A stretch of DNA of 64,000 nt from Flavobacterium nackdongense. Lineage in GTDB: Bacteria; Bacteroidota; Bacteroidia; Flavobacteriales; Flavobacteriaceae. A program made the translations under genes and the position numbers. Every line of letters starts with the position of its first letter. Positions within the stretch are counted from its first letter, which is position 1. The notes under the pieces are model-generated. The model ran no database searches. It saw only the letters and a list, made by a program, of their open reading frames with translations, and was not told the origin of the DNA. The stretch spans positions 2,232,001-2,296,000 of the forward strand of contig NZ_CP037933.1 in the NCBI RefSeq assembly GCF_004355225.1, in the 5' to 3' direction. This document shows positions 1 through 64,000 of the stretch, piece after piece.

Positions 1-1
1 A

Positions 2-685
2 AAAACCGTAAGTATTACCGAACTTTCTCTTCAATACGGATTTAACAGCAACTCTTCTTTTACACGAACATTCAAAAAATTTTACGGACTCAGTCCTTCT
101 GAATTTAAAAAATCAAAGCCAAAACTTAGCAAGATTAGTCAAGTTGAAAGCAAGAATGGACAAGAAAATGGATTATTTGAAGAATACATTTGCAACAGTA
201 TTAACCTCATCAATTGGATTAAAATGAATGCAAAAGTTGAAATCAAAGAAATGCCAAAATTGGATTTGGCTTATATCACGCACATTGGACACATTGGCCT
301 AGAAAATGCGTACGCCAAACTCGTTCAGTGGGCAATCCCAAAAGGTCTTTTGAAGGAAGATTCGAAAATGGCAACCATTTATTACGACAGTTACAAAATC
401 ACCGAACCCGATAAAGTGCGGAGGAGTGCTTGCCTTATTTTAGACGAAAAAACCGAAATTGAGGGCGAAATTGGCTTGACCACTATCGAAAAAGGGAAGT
501 GTATAGTAGGTCATTTTGAAATTGGACTCGATGAATTTGAAAAATCTTGGACGGGTCTTTTTATTTGGATGAACGAAAATGGATATAAAAAAGCAGACCG
601 AAATCCATTTGAAATTTACCACAACAACTTCAATGAGCATCCTGAAAAAATCGCTATTGTTGATTTTTATATTCCAATTGAATAA
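2..685 (+). CDS. AraC-family regulator with GyrI-like effector domain (5' end outside window)
   Basis: The frame is open from base 2, so the gene enters from the left edge. The visible N-terminal part is the second helix-turn-helix of an AraC DNA-binding domain (residues like LSLQYGFNSNSSFTRTFKK followed by YGLSPSEFKK). From about residue 75 it continues into a GyrI-like/AraC effector-binding domain (EIKEMPKLDLAYITHIGHIG, then a late CIVGHFEIG segment) that usually binds small hydrophobic ligands. An internal ATG at 224 would give only the effector domain, but the HTH coding is continuous with it, so that ATG is not the start. Probably a drug- or metabolite-responsive activator; the ligand cannot be read from sequence. 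Confidence 0.88.
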   Translation, partial: KTVSITELSLQYGFNSNSSFTRTFKKFYGLSPSEFKKSKPKLSKISQVESKNGQENGLFEEYICNSINLINWIKMNAKVEIKEMPKLDLAYITHIGHIGLENAYAKLVQWAIPKGLLKEDSKMATIYYDSYKITEPDKVRRSACLILDEKTEIEGEIGLTTIEKGKCIVGHFEIGLDEFEKSWTGLFIWMNENGYKKADRNPFEIYHNNFNEHPEKIAIVDFYIPIE

Positions 686-701
686 TAAATTACTTGTCTG
701 T

Positions 702-1148
702 TTAATTTCTTTTCAAAAACAAAAGCGACACCCAATAAATTCCAATAGCAACTGGAACTGCGGTTAGTAGCCAACCGCCCAAACCACAAAGTAATTCAAA
801 GGAAAGCTGACTCAGAGTTTGAAAAAAACTACTTTGAAAAGAACTGATAATTTCTTCGATTGTATGATGATTGCGAGGAACAGAAAAAATAAATTCGCCA
901 ACTCTTATAAAAGGAATTATCAAAAAAATCTGAACTGGCCACATCAAATAACTGAGCGAAATCATTAGGGGTAAATTCAATTTTCGCTTCAGACCAACTG
1001 TAGTAATCATAAAAGTACTGACGCCAAGAATCGGAATAATCGAAAGCAATCCCGAAACAATAATGCTCTGACTCAATTCCTTTGGAGTTAAACCTTGCTT
1101 TAAAAGTGCGGTAGTTTTGTCTTTTACTTTATTTAATCTAGCTTTCAA
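702..1148 (-). CDS. DUF2062-family small membrane protein
   Basis: A 148-residue protein with a short charged N-terminus, the GLTPKELSQS motif typical of DUF2062, then three to four hydrophobic segments. DUF2062 proteins are inner-membrane proteins of unknown function, sometimes fused to glycosyltransferases. The start is TTG: an in-frame TAA lies immediately upstream and the first in-frame ATG would cut into the conserved part. It converges with the AraC-type gene, whose stop is 16 bp away. Function unknown. Confidence 0.7.
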   Translation of the reverse strand: MKARLNKVKDKTTALLKQGLTPKELSQSIIVSGLLSIIPILGVSTFMITTVGLKRKLNLPLMISLSYLMWPVQIFLIIPFIRVGEFIFSVPRNHHTIEEIISSFQSSFFQTLSQLSFELLCGLGGWLLTAVPVAIGIYWVSLLFLKRN

Positions 1149-1257
1149 TTATTTATGGTTTTCATGTTCCTTCAATTTTTTTGCAAATCTAAATTAGTTT
1201 TTTTATTTATCACGTTTTTGATGAAGTGGCTTTTGAAGTGAAGAAATACTAGCTACT

Positions 1258-1935
1258 TTATAAATTTAATCGTTTGAAAAATAATTCTCTATAACTCCCA
1301 CTTATAGGGATTTCATGTTTCTCTACATAAACGTGATTGTTTTCAATTCTATCAATAGTGTTTACATTAACAATATACGATTGATGTATTCTCACAAATT
1401 CCGATGTGGGTAACTTTTCAATGAGTTCAATAAAAGTCATTCTTGGACAGTATGTTTTTTCTTTCAGGACAATATCCAAGTAATTACCAGAACCTTTGAT
1501 ATATAAAATTTCGTCGAATTTGATTTTAATATTTTTAAAGCCATCTTTTATAAAAAAGAAAGGATTTTTATTTTTTTGAAACGAAATGCGCTCTTCTACT
1601 TTTTGTACCGCTATTTGAAATCGGTCAAACTCAAATGGTTTTAGTAAATAATCTATCGCACCATAAGAATAACTTTCGAGAGCAAAATCAGCATATGCTG
1701 TTGTGAAAATCACATTTGGTTTTAATCGTAACGCTCCCAACATTTCCAATCCAGACATATTAGGCATATTGATATCTAAAAAAATCAAATCAACAGGATT
1801 TTGCTTTAAAAACGCTATCGCTTCTTTTGGCTGGTAAAAGTGAGCAATCAGATCTAAATTTTCCATTTTAGAGGTATGGAATTTTATAACCTCAATCGCT
1901 TTGGGTTCATCGTCTATTGCAATGGCTATTATCAT
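1258..1935 (-). CDS. LytTR response regulator
   Basis: A 225-residue two-domain regulator. The receiver domain (about 1-120) has the acidic pair D8-D9, phosphoacceptor D54 in LIFLDINMP and the conserved lysine in YLLKPF. The C-terminal LytTR DNA-binding domain (about 130-225) has the family pattern FVRIHQSYIVN. Its ATG overlaps the stop of the upstream sensor kinase by one base (TAATG), so the two are translationally coupled and form a LytS/LytR-type two-component system. The targets are not evident; the cognate signal would be sensed by the membrane kinase. Confidence 0.93.
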   Translation of the reverse strand: MIIAIAIDDEPKAIEVIKFHTSKMENLDLIAHFYQPKEAIAFLKQNPVDLIFLDINMPNMSGLEMLGALRLKPNVIFTTAYADFALESYSYGAIDYLLKPFEFDRFQIAVQKVEERISFQKNKNPFFFIKDGFKNIKIKFDEILYIKGSGNYLDIVLKEKTYCPRMTFIELIEKLPTSEFVRIHQSYIVNVNTIDRIENNHVYVEKHEIPISGSYRELFFKRLNL

Positions 1936-3368
1936 TATATTGAAGTATTTATAACTATTTTAATAGAAAAGTTACCATTTTCTTTTACTATTTCAAAAGT
2001 ATGCTTTTTTGGATAAACTAACTCCAATCGTTGTTTTGCATTTTCGATTCCGATACCAAATCCTTGTTCCTTATAATAGGTTTTATAATTTTCATCATAA
2101 CTATTGATGCATTCGAAAGTTATTTTGTTGTCATCACAAACTACAGAAATTTTTAATTTTGAAAGCGTAGATGGGTCAATTCCGTATTTAAATGCGTTTT
2201 CAACAAAGGGAATCAATAGTCCAGGACTAATAGAATGATTTTCAAAATTTTCAAATTGTATTTCAACTTCCGGTTCAACCGCACAACGTAATTTTTGAAT
2301 AGCAATATAATCTTGAAGGTATTTGATTTCATTTTGAAGTGGAATAAAATCTTTATTGATATCCTCTTGCATGTACCGAATCAAACTGGCCAATTTGGCG
2401 ATGCTTTCCGCTGTTTTTGGTGCATTTTCGGTCAAAGCTGTGGCGTACAAAGTATTTAGTGAGTTGAATAAAAAATGAGGATTGACCTGAGATTTTAATA
2501 AACTTAACTCCGATTCTTTGGCTTCTAATTTTAATTCAAATGACTTTTGATTTGCTTTTATTTTGATACGAATATAGCCGTATAGGAAAGATAAAAATAG
2601 TGTTATGAATAAGATAGAACTCAAGGTAAGAAATACATAGAAAACATCTTCTCCAGAATTAGTATCTCGAAAAGGGTTACTTAAAATTTTGTATATTAAA
2701 ATATAGAAAACGGAAGAAAGTAAAATCAATAAAAAACTGTAACGGAATTTCTTTTTTTCTTCCAATAAAACAGGTGTGATTAAAAAAGTATTAATATAAA
2801 ATACGGATAATAGTAGCGCTACGGATAGGTTTTCTTTAGTTCCCATTTGAGGTGTAAATACAGCAAAATAAAAAATACTCATCAGGAATATTTGATTGAA
2901 AAGGATTTCTAAATGGGGAGAAAAACTTTTTATGTCATGAATTAACAGATAGTATATAAATGAACAGAATCCGACTATGATAAGTATTGGAAAAAAGATA
3001 GAAAGAAAGTTTATTATTGAAGCCTTGTCTAAAAAATCTGTTGGATGAGTCGGTGAATAATCTTCATGAAAAGTAACAAAACTGGAGTGTAAAGCCATAA
3101 ACCAACAAATGGCTACACTTAAGAAGATGCAACAACCTAATGTTAGTGAAAAATACATTTTTAAAGCCTTTTTTTCGATCAGTATTGGTAGTAAAAACCG
3201 CGAATGGATATAAAAATAAAGAATCGCACCTAAGGCTGTATATGATTTCGAAAGGTTGTACATAAAATGAGAAAAAACACTTATGATAAGAGAAATAGCG
3301 ATGGCAAAAACAACCAAATGAATGATTCCTTTTTTGTTTTTTTGGGTAAAAAGTTTTATTGCTTCCAT
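1935..3368 (-). CDS. LytS-like membrane sensor histidine kinase
   Basis: A 477-residue protein with about eight transmembrane helices in the first 270 residues (two groups of four), a short coiled-coil linker, then a His_kinase (PF06580) domain with QVNPHFLFNSLNTLYA carrying the phosphorylated histidine near residue 297. A HATPase domain follows, with N-box LLIPFVENAFKYG and G-box GFGIGIENAKQRL. It lacks periplasmic sensor loops of any size, so the signal is probably membrane-borne or small. It lies directly upstream of and overlaps its LytTR regulator by one base. About 290 bp of AT-rich sequence separate it from the IS982-type insertion upstream. Confidence 0.92.
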   Translation of the reverse strand: MEAIKLFTQKNKKGIIHLVVFAIAISLIISVFSHFMYNLSKSYTALGAILYFYIHSRFLLPILIEKKALKMYFSLTLGCCIFLSVAICWFMALHSSFVTFHEDYSPTHPTDFLDKASIINFLSIFFPILIIVGFCSFIYYLLIHDIKSFSPHLEILFNQIFLMSIFYFAVFTPQMGTKENLSVALLLSVFYINTFLITPVLLEEKKKFRYSFLLILLSSVFYILIYKILSNPFRDTNSGEDVFYVFLTLSSILFITLFLSFLYGYIRIKIKANQKSFELKLEAKESELSLLKSQVNPHFLFNSLNTLYATALTENAPKTAESIAKLASLIRYMQEDINKDFIPLQNEIKYLQDYIAIQKLRCAVEPEVEIQFENFENHSISPGLLIPFVENAFKYGIDPSTLSKLKISVVCDDNKITFECINSYDENYKTYYKEQGFGIGIENAKQRLELVYPKKHTFEIVKENGNFSIKIVINTSI

Positions 3369-3631
3369 AAAGATAATTTATTCGTAAATATAGTTTTGTT
3401 TAAAAGAATTATAGCGTAAAACTAGAATTACAAAACTGCATTAAAAATAAAATGGGATAGTTTGGGCAAGGGAAGTTATACTATATTGTTTTCAAGTAAA
3501 ATCTTTGTGGAATTTTATAAACATAGTTGGTGAAAACTCCGAATATGTGAATCTAGTCAATTAGATTAGTTATTTTACTTATGGTGATTTTGATTGCGAG
3601 ACTTTTGTAGTGAAGAAGTTTGATTTTTAAA

Positions 3632-3644
3632 ACTATATAAGTAG
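3632..3644. repeat. Left arm of an ATATAAGT palindromic repeat split by the IS
   Basis: ACTATATAAGTAG matches the reverse complement of the right arm at 4672-4684 (CTACTTATATGGT) at 12 of 13 positions. With the insertion element removed, the arms would be 19 nt apart, forming a hairpin like the intact one at 22222-22264. Confidence 0.6.
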
Positions 3645-3647
3645 AAT

Positions 3648-3654
3648 ATAACTT
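3648..3654. repeat. Target-site duplication, left copy
   Basis: ATAACTT immediately abuts the left inverted repeat and is repeated exactly at 4656-4662 after the right inverted repeat. Confidence 0.9.
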
Positions 3655-4655
3655 AACCCGTTGGGTGTAATTAAATTGTTTGATTCTTAATATTATTTAT
3701 TGGTCTATCAAAAATAAATTTATTGATGAATTGAACCAATGTTAATGCCGTTATTTTTGCTAAAATCCGTGTTTTAAATCCTTCAAAAGATTTAGCATAA
3801 TTGTTTCTAATTTTGAACTGGTCACACAATTGTGAAAATAATGTTTCAATTCTTTTTCTTGATTTTCTAAAGACATAAGGTTGAGGCGTATAGTCTTTTT
3901 GATTTGTTCTTTTTGGCGTTTCCAATTTGATATTTACTGTTTGAAATAAATCTAACTGAATTGATTCAGATAAATATCCTCTATCGCCAAGAACCACACA
4001 ATCAGACATTTGTTCTTTTATATTTTTTAAAAAATTGACATCGTGAACTTCAGCTTTTGTAATATCTAATGAATGAAAAACACCATTTATTGAACAAACA
4101 CCGTGAAGTTTATAACCATAAAACCAATTGTTTTGTGAGGCACAAAATCCTTTAGACGGAGCAGTTTCAAAATCTTTTTTACAGATTTTAATTCTGTTAT
4201 GACGAGCAAATTTGCATATCTCCAATGGCATACTATCAACAATGAAATAATTTTCAAATTCTAAAAAATGAGATGCTAATTTTAATCTAACTTCTTCTAA
4301 AAAGAAAAATAATTTTCTCCTTCTTTTATTGAACTGACTTCGGTCAATTAAGTTAGGAATTTGTTGTTTATTTATCTCTTTAAATAAAGAATTTTCACTG
4401 TCAATTGACATAAATTCCGCAGTTAAACTTAATGCAACTATCTCTAAATCAGACATTTTATGTTTTCTTCCGACACCAGTCTTAAATTCTAATTCACAAT
4501 TTAAAGAACTTATAACTTCTAAAACTCTTAAATATTTTTTTACTATATTTGACATAAATATTGGTTTGTTTGGCGACTTCAAGATACTGAATTTCAGTAT
4601 CTTGACCAATATTTATTCAATTTATTTTACTTCAAATAATTACACCCAACGGGTT
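3655..4655 (-). mobile_element. Intact IS982-family insertion sequence
   Basis: A 1001-bp element bounded by perfect 19-bp inverted repeats, AACCCGTTGGGTGTAATTA at 3655-3673 and its complement at 4637-4655, with a 7-bp target duplication ATAACTT on each side. It holds a single full-length transposase. A 10-bp-arm hairpin with a 3-nt loop (4581-4603) lies just upstream of the transposase ATG and may limit read-through expression. Perfect termini and duplication indicate recent insertion. Family placement rests on the transposase motifs. Confidence 0.93.
3671..4555 (-). CDS. IS982-family DDE transposase
   Basis: A 294-residue transposase starting at the ATG for MSNIVKKYL; an in-frame TTG 18 codons upstream lies inside the hairpin region and is less likely. 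Catalytic landmarks are FIVDSMPLEICKFARHNR (first Asp), VVLGDRGYLSES (second Asp) and RKRIETLFSQL (Glu), the usual IS982 signature, plus the family segment NNWFYGYKLHGV. No frameshift or stop, so it appears functional. It sits between the LytS-type kinase gene and an MFS gene, both on the same strand. Confidence 0.93.
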   Translation of the reverse strand: MSNIVKKYLRVLEVISSLNCELEFKTGVGRKHKMSDLEIVALSLTAEFMSIDSENSLFKEINKQQIPNLIDRSQFNKRRRKLFFFLEEVRLKLASHFLEFENYFIVDSMPLEICKFARHNRIKICKKDFETAPSKGFCASQNNWFYGYKLHGVCSINGVFHSLDITKAEVHDVNFLKNIKEQMSDCVVLGDRGYLSESIQLDLFQTVNIKLETPKRTNQKDYTPQPYVFRKSRKRIETLFSQLCDQFKIRNNYAKSFEGFKTRILAKITALTLVQFINKFIFDRPINNIKNQTI

Positions 4656-4662
4656 ATAACTT
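4656..4662. repeat. Target-site duplication, right copy
   Basis: ATAACTT directly follows the right inverted repeat and is identical to 3648-3654. Confidence 0.9.
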
Positions 4663-4671
4663 ACTTATATG

Positions 4672-4684
4672 CTACTTATATGGT
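4672..4684. repeat. Right arm of the IS-split ATATAAGT palindrome
   Basis: CTACTTATATGGT, complementary to 3632-3644 with one mismatch; same arm type as the intact palindrome at 22222-22264. Confidence 0.6.
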
Positions 4685-4694
4685 AAACATTTAA

Positions 4695-5969
4695 TTATTT
4701 GTGATTTTCGTGTTCGTCCAAGTCTTTTTGCAAATCCAGAGTTCTAAATCCCGGCAATTTAATCCCTGTAAAAACTACGATTAAAAGTGTCATACTTCCG
4801 CCAAAAACAACCGCAGTCACTGTGCCCATCAATTTAGCCGTCAATCCACTTTCGAAAGCACCTAATTCATTCGATGAACCTACAAAAATCGAATTTACCG
4901 CCGCTACTCGACCTCGCATAGAATCGGGTGTTTTGAGCTGCAAAATCGTTTGTCGAATTACTACCGAAATACCGTCAGTAACGCCACTCATAAACAAGGC
5001 AAAAACCGACAACCAAAACCAAGTCGATAGTCCAAAAACAATAATGCAAACTCCAAACCCAAAAATAGCTGCCAACAACTTGATTCCGGCATTTTTATAA
5101 AAAGGCAAATGCGCCGAAACAAACATGGTTAATAAAGCTCCCACCGCTGGCGCAGCCCTTAAAATTCCGAATCCTTCGGGGCCCACTTTCAAAATATCTT
5201 GGGCAAAAATAGGCAAAAGCGCTACAGCTCCACCAAAAAGTACCGCCACCATATCAAGCGTTAAAGCTCCTAAAATTGATTTATTAGTATAAACGAATTT
5301 TATGCCTTCTTTCAAACTTTCCATCACCGGTTCTCCAATTTTTGGATTCAAAATAGGTTTTTTTGAAATTTGAGTCAACAACATTAAAGCCAAGACAGAA
5401 CACGCAAAAATAACACACATCGACCAATGCACGCCAATCCAGGTAATCGAAAATCCCGCCACTGCAGGCCCAACAACCGAACCAATTTGCCAAACCGAAC
5501 TACTCCAAGTGGCTGCATTGGGATAGGCTTTTTTAGGAACGATTAAAGACATTAGCGAAAAAACACTTGGCCCCAGAAAAGCGCGCACCAAACCACCTAA
5601 AAAGACCAGAAAATAAATAGAATATAAAATAGTTTCCGTCGACCATTCGCTTACTATTTTGGGCCAAGTCAATAAAAACAACCCGAGGCTTATAATTGCA
5701 AATCCGAAAATACATTTCAAAAGCATTCCTTTTTTCTCCTTTTGATCGACGATATGTCCAGCAAACAAAGCCATTCCGATAGCGGGAATTACTTCCATTA
5801 ATCCAATCATCCCCAGTGAAAGGGCACTTTTGGTCAAACTATAAACTTCCCATTCGATAATGATAAACTGCATCGACCAGGCGAAAACCATGACGAAACG
5901 CAATAATAAAAATAGATTGAATTCTCTATATCGCAAGGCTGCGTAGGCATCTCTAACTTTAACTTCCAT
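4695..5969 (-). CDS. MFS transporter (EntS/MFS_3-like)
   Basis: A 424-residue protein with about 11-12 hydrophobic segments, an N-terminal FNLFLLLRFVMVFAWSMQ helix, the loop AGHIVDQKEKKGML between TM2 and TM3 and the later loop SMRGRVAAVNSIFVG typical of the MFS_3/enterobactin-exporter-like branch. Likely an inner-membrane proton-driven exporter of a siderophore, drug or small molecule; the substrate is unknown. It starts at the ATG 27 bp downstream of the cytochrome gene's stop on the same strand, so it may belong to the recJ-cytochrome transcript. Confidence 0.88.
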   Translation of the reverse strand: MEVKVRDAYAALRYREFNLFLLLRFVMVFAWSMQFIIIEWEVYSLTKSALSLGMIGLMEVIPAIGMALFAGHIVDQKEKKGMLLKCIFGFAIISLGLFLLTWPKIVSEWSTETILYSIYFLVFLGGLVRAFLGPSVFSLMSLIVPKKAYPNAATWSSSVWQIGSVVGPAVAGFSITWIGVHWSMCVIFACSVLALMLLTQISKKPILNPKIGEPVMESLKEGIKFVYTNKSILGALTLDMVAVLFGGAVALLPIFAQDILKVGPEGFGILRAAPAVGALLTMFVSAHLPFYKNAGIKLLAAIFGFGVCIIVFGLSTWFWLSVFALFMSGVTDGISVVIRQTILQLKTPDSMRGRVAAVNSIFVGSSNELGAFESGLTAKLMGTVTAVVFGGSMTLLIVVFTGIKLPGFRTLDLQKDLDEHENHK

Positions 5970-5998
5970 AATTTTTATTTCCTATCTACTATTTCTTT

Positions 5999-7222
5999 TT
6001 AGAAATTTTTTTTCTGAGTTTCTTCTGGATATATACCAATTTTGTGCGTTCGCAACAAATAAGGAGACATTTCGGACTTTCCTGAAAGGTAAAACCCAAT
6101 AACTCCCGACGCTTTTTTGGGCATATGGCAATCAATGCAATTGTCTTTCAAAGCAAATCCACTAGGAACTTTGATTGGGCAAAAATTTTTCTTGACCTCA
6201 CTATGGCAACTCAAACATTTTTCGGATTGTCGCGACAGGCTTTCTATTTCCGTCGTATGCGAATCGTGACAGCTGGTGCAATCCATCGTTTTACTTTCAA
6301 GAAAACATTTACTTTGAGAAAGCAAACCATATTGATTGCCGTGAACATCGGAATTAGCAGCAGGATTCGGAATAGAAACGTTATAAAAATCAGCCATTGA
6401 TTTTCCCGGAACAAATTTGAACCGAGACTCTAAATTCGTGGCTGCCGAATGACAAATCACGCATCGCGCTAATTTTTGCTGATTATTAAGCGATTGGTGT
6501 GTAACGATATGTTTCGCCAATTTTAATCCAGGATTTTCCTTGTGGTAATCTACATGCGCTTTTGCTGGGCCGTGGCATCGCTCACAATCAATACCAAAAA
6601 TCACAGATTCCTTTTTCATGGTTTCCATTTTCATTTCGGTTCCAAAATAATTTTCGGTTTCAGTATTTTTATGCTTCAGCTCTATATTGGAACTATGACA
6701 TTCAAAACAATCAATCGAAATCGCGCGACTAAAACTGGGTTGGTTGGGCGGATAACTTGGACTCGTACCCCAATTATTAACTGAAGTATAATAAGACAAG
6801 GGCAATTCATAAACAATGTCTTTGTCCCAAAACAATGATGTTTGTGCGTTTTTGGCTCCCATTACAATATCAAAACGATACGCTTTTATTTCTTTACCGT
6901 TCTTGTAATACACCTGAAATAATTCGTTATTTCTATTTTCCATTACCATTTTGGTATCCTTGTCATAGCTGTAGGTGTTATAACCTGGACTAAAATTCCC
7001 CAAAACATTTTTGATCGATGCCGCTGCCGACGCTTTATAATGGGAACTTTTCAGCGCCTCATTATAAATTTTTGGATGACATTCCATACAGCTTTCCGAA
7101 CCTGCATATTGATTACCTCGCAAGTCAACATATTCCTTGTCTTGATGGGCGCAATTTGACAATAGCAAAAGCAGCACAAAGGGCAATGAAACCGAAAATA
7201 AAGACTTGATCATTCTTTTCAT
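5999..7222 (-). CDS. Seven-haem c-type cytochrome lipoprotein
   Basis: About 407 residues from the ATG for MKRMIKS (a TTG three codons further upstream is less likely). A signal peptide ends in LLLLLSNC, so it is probably a lipoprotein. Seven CXXCH haem c sites are visible: CMECH, CFECH, CERCH, CVICH, CTSCH, CLSCH and CIDCH. Spacing and the CIDCH-MPKK ending resemble periplasmic multihaem cytochromes of the cytochrome c-554/nitrite reductase superfamily, but no catalytic site can be assigned. Likely an electron-transfer protein on the periplasmic side. It follows recJ by about 10 bp. Confidence 0.87.
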   Translation of the reverse strand: MKRMIKSLFSVSLPFVLLLLLSNCAHQDKEYVDLRGNQYAGSESCMECHPKIYNEALKSSHYKASAAASIKNVLGNFSPGYNTYSYDKDTKMVMENRNNELFQVYYKNGKEIKAYRFDIVMGAKNAQTSLFWDKDIVYELPLSYYTSVNNWGTSPSYPPNQPSFSRAISIDCFECHSSNIELKHKNTETENYFGTEMKMETMKKESVIFGIDCERCHGPAKAHVDYHKENPGLKLAKHIVTHQSLNNQQKLARCVICHSAATNLESRFKFVPGKSMADFYNVSIPNPAANSDVHGNQYGLLSQSKCFLESKTMDCTSCHDSHTTEIESLSRQSEKCLSCHSEVKKNFCPIKVPSGFALKDNCIDCHMPKKASGVIGFYLSGKSEMSPYLLRTHKIGIYPEETQKKNF

Positions 7223-7232
7223 TAGAGCCAAT

Positions 7233-8930
7233 TTACTTAATATCTTTCAACCGCAATTGAACGGAAGTTTTGCCATTCCACTCATTTTCATCAATACAAT
7301 AAACCGCTTCAAACGGCTTTTTATTCGTAGTCAATTCTATTTTATTTCCTAATCCGAAACCAATAGCAGCCATTCCTTCCGTCCCGAGACTTCGGGATTG
7401 ACGCACATACAGTTTCAAATGTTCTTCATCGGCTCCCAATCTTTGGGCATAACCTGTATCATTTACTTTTCTGCTCACAAAAACAGGCGTCATATTTTGA
7501 GGTCCAAAAGGCTCGAATTGTTTCAAAATCCGCGTCAGTTTTGGCGTGATATCCGTTAAATTAATTTCGGCATCAATGGCAATTTCTGGCGTCAACATAT
7601 CGGGATGAATCGTTCGTTCCACTTCTTTTTCGAAGGCGTTTTTGAAAGCCAAATAATTTTCTTCCAACAAAGTCATTCCGGCAGCGTACATATGTCCGCC
7701 AAATTGTTCTAAATGTTCCGAACAAGCTTCCAAGGCATTATAGACGTCAAATCCTTTAACAGAGCGTGCCGAAGCCGCATATTTATCACCACTTTTAGTA
7801 AAAACTAAGGTCGGACGATAATAGGTTTCTATCAATCGCGAAGCCACAATTCCTATCACACCTTTGTGCCAATCTTCCTGAAAAACCACCGTCGTAAAAC
7901 GTTTTTCTTCGCTATTTTCTATGATTTGATTAAGCGCTTCCTTGGTAATTTGTTTGTCTAAATCTTTCCGCTCGGAATTATAAGCTTCAATTTCGGATGC
8001 AAATTGTTGGGCTTGTTCAAAGTCAAATTCCGTCAATAACTCCACAGCGTGATTCCCGTGTTTGATTCGCCCTGCTGCGTTAATTCTGGGTGCGATGATA
8101 AAAACAACATCGGTTATATCTAAAGTTTTCTTTTTTATTTGATGAATCAAAGCTTTAAATCCAGGTCTCGGATCAGAATTGATGACTTGCAAACCAAAAT
8201 AAGCCAAAATCCTGTTTTCGCCCGTCATCGGAACAATATCGGCAGCAATGGCTGTCGCTACCAAATCCAAATAGGGTGTCAAATCTTCAATGGTTTGGTT
8301 TCGGTTTTCACCCAATGCCTGAATCAATTTGAAACCAATGCCACAACCGCATAATTCATCATAAGGATAAGTACAATCCTCCCGTTTTGGGTCCAAAACC
8401 GCCACGGCTTCGGGCAACGAATTCCCTGGTCGGTGGTGATCGCAAATGATAAAATCGATGTTTTTTTCATTGGCGTAAGCGATATGATCGATAGATTTTA
8501 TACCACAATCCAAAGCTATAATCAGCGAAAAATCATTATCGTCAGCAAAATCAATTCCTTTGAAAGAAATGCCATAACCTTCGTCATAACGATCGGGAAT
8601 ATAGGTAGCGACATTCGGATAATAGGTTTTCAAATAAGAGGAAACCAAAGAAACAGCAGTCGTTCCATCGACGTCGTAATCTCCGAAAACAAGAATATTT
8701 TCGCCTTTTTCGATAGCCAATTCAATGCGTTCAACCGCTTTTTCCATATCTTTCATCAAAAATGGATTGTGCAAATCGGCCAAAGTGGGACGAAAAAATT
8801 GTCTGGCTTGTTCGAAAGTTTCAATACCGCGTTGAACCAAAAGTGTTGCTACAAATTCCTCGACGTTCAAAGCTTCAGCAAGTAATTTGACCTTTTCTTC
8901 AGAAGGTTTTGGTTTGATGGTCCAGCGCAT
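7233..8930 (-). CDS. recJ: Single-stranded-DNA-specific 5'-3' exonuclease RecJ
   Basis: A 565-residue DHH phosphoesterase. Motifs seen: DYDVDGTT at 84-91, the aspartate in IIALDCGIKS, DHHRPG from residue 164, and the DHHA1 pattern including GRIKHGN and FGGHMYAAG. RecJ degrades ssDNA 5' to 3' in RecF-pathway recombination and repair. Length matches the family. It is the first gene of a minus-strand run with the multihaem cytochrome and MFS genes and is divergent from adenine deaminase across 235 bp. Confidence 0.95.
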   Translation of the reverse strand: MRWTIKPKPSEEKVKLLAEALNVEEFVATLLVQRGIETFEQARQFFRPTLADLHNPFLMKDMEKAVERIELAIEKGENILVFGDYDVDGTTAVSLVSSYLKTYYPNVATYIPDRYDEGYGISFKGIDFADDNDFSLIIALDCGIKSIDHIAYANEKNIDFIICDHHRPGNSLPEAVAVLDPKREDCTYPYDELCGCGIGFKLIQALGENRNQTIEDLTPYLDLVATAIAADIVPMTGENRILAYFGLQVINSDPRPGFKALIHQIKKKTLDITDVVFIIAPRINAAGRIKHGNHAVELLTEFDFEQAQQFASEIEAYNSERKDLDKQITKEALNQIIENSEEKRFTTVVFQEDWHKGVIGIVASRLIETYYRPTLVFTKSGDKYAASARSVKGFDVYNALEACSEHLEQFGGHMYAAGMTLLEENYLAFKNAFEKEVERTIHPDMLTPEIAIDAEINLTDITPKLTRILKQFEPFGPQNMTPVFVSRKVNDTGYAQRLGADEEHLKLYVRQSRSLGTEGMAAIGFGLGNKIELTTNKKPFEAVYCIDENEWNGKTSVQLRLKDIK

Positions 8931-9165
8931 TTAGGGTTTATAGTTTAAAAGTTGATGCTGTTTGAGGGAAAATTAAAATCTAAAACAATATTAATCAATT
9001 TTATTTTTAAAAACAGAAAAACCTTTAAGATTAAGTTCAATTCACGGTTTAAGGCTGATGAATCATAACAGTTCAAAAGAAAATAAATTGTAAATATTTG
9101 GGAAAGCCTTCAGAAAAAATACAAAATCGCAGTACTTTTGAATTGCTATTTTTAAATCATTTCAA

Positions 9166-10791
9166 ATGCAAATTCAGGGACAAATTGTCGACATCCAAAA
9201 CCGACGCATTTATGCTGGAGAAATCACGGTCGAAAACGGGAAAATCATATCGATTATCGAAAAAAATCACGATAAAAAACACTATATTCTTCCCGGATTT
9301 ATCGATTCCCACATTCATATCGAAAGTTCGATGCTCGTTCCTTCTGAATTTGCAAAAATTGCCGTGCTTCACGGAACGGTCGCCACGATATCCGATCCAC
9401 ACGAAATTGCCAATGTTTTAGGTAAATCTGGCGTTTTTTACATGATCGAAAACGGCAAAAAAGTCCCCTTAAAATTTCATTTTGGAGCTCCCTCTTGCGT
9501 TCCTGCTACCATATTCGAAACTGCTGGAGCCACCATCGATTCAGAAGGAATCAAGGAATTGATGGCTTCGCCCGATATTTATTATTTGGCGGAAATGATG
9601 AATTATCCCGGCGTTTTATTCGATGATGCAGAGGTTTTGAAAAAAATTGCGTGGGCAAAACATTTCAATAAGCCCGTTGATGGTCACGCTCCGGGACTAC
9701 GAGGCGAACCGATAAAAAAATACATTTCAGCAGGAATTTCTACCGACCACGAATGCTTTACTTTTGAAGAAGCCGAAGAAAAATTATCCCTTGGAATGAA
9801 AATCCTCATTCGCGAAGGAAGTGCCGCTAAAAACTTTGAAGCACTCATCGATTTACTTCCAGAAAATTATGAGAATATGATGTTTTGCTCCGACGACAAA
9901 CATCCCGACGATTTGATTGTAGGCCACATCAACTTACTTTGTGCTCGTGCTGTTGCCAAAGGAATTGACATTTTCAAAATCCTGCAAGCCGCTTGTGTAA
10001 ATCCCGTGAATCATTACAAAATGAACGTGGGTTTATTGCAAGAAAAGGATGCTGCCGATTTTATTGTGGTTGAAGATTTGGTTAATTTTAAAGTGTTGAA
10101 AACCTATATCAATGGCGAATTAATTGCCAATAATGGTGAATCATTTGTAAAACATATTCCCTTTGAAACCCCAAATAATTTTAACATTACTTCCAAAGAA
10201 ATGAGTGATTTTGCCGTTTCAGGGTCAGGTTCAAAAATTAGAGTTATCGAAGCTTTGGAAGGCCAATTGATTACCAATGAAATTCATCATCAATCATTTA
10301 TTGTTGATGGGAAAATCGTTTCAGACACGGAAAACGACATCTTGAAAATGGCGGTTGTGAATCGTTATGAAAATACAAAACCAGCCATTGCTTTCATCAA
10401 GAATTTTGGTTTGAAAAAAGGGGCGATTGCTAGTTCTGTGGCGCACGATTGTCATAATATTGTTGTGGTTGGAACTTCAGACGAAGATATTTGCAATGCC
10501 GTCAATCTAATTATAAAAAATACGGGTGGAGTTTGCGCCGTGAATGGAGCCGAAAACAAAATCCTACCCTTGCCCGTTGCGGGAATTATGAGCGACAAAA
10601 ACGGTTGGGAAACTGGCAAATTATATCAGGAAATTGATGCAATGGCGAAAGCGCTCGGAAGCAATTTGAAAGCACCTTTTATGACGCTTTCGTTTATGGC
10701 TTTGCTCGTTATTCCCGATTTGAAATTATCCGATAAAGGATTATTTAGCGGAAATACTTTTTCGTTTGTGGACTTGGTGGTGGAGAATTAA
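9166..10791 (+). CDS. ade: Adenine deaminase
   Basis: A 541-residue amidohydrolase-superfamily enzyme that deaminates adenine to hypoxanthine in purine salvage. HIHIESS at 49-55 and [11 protein letters not shown] near 76-86 are the AdeC-type metal-binding signatures; VDGHAPG and CSDDKHPDD supply further ligands; the C-terminal domain has [19 protein letters not shown]. Length and motif order match the family. It starts at the ATG after an AT-rich leader; a TACTTTTG box lies at 9133-9140. A degenerate intergenic repeat begins at its stop codon. Confidence 0.95.
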
Positions 10792-10820
10792 CCGCAATGA
10801 CGCTAGGTCGCAAAGTTTTT
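10789..10820. repeat. Degenerate ACCGCAAAG-type dispersed repeat, copy 1
   Basis: Starts within the TAA of adenine deaminase: ACCGCAATGACGCTAGG followed by TCGCAAAGTTTT. It resembles the sequence that also begins at the stop codon of the AddB-like gene (21354). Probably an interspersed intergenic repeat common in flavobacteria; the boundary is approximate. Confidence 0.4.
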
Positions 10821-10903
10821 TTTAGTATTGACATTGGAAGATCCTCGATCATTTTGCGATGTCTTAAAATTTTGACAACTTTTTGAAACGGATTAAATCT
10901 TTA

Positions 10904-11122
10904 CTAATCGTTAAACTTGAATAATTCGATTGTATTTATTTCTAGAGCTTTGGACACTATTTCGAGGGTCGAAAGTGTTGCATTTGCTCTTCCAGCTTCT
11001 AATCTAGACATATTACTTTTCTCAAAATTACATTTGGCAGCCAAATCCTGTTGAGAGATATTTTTCTCTTTTCGGATCTTCTGAATTCGTTTGCCAACCT
11101 GTATTTGTATAGATTCTTTCAA
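10904..11122 (-). CDS. Small XRE-family HTH regulator
   Basis: A 72-residue protein that is essentially a single HTH_3 domain: KRIQKIRKEKNISQQDLAA then SNMSRLEAGRANATLSTLEIV. The size equals that of controller (C) proteins of restriction-modification systems and phage-type repressors. The start is TTG, with an in-frame stop two codons upstream. The 13-bp sequence TTATCATTTACGA at 11130-11142, eight bases before the start, recurs within a perfect palindrome at 11177-11194, suggesting autoregulation. It is divergent from the HsdR_N-type nuclease gene. Confidence 0.85.
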   Translation of the reverse strand: MKESIQIQVGKRIQKIRKEKNISQQDLAAKCNFEKSNMSRLEAGRANATLSTLEIVSKALEINTIELFKFND

Positions 11123-11129
11123 ACTTTAA

Positions 11130-11142
11130 TTATCATTTACGA
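11130..11142. promoter_or_regulatory. Probable XRE operator half-site (direct repeat copy 1)
   Basis: TTATCATTTACGA, identical to 11178-11190, lies just upstream of the XRE start codon, where a bound repressor could block initiation. Binding is inferred from position and repetition. Confidence 0.5.
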
Positions 11143-11176
11143 CAAGTCAAAATTTGTTATATATTTGTCTAATATG

Positions 11177-11194
11177 GTTATCATTTACGATAAC
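11177..11194. promoter_or_regulatory. Probable XRE operator palindrome
   Basis: GTTATCATTTACGATAAC: perfect 6-bp inverted arms (GTTATC/GATAAC) with a 6-nt spacer, containing the same 13-bp sequence as 11130-11142. Located centrally in the divergent XRE/nuclease promoter region. Confidence 0.6.
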
Positions 11195-11311
11195 TATAAA
11201 ATTATTTTGCTCAAATGTGGAAAGCCGTAAAGTATTGCGGTTTCATCTTGATAAATTTGAGTGAAAATTTGAAAAAGGGACGAACTAATTAACAACTAAA
11301 AGATCATAACC

Positions 11312-12379
11312 ATGGATTTAAAAGACCAACTTAAATTAATTGCAGACAGAACAAAGCATAAAGACAACATCCAAACCGAAGAAGCGACAAAAAATGCATT
11401 CATTATGCCTTTCTTACAAAGTTTAGGATATGATGTTTTTAATCCACTGGAAGTAGTTCCTGAATTTATCGCAGACATAGGAATTAAAAAAGGGGAGAAA
11501 ATTGATTATGCAATCTTCAAAGATGGAAATCCAACAATTTTGGTTGAATGTAAAGATTGGAGGCAAAATTTGAATGTTCACGACGGACAACTTTTAAGAT
11601 ATTTTCACGTTTCAAAAGCAAAGTTCGGCTTATTGACAAATGGAATCGTTTATCGATTTTATTCCGATTTAGTGATGCCAAATAAAATGGATGAAAAACC
11701 ATTTTTAGAATTTAATATTACAGAAATAAAAGACAATCAAATTGAGGAATTGAAAAAATTTCACAAAGCAAATTTTGATGCAGAAAGCATTGTAAATACC
11801 GCAAGCGAAATGAAATTTATGAACGAACTGAAACATTTGCTGAACAAAGAACTTACAGAACCAACTCCAGAATTTGTCAAACATTTTGCGAAACAAGTTT
11901 ACCCTAGTGTTGTAACTGCAAGAGTTTTAGAGCAATTTACAGAATTGACAAAAAAATCTATTCAACAATACATCAGTGATTTAATAACCGAAAGATTGAA
12001 AAATGCCTTGTCAAAAGAGGATGAAAAAAATAAATCTGAAACTTCAAATGAAATTACTGCAGAACAAAATCTGGAAGATATTAGCAAAGTGAATACAACC
12101 GAAGAAGAACTTGAAGGCTTTTTAATCGTAAAGACAATTTTAAGACAAAAAATTCCAGCAACAAGAATTACTTATCGAGATGCACAGTCCTATTTTGCCA
12201 TTTTTCTGGATGACAATAATCGAAAAGTAGTTTGCCGATTGCACTTAAATGGAGGAAAAAAATTCGTCGGATTGTTCGATGAAAACAAAAAAGAGACTAA
12301 AAATGAAATAGAAACCTTGGACGATATTTTTAAGTTTTCCGCAGAACTTTTGAAGACTATTGAGTTATACGAAAAGTAA
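11312..12379 (+). CDS. Stand-alone HsdR N-terminal-domain nuclease-like protein
   Basis: A 355-residue protein. The N-terminal half matches the type I restriction HsdR_N domain: the PD-(D/E)XK core D65 in KIDYAIF and E79-x-K81 in VECKDW, followed by the conserved DGQLLRYF segment (Q93). There is no helicase motor and no HsdM/HsdS neighbour. The middle is helical (about 140-260) and the C-terminus (about 275-355) looks like a small beta-rich domain (TYRDAQSYFAIFLDD, VCRLHLNGGKKF). Stand-alone HsdR_N proteins occur widely and their role is unsettled. Divergent small XRE gene and paired operators suggest regulated expression. A TAAATTTG box lies at 11252-11259. Confidence 0.82.
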   Translation: MDLKDQLKLIADRTKHKDNIQTEEATKNAFIMPFLQSLGYDVFNPLEVVPEFIADIGIKKGEKIDYAIFKDGNPTILVECKDWRQNLNVHDGQLLRYFHVSKAKFGLLTNGIVYRFYSDLVMPNKMDEKPFLEFNITEIKDNQIEELKKFHKANFDAESIVNTASEMKFMNELKHLLNKELTEPTPEFVKHFAKQVYPSVVTARVLEQFTELTKKSIQQYISDLITERLKNALSKEDEKNKSETSNEITAEQNLEDISKVNTTEEELEGFLIVKTILRQKIPATRITYRDAQSYFAIFLDDNNRKVVCRLHLNGGKKFVGLFDENKKETKNEIETLDDIFKFSAELLKTIELYEK

Positions 12380-12409
12380 AAATCTTTTTCATTGAAATGC
12401 AAACAAATG

Positions 12410-12435
12410 CCTTTGGCCAAGCCAAAGGTTTTTTT
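12410..12435 (+). terminator. Rho-independent terminator after the HsdR_N-type gene
   Basis: CCTTTGGC, loop CAA, GCCAAAGG, then seven T: an 8-bp perfect stem 30 bp past the stop codon. Confidence 0.85.
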
Positions 12436-12529
12436 GTGGAATTTATTGACTTCAAAGATTAAGATTTAAAAACAATAGAAAGTTAGCAATCTTTGTATTA
12501 CTTTTAATCCTGATTAATCAAAAATCACA

Positions 12530-15500
12530 ATGCAAAGACCCTCATTCTCCATATACGACGCATCGGCAGGTTCCGGAAAAACCTATGCGCTGGTGAAAGA
12601 ATACCTGAAAATTATTCTTGTCGCGCCTAAAAATGATGCCTATCGCAACATTCTCGCCATAACGTTTACCAACAAAGCGGTTCACGAAATGAAAAGTAGA
12701 ATCGTGGGCAGTTTATCTGAATTTGCCAAAGACGAACCAAGTCAAAAAGCACAGGATTTGATGCAAGATTTGGCCAAAGAAACCCAACTATCTATCGTCC
12801 AAATCAAAACTAAATCACAGCAAATCATCAAGCATATTATTCACAATTACGCGGCTTTTGATATTTCGACAATCGATAAATTCACCCACAAAGTGATTCG
12901 TGCTTTTGCTCACGATTTAGGCTTGCAAATGAATTTTGAAGTCTCTTTGGAAAGTGATAATCTATTGACGGAGGCCGTCGATGCCTTGATTGCGCAGGCA
13001 GGCGAAGACGAAACATTGACCAAATTGCTCGTCGATTTCACGATGGAAAAAACCGATGATGATAAGTCTTGGGATATTTCCAGAGAAATTTTTGAAGTAG
13101 GCAAGTTAATTCAAAACGAAAATAATCGCGAAGAAATAGCGCATTTTAAAGATAAAACGATCACCGACTTTGTCGAAATAAAAAAGAAACTCGCCGAAGT
13201 ATCCAAAGTATTAGAAGAGGAAAATGCATCCTTGGCTGAAACTGCTTTGCAATTGATTGAAAAAAATGCCATTGATATCAAATCCTTTTCGAGAGGAACG
13301 TTTCCAAATCATCTTCAGAGTATTGCAGAACGAAAATTCAATCCGAAAAATAAATTGTTTCGTGAATTTGAGGATATTTCCATCAATAAAACCGCCAAGG
13401 ACCGAGCAATTATTGAAAATATAATTCCAGAACTATTGCAAATTCTCGCAGGAATTTATAAAAATTTCGAACAAAGAGATTTTTACCTAGCCTTCCTGAA
13501 AAACATAACGCCACTGTCTTTGCTAAATACCGTCAGCAAAGAATTGGATAAAATTCAGAAGGAACAAAACGTACTTTCTATTTCCGAGTTCAATACCAAA
13601 ATTCATAGTGAAATTCAAAACCAGCCTGCGCCATTTATTTACGAGCGCTTGGGCGAACGTTACCGCCATTTTTTCATCGATGAATTTCAAGATACTTCCG
13701 AAATGCAATGGCAGAATCTGATTCCGCTGATTGATAATGCGACCTCGAGTGAATTCGACGGTGAAAAAGGAACCTTGATGATTGTAGGCGATCCAAAACA
13801 GTCTATTTACCGCTGGCGTGGCGGAAAAGCCGAGCAGTTTATCGAATTGAGCAAAAGTTATAATCCGTTCAATAATCCCGAAAAAGTTTTAGAACATTTA
13901 GATAAAAATTACCGTTCCTATTCGCAAATTATCGATTTTAACAATCGTTTTTTTCAAATGTTGTCCCATAAATTCGATCCCGAAGGTTCGGGACGAGATT
14001 ACAAAGATTTGTACGAAAACCATAGCTACCAAAAAAGCAACAGCAAAACTGGTGGTTATGTCAATATTTCTTTTCTTCCACTAATCGAAAAAGAGGCTGA
14101 TTCAGAAGAGGAAGAGGAATTAAACAAAATGGATTTGTATGTTAGGGCAACTCTAAAAACAATTCTAGAAGTAAAGCAAAAAGGATTCAAATTCAGCGAT
14201 ATTGTGGTATTAGTACGTCATAATAAAAACGGAACAGCGATTGCAAATTACTTGGTTGAACAGGGCATTCCGATGCTTTCGTCCGAATCTTTATTGATAA
14301 AAAATGCTACCGAAGTTCGATTTATCTTGCACTTTTTGAGATACTTAAAAAACAATAAGGATGCGGAATCAAAAGCGTATTTCTTAGAATATTTGGCACG
14401 AAATAATCGAGAAAAAATGCCAATTCACGACTTTATCTTAGCAGGAATGAAAATGAATGAGGTTGATTTCGAGGAATGGCTTATGACTTTTGGCGTTTCA
14501 CTTGCCTTCTCTGATATTCGAAAAAAATCCTTGTATGAGGCCGTAGAAACCATTATCAAAGCCGTTTTGCCTTCAAAAAGAAATACGGCTTACATTCAGC
14601 ATTTTCTTGACATTGTTTTGGAAAAAGATGTTCGAAATAATGCAGGAATCAGCGATTTTTTGGAGTATTGGGACAAAAGTTCGGATAAATTCAAGATTCC
14701 ATCACCCGAAGGAAGCGATGCGGTGCAGATTATGAGTATTCACAAATCAAAAGGGCTTGAATTTCCTGTGGTTATTTTTCCGTTTGCCGAAGAAAATTAT
14801 AGCTTACAAAAAAAAGATAAACTATGGCTTTCGGCCGATCAGGAAGAATTTGGTTTGCCCAAAGTACTAGTTGATAATAGCAAGGCCGTAGAGGGTTTTG
14901 GCACAGCCGCCAAAGCAACCTATATCGAAAAATCGCAGGAACAATTGCTGGATAATATCAATGTTTTGTATGTGGCACTGACCCGTGCCGAAGAACAATT
15001 GTATGTTATTTCGAGCCTTTTCAAGGCTAATAAAGAAGGAAACTACCCCAATAATATGGCCAGTTTTTTTATTGATTATTTAACCAAAGAATCCAATTTT
15101 GATGAAACGCAATTAGCGTATGATTTTGGGCATTCAGAACGAATTTCCTCAGCAACCAAAGCACAAAAAGAATTCAAAGCCATTCCGCAGGTAGCAGCAA
15201 TTTTGGATTCAAAAAACATTAAAATCGCTCAAAAAGAATCGATAATGTGGGGAACTCACCAACAAGAAGCGATCGAGTACGGAAATGTTGTTCACGAAGT
15301 TTTATCTTTTGTAGCAACTAAAAAGGATGTCGATTTGGCCATTACCAAAGCCATCGAAAGTGGTTTGATTACAGTCAATCAAAAAGAGGTAGTTTGTAAA
15401 ACGATTCAAGAGATTGTGAATCATTCCGAGCTTTCAATTTGTTTTGAAGAGGGCAGCCAAGTCTTGAATGAGCAAACTATTATTCAAAAAGAAGGCAAAA

Positions 15501-15694
15501 CGATAAAACCTGACCGAATGGTTTTGACTAAAGCCAAGGAGGTTTATTTATTGGATTATAAAACAGGACTGTACAACGCTAAACATCGATTACAATTAGA
15601 AAATTATCAAAATGCCATTGAATTAATGGGTTACAAAGTGTTAAAAAAATCGATTGTATATATAGGAGAAGAAATCAATGTGATAAATTTGTAA
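12530..15694 (+). CDS. UvrD/AddA-like helicase-nuclease
   Basis: A 1054-residue superfamily 1A helicase with a C-terminal RecB-type nuclease. Walker A ASAGSGKTY at 11-19; Walker B HFFIDEFQDTSEMQW near 380; VGDPKQSIYRWRGG near 420; SIHKSKGLEFPVV and NVLYVALTRAEEQLY are motifs V-VI. The nuclease region has YGNVVHEVLSF near 917 and LLDYKTG near 1010, the catalytic D-x-K. It probably partners the PD-(D/E)XK protein at 18579 in AddAB-type processing of double-strand breaks. The gene is 27 bp upstream of kbl. Confidence 0.9.
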   Translation: MQRPSFSIYDASAGSGKTYALVKEYLKIILVAPKNDAYRNILAITFTNKAVHEMKSRIVGSLSEFAKDEPSQKAQDLMQDLAKETQLSIVQIKTKSQQIIKHIIHNYAAFDISTIDKFTHKVIRAFAHDLGLQMNFEVSLESDNLLTEAVDALIAQAGEDETLTKLLVDFTMEKTDDDKSWDISREIFEVGKLIQNENNREEIAHFKDKTITDFVEIKKKLAEVSKVLEEENASLAETALQLIEKNAIDIKSFSRGTFPNHLQSIAERKFNPKNKLFREFEDISINKTAKDRAIIENIIPELLQILAGIYKNFEQRDFYLAFLKNITPLSLLNTVSKELDKIQKEQNVLSISEFNTKIHSEIQNQPAPFIYERLGERYRHFFIDEFQDTSEMQWQNLIPLIDNATSSEFDGEKGTLMIVGDPKQSIYRWRGGKAEQFIELSKSYNPFNNPEKVLEHLDKNYRSYSQIIDFNNRFFQMLSHKFDPEGSGRDYKDLYENHSYQKSNSKTGGYVNISFLPLIEKEADSEEEEELNKMDLYVRATLKTILEVKQKGFKFSDIVVLVRHNKNGTAIANYLVEQGIPMLSSESLLIKNATEVRFILHFLRYLKNNKDAESKAYFLEYLARNNREKMPIHDFILAGMKMNEVDFEEWLMTFGVSLAFSDIRKKSLYEAVETIIKAVLPSKRNTAYIQHFLDIVLEKDVRNNAGISDFLEYWDKSSDKFKIPSPEGSDAVQIMSIHKSKGLEFPVVIFPFAEENYSLQKKDKLWLSADQEEFGLPKVLVDNSKAVEGFGTAAKATYIEKSQEQLLDNINVLYVALTRAEEQLYVISSLFKANKEGNYPNNMASFFIDYLTKESNFDETQLAYDFGHSERISSATKAQKEFKAIPQVAAILDSKNIKIAQKESIMWGTHQQEAIEYGNVVHEVLSFVATKKDVDLAITKAIESGLITVNQKEVVCKTIQEIVNHSELSICFEEGSQVLNEQTIIQKEGKTIKPDRMVLTKAKEVYLLDYKTGLYNAKHRLQLENYQNAIELMGYKVLKKSIVYIGEEINVINL

Positions 15695-15721
15695 AAAACT
15701 TTGAAATAAAATTTAAAAAAT

Positions 15722-16912
15722 ATGTACGGAAAAATAAAAGAACACCTTCAATCTGAACTTCAAACCATTGAAGAAAACGGCCTCTTCAAACGAGAAAGAA
15801 TCATCACTTCACCGCAAGGAGCCGAAATTACGGTAAATGGAGAAACAGTACTGAATTTTTGCGCCAATAATTATTTGGGGCTTTCATCCCATCCCGAAGT
15901 GATTCAAGCTGCAAAAGATGCGATGGATACACACGGTTTCGGAATGTCTTCAGTTCGATTTATTTGCGGAACACAGGATATTCACAAAACCTTGGAAAAA
16001 AAGATTTCGGAATTCTACGGCACCGAGGACACCATTCTTTATGCTGCAGCATTTGATGCCAACGGGGGAGTATTCGAGCCTTTATTAAATGAAAATGACG
16101 CCATCATTTCAGATAGTTTGAATCACGCCTCGATTATTGACGGAGTTCGATTGTGCAAAGCAGCACGTTATCGCTATGAAAATAGCAATATCGAAGATTT
16201 AGAGCAGCAATTGATAAAAGCCAATGCAACAGGAGCTCGTTTCAAGTTAATAGTTACCGATGGAGTTTTCTCTATGGACGGACTGGTAGCGCCTTTGGAT
16301 AAAATTTGTGACCTAGCCGATAAGTATGATGCATTGGTTATGGTAGACGAATGTCACGCTGCAGGATTTATTGGTACAACGGGAAAAGGAACGCTTGAAG
16401 CCAAAGGGGTAATGGGAAGAGTAGATATCATAACTGGCACATTAGGAAAAGCACTTGGTGGCGCTATGGGAGGATATACTACAGCCAAAAAAGAAATCAT
16501 CGAACTCCTGCGTCAACGATCAAGACCCTATTTGTTTTCGAATTCATTGGCACCAGCTATTGTAGGAGCCTCAATAAAGGTTTTCGAATTATTAGAAAAA
16601 GATACTACTCTCAGAGACCAGCTGGAATGGAACACGAATTATTTCAAATCCGGAATGAAAAAAGCAGGATTTGATATTATAGAGGGTGATTCGGCTATTG
16701 TCCCTGTAATGTTATATGATGCAAAATTAGCGCAAACTATGGCCAACGAGTTATTAAAAAAGGGAATTTATGTAATTGGTTTCTTTTTTCCGGTGGTTCC
16801 TAAAGATAAGGCACGAATTCGGGTGCAATTGTCTGCCGCTCATAGCCAAAACAACCTCGATAGTGCAATTCAAGCCTTTGTGGAGGTTGGAAAAAGTCTA
16901 AATGTCATTTAA
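15722..16912 (+). CDS. kbl: Glycine C-acetyltransferase (2-amino-3-ketobutyrate CoA ligase)
   Basis: A 396-residue fold-type I PLP enzyme of the alpha-oxoamine synthase family. It cleaves 2-amino-3-oxobutyrate with CoA to glycine and acetyl-CoA in threonine degradation. Seen: [36 protein letters not shown] near 208-218, and the PLP lysine K243 in [14 protein letters not shown]. Length is typical. No tdh (threonine dehydrogenase) neighbour; the gene lies between the helicase-nuclease and an OmpA gene. Serine palmitoyltransferase and KAS-III-like homologues are the main alternatives but fit less well. Confidence 0.92.
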
Positions 16913-16957
16913 TTCCATTTTTTACGCTTTTTTTTGTATTTTTTTTAACTTTTTATT

Positions 16958-16987
16958 TTGTAGTTAAAAAATTACGTGTTACTTTTG
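16958..16987 (+). promoter_or_regulatory. Bacteroidetes-type promoter of the ompA gene
   Basis: TTG at 16958-16960, 19 nt spacer, TACTTTTG at 16980-16987: matches the TTG/TAnnTTTG consensus. Predicts a leader of about 35 nt. Confidence 0.7.
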
Positions 16988-17025
16988 CTTTAAAATTAAC
17001 TAAATTGTAATTAAACTTATTAAGT

Positions 17026-18510
17026 ATGAAACATCTTAACAAACTTTTACTTGCTGTAATGATGGTGTTTGCCATGAGCTCTCAAGCACAAAACAGTAAC
17101 AATCCTTGGGCTCTTTCGTTTGGGGTAAATGCAGTTGACACACGAGCTAGCGCTGGTGGAGGAAACAACTGGTTAGATTCTCACGTATCTCAAGCATTTC
17201 TTGTAGGTCAAAACTGGAACATTCTTCCTTCTGTATCTTATCTTAGTTTAGAAAGAGCAATTGGAAATAATTTCTCAGTTGGACTTAAAGGATCTATCAA
17301 CAAAATTGATAAATTTGTTGTTTTTGATCCGTCAAACCCTGATCATAATTCTGCAGGTTATGTAACTACTAACCCTGGAGATTTAATGTATTATGGTGTA
17401 GAATTAAGCGCGAAATATAGCTTTATGTCTCTAATCGGTTCTAAAACTATTGACCCTTCGTTAAGTCTTGGTGGAGGTTATACTTGGTTAGGAGATAACA
17501 GTTTCGGATCTGTGAATCCAGGAGCAGGTTTAACTTTCTGGTTTACTGAAAATGTAGGTTTGCAATTAGCAACTGTTTATAAAGTTTCTCAATTACTTGG
17601 TCAAGATCGTTCTGAAATGGGAGATATCTATGCTCCTAAAGCGCCTTCTCATTTCCAACACTCTTTAGGTATTACTTTCCAATTTGGAGGTAAAGATACT
17701 GACGGAGACGGAATCTATGACAAAGATGATGCTTGTCCAGAAGTTGCTGGTTTAAAACAATTCAACGGTTGTCCTGATACTGACGGTGACGGAATCATTG
17801 ACGGAAGCGATGCTTGTCCAACTGAATTTGGTTTAGCTGCTTTGAATGGTTGTCCTGATAAAGACGGAGACGGAATTGCTGACAAAGATGATGCTTGTCC
17901 AGATACTGCTGGTTTAGCTGCTTTCCAAGGTTGTCCTGATACTGACGGTGATGGTCTTGCTGACAAAGATGACAAATGTCCTACTGTAGCTGGTCCAAAA
18001 TCGAATGGTGGTTGTCCAGTATTGGATGCTGATAAAGATGGTGTGCCAGATTTAGAAGATAATTGTCCTATCGTAGCTGGTCCTGCTAGCAACAAAGGTT
18101 GTCCAGAAGTAACTCAAGAAGTTGTCGAGCAACTTAGAACTCAAGCTAGAGCTATCAACTTCAATTTAGGAAAAGCAACTTTCAATACAGCTGATGTAAA
18201 ATCTAATGAGAGTTTAGATGCTATTAAAAATATTCTTAAAAACTATCCTACAGCTAAATGGGAAGTTCAAGGACATACAGATAGTACAGGTGGTGCAAAA
18301 TTAAACCAAAAACTTTCTGAAGACAGATCTAAAGCAGTTGTTGATTTAATGGTTCAAAACGGAATTAAACCTGAGAACATCACTTCTAAAGGTTATGGTC
18401 CAAGCAAACCAGTTGCTAGCAACAAAACTAAAGAAGGTAGAGCTAAAAACAGAAGAACTGAAGTTATCTACGTTGGTGGTGTTGATGGAATGAAAGTTAA
18501 TCTTAAATAA
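17026..18510 (+). CDS. OmpA-family outer-membrane protein with thrombospondin type 3 repeats
   Basis: A 494-residue protein. Signal peptide ends near SSQAQ. An N-terminal beta-barrel-like domain (about 25-220) is followed by five calcium-binding TSP3-type repeats of the form DTDGDGIxDxxDACP...GCP (about 223-365). The OmpA C-terminal peptidoglycan-binding domain (about 370-485) has WEVQGHTDSTGG and NRRTEVIYV. Codon use is biased toward frequent codons, as expected for an abundant protein. Anchors outer membrane to peptidoglycan. It has a strong consensus promoter and a clear terminator. Confidence 0.93.
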   Translation: MKHLNKLLLAVMMVFAMSSQAQNSNNPWALSFGVNAVDTRASAGGGNNWLDSHVSQAFLVGQNWNILPSVSYLSLERAIGNNFSVGLKGSINKIDKFVVFDPSNPDHNSAGYVTTNPGDLMYYGVELSAKYSFMSLIGSKTIDPSLSLGGGYTWLGDNSFGSVNPGAGLTFWFTENVGLQLATVYKVSQLLGQDRSEMGDIYAPKAPSHFQHSLGITFQFGGKDTDGDGIYDKDDACPEVAGLKQFNGCPDTDGDGIIDGSDACPTEFGLAALNGCPDKDGDGIADKDDACPDTAGLAAFQGCPDTDGDGLADKDDKCPTVAGPKSNGGCPVLDADKDGVPDLEDNCPIVAGPASNKGCPEVTQEVVEQLRTQARAINFNLGKATFNTADVKSNESLDAIKNILKNYPTAKWEVQGHTDSTGGAKLNQKLSEDRSKAVVDLMVQNGIKPENITSKGYGPSKPVASNKTKEGRAKNRRTEVIYVGGVDGMKVNLK

Positions 18511-18535
18511 GATAAGATAACCTAATATATTTATT

Positions 18536-18567
18536 AAAAAGCCGTTCTTAATTGAACGGCTTTTTTT
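18536..18567 (+). terminator. Terminator of the ompA gene
   Basis: GCCGTTC, 6-nt loop, GAACGGC followed by seven T, 30 bp after the stop codon. Confidence 0.9.
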
Positions 18568-18578
18568 ATATTTATAAA

Positions 18579-21356
18579 ATGATAGAAATTTCTTTTTTAG
18601 ATAAAGTTGCCAAAGTTTTAATCGATAATTATTCAGAAAAATTATCCAGTACCATAGTGGTTTTGCCCAACAAGCGAGCCAAGGTCTTTCTTGTAGAAGC
18701 CCTAAAAAAACAAGTTTCGACTACTATCTTTTCTCCAAAGATTGTTAGTATTGAAGAATTTATTCAAGACATTGCAGGCATACGTAGTATTGATGCGATA
18801 GAATTACTGTTCGAATTTTATGAAGTTTACTTATCGGCTACCGAAAAACCAAAACAAGAATCTTTTGAGCTTTTTGCGATTTGGGCTAAAACATTATTAC
18901 AAGATTTCAATGAAATCGATCGCTATCTATTAGACCCCGTACACGTCCTTTCGTACTTAAAAGACATTGAAGACATCAAGAGATGGGGAATAGAAGTCGA
19001 AAACAAAACCCAATTGCTAGAAAAGTATATCAATTTCTGGAAATTATTACCCAATTACTACCAATCACTTTACGATCATTTGCTACATAAAGGCATAGGT
19101 TATCAAGGCTTAATCTACCGAGAAGCCGTAAATAATCTCAATCATTTTTCGAATACTGTAAAAGACAGTAGTTATGTTTTTGCAGGTTTCAACGCTTTAA
19201 ATGCTGCCGAAGAGCGCATTATCCAGCATTTAATCGCATCGGAGCAAGCAGAAATCTTCTGGGATGCAGATCAAACTTTTCTAAACGATCCATATCACGA
19301 CGCAGGACTATTTGTACGACGATTCAAATCAAGTTGGAAGCACTATAAATCGAACCCGTTCGAATGGATTGTGGACGATTTTTCAATGTCTAAAAACATT
19401 CAAGTTATTGGCACACCAAAAAGTATTGGTCAAGCCAAAATTACCGGCAACATTATAGAAACTATTATCAAGGATAATCCAAATACAACATTGGACAAAG
19501 TTGCCGTGGTTCTTGGAGAGGAAAACCTGCTGACACCCCTTTTGTATTCTTTACCCTCAACAGTTGGCGCATTGAATATCACGATGGGATACTCCAGCAA
19601 GAACAACCCCGCACAGCTTTTAATTGCAAAATTATTCAAAATGCACGCGAATGCTTTGGCTAGAAATGCCAAAAGCTACGTCCTGTATTATAAAGATGTA
19701 TTGGATGTTTTGACACATCCTTTGATAGAACCTTATGCAAACGCAAATGCGGTCGTTGCATTTATTAATCAGAACAATTACACCTTTATTCCTCATCATA
19801 AATTGATGGCATTGCAACCACATCCTTCTGATTTATTTCATTTATTATTCCAAAAATGGGAAGCCGGTTCGATTCCTGTTTTAGAAGCGATTTCTAGTTT
19901 ATTACTAACCATCAAATCTAATTTAAACAAGGATAATGAAGAGGAGAAAATCGCTAAAGCTTTTGTTTATAGCCTTTTCAAAACAATAAACAAACTCATT
20001 AATTACTACTCGAAACATTCACACATCGATACAATCGAAACTCTTCATTCCATTTACAAACAAGTCATAGATTTAGCTGAAGTCTCTTTCGAAGGGGAAC
20101 CATTAAATGGGTTGCAAATTATGGGCGTTTTAGAAAGTCGTGTTTTGGATTTTGAAACCGTAATTATCACTTCAATGAATGAAGGAAAATTTCCAGCAGG
20201 AAAAGCCCAAAATTCATTCATTCCCTATGACGTGAAACGGGAATTGGGTTTACCGACTTTCAAAGAAAAAGATGCTATTTACACCTATCATTTCTACCAT
20301 TTGTTGCAACGCGCCAAAAACATTTATTTACTATACAATACTGAAAGCGAAGGTTTGGATGCCGGTGAAAAAAGCCGCTTTATTACCCAATTGGAAGTCG
20401 AAAAACAAGATAAACATATACTTACTCACGAAATTTACAATGCTGTTTTACCCGAAACCGCCTATGAACCTATCGTAATTCCAAAATCGGAATCGGTGAT
20501 GCTGCGTTTGAAAGAAATAGCCGAAAGAGGTTTTTCACCAACGGGTTTAACCAGTTTTGTCCGAAACCCCATACAGTTTTATTTCCAAAGGGTTTTGCGC
20601 ATTAGTGAAGTGGAAGAAGTCGAGGAAAATATCGCTTTGAATACGTTGGGAACAATTATTCACGGAACCTTGGAAGCTTTATACACTCCATTTATCGGCA
20701 AGTTTTTGTCTGAAAATGATATTTTAGCTTGCTTCAAACTTTTGGACGCAGAAGTCTTGAAACAATTCAAATTGGTTTACAAAGAAGGCGAAATCAAAAA
20801 AGGAAGAAATCTTCTGGCATTTGAAGTGGCCAAACGGAATGTTTCTAATTTTTTGAAAGTCGAACTGGAAAGCCTCAAAAAAGGAGATGCGATAAAAATT
20901 CTTCATCTAGAAAAAGATTGTGAAAGAATTTTGGAACATCCAAGTCTGCCATTTCCCATAAAAATCAAAGGAACAGTAGACCGAATCGAAGAACGCACGC
21001 CAAAAAATGGAACGACAAGGATAAGAATTATCGATTATAAAACCGGCAAAGTCGAAAAAACTAATGTTAGGCTTATATCTTGGAACGGATTAACAGAAGA
21101 AATCAAAAATGACAAGATAATTCAGATTTTAGCGTATGCTTTTATGTATGAAAATGAAGCGAATGGAAAACCGATAGAAGCGGGAATTATTTCGTTCAAA
21201 AACTTGAAATCGGGGTTTTTACCTTTCAATTTCAAAGACGGAAAAGAAGAAAACACGACCATAGACACAGCAATTTTAAATGAATATCTAGAACAGATGG
21301 TTTTGTTGCTGGATGAAATTTTGGATGAAACAAAACCTTTCGAAGAAAAAGTTTAA
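18579..21356 (+). CDS. PD-(D/E)XK nuclease, AddB/RecB-like
   Basis: About 925 residues from ATG 18579 (MIEISFL). A TTG nine codons upstream lies inside the terminator hairpin and is rejected. The N-terminal two thirds looks like an inactive helicase-type region as in AddB (VLPNKRAKVFLVEAL, VFAGFNALNAAEERI, QIMGVLESRVLDFETV); no Walker A is seen. The C-terminus is a RecB-family nuclease (PTGLTSFVRNPIQFYF, NTLGTIIHGTLEALY, RIIDYKTGKVEK near 815). No AddB-type cysteine cluster was recognised. Likely the partner subunit of the helicase-nuclease at 12530. Confidence 0.85.
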   Translation: MIEISFLDKVAKVLIDNYSEKLSSTIVVLPNKRAKVFLVEALKKQVSTTIFSPKIVSIEEFIQDIAGIRSIDAIELLFEFYEVYLSATEKPKQESFELFAIWAKTLLQDFNEIDRYLLDPVHVLSYLKDIEDIKRWGIEVENKTQLLEKYINFWKLLPNYYQSLYDHLLHKGIGYQGLIYREAVNNLNHFSNTVKDSSYVFAGFNALNAAEERIIQHLIASEQAEIFWDADQTFLNDPYHDAGLFVRRFKSSWKHYKSNPFEWIVDDFSMSKNIQVIGTPKSIGQAKITGNIIETIIKDNPNTTLDKVAVVLGEENLLTPLLYSLPSTVGALNITMGYSSKNNPAQLLIAKLFKMHANALARNAKSYVLYYKDVLDVLTHPLIEPYANANAVVAFINQNNYTFIPHHKLMALQPHPSDLFHLLFQKWEAGSIPVLEAISSLLLTIKSNLNKDNEEEKIAKAFVYSLFKTINKLINYYSKHSHIDTIETLHSIYKQVIDLAEVSFEGEPLNGLQIMGVLESRVLDFETVIITSMNEGKFPAGKAQNSFIPYDVKRELGLPTFKEKDAIYTYHFYHLLQRAKNIYLLYNTESEGLDAGEKSRFITQLEVEKQDKHILTHEIYNAVLPETAYEPIVIPKSESVMLRLKEIAERGFSPTGLTSFVRNPIQFYFQRVLRISEVEEVEENIALNTLGTIIHGTLEALYTPFIGKFLSENDILACFKLLDAEVLKQFKLVYKEGEIKKGRNLLAFEVAKRNVSNFLKVELESLKKGDAIKILHLEKDCERILEHPSLPFPIKIKGTVDRIEERTPKNGTTRIRIIDYKTGKVEKTNVRLISWNGLTEEIKNDKIIQILAYAFMYENEANGKPIEAGIISFKNLKSGFLPFNFKDGKEENTTIDTAILNEYLEQMVLLLDEILDETKPFEEKV

Positions 21357-21394
21357 CCACAAAGCGCGCAAAGGTTTCGCGAAGTTCGCGAAGT
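21354..21394. repeat. Degenerate ACCGCAAAG-type dispersed repeat, copy 2
   Basis: Begins at the stop codon of the AddB-like gene: ACCACAAAGCGCGCAAAGG followed by TTCGCGAAGTTCGCGAAG, with internal TTCGCGAAG duplication. Same style and position as the copy at 10789. Confidence 0.4.
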
Positions 21395-21398
21395 GATT

Positions 21399-22181
21399 TT
21401 AAACACTTTTAAAAAACTCCAATAAAACGGCTTTCAGTGCATCTCGATTCTCAATATAGCTCATATGTCCGTCGGGAAAAGTGACTAGCTTTACAGTTGT
21501 ATTTTCAATTTGCTGTAGATTGTCTTCATAATTTAAAACGCCGTCTTTTTTACCTAAAATCAATAGCATTGGAAAAGTCGCTGAATGCAAAATAGGTTCG
21601 CGATCGTTCCTGATTTTCATTCCTTCGAGCGAAGCGACAATGCCTTGCAAAGGAGTTTTTAAAGCCTCAATTTTTACTTTTTCGATCTCGTCTGTCATTC
21701 TTTCGCGATTTTCTTCGCTAAATAAATTGGAGATAGAAAGTCGGACAAAAGTAGCATACTCTTTCTTCACCGCTTTGATGGCACGATCCCGATTGGCTTT
21801 TCGTTCCTCGCTATCAGCCTTGGAAGTCGAATTGAGTAAAACCAAGCCTTTTACCATTTTAGGAAACATTTCGGCGAAAGCCAAAGCTACATAACCGCCC
21901 ATAGAATGCCCAACAAAAATCGCTTTTCGGATTCGTAATTTTGACAAAACGGACTGAACTACTTCGGCGTTGTCTTCCATAGAATGAACATAACCCAAAC
22001 AGTCTGTTTCGCCGTGACCCAACAAATCGATGGTGATGATGCGGTTTTTTTTACTGAATTCAGGAACCAAATCCTGCCACATCGTTTGGTTTTCCAAAAA
22101 TCCGTGAAGCAATACAATAGCATTGCCTTTTCCAGAATCGGAATAGGAGATTTTCGTGTTTTTGTATAGGATTTGATTCAT
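21399..22181 (-). CDS. Alpha/beta hydrolase
   Basis: A 260-residue alpha/beta-hydrolase fold protein. LLHGFLENQTMW supplies the oxyanion-hole region, GHSMGGYVALAFAE the nucleophile serine, ILGKKDGVLNY the acid and FPDGHMSYIEN the histidine. No signal peptide, so cytosolic. The fold covers esterases, MenH-like lyases and dehalogenases; nothing narrows the substrate. Single gene, convergent with the AddB-like gene. Confidence 0.88.
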   Translation of the reverse strand: MNQILYKNTKISYSDSGKGNAIVLLHGFLENQTMWQDLVPEFSKKNRIITIDLLGHGETDCLGYVHSMEDNAEVVQSVLSKLRIRKAIFVGHSMGGYVALAFAEMFPKMVKGLVLLNSTSKADSEERKANRDRAIKAVKKEYATFVRLSISNLFSEENRERMTDEIEKVKIEALKTPLQGIVASLEGMKIRNDREPILHSATFPMLLILGKKDGVLNYEDNLQQIENTTVKLVTFPDGHMSYIENRDALKAVLLEFFKSV

Positions 22182-22221
22182 TGTTTTAAACTTGGAGCAA
22201 AAATAAGGCTAAAATTTTTAA

Positions 22222-22264
22222 ACCATATAAGTCAATTAAGTTTTTCTTATATGACTTATATGGT
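22222..22264. repeat. Intact ATATAAGT palindromic repeat
   Basis: Perfect 13-bp arms ACCATATAAGTCA and TGACTTATATGGT with a 17-nt centre that has its own AAG/CTT pairing. Same arm type as the palindrome interrupted by the IS at 3632/4684. It sits between the hydrolase start and the AIM24-type gene. Confidence 0.65.
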
Positions 22265-22269
22265 AAAAT

Positions 22270-22300
22270 AAAAACGGCTCACATCTCAGCAAACCGTTTA
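22270..22300 (-). terminator. Terminator of the AIM24-family gene
   Basis: AAACGG ... CCGTTT stem with 16-nt loop; on the minus strand it is followed by TTATTTTA. It resembles the hairpin at 23891-23928. Confidence 0.6.
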
Positions 22301-22320
22301 TAATTATCATCTAGAACGTT

Positions 22321-23121
22321 TTAAAATTTATTATCCCCGTCCAATAAATTTCCTAATCCACCAAGTAAACTGCCTTCCTCACGACTATTTCCTCCCGCTC
22401 TTGGTGCCGAAGCAATAATTCGATCGGCTAGGCGGCTGAAAGGCAATGACTGTATGTAAACCGTTCCGGGACCTCGCAGCGTGGCATAAAACAAACCTTC
22501 GCCACCAAAAATTGAATTTTTAATTCCGCCTATAAATTCAATATCATAATCTATATTCTGAGTGAAACCTACAAGACAACCCGTATCTACTTTTAGAATC
22601 TCGCCCTCTCCAAGTTCTTTTTTCGCCAAAGTTCCACCTGAATGCACAAATGCCATTCCGTCTCCTTCGATTTTCTGCATAATAAAACCTTCTCCACCAA
22701 AAAAGCCACGACCTAATTTTTTAGAAAATTCGATTCCCACTGCTACGCCTTTGGCCGCACATAAAAAGGAGCTTTTTTGACAGATGAATTTCCCTTGAAA
22801 TTGTGTCAAATCAATAGGAAGGATTTTTCCGGGATAAGGAGAAGCAAACGAAACTTTGCTTTTGAAATTATTTTGATTGATAAAGGCGGTCATAAACAAG
22901 CTTTCACCAGTAAGAACGCGTTTTCCTGCGCTGAGCAATTTGTCGAAAATCCCCGTTTGTTGTTGGGAACCATCGCCAAAAATGGTTTCCATTTGGACAT
23001 TATTGTCCATCATCATAAAGCTTCCTGCTTCGGCAATGACAATTTCTTGTGGGTCTAATTCGATTTCAACATATTGCATTTCTTCTCCAAAAATTTGGAA
23101 ATCTATTTCGTGTGCTTTCAT
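22321..23121 (-). CDS. AIM24/TIGR00266 family protein
   Basis: A 266-residue beta-rich protein with the AIM24 pattern: an early [20 protein letters not shown], then [12 protein letters not shown], and a repeated glycine-rich core ([27 protein letters not shown]). The C-terminal tail [19 protein letters not shown] is typical of the bacterial TIGR00266 branch. Cytosolic, function not established. Stand-alone gene with its own terminator. Confidence 0.88.
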
Positions 23122-23372
23122 TTTTATCTTTTTTTGAATTAAACAATAGGTCTAAAAAAGGATGTAAAAGTTACTGTTTTTTTGTGGATTTTGAAAGTAA
23201 TCGCGCAATAACAATCTGAAGCACATTAATTATTTGTTAAATAAAAAATTGCTTAAATTACTGCTCGTTAAGAAAATCTTAAATAGTGATTTGAAAAACA
23301 TTTAATGATTTTAAGAATCTATTTTGGAAATTGAAAGCAAATTTTCGCTAATTTTATAAAAAAATTTGAATT

Positions 23373-23540
23373 ATGGTTTTGATTATAAAAAAGAAAAATG
23401 CTAAAAAAGAAATCGAGTCTTTTTTAGAAAAAAAAGTAAAACCTGTCTCTAAAGGTAATTTGTCTGCTCATTTTGGGAAACTAAAAAGGGATTTGGATGG
23501 ACTTGAATATCAATTAGAGAAAAGAAAAAATGAAGATTGA
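23373..23540 (+). CDS. Small antitoxin-like protein of the PIN module
   Basis: A 55-residue ORF, MVLIIKKKNAKKEIESFLEK ... EYQLEKRKNED, rich in lysine and glutamate. Its stop (23538-23540) lies inside the PIN gene, an 11-bp overlap. Size, charge, position immediately upstream and overlap are as expected of a VapB-type antitoxin, but no DNA-binding fold is obvious by eye. The short hydrophobic start followed by a coiled-coil-like helix is common in flavobacterial PIN-associated antitoxins. Confidence 0.7.
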   Translation: MVLIIKKKNAKKEIESFLEKKVKPVSKGNLSAHFGKLKRDLDGLEYQLEKRKNED

Positions 23541-23892
23541 TTTTTTGGCAGACACTAATTTTTTAATCAATCTTCACGAAGGAAAACCATTTATTGAGCC
23601 ATTTTTAGAGTATGTTTTTGGAGTTTCTTTTATTTCAGAAATTGAACTTCTAGGGCATAAAAATATTTCTAAAAATGAAGAAAATGCTCTAAAACATCTC
23701 TTGAAAGATTCTTTTATTTTTAATTTTAATGACGACATCAAACATCAAACGATTTTATTAAAACAAAAGCATTCGATAAAGCTTCCCGATGCAATCATCG
23801 CTTCTACAGCTATTATTTTTCAAATCCCTTTGATTACATCTGATAAAGGTTTTAAAAAAATTAAAGAAATCGACCTGATTTTATTGGAATAA
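23530..23892 (+). CDS. PIN-domain ribonuclease toxin (VapC-like)
   Basis: A 120-residue PIN domain. Acidic active-site residues are visible: D8 in FLADTNFLI, E39 in the SEIELLG segment, D87 in KLPDAIIAST and D105 in LITSDKGF. VapC toxins cleave tRNA or rRNA in the cytoplasm. The gene overlaps the upstream small ORF by 11 bp, so the pair is likely co-translated. Intact, no sign of decay. Confidence 0.87.
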   Translation: MKIDFLADTNFLINLHEGKPFIEPFLEYVFGVSFISEIELLGHKNISKNEENALKHLLKDSFIFNFNDDIKHQTILLKQKHSIKLPDAIIASTAIIFQIPLITSDKGFKKIKEIDLILLE

Positions 23893-23928
23893 AAAACGGT
23901 TCGCATCGCTGCAAACCGTCTATTTTGT
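23891..23928. terminator. Bidirectional terminator between PIN gene and pepP
   Basis: ACGGTT ... AACCGT stem, flanked by an A-run on the left and a T-rich stretch on the right; the stop of the PIN gene adjoins it and pepP ends at 23953 on the other strand. Confidence 0.65.
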
Positions 23929-23952
23929 ATATTCTATTCTCTTTTATCTAAT

Positions 23953-25245
23953 TTAAGAATTCATAAGCATTTCAATTTCCTCAATTTCAATCGGAATGTT
24001 GCGCATTAAATTAAATGGCTCCCCCGTTTTTTGAACCACCACATTGTCTTCTAATCGAATTCCCAATCCTTCGGCAGGAATGTAGATTCCAGGTTCTACG
24101 GTGAAAACCATATTGGCTTGCATCGGTTCAGTTAGTTTTCCGTAATCGTGGGTGTCCAATCCCATATGGTGTGAAGTGCCGTGCATAAAATATTTTTTGT
24201 AGGCTGGCCAATCTGGGTTTTCGTTTTGCACATCGGCTTTATCGATAAGCCCTAATCCGAGCAACTCCGAAGTCATTAATTTACCTACTTCAAAATGATA
24301 TTGTTTCCAAAGTGTTCCGGGAGTAAGCATTTTAGTAGCTTCATTTTTTACTCTCAAAACGGCATTGTAAACCGCTTTTTGTCTGTCGGAATAACGTCCT
24401 GAAACAGGAATTGTTCGGGTTAAATCGCTGGAATAATTGGCGTATTCGGCGGCAACGTCCAATAAAATTAAATCTCCGGCTTTGCACTGTTGGTTGTTTT
24501 CGATATAGTGCAAAACATTGGCATTATTTCCAGAAGCGATAATAGGAGTATAAGCAAAACCCTTGGAACGATTGCGAATAAATTCGTGAATCAGTTCGGC
24601 CTCGATTTCGTATTCCATCACATTGGGTTTTACAAAAGGAAGTAGTCTTCTGAACCCTTTTTCGGTAATATCGCAGGCAGTTTGAATTAAATCTAATTCT
24701 TCAGTCTCTTTAACGGAACGTATTCGTTGCAAAATCGGATTGCTTTTGGCAACCTGATGTGCAGGATATTTGGCTTTCCACCATTTTACAAAACGGGCTT
24801 CTCGGGTTTCAGTTTCAACGGTGGCGCGATAATGCTCGTTGGTGTTAATATAAATCGTATCGGAATAGGTCATCATTTCGAATAAAACTTTCTCGAAATC
24901 TTGCAACCAATGCACGGTTTTTATTCCCGAAACTTCAAAAGCGCGATCTTTGGTTAGTTTTTCGCCCTCCCAAATGGCAATGTGTTCGCTGGTTTCTTTT
25001 AGGAAAAGCATTTCTCTTTGGTTTTCATACGGCGCATCCGGAAAAAGCAATAAAATGCTTTCTTCTTGGTCAACGCCGCTCAAATAGAGAATATCACGAT
25101 GTTGTGCAAAAGGCAACGTGCTGTCGGCCGAAACGGGATAAATGTCGTTTGAATTGAAAACTGCTACGCTATTTGGCTTCATTTGAGCCGTGAATTTTGC
25201 GCGATTTTTTATGTAAAGTTGTCGGTCTATTTGATGGTATTTCAT
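23953..25245 (-). CDS. pepP: Xaa-Pro aminopeptidase (M24B)
   Basis: A 430-residue protein with an AMP_N N-terminal domain (about 1-130; KNRAKFTAQMKPNSVAVFNS) and an M24 pita-bread catalytic domain. Metal ligands lie in LLDVAAEYANYSSDLTRT (two Asp), HGTSHHMGLDTHD (His), VFTVEPGIYI (Glu) and GIRLEDNVVV (Glu). Removes N-terminal residues preceding proline; cytosolic. Length is typical. It is divergent from sdhC across a 484-bp gap. Confidence 0.93.
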   Translation of the reverse strand: MKYHQIDRQLYIKNRAKFTAQMKPNSVAVFNSNDIYPVSADSTLPFAQHRDILYLSGVDQEESILLLFPDAPYENQREMLFLKETSEHIAIWEGEKLTKDRAFEVSGIKTVHWLQDFEKVLFEMMTYSDTIYINTNEHYRATVETETREARFVKWWKAKYPAHQVAKSNPILQRIRSVKETEELDLIQTACDITEKGFRRLLPFVKPNVMEYEIEAELIHEFIRNRSKGFAYTPIIASGNNANVLHYIENNQQCKAGDLILLDVAAEYANYSSDLTRTIPVSGRYSDRQKAVYNAVLRVKNEATKMLTPGTLWKQYHFEVGKLMTSELLGLGLIDKADVQNENPDWPAYKKYFMHGTSHHMGLDTHDYGKLTEPMQANMVFTVEPGIYIPAEGLGIRLEDNVVVQKTGEPFNLMRNIPIEIEEIEMLMNS

Positions 25246-25664
25246 AGGTATAAATTTTGTTTTTTATTGGTTAGACAAGGTATCGCCTTTTTACTCCAAG
25301 AGGTTTGCTTGCTCAAACTTTTTGTTAATGGCGATTTCATATGTAAATATTTATTGTTTTTTATTGGTCATCTGCAATTATTCTAAGCTTTATAGGCGAT
25401 TAAATTGCATTTCGGAAAAGCTAATTTCATTTCAATACAAATTTGAGTATTCAAAAGTAGAAACTTTGGCAATAAAAAAGGGGTTTCGGAGAAAATAATT
25501 GCCCAAGTATAAAATTAAACAAATATTAAATTAAAACTAAAACTTAGGAACATTAATTGGTTTATTTGTAAATTTCGCATTATTTACTGATTTACGGGTT
25601 GTTAGCGGCTTTAATTTTAAGTTAAATTCAGAAAAAAAGAATAATTATAAATAACGAAAAAAGG
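25246..25664. other. Intergenic region pepP-sdhC
   Basis: AT-rich, no supported gene. It holds two direct copies of TGTTTTTTATTGGT, near 25260 and near 25352. The sdhC promoter lies just after it. No riboswitch or terminator recognised. Confidence 0.5.
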
Positions 25665-25695
25665 TTGTGCATCACTTGGATTTCCTTTATTTTTG
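25665..25695 (+). promoter_or_regulatory. Promoter of the sdh operon
   Basis: TTG at 25665-25667, 20-nt spacer, TATTTTTG at 25688-25695, matching the Bacteroidetes consensus; sdhC starts 35 bp downstream. Confidence 0.7.
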
Positions 25696-25729
25696 CGTAC
25701 ATTTTTAACAAATTATATTCAAATTACTT

Positions 25730-26395
25730 ATGGCAAAATCTGCAATATTGAAGTCGTCAATAGCTAAAAAAGTGGCAATGGCGCTTTCAGGACTTTTTTT
25801 GATTATGTTTCTATCGCTCCACTTTTTTATTAATATGGTTTCGGTTTTTAGTGCCGAATCGTTTAATGCGATGTCACATTTTATGGGGTACAATCCTTTA
25901 ATCCAATTTGTTATGCAACCGGTTTTAATTGCTGGAGTTGTTTTTCACTTTGTTATGGGTTTTGTTTTAGAACTAAAAAATAGAAGCGCTAGACCCGTTG
26001 CTTATGTGAAATATAATGGAGCTGCAAATGCCTCTTGGGCTTCCAGAAATATGATTATTTCCGGAGTGGTTGTGTTGGCTTTTTTAGGCTTGCATATGTA
26101 CGATTTTTGGTTTGCCGAAATGAATTATAAGTACATCGCGGTAAATGAAATTAACGAAACGAGATACTATGAAGAATTGATTCATAAATTCGTGAGTCCA
26201 GTTCGCACCGGATTGTATAGTATTGCTTTCTTGTTGCTGTCGGTTCACCTTTGGCACGGATTCACTTCTTCTTTGCAATCAATAGGATTTGATAATAAAA
26301 TTGGAAAATCATTGCATTCTATATGCTACGCTTTTGCAATTGTAGTTCCTTTTGGATTTATTTTCATTGCACTATTTCATCATTTTAATCATTAA
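25730..26395 (+). CDS. sdhC: Succinate dehydrogenase cytochrome b subunit
   Basis: A 221-residue membrane protein with about five transmembrane helices and conserved histidines in LSLHFFINMVS, VFHFVMGF, GLHMYDFW and SVHLWHGF that can bind haem b. It belongs to the single-subunit, diheme B-type anchor of Bacteroidetes succinate dehydrogenase/fumarate reductase, binding menaquinone in the inner membrane. First gene of sdhCAB with a consensus promoter; 101 bp upstream of sdhA. Confidence 0.93.
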   Translation: MAKSAILKSSIAKKVAMALSGLFLIMFLSLHFFINMVSVFSAESFNAMSHFMGYNPLIQFVMQPVLIAGVVFHFVMGFVLELKNRSARPVAYVKYNGAANASWASRNMIISGVVVLAFLGLHMYDFWFAEMNYKYIAVNEINETRYYEELIHKFVSPVRTGLYSIAFLLLSVHLWHGFTSSLQSIGFDNKIGKSLHSICYAFAIVVPFGFIFIALFHHFNH

Positions 26396-26496
26396 TATCA
26401 ATCTATAATGAAATGAGCATAGTTCAAATGGTTTGCTAAAAATCAGTTTAGTTATGCGAATTACATAAGACCGATAAAAAAAATAACTATCAACTT

Positions 26497-28506
26497 ATGA
26501 AACTAGATTCTAAAATACCTGAAGGTCACATTTCACAAAAATGGACTGATTATAAAGATCACTTAAAGTTAGTTGCTCCAAACAACCGACCAAAAATAGA
26601 CATTATCGTAGTAGGAACAGGTTTGGCAGGAGCATCTGCTGCAGCCTCTTTTGCTGAAATGGGTTATAATGTCAAAGCATTTTGCTACCAAGATTCTCCA
26701 CGTCGTGCACACTCGATTGCTGCGCAAGGAGGAATCAATGCTGCAAAAAATTATCAAAATGATGGAGACAGTATCTATCGTTTGTTTTATGATACAATCA
26801 AAGGTGGAGATTACAGAGCGCGTGAGGCAAACGTACACCGTTTAGCTGAAGTTTCTGGAAATATCATCGACCAATGTGTGGCTCAGGGAGTGCCATTCGC
26901 CCGTGATTACGGAGGATATTTAGACAACCGTTCATTTGGTGGTACTCAATTGCAACGTACTTTTTATGCAGCTGGACAAACTGGACAACAGTTGTTATTA
27001 GGAGCTTATTCTGCGCTTTCTAGACAAATTGGTCTAGGAAAAATAGAGATGTACAATCGCCACGAAATGTTGGAATTGGTAAAAGTAAATGGAAAAGCTC
27101 GCGGAATCATAGCTCGTAACTTGGTTACAGGAGAATTAGAAAGACATTCTGCTCACGCTGTCATTATTGCAACCGGAGGATACGGAAATGTGTATTTCCT
27201 TTCGACCAACGCTATGGGATCGAATGTTACAGCTGGTTGGAAAGTGCACAAACAAGGTGCTTTATTTGCCAATCCTTGTTATGTTCAAATTCACCCAACC
27301 TGTATTCCAGTTCACGGAACCAATCAATCTAAATTGACTTTGATGTCGGAGTCGTTAAGAAACTCTGGACGTATTTGGGTTCCTAAGAAAAAAGAAGATG
27401 CAGCAGCCATTCGTGAAGGAAAATTGAAAGCCTCACAAATAGCCGAAGAAGATAGAGATTACTATTTAGAAAGAAAATATCCATCTTACGGAAATTTGGC
27501 TCCTAGAGATATTTCTTCGAGAGCGGCCAAAGAAGTATGTGACGCTGGTCACGGTATCGAAGCTAACGATACCAACGAAGGGGTTTATTTGGATTTCTCT
27601 ACTGAGATTCAATCTAAAGGAAAACAAGCGGCTTTCGCTAAAGGAAATCACAATCCTTCGCAAGAAGAAATCGTGACTTTAGGTAAAAAATGGTTAGAAG
27701 AAAAATATGGTAACTTGTTTACTATGTACCAGAAAATCACCGATGAGAATCCCTATGAAACGCCAATGAAAATCTATCCTGCGGTGCACTATACAATGGG
27801 TGGTGTTTGGGTCGATTATAATTTACAATCTACTATTCCAGGTTGTTTCGTTGCAGGAGAAGCTAATTTCTCGGATCACGGAGCGAATCGTTTAGGAGCT
27901 TCGGCTTTGATGCAAGGTCTTGCTGATGGTTATTTTGTATTGCCTTACACGGTTTCAGATTATTTAGCTGATGATATTCGTACTGGAAAAATTTCTACTG
28001 ATTTGCCAGAATTCGCAGCTGCCGAAAAGAATGTTAAAGATTCAATTGACAAATTCTTAAACAATAACGGAACTAAAACTGTGGATCATTTCCACAAACG
28101 TTTAGGTTTGATTATGTGGAATAAAGTTGGAATGGGACGAACTGCGAAAGGTTTAACAGAAGCTATATCAGAAATTGCAGCTTTGAAAGCAGAATTTTTG
28201 AAAGATGTTTACGTTCCTGGAAGCGCAGACGAATTGAATCCAGAATTAGAAAAAGCACTTCGTGTAGCTGATTTTATCGAATTAGGACAATTGATGGCTA
28301 TCGATGCTTTACAAAGAAACGAATCTTGTGGAGGTCACTTCCGTGAAGAATACCAAGATGCAGAAGGAGAAACACTTCGTGATGACGTGAACTTTAAATT
28401 TGTTGGAGCTTGGGAATACAAAGGCGATGACATCAGCAAAGAGGAACTGCATAAAGAAGATTTGAATTACGAATTTATCAAAATAGCGGCTCGTAACTAT
28501 AAGTAG
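26497..28506 (+). CDS. sdhA: Succinate dehydrogenase/fumarate reductase flavoprotein subunit
   Basis: A 669-residue FAD protein. [17 protein letters not shown] (about 42-58) is the dinucleotide fold; [15 protein letters not shown] is the covalent-FAD histidine region; HPTCIPVHG and [11 protein letters not shown] are active-site segments. The long form with a C-terminal EEYQDAEGE region is typical of Bacteroidetes. Oxidises succinate in the TCA cycle and passes electrons to SdhB. Unusually, it is separated from sdhB by a toxin-antitoxin-like module. Confidence 0.96.
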
Positions 28507-28514
28507 TCTTTAGA

Positions 28515-28805
28515 ATGAGAACTCAATTAGACATAAAAACAAAGCTAACGGAACTAAAGCCAATTCTGCAACAAAAATATCCTGTTGCAGCGATTGCTTT
28601 GTTTGGTTCGTATGCCAGAAATGAGCAAACCGAAGATAGCGATGTGGATGTGATGATTGAATTGAATGGAAAAATGGGTATTGAATTTTTCCGAATGGCA
28701 GATCAAATCGAAGATTATTTAGGTATAAAAACTGATGTTGCTTCGAGAAATGGCATTAAACCACGATATTTTGAATTTATTAAGCCCGATTTAATCTATG
28801 TCTAA
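28515..28805 (+). CDS. MntA-like minimal nucleotidyltransferase (antitoxin)
   Basis: A 96-residue NTase with the GSX10DXD signature: G31-S32, then D43-V44-D45 in GSYARNEQTEDSDVDVMIEL. This is the MntA class, which in characterised MntA/HepT pairs AMPylates a tyrosine of the HEPN toxin to silence it. It begins 8 bp after the sdhA stop and overlaps the following HEPN frame by 8 bp (ATG at 28798). Intact. Its place inside the sdh operon means it should be transcribed with sdhA and sdhB. Confidence 0.87.
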   Translation: MRTQLDIKTKLTELKPILQQKYPVAAIALFGSYARNEQTEDSDVDVMIELNGKMGIEFFRMADQIEDYLGIKTDVASRNGIKPRYFEFIKPDLIYV

Positions 28806-29142
28806 AAGAGATTAAAAATTATTACTTCAAGACATTCAAGAGTGTTCCCAAAGAATTCAAGAGTATACCAAAGGGTATTCTTATGAAGATTTTACAAAAG
28901 ATAGAAAAACAGTTGATGCGGTTGTTAGGAATTTTGAAATCATCGGAGAAGCAAGTTCAAATATAGATAAGGATTTTAAAATTCGAACCCCTCAAATATT
29001 GTGGGCTGATATGAAAAATTTAAGAAACCGAATGATTCACGATTATACTGGTGTTGATTATGAAATAGTTTGGGAAATTATAACAAAATATTTAAACGAA
29101 TTAGAATTTCAAATAGACAATTTAATTAAAGAAATAGAATAA
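28798..29142 (+). pseudogene. HepT-like HEPN toxin with in-frame stop at codon 6
   Basis: Frame from ATG 28798 reads MSKRD, then TAA (28813-28815), then stays open for 108 codons (KLLLQDIQECSQRIQ ...). The downstream part is a complete HEPN domain with the RX4HXY motif: R76, H81, Y83 in LRNRMIHDY. The family usually has Tyr or another codon where the TAA is, so this looks like a single-base nonsense mutation. No in-frame ATG follows until codon 72, so the toxin is probably not made unless by read-through or a rare start. It ends one base before sdhB. Confidence 0.82.
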
Positions 29143-29143
29143 A

Positions 29144-29905
29144 ATGAGTGCAGCAAAAAATATCAATATAACCCTAAACATTTGGCGTCAGAAAAATGCC
29201 AAAGCTAATGGGAAAATGGAAACATACAAATTGAATGATGTTTCTACAGCCAGTTCGTTTTTGGAAATGTTAGACCAATTGAACGAACAACTAGTAAACG
29301 AAAGAAAAGAGCCAGTAGCATTCGACCACGACTGTCGTGAAGGTATTTGCGGAATGTGTTCTTTGTATATCAACGGACGAGCGCACGGACCAGACACAGG
29401 AATCACCACTTGTCAATTGCATATGAGAATGTTCAATGATGGCGATACCATCGTGATTGAGCCTTGGCGAAGTGTTGCTTTCCCAGTAGTAAAAGACTTA
29501 GTAGTAGACCGATCTTCATTCGAAAGAATTCAACAAGCCGGTGGATTCGTATCTGTAAATACTTCTGGAAACACAATCGATGCGAATGCCACTCTAGTGA
29601 ACAAAAAGGATGCAGACAAAGCCTTTGAAGCAGCAGCTTGTATCGGATGCGGTGCTTGTGTAGCTACTTGTAAAAATGGCTCAGCCATGTTATTTGTTGG
29701 AGCAAAAGTATCTCAATATGCTTTATTACCACAAGGACAAATTGAAGCCACTGATCGTGTATTGAATATGGTTCGTCAAATGGATTTGGAAGGTTTTGGA
29801 AATTGTACCAACACTGGAGCTTGCGAAATTGAATGTCCAAAAGGAATTTCTTTAGAAAACATCGCTCGTATGAACAGAGAATATCTTTCTGCAAGTTTGA
29901 AATAG
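29144..29905 (+). CDS. sdhB: Succinate dehydrogenase iron-sulfur subunit
   Basis: A 253-residue ferredoxin-type protein. [12 protein letters not shown] plus a later Cys in GITTCQLHM bind [2Fe-2S]; [14 protein letters not shown] and the [15 protein letters not shown] segment bind the [4Fe-4S]/[3Fe-4S] clusters. Carries electrons from SdhA to the cytochrome b anchor. Starts one base after the HEPN frame's stop and is followed by a terminator, closing the operon. Confidence 0.95.
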
Positions 29906-29929
29906 TATTTCAAAAACAGTTTATAACAT

Positions 29930-29959
29930 AAACGTCTTGAGAAATCGAGGCGTTTTTTT
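29930..29959 (+). terminator. Terminator of the sdh operon
   Basis: AACGTCT ... AGGCGTT stem (one T-G wobble) followed by seven T, about 25 bp after the sdhB stop. Confidence 0.8.
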
Positions 29960-30036
29960 GTTAGATTAAATTTGAAATCTATGTAAATCTGTTTGATCGG
30001 TGTCATCTGTGTGCCATTTTTTAGTAATTTTATAAA

Positions 30037-30804
30037 ATGAAAGTAGCCTTAATCCAATCCAACTTAACTTGGGAAAACCCAAAAGCCAACCGAAATCTTT
30101 TCGAAGAAAAAATCAACACCATTGCTGAAAATGTCGATTTGATTGTACTTCCCGAAATGTTCACCACCGGATTTACAATGAATCCTGAGCTTGTTTTTGA
30201 TACAATGGAAGGCGAAACTGTTTCGTGGATGCAATCGTTGGCGAAAGCCAAGAATAGCGCGATTACGGGGAGTTTGATTATGAAGGAAACTAATAATTTC
30301 TACAACAGATTGGTTTTTGTTTTTCCGTCAGGAGAGATCAAATTTTATGACAAAAGACACCTGTTTACCTTAGCGGGCGAAAACCAAGTCTATACTTCAG
30401 GCAAGCAAAAATTAATTGTGGAATATCTCGGCTGGAAAATTTGTCCGCTGGTTTGCTATGATTTGCGTTTTCCTGTTTTTGCACGAAATGTCGAACATTA
30501 TGATCTATTGCTATATGTTGCCAATTGGCCAAAACCTCGCGTGAATGCCTGGGATATTTTACTCAAAGCACGCTCGGTCGAAAATATGTGTTATACTATC
30601 GGGGTAAACAGAACGGGTTTTGACGATAACAATTATGAATACAATGGACATTCACAAGTTGTTGATTTTCTTGGAAATGACGTTCTCAAACCACAAGAAA
30701 CCGATGGAATTTTCATCGTAACATTAAATAAAGAAAAATTGCAAGAAACCAGAAACAAACTAGACTTCCTTAACGACAAAGATTCCTTTGAACTAAAAAC
30801 TTGA
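30037..30804 (+). CDS. Nitrilase-superfamily amidohydrolase (omega-amidase-like)
   Basis: A 255-residue carbon-nitrogen hydrolase. Catalytic triad: Glu in VLPEMFTTGF, Lys in YDKRHLF and Cys in PLVCYDLRFP. The MNPE after TTGF and the F-x-Y-D-K-R-H-L-F stretch are close to the YafV/NIT2 omega-amidase group, which hydrolyses alpha-ketoglutaramate. Cytosolic. Its last 12 bases overlap the 3' end of the convergent Ig-like lipoprotein gene. Confidence 0.88.
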   Translation: MKVALIQSNLTWENPKANRNLFEEKINTIAENVDLIVLPEMFTTGFTMNPELVFDTMEGETVSWMQSLAKAKNSAITGSLIMKETNNFYNRLVFVFPSGEIKFYDKRHLFTLAGENQVYTSGKQKLIVEYLGWKICPLVCYDLRFPVFARNVEHYDLLLYVANWPKPRVNAWDILLKARSVENMCYTIGVNRTGFDDNNYEYNGHSQVVDFLGNDVLKPQETDGIFIVTLNKEKLQETRNKLDFLNDKDSFELKT

Positions 30805-32463
30805 TCTAGATTTTTTTTTCAGGTCTTTCTTAGGCTTCACCTTTTTTATAGGTTCCGGACTATACGGAATACTTAAATCAAAAACTTGTTCTACATCCCA
30901 ATTAGCGCGAACATCTATTTCCTTCGAAAAATAAATTATTTCTTCGGCCTGCCGTTTCGCTAGGAAATTTCCTGAATCCCATTCCTTATTTTTATTGTCG
31001 TCATAAATTGCTCTAAGAGAAAAAAGCGATGGGTCAATCAAGCTAAATTCGACTTTTGTATTGCTTTCGCTATATTCTGTTGCTAAAACTTCGCCGGTCT
31101 TGTTGGTCAACTGAATCAATACAGGAAAACGTTTTACGTTTTGCAAACTCACTTTCAGATTGCCATATTCTTCGACACTTTTAGTGTTCAAACTAAAGGA
31201 ATTCTTTTTGTTCGATTGATCCAAATAATCCGTCACTGCGCCGGGCATCATTATAATCGTATAGTTTTCTGAAAACTCTTTTTTAAAATCAAATTGTAGC
31301 TGTTGATTAAATTCATCGTATTTGGTCGTGAAAGCCACCGCCGTTGAATCTTTAGTAATGAGTTTCATTTTGGAATTGTCAATTTTTACCAACGGGGTTG
31401 CACTTTCTAAAATAAATTTACTCCTAAAACTAACATTACTATTTTGCGTAGTGGTAATATTCAAGCTGTCTTTTTTCTGTTCTTTGATTTTAAAGCTAAA
31501 ATTCTTAGCGTATTTTTCTTTTGAAATTGCCAATGACAGAGAATCGGTTTTCGCAGGCTTAATCCAAATTTGTAGCGAATCCTTTTTGGGAAACTGGGTC
31601 ACAATTGTTGACAAATCGGCGTTTTTATTTTTTAACGCTAATTTAATTCCATTTGCCTTTCCTTCATAAGGAACAATGATTCTGTTTCCTGATATTTGAA
31701 AAGGTTTTTGGGCTTTAAAAGGAGGCACTTCTTTGAATAATTTCAGTTCAAAAACAGTATCATTCGGAATGGTAATAAACTGCTTCTTAAATCCTATTTT
31801 GTCTTTGTTAGGATTAAATTTATTATTAGAACCGTAATCCTTCATCGCTACAAGCAGGTATTTTCCGACTTTTAAATTCTCTAATTTAAAAATCTTCAAA
31901 CTGTCTAGCGTGTTGGTAATATATCTTGGCGATTCTTTGTAAACCACCGAATCATTAAATTTATCATTAACCTCATACAGCATCACCGAAACGAAGGATT
32001 CCACATCTTTTGTATAGGCATCTTTTACCGTTCCAGTAATAGTTAACGAATCGATAATACTGCCAGTAGAAAACACATATTTAAACTGATTATAAGGATT
32101 TCCTTCGTTGTTGTCTTCTATACTTTGCCCAAAATTGAAGCTATACGTAGTGTTGGGCTGCAAAGTGTCGTTTATTTTCACCGTTATAGTTTTACTTGCA
32201 GTCGTGGGTAAAATTAGTGGCTCGTTCTTCATCGGCGGCGAAATAATTAACTGCTTCTTTATATCTTTCAACTTGACAAATTCGTCAAAAGTCAATTTGA
32301 TTTCGCTTCCTTTGAAGTTGGTGCTGAAGTTTTTAGGAAAACTGGCCTTCAAAATCGGAGCTAGTGTATCTTTCGAACCGCCCGTAATGCTACCTCTTTT
32401 AGCACAACTTGCCATAATTAATACGAATAGAAATAGAAAATATTTAGAGTTGTTTTTCAACAT
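30793..32463 (-). CDS. Ig-like-domain lipoprotein
   Basis: A 556-residue exported protein. Signal peptide with lipobox ending MASC at residue 21, followed by GSITGGSKDTLAPIL. An N-terminal Ig-like (Big_5-type) domain (ASFPKNFSTNFKG, ITFDEFV-like segment) recurs as the NTTYSFNFGQSIEDNNEGN strand motif. The rest is beta-rich, with a basic C-terminal tail (KKVKPKKDLKKK). It belongs to a conserved flavobacterial family of uncharacterised outer-membrane or periplasmic lipoproteins. No partner is evident nearby. Confidence 0.78.
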   Translation of the reverse strand: MLKNNSKYFLFLFVLIMASCAKRGSITGGSKDTLAPILKASFPKNFSTNFKGSEIKLTFDEFVKLKDIKKQLIISPPMKNEPLILPTTASKTITVKINDTLQPNTTYSFNFGQSIEDNNEGNPYNQFKYVFSTGSIIDSLTITGTVKDAYTKDVESFVSVMLYEVNDKFNDSVVYKESPRYITNTLDSLKIFKLENLKVGKYLLVAMKDYGSNNKFNPNKDKIGFKKQFITIPNDTVFELKLFKEVPPFKAQKPFQISGNRIIVPYEGKANGIKLALKNKNADLSTIVTQFPKKDSLQIWIKPAKTDSLSLAISKEKYAKNFSFKIKEQKKDSLNITTTQNSNVSFRSKFILESATPLVKIDNSKMKLITKDSTAVAFTTKYDEFNQQLQFDFKKEFSENYTIIMMPGAVTDYLDQSNKKNSFSLNTKSVEEYGNLKVSLQNVKRFPVLIQLTNKTGEVLATEYSESNTKVEFSLIDPSLFSLRAIYDDNKNKEWDSGNFLAKRQAEEIIYFSKEIDVRANWDVEQVFDLSIPYSPEPIKKVKPKKDLKKKSRSSF

Positions 32464-32545
32464 AATGCAAGAATATTTAGAAACTACAAAATAACAATTA
32501 TATTCGCTGTAATTGAAATTTTTATGAAATTATTAGCCGCTTTAA

Positions 32546-32574
32546 CCCTGTCAGGGTTCAAAACCCTGACAGGG
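32546..32574. repeat. Perfect REP-like hairpin (CCCTGTCAGGG type)
   Basis: Two exact 13-bp complementary arms, CCCTGTCAGGGTT and AACCCTGACAGGG, around loop CAA; each arm is itself nearly palindromic. No T-run follows, so it is more like a REP element than a terminator. It shares the GGTTTTGAACC-type core with 34925-34957. Confidence 0.75.
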
Positions 32575-32591
32575 CTGAGATTTATAGAAAC

Positions 32592-33275
32592 TTAGCTATG
32601 CGCCATTGCCATACAAACAATACTAATTCGTGCACCGGGAATTTTCAATAAGGCGTGCGAACAAGCTTCCAAAGTCGAACCAGTCGTGAGCACATCGTCA
32701 ATCAAGAGGAAATGTTTATTGTGGTCTTTTTCGGTGAAAACAACATCGAATATAGTGTCTATACCTTCACTTCTATTCAATAAATTTTTCTTGGATTGGG
32801 TTTTCGAATATACATTTCGAACCAATATATTGGAATCAAATGGAATATCCAAAGCAACGGAAAGCGTTTTTCCAAAATTGGTAACCTGATTATAACCCCG
32901 TTCTCTCAACTTTCGTTTGTGCAAAGGCACAGGAATAATTTCATCTACCGATTGCATGATTTCCAAATTTTTCAAATCTTCAGCATACCATTCACCCAAA
33001 ACAGTACCAATCTGCTCTTGACCTTTATATTTCAGGTTATGAATTAATTCTTGAACGATTCCTTTTTGATGAAAATACAATAATGCAGAGGTGTGTTCAA
33101 CTGGAATTCTACCATAAAATTTTTTGAAAGCCTCATTTTCAGGATTCAAATGATGATTCGTCAACGGAATATTATGTCGGCAAACCGTGCAAATCACTTT
33201 TTCATTCGACACCAAAAACGAATGACATCCAGCACAAACTGGCGGAAAAAAGAGATTGATTAGGCTTTGCAACAT
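32592..33275 (-). CDS. ComF-family phosphoribosyltransferase-like protein
   Basis: A 227-residue protein. The N-terminal zinc ribbon has CAGCH and CTVCRH pairs; the C-terminal PRTase fold has the PRPP-binding motif FLLIDDVLTTGSTLEAC. ComF/GntX proteins act in DNA uptake or in stress responses; several bacteria need ComF for transformation. A complete stand-alone gene, divergent from glyS. Confidence 0.9.
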   Translation of the reverse strand: MLQSLINLFFPPVCAGCHSFLVSNEKVICTVCRHNIPLTNHHLNPENEAFKKFYGRIPVEHTSALLYFHQKGIVQELIHNLKYKGQEQIGTVLGEWYAEDLKNLEIMQSVDEIIPVPLHKRKLRERGYNQVTNFGKTLSVALDIPFDSNILVRNVYSKTQSKKNLLNRSEGIDTIFDVVFTEKDHNKHFLLIDDVLTTGSTLEACSHALLKIPGARISIVCMAMAHS

Positions 33276-33357
33276 AAATTAGAGATATTATTTATAAAAA
33301 TAGCAAAATCGATGCTTCAAACTTCAAAAATGTTTCTTTTTTTAAGTTCACTTTTTA

Positions 33358-33365
33358 TATTTTTG
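33358..33365 (+). promoter_or_regulatory. -7 promoter box of glyS
   Basis: TATTTTTG ends only seven bases before the glyS ATG, so the transcript would have almost no leader. The -33 element is weak. Confidence 0.5.
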
Positions 33366-33372
33366 CACCACT

Positions 33373-34914
33373 ATGGCAAAACAAGAAGATTTATTTAAGA
33401 ATGTGATTTCGCACGCAAAAGAATACGGATTTATTTTTCCGTCAAGCGAAATTTACGATGGTTTAAGTGCAGTCTATGATTATGCACAAAACGGAGTAGA
33501 ATTAAAAAAGAACATACGCGAATATTGGTGGAAAGCGATGGTTCAAATGAACGATAACATCGTTGGCCTTGACGCGGCAATTTTGATGCATCCCACGACT
33601 TGGAAAGCTTCAGGTCACGTCGATGCTTTCAACGATCCTTTAATCGATAATAAAGATTCCAAAAGAAGATACAGAGCCGATGTTTTGATTGAAGATTATG
33701 CCGAAAAGCTAAATCTAAAAGCTAAAAAAGAAATCGAAAAAGCGAAAGTTCGTTTTGGAGACGCTTTCAATGAACAAGAATTCATCACCACCAATGCAAG
33801 AGTGGTTGAATATTTAGCCAAAGAAAGAGAAATCCTCGAAAGAATGGGCCGTTCTTTAGGAGCTGGTGATTTGGAAGATGTAAAAGCCTTAATCGAAGAA
33901 TTAGAAATAGCTTGTCCAGAATCCGGTTCTAGAAATTGGACCGAAGTGCGTCAATTTAACTTGATGTTTGGTACCAAACTAGGCGCTTCTGCCGATACCG
34001 CAATGGATTTGTACTTGCGTCCGGAAACAGCTCAAGGAATTTTTGTAAATTTCTTAAACGTTCAAAAATCAGGAAGAATGAAAGTTCCTTTTGGTATTGC
34101 ACAAACTGGAAAAGCGTTTAGAAATGAAATCGTAGCTAGACAGTTCATTTTCCGTATGCGTGAATTCGAACAAATGGAAATGCAATTTTTTGTGCAACCT
34201 GGAAAAGAAATGCAATGGTACGAACATTGGAAAAACGCACGTTTGAATTGGCATTTGTCTCTAGGTTTAGGAAAAGAAAAATACCGTTTTCACGATCACG
34301 AAAAACTGGCGCATTACGCGAATGCAGCTGCTGATATCGAATTCGATTTCCCTTTTGGTTTCAAAGAATTAGAAGGAATTCACTCTCGTACCGATTTCGA
34401 TTTGAAAGCGCACGAACAATATTCAGGCAGAAAATTACAATATTTCGATGCTGAATTGAATCAAAATTATGTTCCTTATGTGGTGGAAACATCTGTAGGA
34501 CTAGATAGAATGTTCTTGGCGATTTTTGCCACTTCCTTAAAAGAAGAAACTTTAGAGGATGGTTCAACAAGAACGGTTCTGAAATTACCAGCCGTTTTAG
34601 CACCAACAAAAGCAGCTATTTTACCATTAGTTAAAAAAGATGGATTGCCTGAAATCGCTCATAAAATCATCGATGATTTACGTTGGGATTTCAATGTAGC
34701 GTATGACGAAAAAGATGCCGTAGGACGACGTTACAGAAGACAAGATGCTTTGGGAACTCCTTTCTGCATTACTGTCGATCATCAAACTATCGAAGATCAA
34801 ACGGTAACAATTCGTCATAGGGATTCAATGAAACAAGATCGCGTGGCGATTACCGACTTGAAATCAATCATCGAAAATGAAGTTTCGATGAAAAATTGGT
34901 TAATGAAGATGTAG
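33373..34914 (+). CDS. glyS: Glycine--tRNA ligase (single-chain, class II)
   Basis: A 513-residue class IIa synthetase charging tRNA-Gly. Seen: YDYAQNGVELKKNI near the N-terminus, the motif 2 region FRNEIVARQFIFRMREFEQMEM (cut here at FRMREFEQMEMQFF), motif 3 VETSVGLDRMFLAIF, and a C-terminal anticodon-binding domain (about 420-510). It is the archaeal/eukaryote-like alpha2 form used in Bacteroidetes, not the GlyQ/GlyS heterotetramer. Essential. Its -7 box lies almost at the ATG. Confidence 0.95.
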   Translation: MAKQEDLFKNVISHAKEYGFIFPSSEIYDGLSAVYDYAQNGVELKKNIREYWWKAMVQMNDNIVGLDAAILMHPTTWKASGHVDAFNDPLIDNKDSKRRYRADVLIEDYAEKLNLKAKKEIEKAKVRFGDAFNEQEFITTNARVVEYLAKEREILERMGRSLGAGDLEDVKALIEELEIACPESGSRNWTEVRQFNLMFGTKLGASADTAMDLYLRPETAQGIFVNFLNVQKSGRMKVPFGIAQTGKAFRNEIVARQFIFRMREFEQMEMQFFVQPGKEMQWYEHWKNARLNWHLSLGLGKEKYRFHDHEKLAHYANAAADIEFDFPFGFKELEGIHSRTDFDLKAHEQYSGRKLQYFDAELNQNYVPYVVETSVGLDRMFLAIFATSLKEETLEDGSTRTVLKLPAVLAPTKAAILPLVKKDGLPEIAHKIIDDLRWDFNVAYDEKDAVGRRYRRQDALGTPFCITVDHQTIEDQTVTIRHRDSMKQDRVAITDLKSIIENEVSMKNWLMKM

Positions 34915-34924
34915 TTTAAAAAAT

Positions 34925-34957
34925 AGACCTCAAAGGTTTTTGAAACCTTTGAGGTCT
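34925..34957. repeat. Perfect REP-like hairpin (CCTCAAAGG type)
   Basis: Arms AGACCTCAAAGGTTT and AAACCTTTGAGGTCT, exact over 15 bp, loop TTG. No T-run follows. It lies 10 bp after the glyS stop and could still act as an mRNA 3' end structure. Confidence 0.75.
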
Positions 34958-35004
34958 TATGTATACTTAATTCGAAAGATGCTTCACCTAAAATGGAGCA
35001 TTTT

Positions 35005-35535
35005 TTAGTTAAATCTATAACCTAATGTAATTCCCCCTCGACCAACAATTTCGTGATCAGTATCGCTACTATTGAATAAATTTCGACCCACACCAGCATT
35101 TATTTCAAACAAGAATCCACTTTTGGTGATCCACTTAGAACCTAAACCAAATCCTAGGGCAAAATCAGTTCTGGAAACTTCTTTATAATAATTATAAGAA
35201 CTATTTTCGCCCGTGTAAAAAGAATCCTCATATGAATTTAAAGTTCCAAAACCTTCCACAAAAAATCCAGCTGCCGGTTTTTGGCCAAAGTAGAAGCGAT
35301 AGTAAGGTGTCAAAGCAAATTTAGTGTCAAAATCTTCTGTAATTGCTAAAAAAACAGAAGCACCAAAACTAGTTTCCTCATTAATAATTCGTTCATAAGT
35401 GGCCTCAAAGGCACCCGCGACTAAGAATAAGGCATTGCCTTTGATTTCATTTTTAGGAAAATCAGCTTTTGGCTTTTCTTGGCTATAACCAATTGTAAAA
35501 AAAGACAAACTAAGTACTACTAATAATTTTTTCAT
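35005..35535 (-). CDS. Small outer-membrane beta-barrel-like protein
   Basis: A 176-residue protein with a Sec signal peptide (cut after FTIGYSQ) and alternating amphipathic strands such as ALTPYYRFYFG and AAGFFVEGFGTL, ending in aromatic YRFN, as outer-membrane barrels do. It resembles DUF3575-type proteins. Function unknown. Convergent with glyS, separated by the REP-like hairpin. Confidence 0.75.
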   Translation of the reverse strand: MKKLLVVLSLSFFTIGYSQEKPKADFPKNEIKGNALFLVAGAFEATYERIINEETSFGASVFLAITEDFDTKFALTPYYRFYFGQKPAAGFFVEGFGTLNSYEDSFYTGENSSYNYYKEVSRTDFALGFGLGSKWITKSGFLFEINAGVGRNLFNSSDTDHEIVGRGGITLGYRFN

Positions 35536-35911
35536 ATTTTTTGATTGATTTTAATTTGTTTTCAAATTTAAATGAAATTGTTCAGATTTTACATATAATA
35601 TTATGATTTCTACATTAAAATATGAATTTTAACATATTAATAAATAGCAACTACATCAACGGAGTTTGTGTACTTTATCGGATTTATTTGCACTTCATCC
35701 AATTCTGTTAACATTTGTTAATAAAATATTAACAACTTAAATAGAAAAAGAGGTAAATGCTTATTTTTAGCTTGTTAAATAGGGTTTTTTTAAGAAAAAA
35801 TATGAGATTCTATTGAACTAGTTTCCCCAAAACTACCAGAAATACTTAATAATTTGAAGTGTATTCTTCGAGAATCTAATGTTATGCCTAACGAATTAGG
35901 ACAAAACATTG
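35536..35911. other. Intergenic region upstream of the degenerate LytTR gene
   Basis: 376 bp, strongly AT-rich, with no supported gene. It contains clustered GTTAAC/TTAATA-like words (near 35705-35740) and the run AGGGTTTTTTT near 35782. No clear TAnnTTTG promoter for the downstream gene could be fixed. Confidence 0.5.
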
Positions 35912-36901
35912 ATGAATTTTCCGTACATTATTATTGACGACAATCAAGAAAGTGTTTTGAAAACTAAAGCGATTGCTGATGGTTTTTCGGAGCTTGTCTT
36001 TGTAGCTTCGGCCAATAACTATGCCGATGGTCTCCATCTAATTCTAGAACACAATCCCAAATTAATTTTCCTCGAAATTGATCCAGCCGATACATCGACT
36101 AACCTGTCATTGGCGCTCATCAACGAGTTGTATCGGTATCTTAAGGTTGTTCCGAAAGTAATTATTACCACTTCTAAAAAAGAACTAGCTTTTGACGCTA
36201 TACAGTATGAAGTAGCGGATTATTTGATTAAACCGGTGCAAAGAATCGATTTTATAAAATTTATTTTAAAAATAAAAAAAACAGTTGACGAAGAGCCTTC
36301 TTCTTTCGTAGTTGAAAAACAAATATTCAACGAGCCAACTGTTCCAAAACCAGAACTACCTCTAAATAATTTTGAAGAAGACAAACAGGAGGAGACAGCT
36401 CCCATTCCTGAAGAAACAACTGCTCTTGAAACATCTACTTTCGAAGAACCAGCCGATCTTGAAACAACTAATAGTCCTGACGAAGAGTCATCGTCTGAAG
36501 AAGATACCATTCTACATATTCCAAAACAGAGGCTCGTTCCCATCTCAGAACAACCACTTATTCTATGTATCAAATCCTACGGCGACTATCGGTACATCGA
36601 CGCAAGAGACATTTGCTATTTCCAAGCCGATAATAACTCAACGGATATTCACTTAAATACGGGTGAAATGGTTACCGCTTTCAAAACATTGAAACATTTT
36701 GAAGGCATTTTATCGGCTCCATTTGCAAGAATTCACAACAGTTATATTGTAAATAGCAGTTACATTTCTAGAATTCATACCGGAAATGCCGTCTGCTATA
36801 TCAAAAACACTACTACAAAAATCCCGTTTTCTAAATCTTACAAGGAAAACATCGATGCCATTATCTCGGATTTTGCCAATGGCAATTATTTGGAAATATA
36901 A
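35912..36901 (+). CDS. LytTR regulator with degenerate receiver and long acidic linker
   Basis: About 329 residues from ATG 35912 (a TTG one codon earlier is less likely). The receiver domain (1-125) keeps D9-D10, T87 and K107 (YLIKPV), but the phosphoacceptor aspartate is E55 in LIFLEIDP. A linker of about 80 residues (130-212) is rich in Glu, Thr, Ser and Pro. The C-terminal LytTR DNA-binding domain has ARIHNSYIVNSSYI. Glu at this site often mimics the phosphorylated state, so the protein may be constitutively active or ligand-controlled. No kinase partner adjoins upstream; the repeat-peptide gene follows. Confidence 0.88.
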   Translation: MNFPYIIIDDNQESVLKTKAIADGFSELVFVASANNYADGLHLILEHNPKLIFLEIDPADTSTNLSLALINELYRYLKVVPKVIITTSKKELAFDAIQYEVADYLIKPVQRIDFIKFILKIKKTVDEEPSSFVVEKQIFNEPTVPKPELPLNNFEEDKQEETAPIPEETTALETSTFEEPADLETTNSPDEESSSEEDTILHIPKQRLVPISEQPLILCIKSYGDYRYIDARDICYFQADNNSTDIHLNTGEMVTAFKTLKHFEGILSAPFARIHNSYIVNSSYISRIHTGNAVCYIKNTTTKIPFSKSYKENIDAIISDFANGNYLEI

Positions 36902-36946
36902 GAAATATTCATCCACCCAAATTTGAGGGTCATTCACTATCAAACG

Positions 36947-36983
36947 AACGCATTCTACCATAAACGCCCGTTTTCAGTGCGTT
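36947..36983. promoter_or_regulatory. Nested inverted repeat upstream of the repeat-peptide gene
   Basis: Outer arms AACGCA (36947-36952) and TGCGTT (36978-36983) enclose a perfect palindrome AAACGCCCGTTT (36962-36973). A second short hairpin, CCAGTG-GTAGT-CATTGG, lies at 37018-37034. It may be a regulator site or leader structure; binding is not shown. Confidence 0.35.
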
Positions 36984-37081
36984 AATACAAATATGCTATG
37001 TAGTTTTACACCGTGATCCAGTGGTAGTCATTGGACACACAACTAAGTAAAACCTTATTAACAATATAAAAACCCCACATT

Positions 37082-37336
37082 ATGAAAAAATCAATTTTAA
37101 CAAGCGGACTACTAATTTTGGTAATGATATTAACGTCTTTCACAACACCTGAAACAAAAACTGACGCTGTTGGTTCAGGAATGGCTGGAGGCAATGTAAG
37201 ACTGGATGCTGTTGGTTCAGGAATGGCTGGAGGCAATGTAAGACTAGATGCTGTTGGTTCAGGAATGGCTGGAGGCAATGTAAGACTAGATGCTGTTGGT
37301 TCAGGAATGGCTGGAGGAAATGTAAGATTAGATTAA
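37082..37336 (+). CDS. Exported peptide precursor with four identical 14-residue repeats
   Basis: An 84-residue protein. Residues 1-about 22 form a Sec-type signal (MKKSILTSGLLILVMILTSF), then a short TTPETKT spacer, then four tandem copies of DAVGSGMAGGNVRL (residues 28-83) and a final Asp. The four 42-bp DNA copies (37163-37204, 37205-37246, 37247-37288, 37289-37330) differ at four positions in total, all synonymous; copies 2 and 3 are identical. No known family is recognised. Possible roles: a multicopy signalling peptide processed from a precursor, a small surface or matrix protein, or an inhibitor. It lies between a LytTR regulator and a sensor kinase/regulator pair and has its own terminator. 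Confidence 0.75.
   Translation: MKKSILTSGLLILVMILTSFTTPETKTDAVGSGMAGGNVRLDAVGSGMAGGNVRLDAVGSGMAGGNVRLDAVGSGMAGGNVRLD
37163..37330 (+). repeat. Four tandem 42-bp repeats inside the peptide gene
   Basis: In-frame head-to-tail units of 42 bp encoding identical 14-mers. High DNA identity implies recent expansion or gene conversion; only synonymous changes imply selection on the peptide. Confidence 0.95.
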
Positions 37337-37390
37337 TTTTTTAACTAGAACATTAAATTAACGTTCTTTTAATTTCTACTATATATTTAA

Positions 37391-37424
37391 AGGTTGTCAA
37401 AATTATTGATAACCTTTTTTTATG
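37391..37424 (+). terminator. Terminator of the repeat-peptide gene
   Basis: AGGTTGTCA ... TGATAACCT stem (one wobble) followed by seven T. It separates the peptide transcript from the kinase gene. Confidence 0.8.
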
Positions 37425-37442
37425 TTTATATGTTTTATTTAG

Positions 37443-37450
37443 TATTTTTG
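37443..37450 (+). promoter_or_regulatory. -7 promoter box of the sensor kinase gene
   Basis: TATTTTTG, 20 bp upstream of the TTG start; no clear -33 element. Confidence 0.45.
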
Positions 37451-37470
37451 ACAATACTCAAAAATACTAA

Positions 37471-39504
37471 TTGAAAAAAAACTATTACATAATAATAATT
37501 TCTCTACTGACAGTTCTTGGATGTACCAAGAAAAGTGCAGTTAATTCACTTTCAAATTCCCCAGAGGATAGTCTTTCTAGCTACCTCACCAAAGCAAATG
37601 ATTTTGGCGCTACTACAAAGAAGAGACAGGAATACATACAAAAAGCCTTCAATATAGTTATCGAGCAGGATAACGATTCTTTACAAAGAACCAATTTGTT
37701 TAGAATAGCCAATCGGTATTATAACTTAAACGATTGGAATAAATACCGTGAAATTGCCAACATTGTTTTGCAAAAGGCAAAAATTAGTAGGGACAGCCTT
37801 AGTATGGCCAAAGCTTATAGTTACTTAGGTGATTATTATGGTTCCCAAGGAGTTTCCGACTCAGCCTTTGTAAATTATTTTAAATCAGAGAAACAGTATC
37901 TTAATCTCAAAGAAAATTACAACGCTTCCAGAACTCGACTAAATATAGCTTTACTTCAATTTAATGAAAGTGACCTACTAGGTAGTGAAATCTCTGTTTT
38001 TAAAGCTTTAAAAGCTATCAAAGGAGAAACAGCAAATGATATTGTTTATGAATCCAATAACCTTCTAGGATTAATATACAATGAACTTGGAGAATTTGCC
38101 AAAGCGATTGAATACCATAACAAAGCGTTACAAGGACTAGATAAAGCCCCTACCCCCATAGAGTTCCAATCTAGAGCCACATCCTTGAATAATTTAGGTT
38201 TAGTTTATCAGAATCTCAACAAAGACAAGCAAGCCATACCCTATTTTGAAGAAGGTCTAAAACAAAAACAAGACATTTTACTATACAAACCACCATTATA
38301 TGCTATGCTATTAGATAATTTAGGCTATTCTCGCTTTAAGTTAAAAGAAAAAAAAGGACTACCTGGTCTTTTTTACGAATCTTTACGACTAAGAGATAGC
38401 TTGAAGTTAACTACAGGTATTATTGTTAATCAAATACGTTTATCTGAGTACTTTGCTGCCCAAGGGGATAAGGTAAAAGCGTCGAAATATTCAAACGAGG
38501 CAATGATAACTGCAAAAAACTCAAAAAACAAAAGAAATTATTTATTGCCACTCAAGCAATTGGCAATCATAGAACCAACAAAAGCAACAGAATACAACAA
38601 AGAATACATTCATATTAACGATAGTTTACAAAAAGCAGACCGAAAAATTGCAGATAAATTTTCACGTATTGAATATGAAACCGATGAAATCAAACAAGAA
38701 AACACGGATTTGACGGTTCAAAACCGGAACTTGGTTTATATTTTTGGCGGCATCTTAATATTAGGCTTGTTTTTGTATATCATCAAAGCACAAAAGGCCA
38801 AAAACAGAGAATTATTATACAAGCAAGAGCAACAAAAGGCTAACGAGGAAATCTATAATTTGATGATTTCGCAACAAAATGATGTTGAAACTATTCGGGT
38901 GATTGAGAAAAAACGTGTGGCGCAAGAATTGCACGATGGGGTTTTGGGCAGAATGTTTGGGGTTCGAATGAACTTAGACAGTTTGAATAAATTCAATGAT
39001 GAGCTTGCGTCAGAGCAGAGAGACAGCTACTTAACGGAATTGAAAAATATCGAACAAGATATCCGCGAAATTTCACATGATTTGAGTAGGGAAAAATCGG
39101 ATTTAATTAATAACTTCGTGGCCATAGTAGAAAAACTACTCGAAGAACAAAAAAAGACGTTCAAGGCAAAATTGGTTTCCTCAATTGATTCCACTATCAA
39201 ATGGGATTTGATGAGTAACGCGATCAAAATCAATTTATACCGTGTGGTTCAGGAATCCATTCAGAACATCAATAAGTATGCTAACGCTCGCAACATAAAA
39301 GTTGAATTTAAAAAAGGAAATAACGAATTGTTTTTGCATATTAGCGATGACGGTGTTGGATTTAATGTAAAAAAGAAGAAAAAGGGAATCGGGCTGCAAA
39401 ACATGCTTTCTAGAATAAATGAATGCGAAGGTACTTTTGAAATTCAATCAAAAAAAGGAGAGGGAACAAAAATTATGGTCGCCGTACCCATTAAAAAATC
39501 ATAA
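37471..39504 (+). CDS. TPR-domain sensor histidine kinase (HisKA_3)
   Basis: A 677-residue protein. An N-terminal signal with lipobox-like LTVLGC at residue 18 is followed by a periplasmic TPR domain (about 60-400; repeats such as ESNNLLGLIYNELGEFAKA and SLNNLGLVYQNLNKDKQA). One transmembrane helix follows (about 421-441). The kinase core is HisKA_3 type with H488 in VAQELHDGVLGRMFGVR and a HATPase domain (NINKYANARNI, DDGVGFNVK, GIGLQNMLSRI). The start is TTG, with TAA immediately upstream. TPR sensors of this build respond to peptides or protein partners. It is 11 bp from its NarL-type regulator. Confidence 0.9.
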   Translation: MKKNYYIIIISLLTVLGCTKKSAVNSLSNSPEDSLSSYLTKANDFGATTKKRQEYIQKAFNIVIEQDNDSLQRTNLFRIANRYYNLNDWNKYREIANIVLQKAKISRDSLSMAKAYSYLGDYYGSQGVSDSAFVNYFKSEKQYLNLKENYNASRTRLNIALLQFNESDLLGSEISVFKALKAIKGETANDIVYESNNLLGLIYNELGEFAKAIEYHNKALQGLDKAPTPIEFQSRATSLNNLGLVYQNLNKDKQAIPYFEEGLKQKQDILLYKPPLYAMLLDNLGYSRFKLKEKKGLPGLFYESLRLRDSLKLTTGIIVNQIRLSEYFAAQGDKVKASKYSNEAMITAKNSKNKRNYLLPLKQLAIIEPTKATEYNKEYIHINDSLQKADRKIADKFSRIEYETDEIKQENTDLTVQNRNLVYIFGGILILGLFLYIIKAQKAKNRELLYKQEQQKANEEIYNLMISQQNDVETIRVIEKKRVAQELHDGVLGRMFGVRMNLDSLNKFNDELASEQRDSYLTELKNIEQDIREISHDLSREKSDLINNFVAIVEKLLEEQKKTFKAKLVSSIDSTIKWDLMSNAIKINLYRVVQESIQNINKYANARNIKVEFKKGNNELFLHISDDGVGFNVKKKKKGIGLQNMLSRINECEGTFEIQSKKGEGTKIMVAVPIKKS

Positions 39505-39515
39505 ATCACAATACA

Positions 39516-40214
39516 ATGACATTGGATTCAACTACTGAAATAGAAACAATCAAAAACAACATATTGATTGTAGATGATCACCCATTTATAATTCAGGGGT
39601 ACAAAAATGCGATTACCCGATACAATCCTAAGGAATATGAGTTTTTCATTACCGAAGCAAAAGATTGCGAATCAGGGTATAATGTCATAACAAACCCAGA
39701 AACAAGGGCTTTTGACATCGCTTTTTTAGATATTAGCATGCCTTCTTATGATGAAAAAGGTATTTTTTCAGGCGAAGATTTAGCTAAATTATTGAATGAA
39801 TACATGCCCAATTGCAAAATTATTTTGCTCACAATGTACACCGAATTGCTCAAAATCAGAACGATAATAGAGGCAATAAATCCACTTGGATTAGTTATCA
39901 AAAATGATTTGACTTTCGACGAACTTCTTTTTGGCTTTAACAAGGTGATCAATAATGAAATTTATTACAGCCAATCCATCCAAAAAATGCTCGATCAGTC
40001 CGAATTTGAAACAATTGAAATTGATCTTTTTGATAAACAAATTCTTTTTCATCTGTCTAAAGGAACAAAAACCAAAGATATTCCGCAATACATCCCCATT
40101 TCGTTGAGCGCCATCGAAAAAAGAAAAATGAATTTGAAAAAATTACTAAATACAAAAGACGAAACCGATATTGGCTTAGTGCGAGAAGCTAAAGACAGAG
40201 GTATATTGTTTTAG
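39516..40214 (+). CDS. NarL/FixJ-like response regulator
   Basis: A 232-residue regulator. Receiver (about 14-140) with D20-D21-H22 and phosphoacceptor D72 in IAFLDISMP; the loop after it (SYDEKGIFSGED) is longer than usual. The C-terminal region (about 175-215) is LuxR-like in position, but its sequence (LSKGTKTKDIPQYIPISLSAIEKRK) departs from the typical LuxR helix. Likely activated by the upstream TPR kinase, 11 bp away. Targets unknown; the adjacent repeat-peptide gene is a candidate. Confidence 0.87.
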   Translation: MTLDSTTEIETIKNNILIVDDHPFIIQGYKNAITRYNPKEYEFFITEAKDCESGYNVITNPETRAFDIAFLDISMPSYDEKGIFSGEDLAKLLNEYMPNCKIILLTMYTELLKIRTIIEAINPLGLVIKNDLTFDELLFGFNKVINNEIYYSQSIQKMLDQSEFETIEIDLFDKQILFHLSKGTKTKDIPQYIPISLSAIEKRKMNLKKLLNTKDETDIGLVREAKDRGILF

Positions 40215-40231
40215 TATTTATAAAATTAACC

Positions 40232-40262
40232 AAAAAACGGCATTTTAGAAGCCGTTTTTTTT
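40232..40262. terminator. Bidirectional terminator between the NarL-type regulator and thiL
   Basis: AAAACGGC ... GCCGTTTT stem flanked by A- and T-runs; it touches the thiL stop codon at 40261-40263. Confidence 0.8.
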
Positions 40263-41310
40263 ATTCTTCACTCAAAGCATTCCAGCCACGAGCTTTCAAA
40301 GGAATTCGGGTATTGGCGCGAGTTACCAAATGGATTCCTTCGCTTTCTTGAGTCATATGACCAATAATGGTAAAGTTTGGATTTCCTTTTATTTTTTCGA
40401 AATCTTCCATTTTTATGGTAAAGAGCAATTCATAATCTTCGCCACCGTTGATGGCTACGGTTGTGGCATCAAGATTGAATTCTTCACAAACATTCATAAA
40501 TTGAGGGTCAAGTGGTAATTTGTCTTCATATAAATTGCAACCTACATTCGATTGTTTACACAAATGCATAATTTCCGACGACAATCCATCCGAAATATCA
40601 ATCATCGCGCTTGGTTTTATTTCTAAGGCGTGTAATAATGTCCGAATGTCTTTTCGAGCCTCAGGCTTCAGTTGGCGCTCTATTAAATAAGCATACGCAT
40701 CCAGATCAGGTTGCGAATTAGGGTTTACCTGAAAAACTTGTTTCTCGCGCTCCAATACTTGCAATCCCATATAGGCTGCGCCGATATCCCCTGTGACAAC
40801 GAGTAAATCGGTTTGTCCAGCTCCGTTTCTATAGACAAGTTCATTCTCGTCTGCTTCGCCAATAACAGTGACGCTGATGATCATTCCCTTTTGAGAAGAA
40901 GTGGTGTCACCACCTATAACATCTACCTTATATTCATTGGCTGCGAGTGTAATTCCTTCGAACAATTCTTCTAGAGCCTCAAGTGGAAACCGGTTGGAAA
41001 CAGCTATCGTAACTAGAATTTGTGTCGCTTTGGCATTCATTGCACAAATGTCGGACACATTGACTACAACGGCTTTATATCCCAAATGCTTTAAAGGCAT
41101 ATAACTCAAATCAAAATGGACACCTTCGACTAAAATATCAGTAGAAACTACTACTTTTTTGTCCTTGAAATCCAATATAGCTGCATCATCGCCAATCCCT
41201 TTGAATGTCGAAGATTGGTTAATTTGAAAGTTTTTAGTCAAATGGTCAATTAATCCAAATTCTCCAAGTTGAGCGATACTTGTGCGTTGCGGTGATTTAT
41301 CTTCTATCAT
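40261..41310 (-). CDS. thiL: Thiamine-monophosphate kinase
   Basis: A 349-residue AIRS/ThiL-fold kinase converting thiamine phosphate to thiamine diphosphate. GIGDDAAILDF (nucleotide/metal-binding), STDILVEGVHFDL, VVNVSDICAMNAKA, GGDTTSSQKGM and SAMIDISDGLSSEI are the family motifs. Length is typical. A TACCTTTG -7 box lies on the minus strand at 41341-41334. Transcribed alone, just downstream of the ParE-type module. Confidence 0.94.
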   Translation of the reverse strand: MIEDKSPQRTSIAQLGEFGLIDHLTKNFQINQSSTFKGIGDDAAILDFKDKKVVVSTDILVEGVHFDLSYMPLKHLGYKAVVVNVSDICAMNAKATQILVTIAVSNRFPLEALEELFEGITLAANEYKVDVIGGDTTSSQKGMIISVTVIGEADENELVYRNGAGQTDLLVVTGDIGAAYMGLQVLEREKQVFQVNPNSQPDLDAYAYLIERQLKPEARKDIRTLLHALEIKPSAMIDISDGLSSEIMHLCKQSNVGCNLYEDKLPLDPQFMNVCEEFNLDATTVAINGGEDYELLFTIKMEDFEKIKGNPNFTIIGHMTQESEGIHLVTRANTRIPLKARGWNALSEE

Positions 41311-41405
41311 TGTAGTTTTATTATTGAGTTTTGCAAAGGTACAAATAAGAGAAGGTAAATTTTTAAATTATAAACTGATAATTTACGCCGCTAAAGTTTG
41401 CATTA

Positions 41406-41708
41406 TTAGCGTCTATTATTCCAAATTTCTGGATTTCTTGAAGTGTGAAAAACGGCAAAAACAGTAACAAATTTTGTGTTTTCATTGATTAAAAAATGAA
41501 TCAAGAATGGAAATTTTTCAATTTTTCTACACCGAATTTGGTTGTATTTTATACTAAAGAGATATGGATTTTTTTTCAAAGCATTAATTTGCTTTTTCAC
41601 TTGATTCTTGTAACGCAACCCCAATCCTTTCGACTGCATTTCATACCATTCGAATGTTTCTTCGATGTCATTTAAAGCATCCGTATCTATTTTAAAATGA
41701 AATCTCAA
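41406..41708 (-). CDS. RelE/ParE-family toxin
   Basis: A 100-residue protein with the ParE/RelE pattern: ALNDIEETFEWYEMQSKGLGLRY near the N-terminus (helical hairpin) and IRCRKIEKFPFLIHFLIN followed by VFAVFHTSRNPEIW. It starts at TTG, three bases after the antitoxin stop; no ATG is available nearby. Likely targets DNA gyrase or ribosome-bound mRNA; which one cannot be told. Confidence 0.85.
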   Translation of the reverse strand: MRFHFKIDTDALNDIEETFEWYEMQSKGLGLRYKNQVKKQINALKKNPYLFSIKYNQIRCRKIEKFPFLIHFLINENTKFVTVFAVFHTSRNPEIWNNRR

Positions 41709-41711
41709 GTT

Positions 41712-41933
41712 TTAAAGCCCTTTTGATACCTCGTCCCAATCTAAAAGTCTTTCAGGATTGGTTTTTGCTTTTGCCATCCGGTCTAAAACAATTCGTTGAT
41801 GTTCAACGGGTATTTCCATAGTATCATTCCAAATGGCATCATTCACTTTCAATCGATCTTTAGGCGAAAGTTGTTTCACAGCTTCAATCAATTGATTGAC
41901 ATTCAAATCGATGTTCAGTTTAATTGTTTCCAT
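41712..41933 (-). CDS. Antitoxin of the ParE module (addiction-module component)
   Basis: 73 residues from the ATG for METIKLN (an upstream ATG at 41996 adds a hydrophobic stretch not expected in this family). Contains LIEAVKQLSPKDRLKVNDAIW and a C-terminal RLLDWDEVSKGL, the usual build of small antitoxins paired with ParE. Toxin start is 3 bp downstream, indicating co-translation. Confidence 0.8.
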   Translation of the reverse strand: METIKLNIDLNVNQLIEAVKQLSPKDRLKVNDAIWNDTMEIPVEHQRIVLDRMAKAKTNPERLLDWDEVSKGL

Positions 41934-42084
41934 AAAAACAAAGTTAGTGAAAACATAATACCACAAACAAAATAAACTAATAATTTTCATCACCATTTTA
42001 TAATCTTACTACCTAATTCTCTTTAATCCAAAAACTTAATACATACACAAACACTTTTCGATCTATCAAACCCATTTTTTGGTC

Positions 42085-43083
42085 TTAGCTTTTTTCTAAA
42101 ATATGTAGAAATTCAGTGGTGCTGTTGGCAATATGATTACGATTTTCGGTTTTGTCGGCTTTAAATCTTTGGTAATCGGTTGTAGCCAAATCATATTGGC
42201 CATATTTCGACATTATGTTTCTAATTTCCTCTGCAGACATGAGGCCTTCGTTATTGTAACTTAGAAAAGTATAGCGAAAAGAAGCGTTTTTTATTAAATC
42301 TTCAAATGATTTTTTCACTTGAGACTTGCTGCAATAATTCGACCGGTTGTATTCGCGCAAACCAGTTTTCCCTCTTGGAATAAAGGAATCATATTTTGCT
42401 ATAGTATTCAAAATATGATAATTAGCCCCGTACTGACGCGCATTGTAAGGTGGGTCTAAATACAGAATATCGCCTTCTATTTTTTGGATTAAAGCATTGC
42501 TATCTTCATTATAAACTTCGTGTTTGTTGGCATTAATTTCGAACAATGCAGGCTCTAAAATCAATTCTTTTTGTGCTGATTTTTTAATGTGTTTCAAGTA
42601 GGCGCCATAAACCGAAGCAGTATTAGCGACTTTGTCGGCACTTTCTAACAAAGAAGCTAAAAGAAAATAATATACATTCGAATGGATTTGATTTGAAGTT
42701 TTCCAATATTCAATTTTTTGACGAATGGCATCAATTTTTTTTCCGTTATTTTCAGAATAGTACAATCTTTTTGATGTTCCGTTTTCAGAATATTCATTAA
42801 AAACAAAACCTTCAACACCCTGTAATGCATTCAATTCTTCAATCAAAGCAGAGTAATCGAATGATTCGTGGTTTTCGATATAATTTTTGTTCAGCACAAA
42901 ACTGTAGTATTCTAGGTCATTACTGATTACTTTCTTGACGTCTTTCTTGAAGCTTCGACCTACAATACCGGTTCCCGCGAACAAATCGCAAAACGTTTTT
43001 TGTGATAAATCACCGCCAACAGTTGAATTTACTGTGGTTGAAATGAATGAAGAAAGTTTTTGTTTTGAGCCTATATAATTCAT
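42085..43083 (-). CDS. D12-class adenine-specific DNA methyltransferase
   Basis: A 332-residue Dam/D12-type N6-adenine methylase. SAM-binding FxGxG in CDLFAGTGIVG at 32-42; catalytic DPPY at 210-213 followed by NARQYGANYHILNT. The N-terminal MNYIGSKQKL is also characteristic. Its ATG overlaps the stop of the upstream 204-residue gene by one base (TAATG). Together they look like a type II restriction-modification pair; the target sequence is unknown. Confidence 0.9.
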   Translation of the reverse strand: MNYIGSKQKLSSFISTTVNSTVGGDLSQKTFCDLFAGTGIVGRSFKKDVKKVISNDLEYYSFVLNKNYIENHESFDYSALIEELNALQGVEGFVFNEYSENGTSKRLYYSENNGKKIDAIRQKIEYWKTSNQIHSNVYYFLLASLLESADKVANTASVYGAYLKHIKKSAQKELILEPALFEINANKHEVYNEDSNALIQKIEGDILYLDPPYNARQYGANYHILNTIAKYDSFIPRGKTGLREYNRSNYCSKSQVKKSFEDLIKNASFRYTFLSYNNEGLMSAEEIRNIMSKYGQYDLATTDYQRFKADKTENRNHIANSTTEFLHILEKS

Positions 43084-43697
43084 TATTCATTTTCTATCCA
43101 AATGATGTCGGATATGATTTTTTTACTTTCTAATGTGATAGAAATAAGGTTATTTTCATCGAATTGAGCCATATACTCATCGATTTTATTTTTAATTAAT
43201 CCCAGTTCCGATTTTAATTTCCAATGCGCCCCGTTTTGATCATACATCACAAGGAACAATCTATTTTCAAGATGTTTTCTTCCGTCTTGGCTTTGGTTCA
43301 GATACAGCCAAGTTATTAGTTCAGATGGATTTTTTTTGGCATAATCAATCGGTTTATTGAACCCTTTTGGGAATATCGAGGTTTTATGGTCAAAGGAAAT
43401 TTTGTTGATAGAAAAATCGATTAATTTGTCATATTTATTTAGGTTAGGCGCCACCTTTTTATGCAAAGAAAACATTTTTTCAACTGCCATTGCGGACCAA
43501 AAATTATACCATCGGTTGAAGGAATAATTTTTTTCATCTTGGGTAAAATTTGACGTAACCTCAATTAACTTTTCGAAAGTATAGGTTGAATAAATGAAAT
43601 TTGTTTTGGCATCCCAATCGTCTGATTGTTTTCTACCCCAAAAATAGGGAAATTGTAATCGTTCTTTTAACTGTGATTCAAGTCTAATAAAATCCAT
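43083..43697 (-). CDS. Putative type II restriction endonuclease
   Basis: A 204-residue protein with no family recognised by name. It has a PD-(D/E)XK-like arrangement: D94 in KLIDFSIN, then D103-x-K105 in SFDHKTSIFP, with beta-strand character around both. Position directly before a D12 methylase with a one-base overlap, plus the size, points to the cognate endonuclease. Uncertain because the acidic motif is weak and D-x-K is common. Confidence 0.55.
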   Translation of the reverse strand: MDFIRLESQLKERLQFPYFWGRKQSDDWDAKTNFIYSTYTFEKLIEVTSNFTQDEKNYSFNRWYNFWSAMAVEKMFSLHKKVAPNLNKYDKLIDFSINKISFDHKTSIFPKGFNKPIDYAKKNPSELITWLYLNQSQDGRKHLENRLFLVMYDQNGAHWKLKSELGLIKNKIDEYMAQFDENNLISITLESKKIISDIIWIENE

Positions 43698-43745
43698 TTT
43701 TTGAATTTAGATAACAACTTTTACAATCCGATACTGACACTTTTT

Positions 43746-45542
43746 CTAATCATTCAACTTCAAAACAGCCATAAATGCTTCTTGTGGAATTTCAACATTT
43801 CCAACCAGTCTCATCCGTTTTTTTCCTTTTTTCTGTTTTTCCAATAATTTACGTTTACGCGAGATATCTCCACCATAACATTTGGCAGTAACGTCTTTAC
43901 GAAGTGCTTTTATGGTTTCACGGGCGATGATTTTGGCTCCGATTGCTGCCTGAATCGGAATATCAAATTGTTGTCTTGGAATTAATTGTCGCAATTTCTC
44001 GCACATTTTTTTACCGATATCATAGGCATTACTTTCGTGAATTAAAGCCGAAAGCGCATCAACCGATTGCGAATTTAATAGCACATCAAGTTTCACCAAT
44101 TTGGAAGTTCGCATTCCAATAGGAGAATAGTCAAAGGAAGCATATCCTTTGGAAACGGTTTTCAAACGGTCGTAAAAATCGAATACAATTTCGGCTAGTG
44201 GCATATCGAAATTTAACTCTACTCTTTCCGTTGTTAGGTAGGTTTGGTTGGTAATTAGTCCGCGTTTTTCAATACACAAAGACATTACGTTCCCCACAAA
44301 ATCTGATTTTGTGATGATTGTAGCCTTGATGTATGGTTCTTCAACTCGATCTAGTTTTGAAGGTTCTGGCAAATCCGATGGGTTGTTTACGACAAAAGAT
44401 TTTTCTGGTTCTTTTTTGGTATACGCCAGATAGGAAACGTTGGGAACGGTAGTAATTACGGTCATATCGAACTCACGTTCCAATCGTTCTTGGATGATTT
44501 CCATATGCAACATTCCTAAGAATCCGCAACGGAAACCAAAACCTAAAGCGGCCGAACTTTCGGCTGTAAATACTAAGGAAGCATCATTCAATTGGAGTTT
44601 TTCCATGGAGTTTCTCAACTCTTCAAAATCATCCGTATCTACAGGATAAATTCCGGCAAATACCATTGGTTTCACATCTTCAAAACCCTGAATCATATTG
44701 GTGGTTGGCGTTTTAGCATCGGTAATGGTATCACCAACTTTTACTTCTTTCGCTTCTTTAATACCTGAAATCAAATAGCCCACATCACCAGCAGATATCA
44801 CATTTTTTGGCACCTGATTCAATTTCAATGTCCCCACTTCGTCGGCAAAATATTCATTGTCGGTGGCCATAAATTTTATTTTCTGACCTTTTTTGATTTC
44901 GCCGTTTTTTACACGGAAAATAACTTCAATTCCGCGAAAAGGATTGTAATGCGAGTCAAATATCAAAGCTTGCAACGGTTCATCAACATTGCCTTTTGGG
45001 GGAGGAATCCTTTCAATAATAGCTGCCAAAATATTTTCGACACCCAAGCCTGTTTTTCCCGAAGCGTGAATGATTTCATCGATTTTGCATCCTAATAAAT
45101 CGACAATATCGTCGCTTACTTCCTCTGGATTAGCACTTGGTAAATCGACTTTGTTCAGAATAGGAATAATTTCTAAGTCGTTTTCCAAAGCCAAATACAA
45201 ATTCGAAATGGTTTGTGCCTGAATGCTTTGCGCTGCATCCACAATCAAAAGCGCCCCTTCGCAAGCCGCAATCGAACGGGAAACTTCATACGAAAAATCA
45301 ACGTGACCCGGAGTATCAATCAAATTGAGGATGTATTCCTCGCCTTTGTATTTGTATTCCATCTGAATCGCGTGACTCTTTATGGTAATCCCACGTTCGC
45401 GTTCCAGGTCCATATTATCCAGCAATTGTGCCTTTTCCTCACGAGCCGTTACAGTTTGTGTAGCGCCAAGAAGTCGATCAGCAAGCGTACTCTTTCCGTG
45501 ATCAATGTGTGCAATAATGCAAAAATTCCGTATGTTTTTCAT
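43746..45542 (-). CDS. lepA: Elongation factor 4 (LepA)
   Basis: A 598-residue translational GTPase. G1 AHIDHGKST at 10-18, DTPGHVDF and NKVDLP as G3/G4, followed by domain II, the III/V domains and the LepA-specific C-terminal domain ([20 protein letters not shown]). Promotes back-translocation or assists ribosome biogenesis. A TATATTTG box lies on the minus strand at 45594-45587. Length is exactly typical. Confidence 0.96.
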
Positions 45543-45752
45543 TCTCTTTTCCTGTAATTTTAGCCAATGCTACTGCATTTAGGTTGCAAATATAACGCAA
45601 AGTTTATATTATTAGCCGAAGTTTTTGCGGATACTCTTTTTTTAGAGTCAAATTTTAAGAATGATTCCTGTCCTAAATTTTAAATATTTTGGTTCGTGAA
45701 TGCTATTTTTTGATACATTTAGATTTTAAATCTTTTTTAGATTACTACAGCG

Positions 45753-46130
45753 ATGATTTTTATACAGTTGCATCTTATTATTTCCGCCCTTATTGTTTTT
45801 GCAATAGCGATGGTTTACGGATTTCATCCCAGCCTCCTATTTGATGTCGAAATTTCATCTTTTGACGAACATTCCATTTTTAAGGCTATAATGGGTTTGT
45901 ATTTCGCTTTTGCAACGCTATGGACGATTGGAATTTTGAAGTCTGCTTTTTGGAAAATTGCTACAATTTCGAATATGATTTTTATGTTAGGTCTTGCATT
46001 TGGGCGTATTATCGCTATGATAATTGACGGATTACCTACGCCCATTTTTATAGTAGGAACAGCGGGTGAGTTGATTTTAGGAGGTTATGCCTTGTTTCAA
46101 TACAAGAGGTGTTCCGATTCCGTTGAATAG
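45753..46130 (+). CDS. DUF4345-like small membrane protein
   Basis: A 125-residue protein with four transmembrane helices and the DUF4345-type pattern GLYFAFATLWTIGI, followed by ATISNMIFMLGLAFGRI. Function unknown. Its stop is 2 bp from the convergent lipoprotein's stop. Confidence 0.7.
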   Translation: MIFIQLHLIISALIVFAIAMVYGFHPSLLFDVEISSFDEHSIFKAIMGLYFAFATLWTIGILKSAFWKIATISNMIFMLGLAFGRIIAMIIDGLPTPIFIVGTAGELILGGYALFQYKRCSDSVE

Positions 46131-46132
46131 TT

Positions 46133-46492
46133 TCACTCCTTTTTGCCAAAGGTCAAGGAAACATAAGTGGTATCTTTTTTAGCATCGAAATAGATTTTTC
46201 GGTTTTCACCCTCTTCAATAATATCATTTACAGCAAACTTAAATTGTGTGCAAATTCTGCCGGTATTGCTTGTTATGGCAACTTGGTAAATATGCGATTT
46301 GGTAGTTTTTTTCATAGGAAAATCTTCGTTCCAGGACAAAGGAGCATCCCAACCGCGAATACCTACTTTTTCGACATTATTTACTTTTGATACATCAACA
46401 GTATAGACCACAGTTCGCTTTTTTGTTTTTTGTACACAACTTGTAGCAAAGAATAAAAAAGTTGCGGCGGCGATGATAGTTAAGAATTTCAT
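46133..46492 (-). CDS. Small lipoprotein with CBM20/E-set-like domain
   Basis: A 119-residue lipoprotein (lipobox FFATSC at 19). The mature part VGIRGWDAPLSWNEDFPM ... resembles the N-terminal carbohydrate-binding-like domain seen attached to serine hydrolases in Flavobacteriaceae; here it stands alone. Role unknown. It follows the DoxX gene by one base and is probably co-transcribed. Confidence 0.6.
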   Translation of the reverse strand: MKFLTIIAAATFLFFATSCVQKTKKRTVVYTVDVSKVNNVEKVGIRGWDAPLSWNEDFPMKKTTKSHIYQVAITSNTGRICTQFKFAVNDIIEEGENRKIYFDAKKDTTYVSLTFGKKE

Positions 46493-46493
46493 T

Positions 46494-46976
46494 TTAAAAT
46501 CTATTTTTAGTTAGTAAATAATCAATTCCAAATCTTCCTGATCCTACAATCAAATAGAAGACCCCAATCCAGAGGAAACCCATTGCGGGCAAACAATTCC
46601 ATAAGCCATTTTGAATTTGTTGCATAAAAATAGCCACTAGCATTGTGCATAGAATGAGAAAAGATGCGATTCGAGTTTGTATTCCCAAGGCTAGCATAAT
46701 TCCGCCAAAACCCTCAGAAAAAGCACCCATCCAAGCGAAAAACCCCGGGAAAATTGCAAAAATTCCGCCATATTGAGCGACATCTTCTGGAAACCAGAAG
46801 GCGACTTCAAATAATCCTAATCCATAATCTGGATTGGACCACGGCAACCCAAATTTTGGCGATCCAAATTCAACGCTTAAAAGGTAGCTGCAAACAACTC
46901 TTGGAATCATTAAAATTAAATCTTGCGCCCAATGAGGCAAAAGAATTGGTTTTGTTATTTTTTGTAAAATCGTCAT
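46494..46976 (-). CDS. DoxX-family membrane protein
   Basis: A 160-residue protein with four transmembrane helices and the DoxX-type GLFEVAFWFPED and IASFLILCTMLVAIFM segments. DoxX proteins are quinone-linked or detoxification-associated inner-membrane proteins; the exact role is not settled. Tightly packed with the lipoprotein gene downstream. Confidence 0.8.
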   Translation of the reverse strand: MTILQKITKPILLPHWAQDLILMIPRVVCSYLLSVEFGSPKFGLPWSNPDYGLGLFEVAFWFPEDVAQYGGIFAIFPGFFAWMGAFSEGFGGIMLALGIQTRIASFLILCTMLVAIFMQQIQNGLWNCLPAMGFLWIGVFYLIVGSGRFGIDYLLTKNRF

Positions 46977-47005
46977 AATTAATAGTTTTAAGTGTGTTTG
47001 AAGTT

Positions 47006-47671
47006 CTAGTTTACGATTAAATCTCCGTTGCCTGATTTTTTAGAATTGGCATCAAATTTGGCTTTTCCTTTGTTGATGATATCTCCATTTCCAGTAAGTT
47101 TTGCCGAAAGTTCCTCAGAAACATTTACAATTAGATTTCCGTTTCCGGTACTTTTTAAAGTTGCTTTTTTTGCTATTAAATTTTCGGTATTTACATCGCC
47201 ATTTCCGGTTTTGTTAATATCTAAAGAATCTATTGTTCCGCTAATTTTACTATCGCCATTTCCAGTATTTTCTAATCTAAAGTAGCGGCCAAAAACATTT
47301 TTGACTACCATATCACTATTCCCAGTATTTTTTATAACACTGGCTTCGGGCATCGTTATTTTGATTTTGAAATTTGTCTCTTCAATATACATTTTATTGT
47401 TCTTGTTTTCTTTAAACCGAACTTTTAATTCCATTTCAGATTGATTTTCGGTAAAAGTTAATAGATTTTCGAGGTTCTCATCGATGGTTACAGTAATACT
47501 CCAAGGTTTTCCAATTTCGACTTCGATTTTACCGTCTAAATCTTCAAAACTGACTTTGTCGAAGTTCTTGTAGTTGTAGGTTTTGCTGATAATTTTACCA
47601 GAACCTTTAAGTTGTGCGTTTGCAAAAATTGATGATAATGTCAATACTATTGCGATAATTAATTTTGTCAT
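47006..47671 (-). CDS. DUF2807 (head-GIN domain) secreted protein
   Basis: A 221-residue exported protein. Signal peptide (IVLTLSSIFANA) then a short parallel beta-helix of GNGD-type turns (NTGNGDSKISG, KTGNGDVNTEN, STGNGNLIVN, KLTGNGDIIN). DUF2807 adhesin-like proteins are envelope proteins of unknown role, frequent in Bacteroidota. Confidence 0.85.
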   Translation of the reverse strand: MTKLIIAIVLTLSSIFANAQLKGSGKIISKTYNYKNFDKVSFEDLDGKIEVEIGKPWSITVTIDENLENLLTFTENQSEMELKVRFKENKNNKMYIEETNFKIKITMPEASVIKNTGNSDMVVKNVFGRYFRLENTGNGDSKISGTIDSLDINKTGNGDVNTENLIAKKATLKSTGNGNLIVNVSEELSAKLTGNGDIINKGKAKFDANSKKSGNGDLIVN

Positions 47672-47708
47672 AATGCTGTTTTTATTTGATTATTACTATT
47701 TGTTTGGA

Positions 47709-48062
47709 TTACTTATAAGTCATACCTAAATTCAAATCGCCTTTTACTTTCAATGTTACAGAGGCATATTCATCTCCTGTATTTTCTATAATTAAGGCGG
47801 CGTTTTTTTCTGTTTTAACGGTTATAGATTCTTGCGGTTTTATCAAGATAGGGGAATGAGTTCCGCCATCAATTGGTGCTTTATAAATTTTTAAGGTTGT
47901 TACCCCTTCATTTTTTAACCGTGTTTTAAAACTACCGTGTTTGTTGTTTCCTAAAACAAAAGTTTCCTTAGGTTTAATGGATGTATTTGAATTTAAAGAG
48001 CCAAAAACACCACAAGAAGTGGTCAAAATTAAGAGAGCCAAAGCGGCAATAATTGTTTTCAT
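47709..48062 (-). CDS. Small hypothetical lipoprotein
   Basis: About 117 residues from ATG 48062 (MKTIIAALALLILTTSC, lipobox at 17). The mature part is beta-rich and threonine-rich, with no recognised family. Downstream of the AraC-type regulator and upstream of the DUF2807 gene on the same strand, so it may share regulation. Confidence 0.7.
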   Translation of the reverse strand: MKTIIAALALLILTTSCGVFGSLNSNTSIKPKETFVLGNNKHGSFKTRLKNEGVTTLKIYKAPIDGGTHSPILIKPQESITVKTEKNAALIIENTGDEYASVTLKVKGDLNLGMTYK

Positions 48063-48181
48063 AATTTGAATTTTAATGATTAATAACAGGGCAAAATTGG
48101 GCAATTGACCGCTACCAATCGCTTCAAATTATGATTTGAGACCAATTGTATAGTTTCTGTGAAGTATTGTTTTTACTAGTA

Positions 48182-49387
48182 TTACAGTGATTCTAAGAAT
48201 TCTTTTGGCGTTTTTCCTGTGTTTTTTTTGAAAGCACGGTTAAAAGTAGCTTTTGAATTAAATCCGCAGTCAAAAGCAATTCCTAATAAGGTAGATTTTT
48301 TGTGCTCGCCGTTGGCAAATTTGATTTTGACCGCTTCAGTCCGATAATTATTGATACAATCATTAAAATTCATTTGAAAACCTTGGTTGATTGTTTTGGA
48401 AATGACCGCTGCGTTGGTTTCTAATTTTTTCGCAACATCAGTAAGAGTCAATTCGGGATTTTCGAACAGTTTTTCACCTTGGATTGCGATTTCAATTTTC
48501 GATTTCCAATAAGTGATTTCGGGCGAATTTGTTTCTTCAAAAACCTCGTGTTCAATATCAATTATACTTTCTGATGGATTGGTTTGATTTTCATTCAATA
48601 GTACAATAGGATTCTTATCAAAAAATGACATTTTGAAAGGAATTGTTGAGTTTATAGGATTGGAATAACCTGTAATCGCTATGTAATACATTACAATCGA
48701 AAAAAGGAGAAAAAACCACCAACTTCCCTGATACGACTGGATTTCTGGATACACTAATCCAATAATATCAAAAACAATTGGCAAAAGTAGCATCACCAAA
48801 AAAGCAATTAAATAGGTTTTTACCCATTTAAACAAAATAGCATCTGCAAAACTCACCACCTGAAATATTAGTTTTTTGTAAATGTTGTAATACCGAATAC
48901 TCAGAACAAAATAAATAATCATAGACAACAATCCAAGATTTTGGTACCAATTTGCAAAATCTTTATCTGCGCCGTCCTTATAGAAGTAATAATCGCCAAA
49001 AATGAATTTGTCATACACCCAAATTATTAGGCTGTATAAAAGGTAGGCGCATCCGGGAATTAAATGAAACGCTTCCTTTTTTGTAAATTTAAAAGAAGGA
49101 TTTAACAAACTTTGAGTGTAAAAAAAAATAATAGGCCCAATCAGGAATAAATGCTGAAAAGGGGTATAAAACAGGAAATCTCGATACGGTTGATTGTCAT
49201 ACCAACCGGCAAAACCAAGCATCCAAGGTGCAATGTATGAACTACATAAAAAAATAAAAAGGCTGAGCCAATAGTTGGATTTGTTTTCAGTTTTAACCGC
49301 TTTTACCAACAATAATACACCATAAATGATTCCCTGTGAAAAAGAAATAAGCAAGAGCGAACTATAAAAACCAAACTGAAAAAGCAT
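48182..49387 (-). CDS. Membrane-bound AraC-family regulator
   Basis: A 401-residue protein with about seven transmembrane helices (1-235) and a cytoplasmic AraC HTH at the C-terminus (about 300-400; LTDVAKKLETNAAVISKTIN, then IAFDCGFNSKATFNRAFKK). Such proteins sense membrane or periplasmic signals directly. It probably controls the small-envelope-protein genes downstream on the same strand; this is inference from position. Confidence 0.87.
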   Translation of the reverse strand: MLFQFGFYSSLLLISFSQGIIYGVLLLVKAVKTENKSNYWLSLFIFLCSSYIAPWMLGFAGWYDNQPYRDFLFYTPFQHLFLIGPIIFFYTQSLLNPSFKFTKKEAFHLIPGCAYLLYSLIIWVYDKFIFGDYYFYKDGADKDFANWYQNLGLLSMIIYFVLSIRYYNIYKKLIFQVVSFADAILFKWVKTYLIAFLVMLLLPIVFDIIGLVYPEIQSYQGSWWFFLLFSIVMYYIAITGYSNPINSTIPFKMSFFDKNPIVLLNENQTNPSESIIDIEHEVFEETNSPEITYWKSKIEIAIQGEKLFENPELTLTDVAKKLETNAAVISKTINQGFQMNFNDCINNYRTEAVKIKFANGEHKKSTLLGIAFDCGFNSKATFNRAFKKNTGKTPKEFLESL

Positions 49388-49468
49388 AATGAAGTTTTTG
49401 TAAAAATAACTTTAAAATGGTTACAATAGCATTCCCAATATTAAATTTTATTACTAATGAATCTTAAC

Positions 49469-49476
49469 TATCTTTG
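49469..49476 (+). promoter_or_regulatory. -7 promoter box of dusB
   Basis: TATCTTTG, ending 15 bp before the TTG start; agrees with the use of that start since in-frame stops lie at 49455-49460. Confidence 0.5.
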
Positions 49477-49490
49477 CAAAAAAATTAGTC

Positions 49491-50483
49491 TTGATAAAAA
49501 TTGGCAACATAGAACTCCCTGACTTTCCGTTACTTCTAGCACCTATGGAAGATGTGAGCGATCCACCATTCCGTAGATTGTGCAAAATGCACGGCGCCGA
49601 TTTGATGTATTCCGAATTTATTTCCTCTGAAGGATTAATTCGTGACGCCATCAAAAGCCGAATGAAATTAGACATTTTCGATTACGAAAGGCCGGTTGGA
49701 ATCCAGATTTTCGGAGGAGATGAAGAAGCGATGGCGCTTAGTTCAAAAATAGTTTCCACAGTAAACCCGGACATAATTGATATTAATTTTGGCTGCCCAG
49801 TAAAAAAAGTAGTTTGCAAAGGAGCAGGTGCAGGAGTTCTAAAAGATGTCGATTTAATGATTCGCTTAACGCAAGCCGTTATCGATAGCACGCATTTGCC
49901 GGTTACCGTAAAAACCCGTTTGGGTTGGGACGATGATTCCATCAATATTGATGAAGTTGCCGAGCGTTTGCAAGACATTGGTGTTGCCGCTTTGAGTATT
50001 CACGCTAGAACTCGTGCCCAAATGTACAAAGGCCATTCCGATTGGTCGCACATTGCTAGAGTGAAAAACAACCCTAGAATCACGATGCCTATTTTCGGGA
50101 ACGGCGACATTGATTCTCCTGAAAAAGCATTGGAATATAAAAACAAATACGGAATAGACGGCATTATGATAGGTCGCGCCGCCATTGGTTATCCTTGGAT
50201 TTTCAACGAAATCAAACATTACTTCAACACAGGCGAACATTTGGCCAAACCAACTGTTTCCGATAGAGTCGAAGCCGTTCGGAATCACCTAACTTGGGCA
50301 ATGGATTGGAAGGGCGAACGACTCGGAATTGTAGAAACCCGTCCGCATTATACGAATTATTTTAAAGGAATTCATTCTTTTAAAACTTTTAGACAAAAGC
50401 TGGTAACGCTCGATAAACCCGAAGAATTATTTGTTCATTTGAATGAGATTGAGGAAGCGTATGTCGGATATGAACTGGTATAA
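49491..50483 (+). CDS. dusB: tRNA-dihydrouridine synthase
   Basis: A 330-residue FMN-dependent TIM barrel reducing uridines in tRNA D-loops. PLLLAPMEDVSDPPFR near the start; DINFGCPVKKVVCKGAGAG with the catalytic Cys; KTRLGWDDD; IHARTRAQMYKGHSDW; GNGDI and GIMIGRAAIGYPWIF. The start is TTG: two in-frame stops lie just upstream and homologues begin at this residue. Short leader after the TATCTTTG box. Confidence 0.93.
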   Translation: MIKIGNIELPDFPLLLAPMEDVSDPPFRRLCKMHGADLMYSEFISSEGLIRDAIKSRMKLDIFDYERPVGIQIFGGDEEAMALSSKIVSTVNPDIIDINFGCPVKKVVCKGAGAGVLKDVDLMIRLTQAVIDSTHLPVTVKTRLGWDDDSINIDEVAERLQDIGVAALSIHARTRAQMYKGHSDWSHIARVKNNPRITMPIFGNGDIDSPEKALEYKNKYGIDGIMIGRAAIGYPWIFNEIKHYFNTGEHLAKPTVSDRVEAVRNHLTWAMDWKGERLGIVETRPHYTNYFKGIHSFKTFRQKLVTLDKPEELFVHLNEIEEAYVGYELV

Positions 50484-50611
50484 AAATCATTTTACCTACA
50501 TTTCAAAGGATTAAAATCCGTTGCTACAAAATTTGTCATTCAAATGGAACTCTTACTCTACTACAAGAGCCATTGGATTGGTTATTTTCTAAGGCTGGAT
50601 TGTATTCAGTT

Positions 50612-51811
50612 TTAATCCAACAATTTCTTACTCACTCTGCTACTGGCAATCAACGAAGCAATGAAGCCAAGCGTGACAATGGTTGCCAAAACAATCAATA
50701 CGTTTTCGATAGAAAAAATCACTGGATAAGCCAGTGTTGGTGTAATCATTATCAATTCGAAATGTTGCTGTAGCAAGACGATTGCAATTCCTAAAAGCAA
50801 TCCAATAATTCCACCAAAAACACTCAATAACGTGCCTTGCAGGAGGAATATTTTGCGCAAATCTTTGATTTCGGTTCCAAGATTGAGTAGTGTTTTTAGG
50901 TTTCCTTTCTTGTCTAAAATCATCATAATTAATGCACCAATCAGGTTGAAAAGCGCAATTACGATGACCAAGGTAAATATCAAATAAACCGCAAGATTTT
51001 CGGTATTCAACATTTTATACAAGGATTCGTTAAGTTGAGCTCTGTTCTTGACTGTAATTTTGTTGTCAAAAATAGTTTGTAATGAATTACTGACGACTGT
51101 TTCATTGGCGTCTTTCTTCATCTTTAACTCTATCCCCGAAATTTGGTTGGGTTTATATTCCAGTAATTCTTGTGCCAATCCCAAATCTGCAAAGACGTAT
51201 TTAGAATCTAAATCTTCGCTGATGGCATAAATTCCAACAGGAATCACGGTTACTTTGTTGAAAGCATCTTCAGGATTTTCTATTGCTCCTTTGCCTGGTT
51301 TTGGCACTAAAACTTCCAGTGAATTATTATAATCCAGCAATCCCATCGAAAAAGCAGTAGCGATTCCGTAACCCGCTACAACTTCGTAGGTGTCTGGTTG
51401 TAACCATTCGCCATTATACAGCGTTTTTTTTATGGCATTCACCTTGTTGTAATTCGCATCGACCCCCTTCAAATAGGTAACTTCTTGTTTGCCGTCGAAA
51501 GTGAATAAAACCCGTTCTTCGATTATTTTACTGTACGAAGCAATCCCTCCAATGTTCTTAATTTGCGTTTCTTGGGTTGGTGAAATTAGAAAAGATTTTC
51601 CTAAAGTGCTGCTGATTTTTAAATCCGGGTCGATATCATTCGAGAACGAAAGACTAAAAACTTTCAATCCGCTAAAGACAGATAATACCACGAACAACGC
51701 CATCGCACCTACGATGATTCCCATGCTGGCAATGCGATTGATAATATTGATAGCATTGTTTTTACTGCTGCTAAAAATATAACGTTTGGCTATGTAGAGG
51801 GAGAAATTCAA
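50612..51811 (-). CDS. LolE/FtsX-like ABC transporter permease
   Basis: A 399-residue permease: TM helix near residues 24-49, a large periplasmic MacB-type domain, then three TM helices near the C-terminus (YLIFTLVIVIALFNLIGAL, FGGIIGLLLGIAIVLL, VLIVLATIVTLGFIASL). The architecture fits lipoprotein-sorting LolC/E-like proteins. The start is TTG, six bases after the rbfA stop. The ATPase partner is not in this window. Confidence 0.87.
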   Translation of the reverse strand: MNFSLYIAKRYIFSSSKNNAINIINRIASMGIIVGAMALFVVLSVFSGLKVFSLSFSNDIDPDLKISSTLGKSFLISPTQETQIKNIGGIASYSKIIEERVLFTFDGKQEVTYLKGVDANYNKVNAIKKTLYNGEWLQPDTYEVVAGYGIATAFSMGLLDYNNSLEVLVPKPGKGAIENPEDAFNKVTVIPVGIYAISEDLDSKYVFADLGLAQELLEYKPNQISGIELKMKKDANETVVSNSLQTIFDNKITVKNRAQLNESLYKMLNTENLAVYLIFTLVIVIALFNLIGALIMMILDKKGNLKTLLNLGTEIKDLRKIFLLQGTLLSVFGGIIGLLLGIAIVLLQQHFELIMITPTLAYPVIFSIENVLIVLATIVTLGFIASLIASSRVSKKLLD

Positions 51812-51814
51812 TTT

Positions 51815-52207
51815 TTATTGAAACTTGCGTTTGTCTAAAAGATCACGATTTTCAATGGGATTTTCTTTGTTAGAAAGCGCATTATCTATTTTTTCGATAT
51901 AATCTAAAGAATCGTCTAAAAAGAAAACCAAATTCGGGACTTTACGCAATTGCAGGCGCACTCTTTGAGACAAATCGTGTTTTATTAATTTAGAATTGGC
52001 CTTTATTCCGGCTAAAGTTTCTTGGGCTTTTTCTTGTGGAAAAATGCTTAAATATACGGTTGCTACCGATAAATCTGTAGTTACACTAACCTTAGATACC
52101 GAAATTATCAAATTGGCCACTCTGTTTTTTCTCACCTCACCTTGAAGAATGTCGACCAAATCTTTTTGAATAACGCCTCCTATTTTTTTCTGTCTATTTG
52201 TTTCCAT
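51815..52207 (-). CDS. rbfA: 30S ribosome-binding factor
   Basis: About 130 residues from ATG 52207 (METNRQKKIGG). KH-like fold with VTTDLSVATVYLSIFP and the LRKVPNLVFFLDDSLDYI motif of RbfA. Needed for 16S processing and 30S maturation. A minus-strand TATTTTTG box at 52219-52212 ends five bases before the ATG, suggesting a leaderless or nearly leaderless mRNA. Followed immediately by the permease. Confidence 0.92.
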   Translation of the reverse strand: METNRQKKIGGVIQKDLVDILQGEVRKNRVANLIISVSKVSVTTDLSVATVYLSIFPQEKAQETLAGIKANSKLIKHDLSQRVRLQLRKVPNLVFFLDDSLDYIEKIDNALSNKENPIENRDLLDKRKFQ

Positions 52208-52356
52208 TGTGCAAAAATACAAATTTTTTATGCCCCAAAAGATTTATGCCTTAAAGTTTAGATTATTAACAATAAAAGCGCACTATCGAAGCCTTATTTT
52301 ACTTATATTTACGGATAGCTTTGGATAATTACAAAGCGTTGAAAATTGCGAAAAAA

Positions 52357-52758
52357 ATGAGAAAAATTGAACATATCGGAATTGCCGTTTCCAATTTAAA
52401 TGAAACAGCAAAAATTTATGAAAAATTATTTGGAGCACCCGCTTACAAAGAGGAAGAAGTGGCATCCGAAGGGGTTAAGACCGCTTTTTTTAGCAGTGGA
52501 CCTAACAAAATAGAACTGCTGGAAGCAACAAATCCCGAAAGCCCTATTGCAAAATTTATTGCCAAGAAAGGAGAAGGCATTCACCACATCGCCTTTGATG
52601 TTGAGGATATTTTTTCAGAAGTCAATCGGCTCAAAAATGAAGGCTTTATTGTTTTGAATGAAACTCCTAAAAAAGGAGCAGACAATAAACTAGTTGTTTT
52701 TTTGCATCCAAAAAGCACAAACGGTGTCTTGATCGAATTGTGTCAAGAAATTAAATAA
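52357..52758 (+). CDS. mce: Methylmalonyl-CoA epimerase
   Basis: About 133 residues from ATG 52357 (an in-frame TTG 12 codons upstream is unlikely). VOC fold with metal ligands in IEHIGIAVSNL, GIHHIAFDV and a final LIELCQ (His, His, Glu). Converts (S)- and (R)-methylmalonyl-CoA, linking propionate and succinyl-CoA metabolism. Mutase genes are not nearby. Confidence 0.9.
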   Translation: MRKIEHIGIAVSNLNETAKIYEKLFGAPAYKEEEVASEGVKTAFFSSGPNKIELLEATNPESPIAKFIAKKGEGIHHIAFDVEDIFSEVNRLKNEGFIVLNETPKKGADNKLVVFLHPKSTNGVLIELCQEIK

Positions 52759-52858
52759 TTTTATTTACCACATAGTATTGAAGAAATCTAATAATCAAGA
52801 AGTTTCGTCATAAGGGATTATATTATTTATACGATTGAGAAAACTACTTCAAAAATAG

Positions 52859-52889
52859 TTGCAATAAATATAAATTAATACTATTTTTG
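52859..52889 (+). promoter_or_regulatory. Promoter of the CAT-anticodon tRNA
   Basis: TTG at 52859-52861, 20-nt spacer, TATTTTTG at 52882-52889, 13 bp before the mature 5' end. Confidence 0.7.
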
Positions 52890-52902
52890 CAACCGCATAA
52901 AT

Positions 52903-52976
52903 GGTCCTATAGCTCATTCGGTTAGAGCAACTGACTCATAATCAGTAGGTGCTTGGTTCGATTCCAAGTGGGACCA
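52903..52976 (+). tRNA. tRNA with CAT anticodon (Ile2 or elongator Met)
   Basis: Complete cloverleaf: 7-bp acceptor GGTCCTA, D-arm GCTC...GAGC, anticodon loop CTCATAA, T-arm CTTGG/CCAAG, discriminator A. CAT may be read as Met or, after lysidine modification, Ile. Base pairs C4-G69 and C5-G68 are those the lysidine synthetase favours in E. coli tRNA-Ile2, so Ile2 is slightly preferred. CCA is not encoded. Confidence 0.85.
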
Positions 52977-53077
52977 CAGTAAACCCTTCAAATCTTTGTT
53001 TTTGTGGGGTTTTTTTTATTTTTGTGTTAAATTATTGTATTTAATCGTCAAAAACGTGCGTTTAAACGATGAGCCTA

Positions 53078-53107
53078 TTGTTTTATTGGTAAATAAAAAT
53101 AACTTTG
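53078..53107 (+). promoter_or_regulatory. Promoter of the small proline-rich membrane protein
   Basis: TTG at 53078-53080, 19-nt spacer, TAACTTTG at 53100-53107; leader of about 80 nt. Confidence 0.65.
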
Positions 53108-53192
53108 CGAACACTATTTTATAGATATTTAAGTTATATATTCATTTAATCTACTTTTTATTCTATAAAACGATTTATTTTCTAAATAAATT

Positions 53193-53414
53193 ATGAAAAT
53201 TATTGCAAATAAGTTTATTGTTACTGCGCTATTCCTTTTGGGTAGTCTTATTGCTGTGGCAGGACCTACTCCACCCGCTCCCAATCATAAGAAACCGCCC
53301 CCGCCGCCTGGTCTACCTATAGATGAAAACATTTTAATCTTCATCTTGTTTGCCATAGTTATAGGAATTTATTTCATTCACAATTACAATATAAAAACAA
53401 AAACTCCAATGTAA
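53193..53414 (+). CDS. Small exported proline-rich membrane protein
   Basis: A 73-residue protein: signal peptide (FIVTALFLLGSLIAVAG), a PTPPAP...PPPPPGLPID segment, then a single transmembrane helix (ILIFILFAIVIGIYFI) and a short basic tail. Matches a small family recurrent in Flavobacteriaceae, function unknown. Consensus promoter; the stem of its terminator starts within the last codons. Confidence 0.75.
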   Translation: MKIIANKFIVTALFLLGSLIAVAGPTPPAPNHKKPPPPPGLPIDENILIFILFAIVIGIYFIHNYNIKTKTPM

Positions 53415-53427
53415 GTTGGAGTTTTTT
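53402..53427 (+). terminator. Terminator overlapping the 3' end of the small proline-rich gene
   Basis: AACTCCAA, 6-nt loop containing the stop codon, TTGGAGTT, then four more T. Confidence 0.8.
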
Positions 53428-53447
53428 GTTTTTGAACTATTGTCTTC

Positions 53448-54035
53448 TTATTTATTAGAATGTAATTTTGAAATATACTTCCCAATCAAATCGAATTCAA
53501 GATTTACTTTAGTACCAATTTCAAACGAATTAAAATTGGTATGCTCATAAGTATACGGGATAATAGCTACACTAAATTGGTTTTTTCTCGAATCTACAAC
53601 CGTTAGACTCACGCCATTTACCGTAATAGAACCTTTTTCTATGGTAATATTGCCGATAGCATCGTCATATTCAAAAGTGTAGTACCAACTGCCATTGGTT
53701 TCATTGGCTACAATACACGTACCCACTTGATCTACGTGTCCCTGTACAATATGACCATCAAGTCGATCACCTAATCGCATTGCTCGTTCCAAATTTATAC
53801 TATCACCCACATTAAGTTGTGCTAAATTTGTTTTTTTTATGGTTTCGGCAATAGCTGTTACTGTATATAGGTTGTTGTCGATAGCCACTATCGTCATGCA
53901 TATTCCGTTATGGGCAACACTTTGATCAATCTTAAGTTCATCAGCGATGGAGGATTCGATAGTAATATGAACGTTGTCTTTGTCTTTTTTAATTTCTTGA
54001 ACTTTGCCAAGGGATTCTATAATTCCTGTAAACAT
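53448..54035 (-). CDS. ribE: Riboflavin synthase (alpha subunit)
   Basis: A 195-residue protein with two homologous lumazine-binding halves: MFTGIIESLGKV with CMTIVAID, and GHIVQGHVDQVG with SLTVVDS. Dismutates two 6,7-dimethyl-8-ribityllumazine to riboflavin. No FMN riboswitch was recognised upstream; the start is 57 bp from pdxA on the other strand. Confidence 0.94.
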   Translation of the reverse strand: MFTGIIESLGKVQEIKKDKDNVHITIESSIADELKIDQSVAHNGICMTIVAIDNNLYTVTAIAETIKKTNLAQLNVGDSINLERAMRLGDRLDGHIVQGHVDQVGTCIVANETNGSWYYTFEYDDAIGNITIEKGSITVNGVSLTVVDSRKNQFSVAIIPYTYEHTNFNSFEIGTKVNLEFDLIGKYISKLHSNK

Positions 54036-54052
54036 TTCTTATTTTATTTTAC

Positions 54053-54060
54053 TAAATTTG
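54053..54060 (+). promoter_or_regulatory. -7 promoter box of pdxA
   Basis: TAAATTTG about 32 bp before the pdxA ATG; -33 element unclear. Confidence 0.4.
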
Positions 54061-54092
54061 CACTTCAAAATTAGCAATAAATCCCTGATGTC

Positions 54093-55136
54093 ATGACAAA
54101 AAAAGCAGAAAATATAATAGTTGGAATTTCAATTGGAGATTTAAACGGTATTGGAAGCGAAATTATTCTAAAAACATTCGAAGATTCTCGAATGTTAGAA
54201 TTGTGTACGCCGGTAATTTTTGCCAATGTAAAAATTCTTTCTTTTATAAAAAAGACCCTTGAATCAACCGTGATGCTCCAAGGTATTGATCGATTGGATC
54301 AAATTGTTTTAGGAAAAATCAATGTTTTGAATGTCTGGCAAGAAGGTGTAGATATCAATTTTGGAGTAAATGACGAAAATGTCGGAAAATATGCCACCAA
54401 ATCATTTGTAGCCGCCACAAAAGCCCTTAAGGAAGGAAAAATCGATGTTTTAGTGACGGCACCAATAAACAAATACAATATTCAAGCTGAAAATTTTAAA
54501 TTTCCAGGACATACCGATTATCTGGATCAAGAACTAGAAGGCAATGCGTTAATGTTGATGGTTCAAGACAATCTCAGAGTGGGACTATTGACGGATCATA
54601 TTCCTTTGAATGATGTTGCATCGCATCTTACCGAAGAACTGATTGTCAAAAAAATTGAAACTATAAAAAAGACCATAATTCAAGATTTTAGCATCAATAA
54701 ACCTAAAATTGCCGTCTTAGGTCTAAATCCGCACTGCGGAGATGGAGGCGTTATCGGAAAAGAGGATGATACCATTTTAAAACCAACCTTAAAAAAAATA
54801 TTCGAAAAAGGAACATTAGTTTTTGGTCCTTTTGCCGCCGATGGTTTTTTCGGGAGTCATCAATATGATAAATATGATGCGGTAATTGCAACTTATCACG
54901 ATCAAGGACTAATCCCCTTCAAAACATTGTCTTTCGGAAACGGAGTAAATTATACGGCAGGTTTAAATAAAATTAGAACATCGCCTGATCACGGAACGGC
55001 TTACGACATCGCGGGCAAAGGCATTGCAGACTATAATTCGTTCAAAGAAGCAGTTTATTTGGCTATTGATGTTTTCAATTCCCGAAATGAGTACGCTGAA
55101 ATCAGTCAAAAACCGCTGAAAACAAAAGAAAAATAG
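54093..55136 (+). CDS. pdxA: 4-hydroxythreonine-4-phosphate dehydrogenase
   Basis: A 347-residue PdxA-family enzyme of the DXP-dependent pyridoxal phosphate pathway. ISIGDLNGIGSEI near the N-terminus, TAPINKYNIQ, FPGHTDYLDQELEG, LNPHCGDGGVIGKED, ATYHDQGLIPFK and RTSPDHGTAYDIAGKG supply metal-binding His and Asp residues. Cytosolic. Convergence with none; DUF177-rpmF follows 90 bp downstream with its own promoter box. Confidence 0.95.
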   Translation: MTKKAENIIVGISIGDLNGIGSEIILKTFEDSRMLELCTPVIFANVKILSFIKKTLESTVMLQGIDRLDQIVLGKINVLNVWQEGVDINFGVNDENVGKYATKSFVAATKALKEGKIDVLVTAPINKYNIQAENFKFPGHTDYLDQELEGNALMLMVQDNLRVGLLTDHIPLNDVASHLTEELIVKKIETIKKTIIQDFSINKPKIAVLGLNPHCGDGGVIGKEDDTILKPTLKKIFEKGTLVFGPFAADGFFGSHQYDKYDAVIATYHDQGLIPFKTLSFGNGVNYTAGLNKIRTSPDHGTAYDIAGKGIADYNSFKEAVYLAIDVFNSRNEYAEISQKPLKTKEK

Positions 55137-55185
55137 ATATAAATAAAAAAAGATAAATAAGATTATTAGATTTCCAATAATTTTA

Positions 55186-55193
55186 TATCTTTG
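55186..55193 (+). promoter_or_regulatory. -7 promoter box of the DUF177-rpmF unit
   Basis: TATCTTTG followed by a hairpin CCCGAAGTTTCGGG (55198-55211) that would sit at the mRNA 5' end. Confidence 0.55.
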
Positions 55194-55226
55194 CACTCCC
55201 GAAGTTTCGGGCAAATTGTTGTTGAA

Positions 55227-55778
55227 ATGAACAAGACGAAAGAATATTTAATTCCTTTTATAGGATTAAAGCTAGGGAAACATCATTTTGAGTATCAAAT
55301 ACATAAGGCGTTCTTTGAAATCTTTGATTATCAAGAATTTAATAATTCAGACATCAAAGTAAATGTAGTTTTAGAGAAAAAAAACAACTTTTTAGAGTTG
55401 GCTTTTAAGCACAAAGGAACTGTTAATGTGCCTTGTGATATGACAAACGAAGAATTTGATTTGCCTGTTAAAGGTAAGATGAAATTGATAGTGCGTTTTG
55501 GAGATGCTTTTAATAATGACAACGAAGAGTTGCTCATTTTGCCACACGGAGAGTTTCAAATCGATATTTCACAATATATTTATGAAATGATTGTGCTTTC
55601 AGTTCCTCTAAAACGAATTCACCCCGGAATAAAAGACGGGAGTTTGCAAACTGAAGCCCTGACAAAGCTGAAGGAAATGACAGTAAAAGAAGTAAAAAAA
55701 GAGCATAAAAAAGAAGAAAACAAAGAAAATATTGACCCACGTTGGGACAAATTAAAGCAACTATTAACGGATAAATAA
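55227..55778 (+). CDS. DUF177 (YceD-like) protein
   Basis: About 183 residues from ATG 55227 (MNKTKEYLIPF). Mostly beta, with a lysine/glutamate-rich C-terminal helix. DUF177/YceD genes precede rpmF in many bacteria and affect 23S/ribosome maturation or its link with fatty-acid synthesis. Only 9 bp separate it from rpmF. Confidence 0.87.
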   Translation: MNKTKEYLIPFIGLKLGKHHFEYQIHKAFFEIFDYQEFNNSDIKVNVVLEKKNNFLELAFKHKGTVNVPCDMTNEEFDLPVKGKMKLIVRFGDAFNNDNEELLILPHGEFQIDISQYIYEMIVLSVPLKRIHPGIKDGSLQTEALTKLKEMTVKEVKKEHKKEENKENIDPRWDKLKQLLTDK

Positions 55779-55787
55779 TATAGTAAA

Positions 55788-55982
55788 ATGGCACATCCTA
55801 AGAGAAAAATCTCCAAAACAAGAAGAGATAAAAGAAGAACACATTACAAAGCTACTGTAGCGCAAATCGCAACTTGTCCAATTACAGGAGAAGCACATTT
55901 ATACCACAGAGCCTATTGGCATGAAGGAAAAATGTATTACAGAGGGCAAGTTGTTATAGATAAATCTGTAGCTGTTGCTTAA
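55788..55982 (+). CDS. rpmF: 50S ribosomal protein L32
   Basis: A 64-residue basic protein beginning [17 protein letters not shown], the universal L32 N-terminus. Has one Cys (ATCPITGE) rather than a full zinc ribbon. Position DUF177-rpmF-fabH is the classic conserved order. Confidence 0.96.
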
Positions 55983-56004
55983 TACTTTTTTGTAAATGAT
56001 ATTT

Positions 56005-56031
56005 AAACTCTCACCATGTGGGAGTTTTTTT
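56005..56031 (+). terminator. Terminator after rpmF
   Basis: AACTCTCAC, loop CAT, GTGGGAGTT (one wobble) followed by T-run; 23 bp after the rpmF stop. Confidence 0.85.
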
Positions 56032-56156
56032 GTTGTTTATAATTTCTGTTAAATTACAACTATTAAAATAAGAAGGATTAAAAAAAAAATTGTAATTTTC
56101 GAGTCCTTTAGAAATTTATTTAAATAATAGCATTTGGCTAGAAAAAATAGAATATA

Positions 56157-57155
56157 ATGAATAAAATCACAGCCGCAATCACAGCTGTTGGAGCCTACGT
56201 TCCGGACTACGTGCTGACAAACAAAATTCTTGAAACCTTAGTGGACACCAATGATGAGTGGATTACCACTAGAACAGGAATCAAAGAAAGAAGAATTCTA
56301 AAAGATGATACTAAAGGAACCTCATTTCTGGCTATAAACGCCGCTTTAGACCTTATTGAAAAAGCGAATATCGACCCATTAGAAATAGATTTGGTACTAT
56401 TGGCTACCGCAACTGCCGATATGCCCGTGGCTTCGACTGGGGCGTATGTTGCCACCAAAATTGGCGCTACAAATGCTTTTTCTTACGATTTACAATCCGC
56501 TTGCTCTAGTTTTTTGTTCGGAATGTCAACCGCTGCAGCCTACATAGAATCTGGAAGATATAAAAAAGTATTACTCATTGGTGCAGATAAAATGTCCTCG
56601 ATTGTCGATTATACCGATAGAGCCACCTGCATTATTTTTGGCGATGGCGCTGGAGCCGCACTATTCGAACCCAATTATGAAGGTTTAGGATTGCAAGACG
56701 AATACTTGCGAACAGATGGTGACGGAAGAGAATTTTTGAAAATGACAGCCGGCGGTTCACTATTTCCTGCCTCCGAGCAAACCATAAAAGACAATCAGCA
56801 CAATATTATCCAAGACGGTAAAACAGTTTTTAAATACGCTGTTACCAATATGTCGGACGCTTGCGATATTATAATGCAAAGAAATAATTTGACCAATGAT
56901 GATGTTGCCTGGCTAGTACCGCACCAAGCCAACAAGAGAATTATTGATGCCATCTCTAGCAGAATGAACTTAGAAGATTCAAAAGTATTAATGAATATCG
57001 AAAGATATGGAAACACTACTTCGGCAACTCTTCCTTTAGTTCTTAGCGATTTTGAACATTTGTTTAAAAAAGGAGATACAATTATATTTGCCGCTTTTGG
57101 CGGAGGATTCTCTTGGGGATCTATTTATCTAAAATGGGCTTACGACAAAAAATAA
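56157..57155 (+). CDS. fabH: Beta-ketoacyl-ACP synthase III
   Basis: A 332-residue thiolase-fold enzyme that condenses acetyl- or branched acyl-CoA with malonyl-ACP to start fatty-acid synthesis. Catalytic triad C116 (SACSSFLFG), H256 (VPHQANKR) and N286 (GNTTSATLPL). N-terminal TDEWITTRTGIKERR-like region is present (NDEWITTRTGIKERR). 22 bp upstream of accB. Confidence 0.95.
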   Translation: MNKITAAITAVGAYVPDYVLTNKILETLVDTNDEWITTRTGIKERRILKDDTKGTSFLAINAALDLIEKANIDPLEIDLVLLATATADMPVASTGAYVATKIGATNAFSYDLQSACSSFLFGMSTAAAYIESGRYKKVLLIGADKMSSIVDYTDRATCIIFGDGAGAALFEPNYEGLGLQDEYLRTDGDGREFLKMTAGGSLFPASEQTIKDNQHNIIQDGKTVFKYAVTNMSDACDIIMQRNNLTNDDVAWLVPHQANKRIIDAISSRMNLEDSKVLMNIERYGNTTSATLPLVLSDFEHLFKKGDTIIFAAFGGGFSWGSIYLKWAYDKK

Positions 57156-57177
57156 AATTAAATTAAAACAAACAATT

Positions 57178-57654
57178 ATGGATTTAAAAGAAATTCAAAA
57201 TCTAATCAAATTCGTAGCAAATTCTGGTGTTGCCGAAGTTAAATTAGAAATGGATGATGTAAAAATCACCATTAGAACAACTCTAGAAGGAAACGTTTCT
57301 GAAGCTACTTATGTTCAAATGCCGGCTCAACCTGCGCTACAACCTGTTGCAGTTCCTCAGCAAATAGCCCCAGCGCCTGCCACTCCAGCAGCTCCAGCGG
57401 TTGAAAACTCAAATTATGTCACAGTAAAATCGCCTATGATTGGTACCTTTTATAGAAAACCATCTCCAGATAAACCTATGTTTGTTGAGGTGGGAAGCAC
57501 TGTTGCAAAAGGTGATGTACTTTGTGTTATCGAAGCAATGAAATTATTTAATGAAATCGAATCTGAAGTTTCTGGGAAAATAGTTAAAATCTTAGTAGAT
57601 GATATGTCCCCGGTAGAATACGATCAGCCATTGTTTTTAGTAGATCCCTCATAA
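57178..57654 (+). CDS. accB: Biotin carboxyl carrier protein of acetyl-CoA carboxylase
   Basis: A 158-residue protein: N-terminal dimerisation region (DLKEIQNLIKFV), a Pro/Ala-rich linker (about 50-78), and the biotinyl domain with biotin attached to K122 in IEAMKLFNEIES. Carries carboxybiotin for the acetyl-CoA carboxylase that makes malonyl-CoA. Co-directional with fabH and accC. Confidence 0.95.
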   Translation: MDLKEIQNLIKFVANSGVAEVKLEMDDVKITIRTTLEGNVSEATYVQMPAQPALQPVAVPQQIAPAPATPAAPAVENSNYVTVKSPMIGTFYRKPSPDKPMFVEVGSTVAKGDVLCVIEAMKLFNEIESEVSGKIVKILVDDMSPVEYDQPLFLVDPS

Positions 57655-57688
57655 AAAGTTAGAAGTTAGAAGTTAGAAGTTGGAAGTT
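57654..57688 (+). repeat. 7-bp tandem repeat between accB and accC
   Basis: AGAAGTT repeated at 57661, 57668 and 57675, with variants AAAAGTT before and GGAAGTT after: five units. Starts in the accB stop codon region; no coding role evident. Confidence 0.7.
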
Positions 57689-57750
57689 CTATTCTTGCTT
57701 CATAATTTAATGTCTAATGGACTATTGTCTAATTATCTAATTAAAAGATT

Positions 57751-59097
57751 ATGTTTAAAAAAATATTAATTGCAAACAGGGGGGAAATAGCACTTCGTAT
57801 TATTCGAACTTGTCGAGAAATGGGCATCAAAACCGTAGCTGTTTATTCTACAGCAGATGCCGATAGTTTGCACGTAAAATTTGCTGACGAAGCAGTTTGT
57901 ATAGGACCGCCACCGAGCAATTTATCCTATTTAAAAATGTCGAATATCATTGCCGCTGCCGAAATTACCAATGCAGATGCGATACATCCAGGCTATGGAT
58001 TCCTTTCTGAAAATTCCAAATTTTCTAAAATTTGCCAAGAACATGGTGTAAAATTCATTGGCGCTTCTCCTGAAATGATCGACAGAATGGGAGATAAAGC
58101 TTCTGCCAAAGCCACAATGAAAGCCGCAGGAGTTCCCTGCGTTCCCGGTTCTGACGGTTTACTAGAATCTTTTGAACAAGCACAAAAACTTTCCAAAGAA
58201 ATGGGTTACCCGGTAATGCTGAAAGCTACCGCAGGTGGCGGAGGTAAAGGAATGCGCGCCGTTTGGGCCGAAGAGGATTTGCTTAAAGCTTGGGAAAGTG
58301 CTCGTCAAGAATCAGCAGCAGCTTTTGGAAATGACGGAATGTATTTAGAAAAACTTATCGAAGAACCCAGACATATCGAAATTCAAATTGTTGGTGATTC
58401 TTTTGGCAAGGCCTGTCACCTTTCGGAAAGAGATTGTTCGGTACAAAGACGTCATCAAAAATTGACCGAAGAAACACCTTCACCATTTATGACTGACGAA
58501 TTGCGTAATAAAATGGGCGCAGCAGCCGTAAAAGCAGCTGAATTCATTAAATACGAAGGCGCAGGAACCGTAGAATTTTTGGTCGATAAACACCGTAATT
58601 TCTACTTTATGGAAATGAATACCCGTATTCAAGTAGAACACCCAATTACCGAACAAGTTATTGATTATGATTTGATTCGAGAACAAATTTTAGTTGCTGC
58701 TGGTGTGCCAATTTCTGGTAAAAATTATTTGCCGCAATTACACGCTATCGAATGCCGAATCAATGCTGAAGATCCTTACAATGAATTTAGACCTTCACCA
58801 GGAAAAATAACAACACTTCATATGCCCGGTGGCCACGGTGTTCGTCTTGACACACACGTGTATTCAGGCTATACCATTCCGCCAAATTACGACTCGATGA
58901 TTGCCAAATTAATCACAACGGCACAAACCCGTGAAGAAGCCATTAGCAAAATGCGAAGAGCTTTGGATGAATTTGTAATTGAAGGAATTAAAACAACTAT
59001 TCCGTTCCATAGACAATTGATGGATGATCCAAAATACATAGCTGGGGATTACACCACTGCCTTTATGGACAGTTTTAAGATGAATAATCTAGAATAA
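57751..59097 (+). CDS. accC: Biotin carboxylase subunit of acetyl-CoA carboxylase
   Basis: A 448-residue ATP-grasp enzyme. N-terminal [23 protein letters not shown]-binding [15 protein letters not shown], active-site [14 protein letters not shown] and C-terminal RPSPGKIT. Carboxylates biotin on AccB. Separated from accB by 96 bp that include a short tandem repeat. accA/accD are not in the window. Confidence 0.96.
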
Positions 59098-59118
59098 AAA
59101 CAATACAATTATAGTAAT

Positions 59119-59153
59119 TAAACCCCGTTTTCTGATGGAAAACGGGGTTTTTT
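59119..59153. terminator. Bidirectional terminator accC / S9 peptidase
   Basis: Perfect 12-bp stem AACCCCGTTTTC / GAAAACGGGGTT with loop TGATG, followed by T-run on the plus strand and A/T-rich on the other side. Confidence 0.88.
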
Positions 59154-59174
59154 GTAAGTAAAAAAAAGCTGCTT

Positions 59175-61076
59175 TTACAAGGTTTCTTTCAACCATTTAT
59201 AAAATTCTCTATGCCAAACCAGCGCATTTTGCGGCTTTAAAACCCAATGATTTTCCTCGGGAAAATAGAGAAATCTACTTTTTATTCCTAGCATTTGTGC
59301 TGCTTGAAACGCTTCTTGCGCTTGACCAATTGGCACTCTAAAATCATTTCCCCCTTGAATAATTAAAATAGGTGCATTCCATTTGGATACAAAATTAATT
59401 GGATTGAATTTTGTATATGCTTTTTGGGCAATCGCATTATCCTTTTCCCAATAGGCTCCGCCAAAATCCCAATAATTGAAGAAAACTTCCTCGGTAGTAC
59501 CAAACATACTTTGGGTATTGAAAACCCCATCGTGAGCAATAAATGTTTTGAATCTGTTGTTGTGAATCCCAGCTAAATAAAAGGCAGAATAACCCCCATA
59601 ACTGGCCCCTACACAACCCAAACGCGATTTGTCTACATATTTTTCTTTGGCTACATCATCGATCGCCGATAGGTAATCGTCCATCACTTGTCCACCCCAA
59701 TCTTTGCTGATTTGTTCGTTCCACTCCACACCGTGACCGTGCATTCCGCGACGATTGGGTGCTACTACAATATAACCATTGGCCGCCATTAATTGAAAAT
59801 TCCATCGGAAAGAGTAGAATTGTGTCAACGGAGATTGTGGCCCACCTTGACAATACAGCAAGGTTGGATATTTTTTTGTAGCGTCAAAATTCGGGGGAAA
59901 AACCACCCAAACCAACATTTTTTTACCATCGGTCGTGGTGACATATCTTTTTTCTGTTTTGCTTAACGCCAATGATTTGTAGGTTTCCGTATTGACATTT
60001 GATAATTGAAGCCAAGTTTTCTTCTTTAGATTATACGAAAAAATTTCGGCTGCGTGATTCATATCGGTTCGGGTAACAAGAATTGTATCACCAGACAAAC
60101 CAATTAAACCAGAAATATCGAAATCGCCATTGGTCAATTGAACTACTTGGGGTGATTTTTTGGTCAAACCTGGAAAATCGACCTCAAAAAGTTGAATTGT
60201 TCCATCAATCGGTGCTTGAAAATACACTTTTTTACCATCTTGACTCCACAAGAAACTCTCTACGGTTCCGTCCCAATGCGCTGTTAAATTGATATTCATC
60301 CCCTTGAAACTAACAATAATGTCATTTTTATCGGCTTCGTAGCCGTCTCGTTTCATTTGCAGCCAAGACAAATTCCCAGTTGGAGAAAACCTAGGATTTG
60401 TATCATAACCCAGGTTCCCTTCCGTTCGGTTGATAGTTTGTTTCGTTTCTAGATTGTATTCGTAAATATCGGTATTGGTGCTAATAGCATAAGCAGTTCC
60501 CGCTTTTTTCTTGCAAACATATAGAATGCTTTTGCTGTCAGGTGACCAAATATAATCTTCGTCACCGCCAAAAGGTTTTTGTGGACTATCATAATTTTCG
60601 CCTTTCAAAATGTCAATTCCTGCAGCACCTTCTTTGTTTTCTTTATAAAAAACGTGGTTGAATTTGCCTTCGTTCCATTTGTCCCAATGGCGATAATCCA
60701 AACCATTGTAGATTTGAACATTCGATTTTTCGAGTTCTGGATAAAAATCTTTTCCGTGAACTTTGTCCATCTTGATTTCTTCATTATAAACAATATATTT
60801 CCCGTCTGGAGAAACGTTTTTATCATTCAATAGCTCTTTAGTCGAAGCCACTTCGGTTGCATTTCCTCCATTTATGGGCAAAGAATACCATTTAGAAGTC
60901 GATTTATTTTCTTCGGCAGAAGGAATGTCTACTTTGTAAATAATGTTTTTTCCATCTTTAGAAATACCTAAAGAGGATACTCTTCCTAGTTTTAAAAGTA
61001 AGTCGGGAGACATTACATTTTGCGCCATTACGTTTAAACTCATTATTGTCAGGGTTATAAGTGCTGTTTTTTTCAT
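59175..61076 (-). CDS. S9-family prolyl oligopeptidase-like peptidase
   Basis: A 633-residue exported serine peptidase. Signal peptide (ITLTIMSLNVMAQ), a seven-bladed beta-propeller-like region (about 25-390) with WD40-like repeats, and an alpha/beta-hydrolase domain. Nucleophile S492 in GASYGGYSAFY, Asp in IQGGNDFRVP and His in PEENHWVLKP. Resembles dipeptidyl/acylaminoacyl peptidases; probably periplasmic and used for peptide degradation. Confidence 0.92.
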   Translation of the reverse strand: MKKTALITLTIMSLNVMAQNVMSPDLLLKLGRVSSLGISKDGKNIIYKVDIPSAEENKSTSKWYSLPINGGNATEVASTKELLNDKNVSPDGKYIVYNEEIKMDKVHGKDFYPELEKSNVQIYNGLDYRHWDKWNEGKFNHVFYKENKEGAAGIDILKGENYDSPQKPFGGDEDYIWSPDSKSILYVCKKKAGTAYAISTNTDIYEYNLETKQTINRTEGNLGYDTNPRFSPTGNLSWLQMKRDGYEADKNDIIVSFKGMNINLTAHWDGTVESFLWSQDGKKVYFQAPIDGTIQLFEVDFPGLTKKSPQVVQLTNGDFDISGLIGLSGDTILVTRTDMNHAAEIFSYNLKKKTWLQLSNVNTETYKSLALSKTEKRYVTTTDGKKMLVWVVFPPNFDATKKYPTLLYCQGGPQSPLTQFYSFRWNFQLMAANGYIVVAPNRRGMHGHGVEWNEQISKDWGGQVMDDYLSAIDDVAKEKYVDKSRLGCVGASYGGYSAFYLAGIHNNRFKTFIAHDGVFNTQSMFGTTEEVFFNYWDFGGAYWEKDNAIAQKAYTKFNPINFVSKWNAPILIIQGGNDFRVPIGQAQEAFQAAQMLGIKSRFLYFPEENHWVLKPQNALVWHREFYKWLKETL

Positions 61077-61204
61077 TGTGAATTTTGGAATTTTAAAGCT
61101 TTAAAAATACAAATTTTACTCCTAATAATTAGAAGTAATTTAAACTCAATTGTGTAAAACTGAATCATTTTTTTTTACTTTTACAAAAATTCAGCTTCAG
61201 ATTA

Positions 61205-61945
61205 ATGGCAACAAAAATAACATCAAAAAAAACAAAAACCTCAGCAAAAAAAGACGCGGGAACTTTTAGGAGTAAAGTCACTCGTTTTCTACTTAAAGCC
61301 ACGCTATGGTTTTTTGGGTTGTCTATTTTTTTTGTAGTTCTCTACAAATTTGTTCCCGTTCCATTCACCCCTTTGATGCTGATTCGAACCATAGAAAATA
61401 AATCAGCGGGCAAAGAAAATTATTTTAACCACGATTGGGAACCCATTGAAAATATCTCGACTAATCTTCAAAAAGCGGTAATAGCTAGTGAGGATGGTAC
61501 TTTTTTGACGCACAATGGTTTCGATTTTACAGCTATGCAAAAAGCATACAAAAACAACGAAAGAGGCCGACGAATAAAGGGCGGAAGTACTATTTCGCAA
61601 CAAACAGCCAAGAATGTTTTTCTGTGGCAAGGCAGAAGTTATCTCCGAAAAGGATTGGAAGCATATTTCACGGTTTTAATCGAACTAATTTGGGGTAAAG
61701 AGCGCATTATGGAGGTCTATCTCAACAGTATCGAAATGGGGAATGGTATTTATGGAGCGCAAGCAGCCACCCAGCATTGGTACAGAAAAGATGCCAAAAG
61801 TTTAACCAAAATACAAGCGGCTGGCATCGCAGCCATTTTGCCCAATCCGAGGAAATATTCAGCAACAAGTTCCTCTTCTTACATCAATAACCGAAAAGCT
61901 AAAATTGTTCGAATAATGCGTCATATTGGTAAAATTGAATATTAA
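61205..61945 (+). CDS. mtgA: Monofunctional peptidoglycan glycosyltransferase
   Basis: A 246-residue GT51 enzyme: lysine-rich cytoplasmic tail, one transmembrane helix (about 29-48), then the GT51 motifs with catalytic E96 in ASEDGTFLTHNGFD, RIKGGSTISQQTAKNVF, KERIMEVYLNSIEMGNG and YGAQAATQHWY. Polymerises lipid II glycans in the periplasm. Length is typical. Confidence 0.95.
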   Translation: MATKITSKKTKTSAKKDAGTFRSKVTRFLLKATLWFFGLSIFFVVLYKFVPVPFTPLMLIRTIENKSAGKENYFNHDWEPIENISTNLQKAVIASEDGTFLTHNGFDFTAMQKAYKNNERGRRIKGGSTISQQTAKNVFLWQGRSYLRKGLEAYFTVLIELIWGKERIMEVYLNSIEMGNGIYGAQAATQHWYRKDAKSLTKIQAAGIAAILPNPRKYSATSSSSYINNRKAKIVRIMRHIGKIEY

Positions 61946-62002
61946 TTTTTGCCAATTTGGACTTAGCTTTTTTTATGAGAATCGTATCTGACAGCTACTC
62001 AT

Positions 62003-62037
62003 AAAAAAATACCTTTAAAATCATACGATTCTAAAGG
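62003..62037 (-). terminator. Terminator after tRNA-Ser
   Basis: On the minus strand: CCTTTAGAATC, loop GTAT, GATTTTAAAGG (one mismatch), then TATTTTTTT. Confidence 0.75.
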
Positions 62038-62049
62038 CATTTTCTTTTG

Positions 62050-62136
62050 CAGAGAGGATGGGATTCGAACCCACGATACAGTTACCCATATACAAACTTT
62101 CCAGGCTTGCTCCTTCAACCACTCGGACACCTCTCT
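62050..62136 (-). tRNA. tRNA-Ser(GGA)
   Basis: An 87-nt class II tRNA with long variable arm. Acceptor AGAGAGG/CCTCTCT, discriminator G73 (typical for serine), anticodon loop CTGGAAA giving GGA, T-arm with TTCGAAT. CCA is not encoded. Confidence 0.93.
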
Positions 62137-62199
62137 ATTTATTTTTGAGGTTGCAAAGAACACTAAAAAATTCGACTTTAGAAAATTAAAATTCGCTTT

Positions 62200-63228
62200 T
62201 TATGAAATTTCTCCACGCAATGAAGTTTCGAATAAAGTTTTAAAATCATCAGCAGAACTATTTTGTCCCAACACATACATCAATTTGGTAATCGCCGCTT
62301 CGGTGGTGATGTCTTTGCCCGAAATCACTCCTATTTCTTTCAATGCAGTACTGGTTTCGTACTTTCCCATATTCACACTTCCTATCGAACATTGGGTCAC
62401 ATTGACGATGTGTAATCCAGTCGCAACCGCTTTTTTTAATAAAGCCAAAAACCAAGTATCGGTCGGCGCATTTCCAGCACCATAGGTTTCTAAAATAACA
62501 CCTTTGAGATCTGTAATTGAAAAAATGGCTGATAGAACCGCTTCGCTTATGCCAGGAAACATTTTTATAATAACAACACCAGTATTCAAGTTTTTGTGAA
62601 TCCTAAGCTTTTTATCGTTCGATTTCGGCAAAAACAATTCTGGAAATGTCTTCAAATTCACTCCCGACTCTATCAAAATAGGATAGTTGGGCGAAATAAA
62701 AGCATTGAAATTTTCGGCATTGATCTTGGTCGTTCTATTACCTCGATACAATTTGTATTCAAAATAAAGACAGACTTCTCGCACTAGGGGTTGGTTATTT
62801 TCCTGCAAAGAAGCAATCTGAATGGCAGTGATTAGATTTTCCTTAGCATCGGTTCTTAAATCGCCGATGGGTAATTGCGAACCCGTAAAAATGACAGGTT
62901 TCGACAAGTTTTCGAGCATAAAACTCAAAGCCGAAGCAGAATAGGACATGGTATCGGAACCGTGAAGCACCACAAAGCCATCAAAAACGGCGTAATTCTG
63001 TTCGATGATGGTGGCAATTTCAACCCATTTTTCAGGATTCATAGTCGAAGAATCGATGGGAGCATCGAAAGATACTGTCTCAATATCGCAATCCAATTGT
63101 TTTAATTCTGGGATTTTTTGCAACAATTTGCCAAAATTAAAAGCCTTGAGTGCTCCTGTTTCAAAATCCTTCATCATACCGATTGTGCCACCGGTATAAA
63201 TCAAAAGAATTTTGGCTTTAGATTGCAT
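62200..63228 (-). CDS. ansA: Type I (cytoplasmic) L-asparaginase
   Basis: A 342-residue asparaginase. N-terminal IYTGGTIGMM holds the first catalytic Thr; VVLHGSDTMSYSASAL holds the Thr-Asp-Lys proton relay (second Thr). No signal peptide, so the cytoplasmic low-affinity type. Its first 11 bases overlap the end of the upstream acyltransferase gene, so the two are coupled. Confidence 0.93.
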   Translation of the reverse strand: MQSKAKILLIYTGGTIGMMKDFETGALKAFNFGKLLQKIPELKQLDCDIETVSFDAPIDSSTMNPEKWVEIATIIEQNYAVFDGFVVLHGSDTMSYSASALSFMLENLSKPVIFTGSQLPIGDLRTDAKENLITAIQIASLQENNQPLVREVCLYFEYKLYRGNRTTKINAENFNAFISPNYPILIESGVNLKTFPELFLPKSNDKKLRIHKNLNTGVVIIKMFPGISEAVLSAIFSITDLKGVILETYGAGNAPTDTWFLALLKKAVATGLHIVNVTQCSIGSVNMGKYETSTALKEIGVISGKDITTEAAITKLMYVLGQNSSADDFKTLFETSLRGEIS

Positions 63229-64000
63229 TTTCGTACTTCATTTTATTGACTACGGGATTGGCATACATCGCCAAGAAACTTTGCAATGCCAGAGGATTAC
63301 TGTGATCGATTCGCATTTCTAATCTTCGCTCAAAAAGTGATTTTTCGTTTTCGGAGTAAAAATGACTATACTGAGTAGTTTTATGCAATAAATCGTAGGC
63401 AATATAATTGGTAGGCCACAATTTATAATGGCTTAAAATAGAATCATCGATGAGCTGTGCCAATGCTTGAATTTGCTTGTTCGAATTTTCGTGTTGCCCT
63501 TTGATTTCATCTAATTCAGTACTCAAAACGGCTCCAACATGAAGATGAATACGGCGTTTTTGCCCCATCACTCCGCTCATCAAATTGACGAAGTCTTCAT
63601 TTTTTTCTTTGACATAGATCTCTTGTTTGGCTTCGGCCATCAGTTGCGGCATTTTCAAAGCATCTGTCGGATCATATTCATAGGAAATCGAAACTGGAAC
63701 GATTTTTATTTTCTTGAAATAATCCATCAATTCCGCTTCGTCAGCAGCCATGGCCAACATTTTCAGTACTCCTGGGTTCGTAGCGTCATTTCCATCTTTG
63801 GTTCTGCCCTCGCGTTGTGCTATCCAAACCGAACGATTTTCGTGTTGCAACAATTTACTGATATATTCCGATAATAATTTGGAGCTTTGCAACATTTCAC
63901 GCGGTGACAAGCCTCTTTGAACCAAAAAATTACGGTTCAGTCTGGCTAATTTTCTCAAAAATGATTTTTGTACCAAATTGTCCCCAATAGCCGAGGCAGT
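63218..64000 (-). CDS. 1-acyl-glycerol-3-phosphate acyltransferase-like protein (5' end outside window)
   Basis: The frame stays open to the right edge (TASAIGDNLVQKSFL ...), so the N-terminus and the HX4D motif lie outside. The visible 260 residues hold the LPLAT substrate segment VWIAQREGRTKDG and VPVSISYEYDP. Members acylate glycerolipids at the inner membrane. Overlaps ansA by 11 bp. An internal TTG at 63976 is not the start. Confidence 0.75.
   Translation of the reverse strand, partial: TASAIGDNLVQKSFLRKLARLNRNFLVQRGLSPREMLQSSKLLSEYISKLLQHENRSVWIAQREGRTKDGNDATNPGVLKMLAMAADEAELMDYFKKIKIVPVSISYEYDPTDALKMPQLMAEAKQEIYVKEKNEDFVNLMSGVMGQKRRIHLHVGAVLSTELDEIKGQHENSNKQIQALAQLIDDSILSHYKLWPTNYIAYDLLHKTTQYSHFYSENEKSLFERRLEMRIDHSNPLALQSFLAMYANPVVNKMKYENAI

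Follow-up and report, generated by a model that had tools for sequence, protein, structure and literature searches.

A probable multicopy peptide precursor beside a predicted extracytoplasmic TPR histidine kinase points to a peptide signalling system in Flavobacteriaceae

The small protein encoded at 37082-37336 of the Flavobacterium nackdongense DNA analysed here (contig NZ_CP037933.1, positions 2,232,001 to 2,296,000; this whole stretch of 64,000 nucleotides is referred to as the window) is probably a multicopy peptide precursor, and its peptide would be the cognate ligand of the adjacent histidine kinase, which senses with an extracytoplasmic TPR domain according to this reading. The pairing of precursor and kinase recurs in many Flavobacteriaceae with a mostly species-specific peptide, and this points to an undescribed peptide signalling system. 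The gene pairing, the identity of the units under selection, the core/spacer architecture, the terminator-like element and the co-divergence of peptide and TPR domain are drawn from sequence comparison, and the TPR fold of the sensor from structure prediction. The precursor gene is organised as follows:

37082-37336, + strand: precursor gene, 84 aa, ATG start, with a signal peptide followed by four 14-aa units
37082-37147 (approximate), + strand: Sec-type signal peptide, read from the sequence
37166-37207, + strand: unit 1, AVGSGMAGGNVRLD (ORF translation, Tandem Repeats Finder)
37208-37249, + strand: unit 2, AVGSGMAGGNVRLD (ORF translation, Tandem Repeats Finder)
37250-37291, + strand: unit 3, AVGSGMAGGNVRLD (ORF translation, Tandem Repeats Finder)
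37292-37333, + strand: unit 4, AVGSGMAGGNVRLD (ORF translation, Tandem Repeats Finder)

The original prediction described an exported 84-residue protein with four identical 14-residue repeats whose copies differ at only four nucleotides, all synonymous, and both statements were confirmed by reading of the open frame together with Tandem Repeats Finder (37166-37333, period 42, 4.0 copies, 97% matches, score 315). The N-terminus of the precursor, MKKSILTSGLLILVMILTSFTTPETKTD, is signal-peptide-like (signal peptides and lipoboxes were assigned by simple rules or patterns throughout this work), and the four exact units run up to the last residue. The variable nucleotide sites are GAC/GAT, CTG/CTA/TTA (two sites) and GGC/GGA, and comparison of successive copies yields 4 synonymous and 0 non-synonymous differences. 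As judged from its relatives, the unit is best phased as AVGSGMAGGNVRLD with Asp last, because D, E, Q or N may precede the first unit and because the protein usually ends with the Asp of the last unit. The precursor has no match in Pfam and a match at chance level only in NCBIfam, and the sole element of its predicted structure is a helix at residues 2-19 (mean pLDDT 52; repeats model poorly). An open frame on the minus strand, 37006-37278 (MPPAIPEPTASSLTL...), runs across the repeats and is most likely no more than a by-product of the 42-bp repeat.

The precursor lies in a cluster in the order LytTR regulator, precursor, TPR histidine kinase and second response regulator:

35909-36901, + strand: LytTR-type response regulator, 330 aa, TTG start (Pfam LytTR, 2.3e-16)
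37471-39504, + strand: sensor histidine kinase, 677 aa (Pfam HisKA_3 and HATPase_c; structural model; hydropathy)
39516-40214, + strand: response regulator with a receiver and a C-terminal output part (Pfam Response_reg, 5.3e-10)

In the upstream regulator, Pfam Response_reg aligns slightly below the cut-off (1.6e-6). The downstream regulator is called LuxR/NarL-type here: NarL/UvrY/MctR-type NCBIfam models align below their cut-off, as does DUF5932 of Pfam, and the Pfam scan of this protein gave no HTH match. Among the 25 precursor loci L001-L025, the TPR kinase stands beside the precursor in 24, the LytTR gene is present in 23, and glyS is reached further upstream in 16, the length of the flanks being limiting; L008 and L024 are contig ends, and in L014 the precursor sits between two kinases without a LytTR gene. 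In three sets of kinase loci, a relative of the downstream regulator was found in 30/30, 56/57 and 32/34 loci and a LytTR gene anywhere in the fetched stretch in 28/30, 39/57 and 14/34. A DUF3575-like ORF (35005-35535) lies on the opposite strand between glyS and the LytTR gene of the window. The Pfam scan of the ten neighbouring proteins at 30037-43697 revealed no exporter or protease family and no modification enzyme or peptidase-transporter, and 35000-41500 contains no Rfam match up to E 0.1. Further downstream, 41406-41996 encodes a ParE-type toxin (Pfam ParE_toxin, 1.6e-8) with a putative antitoxin upstream (Unstab_antitox slightly below the cut-off), and at 42085-43697 a D12-class adenine DNA methyltransferase adjoins a 204-aa protein without a Pfam match, possibly as a restriction-modification pair. 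Elsewhere in the window, at 17695-17972, an 81-bp tandem repeat of 3.4 copies has a DTDGDGIADKDDACP-like unit, which we take to resemble thrombospondin type 3.

A protein search with the precursor yielded 77 relatives which combine a strongly conserved MKKSILTIGLLSLVMILTSFTTPET-like leader with 1-5 copies of a unit that varies between proteins and barely within one; the contig scan relative L025 belongs to Flavobacterium sp. MAG NK2020, and the peptide of the related species L033 is AAGSGAAGGNVRLD. The precursor was matched in 23 of 100 related genomes (E up to 0.01, its own included), all of the same genus as the window. Relatives of the kinase, which were gathered independently of the precursor, occur in 128/160 genomes of the genus (E up to 1e-80) and in 71/120 genomes representing one per genus of the family (E up to 1e-60), the own genome being counted in both, and a class-wide draw gave 6/198 (E up to 1e-40), all of them Flavobacteriaceae; at this search depth the kinase family appears confined to this family. 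As a criterion for pairing, a small ORF on the same strand with a signal-peptide-like start had to end at most 160 nt upstream of the kinase, and kinase ORFs with under 400 nt upstream were left out. Such a secreted small ORF stands directly upstream of 110 of the 136 kinases in the first set vs 9 of the 155 other ORFs from the same loci that reach 200 aa or more, and four of these nine are kinase relatives themselves (L149-L152). Five of the 26 kinases missed by the script have a precursor when the reading frames are inspected (L040, L045, one of L107, L136 and L142, the last recognised by its C-terminal part only). The remaining 21 comprise 14 that are part of three tandem arrays of kinases (7 in L106, 5 in L108, 2 in L145), 6 extra kinases whose loci have a paired kinase as well (L107, L109, L117, L124, L127, L128), and L082. 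For validation, another 83 Flavobacterium loci were taken (23 new loci and 60 fetched regions, part of 192 matching genomes). The script found a precursor in 81 of them, one of which is identical to a first-set precursor (L221); in L228 it was recognised by eye, and L160 breaks off where the kinase starts, with no upstream DNA. The gene thus stays beside a kinase/regulator pair, as had been predicted. The tandem TPR-kinase arrays are worth recording in their own right, with 7 of 8 ORFs in L106, 5 of 5 in L108 and 2 of 2 in L145 lacking a precursor upstream; these kinases are possibly orphan or eavesdropping receptors, or a sign of receptor diversification by duplication. Moreover, three to four small tandem precursors precede one kinase in L136 and two in L138, with ends DPIIIPKKD or PIIIIKRD, a putative multicopy arrangement through gene duplication instead of internal repeats.

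Total precursor size ranges from 48 to 154 aa (193 precursors). It had also been predicted that the number of repeats varies among homologues while the 14-mer is conserved; the number does vary, from 1 to 6 copies, but the 14-mer differs between species, with 135 distinct C-terminal 14-mers among 150 precursor-kinase pairs, and is constant within the gene, as would be expected for a ligand matched to its own receptor. Gly-Gly occurs within the last 16 residues of 111/165 Flavobacterium precursors. Depending on the species, the units follow each other without spacers, as in the window, or with short ones (FE, YE, YTSSD, LTYE), and in L044, L048, L051 and L056 long unrelated spacers separate cores of 14-16 residues. 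Across 41 genes, the other copies of the core differ from the last copy at 99/1505 positions, and successive spacers differ at 77/233 (anchors were picked by eye and the core was given the length of the last copy). Several Flavobacterium precursors carry a core and a degenerate, different second C-terminal core (NQSxGxxKKxD-like; e.g., L093, L096, L102, L105, L207, L224, L229, L235) and may possibly yield two different peptides. In other genera, most precursors end, as judged by eye, in a single short acidic or Gly-rich tail, and multicopy precursors outside Flavobacterium are those of L069, L071, L078 and L081. The lipobox pattern is found in 22/28 precursors of other genera vs 3/165 in Flavobacterium, and four of the six non-lipobox precursors of other genera have a Cys at the leader end; lipobox-bearing precursors may therefore stay tethered.

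Internal repeats at the DNA level are present in 57/112 precursors, that of the window included, and in 60/81 validation precursors, so the repeat of the window is not a matter of chance. With repeat segments chosen by DNA identity, 495.7 synonymous and 134.3 non-synonymous differences were counted between copies in the first set (pS 0.301, pN 0.026, ratio 0.086, bootstrap 0.062-0.114), and 509 of the 630 differences fall at third positions; the same segments read in shifted frames give pN/pS of 2.5 and 2.2. The validation set agrees, with pN/pS 0.075 (0.050-0.109) in frame and 2.5 and 3.6 in the shifted frames. By these counts the copies are old enough for silent sites to have diverged, yet their residues are held equal, so that each copy seems to be under the same constraint, a constraint that seems to change from species to species.

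The kinase at 37471-39504 has a lipobox-like N-terminus (C18), a TPR domain at about residues 31-400 and one TM helix at about 420-438; 174/220 kinases match the lipobox pattern. The model of the sensor is a TPR superhelix resembling LGN, NprR and Rap, its best structural matches being eukaryotic (LGN) or designed TPR proteins. Since an export signal or lipobox precedes the TPR domain and a TM helix joins it to HisKA_3 and HATPase_c, it would sense outside the cytoplasm. Co-divergence was analysed by partial Mantel tests of the peptide against the TPR domain given the kinase domain and the regulator, in a first set reduced from 105 kinases to 100 with precursor, 90 with downstream regulator and 83 used after a filter on the first residues of the precursor, and in a larger set of the 150 of 159 Flavobacterium pairs that had the regulator. 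In the first set the peptide-TPR value is 0.22 (n=83, p 0.0005). Restricted to Flavobacterium it is 0.324 (n=67, p 0.0005), one class gives 0.207 (n=28, p 0.02) and the other genera give 0.364 (n=16, p 0.002); in the window-like class (n=39) it is 0.059 (p 0.23), and the peptide-kinase domain value is 0.255 (p 0.002). In the larger set the peptide-TPR value reaches 0.347 (n=150, p 0.001), with 0.214 in the window-like class (n=111, p 0.001) and 0.141 in the rest (n=39, p 0.01). The corresponding values for peptide and kinase domain are 0.08 (p 0.03), 0.108 and 0.141 (p 0.06), and those for peptide and regulator 0.083 (p 0.04), 0.107 and 0.082, so that outside the window type the kinase-domain value of the peptide equals its TPR value. 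The leader shows no such correlation with the TPR domain in this set (-0.031). Among 66 independent pairs, the peptide-TPR partial correlation is 0.655; the non-coding DNA between precursor and kinase follows the TPR domain too (0.675), the upstream region does likewise (0.54), as does the leader DNA to a weak degree (0.264), and a fast clock or linkage thus accounts for part of the correlation. With all three DNA stretches as covariates, 0.53 is retained (p 0.0003). In 33 close pairs with different peptides, kinase divergence per position, taken in 25-residue blocks, is 0.24-0.46 at residues 1-375 vs 0.01-0.11 at 451-675. As far as these alignments tell, the divergence of the peptide follows the TPR sensor, also when the kinase domain, the regulator and the flanking DNA are allowed for.

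Non-coding elements flank the precursor on both sides:

36910-36967, + strand: three similar direct elements from 36910, 36931 and 36951, with 20-21 bp spacing (alignment of 46 upstream regions)
37001-37009, + strand: conserved box TAGTTTTAC (alignment of 46 upstream regions)
37389-37417, + strand: terminator-like hairpin of 12 pairs with a T tail, in the precursor-kinase gap

When the 46 upstream regions are aligned, about 170 bp lying 5' of the precursor form a conserved block. The three direct elements are possibly a LytTR binding array, a candidate assignment which we base on presumed features of LytTR sites; offset 21 gives the top autocorrelation among offsets 8-44, yet by just 2.1 sd. 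The box TAGTTTTAC is presumably the -7 element of a Bacteroidetes-type promoter. When the genome of the window was scanned for the two-box element of this region at up to 3 mismatches, the precursor promoter was the sole match, and no further target of the regulator is thereby suggested. A terminator-like element similar to the hairpin is present in 90/110 precursor-kinase gaps vs 3/110 after base shuffling.

The predicted multicopy peptide precursor is supported as the best reading of the gene, given the recurrent pairing with the kinase and the units which are constant within the gene. The precursor would be exported by Sec, and proteolysis at the unit boundaries, after the terminal Asp here and in or around the short spacers in other species, would free several copies of one peptide. 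The TPR superhelix of the kinase would lie outside the cytoplasm, between the lipobox-like N-terminus and the single TM helix, and a peptide bound in its groove may alter the activity of the kinase and thereby of the downstream response regulator. The upstream LytTR regulator probably controls transcription of the precursor, and the terminator between precursor and kinase may keep the ligand in excess over its receptor. Species-specific peptides and matched sensor domains suggest a pheromone; release of the units and action between cells are a likely extension of the ligand reading. From the sequences and the model we infer the topology, the proteolysis, the binding of the peptide, its release from the cell, a dependence on density and the regulatory targets. 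Several observations weigh against this best reading: TPR superhelices bind many ligands, the best structural matches of the sensor are eukaryotic or designed proteins, the co-divergence is partly shared with flanking DNA, kinase domain and regulator and in the smaller window-like class went with the kinase domain, 21 of 136 kinases show no precursor upstream, and the lipobox-bearing precursors of other genera may stay tethered.

We regard it as unlikely, though deserving of some weight, that the precursor is a ligand of the TPR kinase which remains unprocessed in the periplasm and serves as part of an autocrine sensor and not as a pheromone; the repeats might then form a single multivalent chain that binds as a whole, or the protein might report the envelope or protease state of the same cell. 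Pairing, selection and co-divergence fit this equally well, and in its favour are the lipoprotein-like look of most precursors from other genera (22/28 by pattern) and the ten scanned neighbours with no exporter or protease family. What speaks for processing is the architecture: spacers of unrelated length and sequence between identical or near-identical cores (L056, L051, L048, L044) look processed, as do proteins whose C-terminus follows directly on the conserved part of their final unit, with no spacer. That the gene encodes a structural, matrix or adhesive repeat protein, placed in a regulator operon by chance, is highly improbable. A signal peptide followed by short, identical, Gly-rich repeats is a layout that matrix proteins can have too. 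The near-constant pairing with one kinase family, a copy number that falls to one, the size of 48-154 aa (193 precursors) and the co-divergence of the peptide with the sensor domain argue against it, and so does, weakly since repeats model poorly, a modelled structure limited to the signal helix (mean pLDDT 52); it was rejected on the kinase pairing and the lack of modelled structure.

A multi-core RiPP or bacteriocin precursor under its own two-component system is scarcely plausible. Multi-core RiPP precursors exist. In addition, some Bacteroidales RiPP clusters contain TPR or HK/RR genes according to excerpts of PMC10352776. The precursor here, however, has a Sec-like signal peptide in place of a recognised RiPP leader, the recurring partners are regulators, and this reading was rejected because the ten neighbours (30037-43697) include no modification enzyme or peptidase-transporter. 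As little credit is due to the view that DNA slippage and gene conversion produced the repeat and that its copies have no individual function. Tandem exact repeats do arise by slippage and the unit changes fast between species, but the copies show about 0.3 synonymous differences per site with unchanged residues, whereas slippage or conversion would homogenise synonymous sites too; this divergence and the frame test in both sets led to its rejection.

Taking the precursor as a source of peptide ligands, a comparison with known systems qualifies one part of the original prediction, which had called multicopy precursors rare in bacteria: excerpts of Felipe-Ruiz et al. 2024 (PMC11343458) describe Phr propeptides of the Rap-Phr systems of Bacillota with tandem pheromone copies, up to 8, so that multicopy pheromone precursors as such are already known from bacteria. 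In these excerpts RRNPPA systems, including Rap-Phr, likewise combine an exported propeptide, with a C-terminal or multicopy peptide, and an adjoining receptor with a TPR superhelix, but the receptor is cytoplasmic, the peptide acts inside the cell and the hosts are Bacillota, whereas the present host belongs to Bacteroidota (PMC11343458). Here, a TPR fold is modelled and peptide binding predicted, and a small propeptide with a simple-rule Sec signal peptide adjoins the receptor in 110/136 and 81/83 cases; unlike in RRNPPA, the TPR domain carries an export signal or lipobox and is TM-linked to HisKA_3 and HATPase_c. RRNPPA peptides are re-imported by an oligopeptide permease. While excerpts of PMC10075063 define the receptor as intracellular and of 250-500 aa, the present kinase has 677 aa, a lipobox-like C18, a TM helix at 420-438, HisKA_3 and HATPase_c. 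TPR receptors in many pairs with secreted propeptides are also described for AloR-AloP of Paenibacillus polymyxa, where the receptors are intracellular HTH-TPR proteins and no sensor kinase is seen in the excerpts of PMC7425212.

As in agr/ComCDE-type systems, an exported peptide, a membrane histidine kinase and a response regulator share one locus, the hypervariable peptide has a matched sensor, and LytTR regulators occur in both. Those systems use multi-spanning sensors and are activated by external peptide in a density-dependent manner, and their peptide is cyclised or has an export machine of its own. In contrast, the present kinase has one TM helix before its core and a predicted extracytoplasmic TPR sensor, the linear repeats follow a Sec-like signal, and the ten neighbours (30037-43697) include no protein dedicated to processing or export. 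The yeast alpha-factor precursor has a signal sequence, identical peptides and variable spacers, is processed by Kex2/Ste13 and acts on a GPCR; its likeness in repeated peptides and spacers behind a signal is an analogy only, the system being eukaryotic. Among the matches listed in a search of open-licence PMC full text, outside of which lie preprints and most subscription papers, there is no genetically encoded peptide pheromone, no peptide-TPR-kinase system and no multicopy pheromone precursor of Bacteroidota, and the precursor/TPR-kinase arrangement is absent from the excerpts of PMC7425212, PMC10075063 and PMC10352776.

On balance, we lean slightly towards the broader reading that a peptide-pheromone system extends across the family Flavobacteriaceae, the first of Bacteroidota in the literature searched, in which TPR reception of the Rap/NprR kind operates outside the cytoplasm, fused to a histidine kinase, and in which Flavobacterium species are told apart by dozens of private peptides from multicopy precursors. 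If this is true, the TPR-peptide principle of RRNPP receptors would also work as the extracytoplasmic sensor of a histidine kinase, and the precursor-kinase pairs would form a clean data set for ligand-receptor co-evolution. Bacteroidota would thereby gain a language of peptides, for which the 193 precursors supply candidate ligand sequences open to synthesis and testing.
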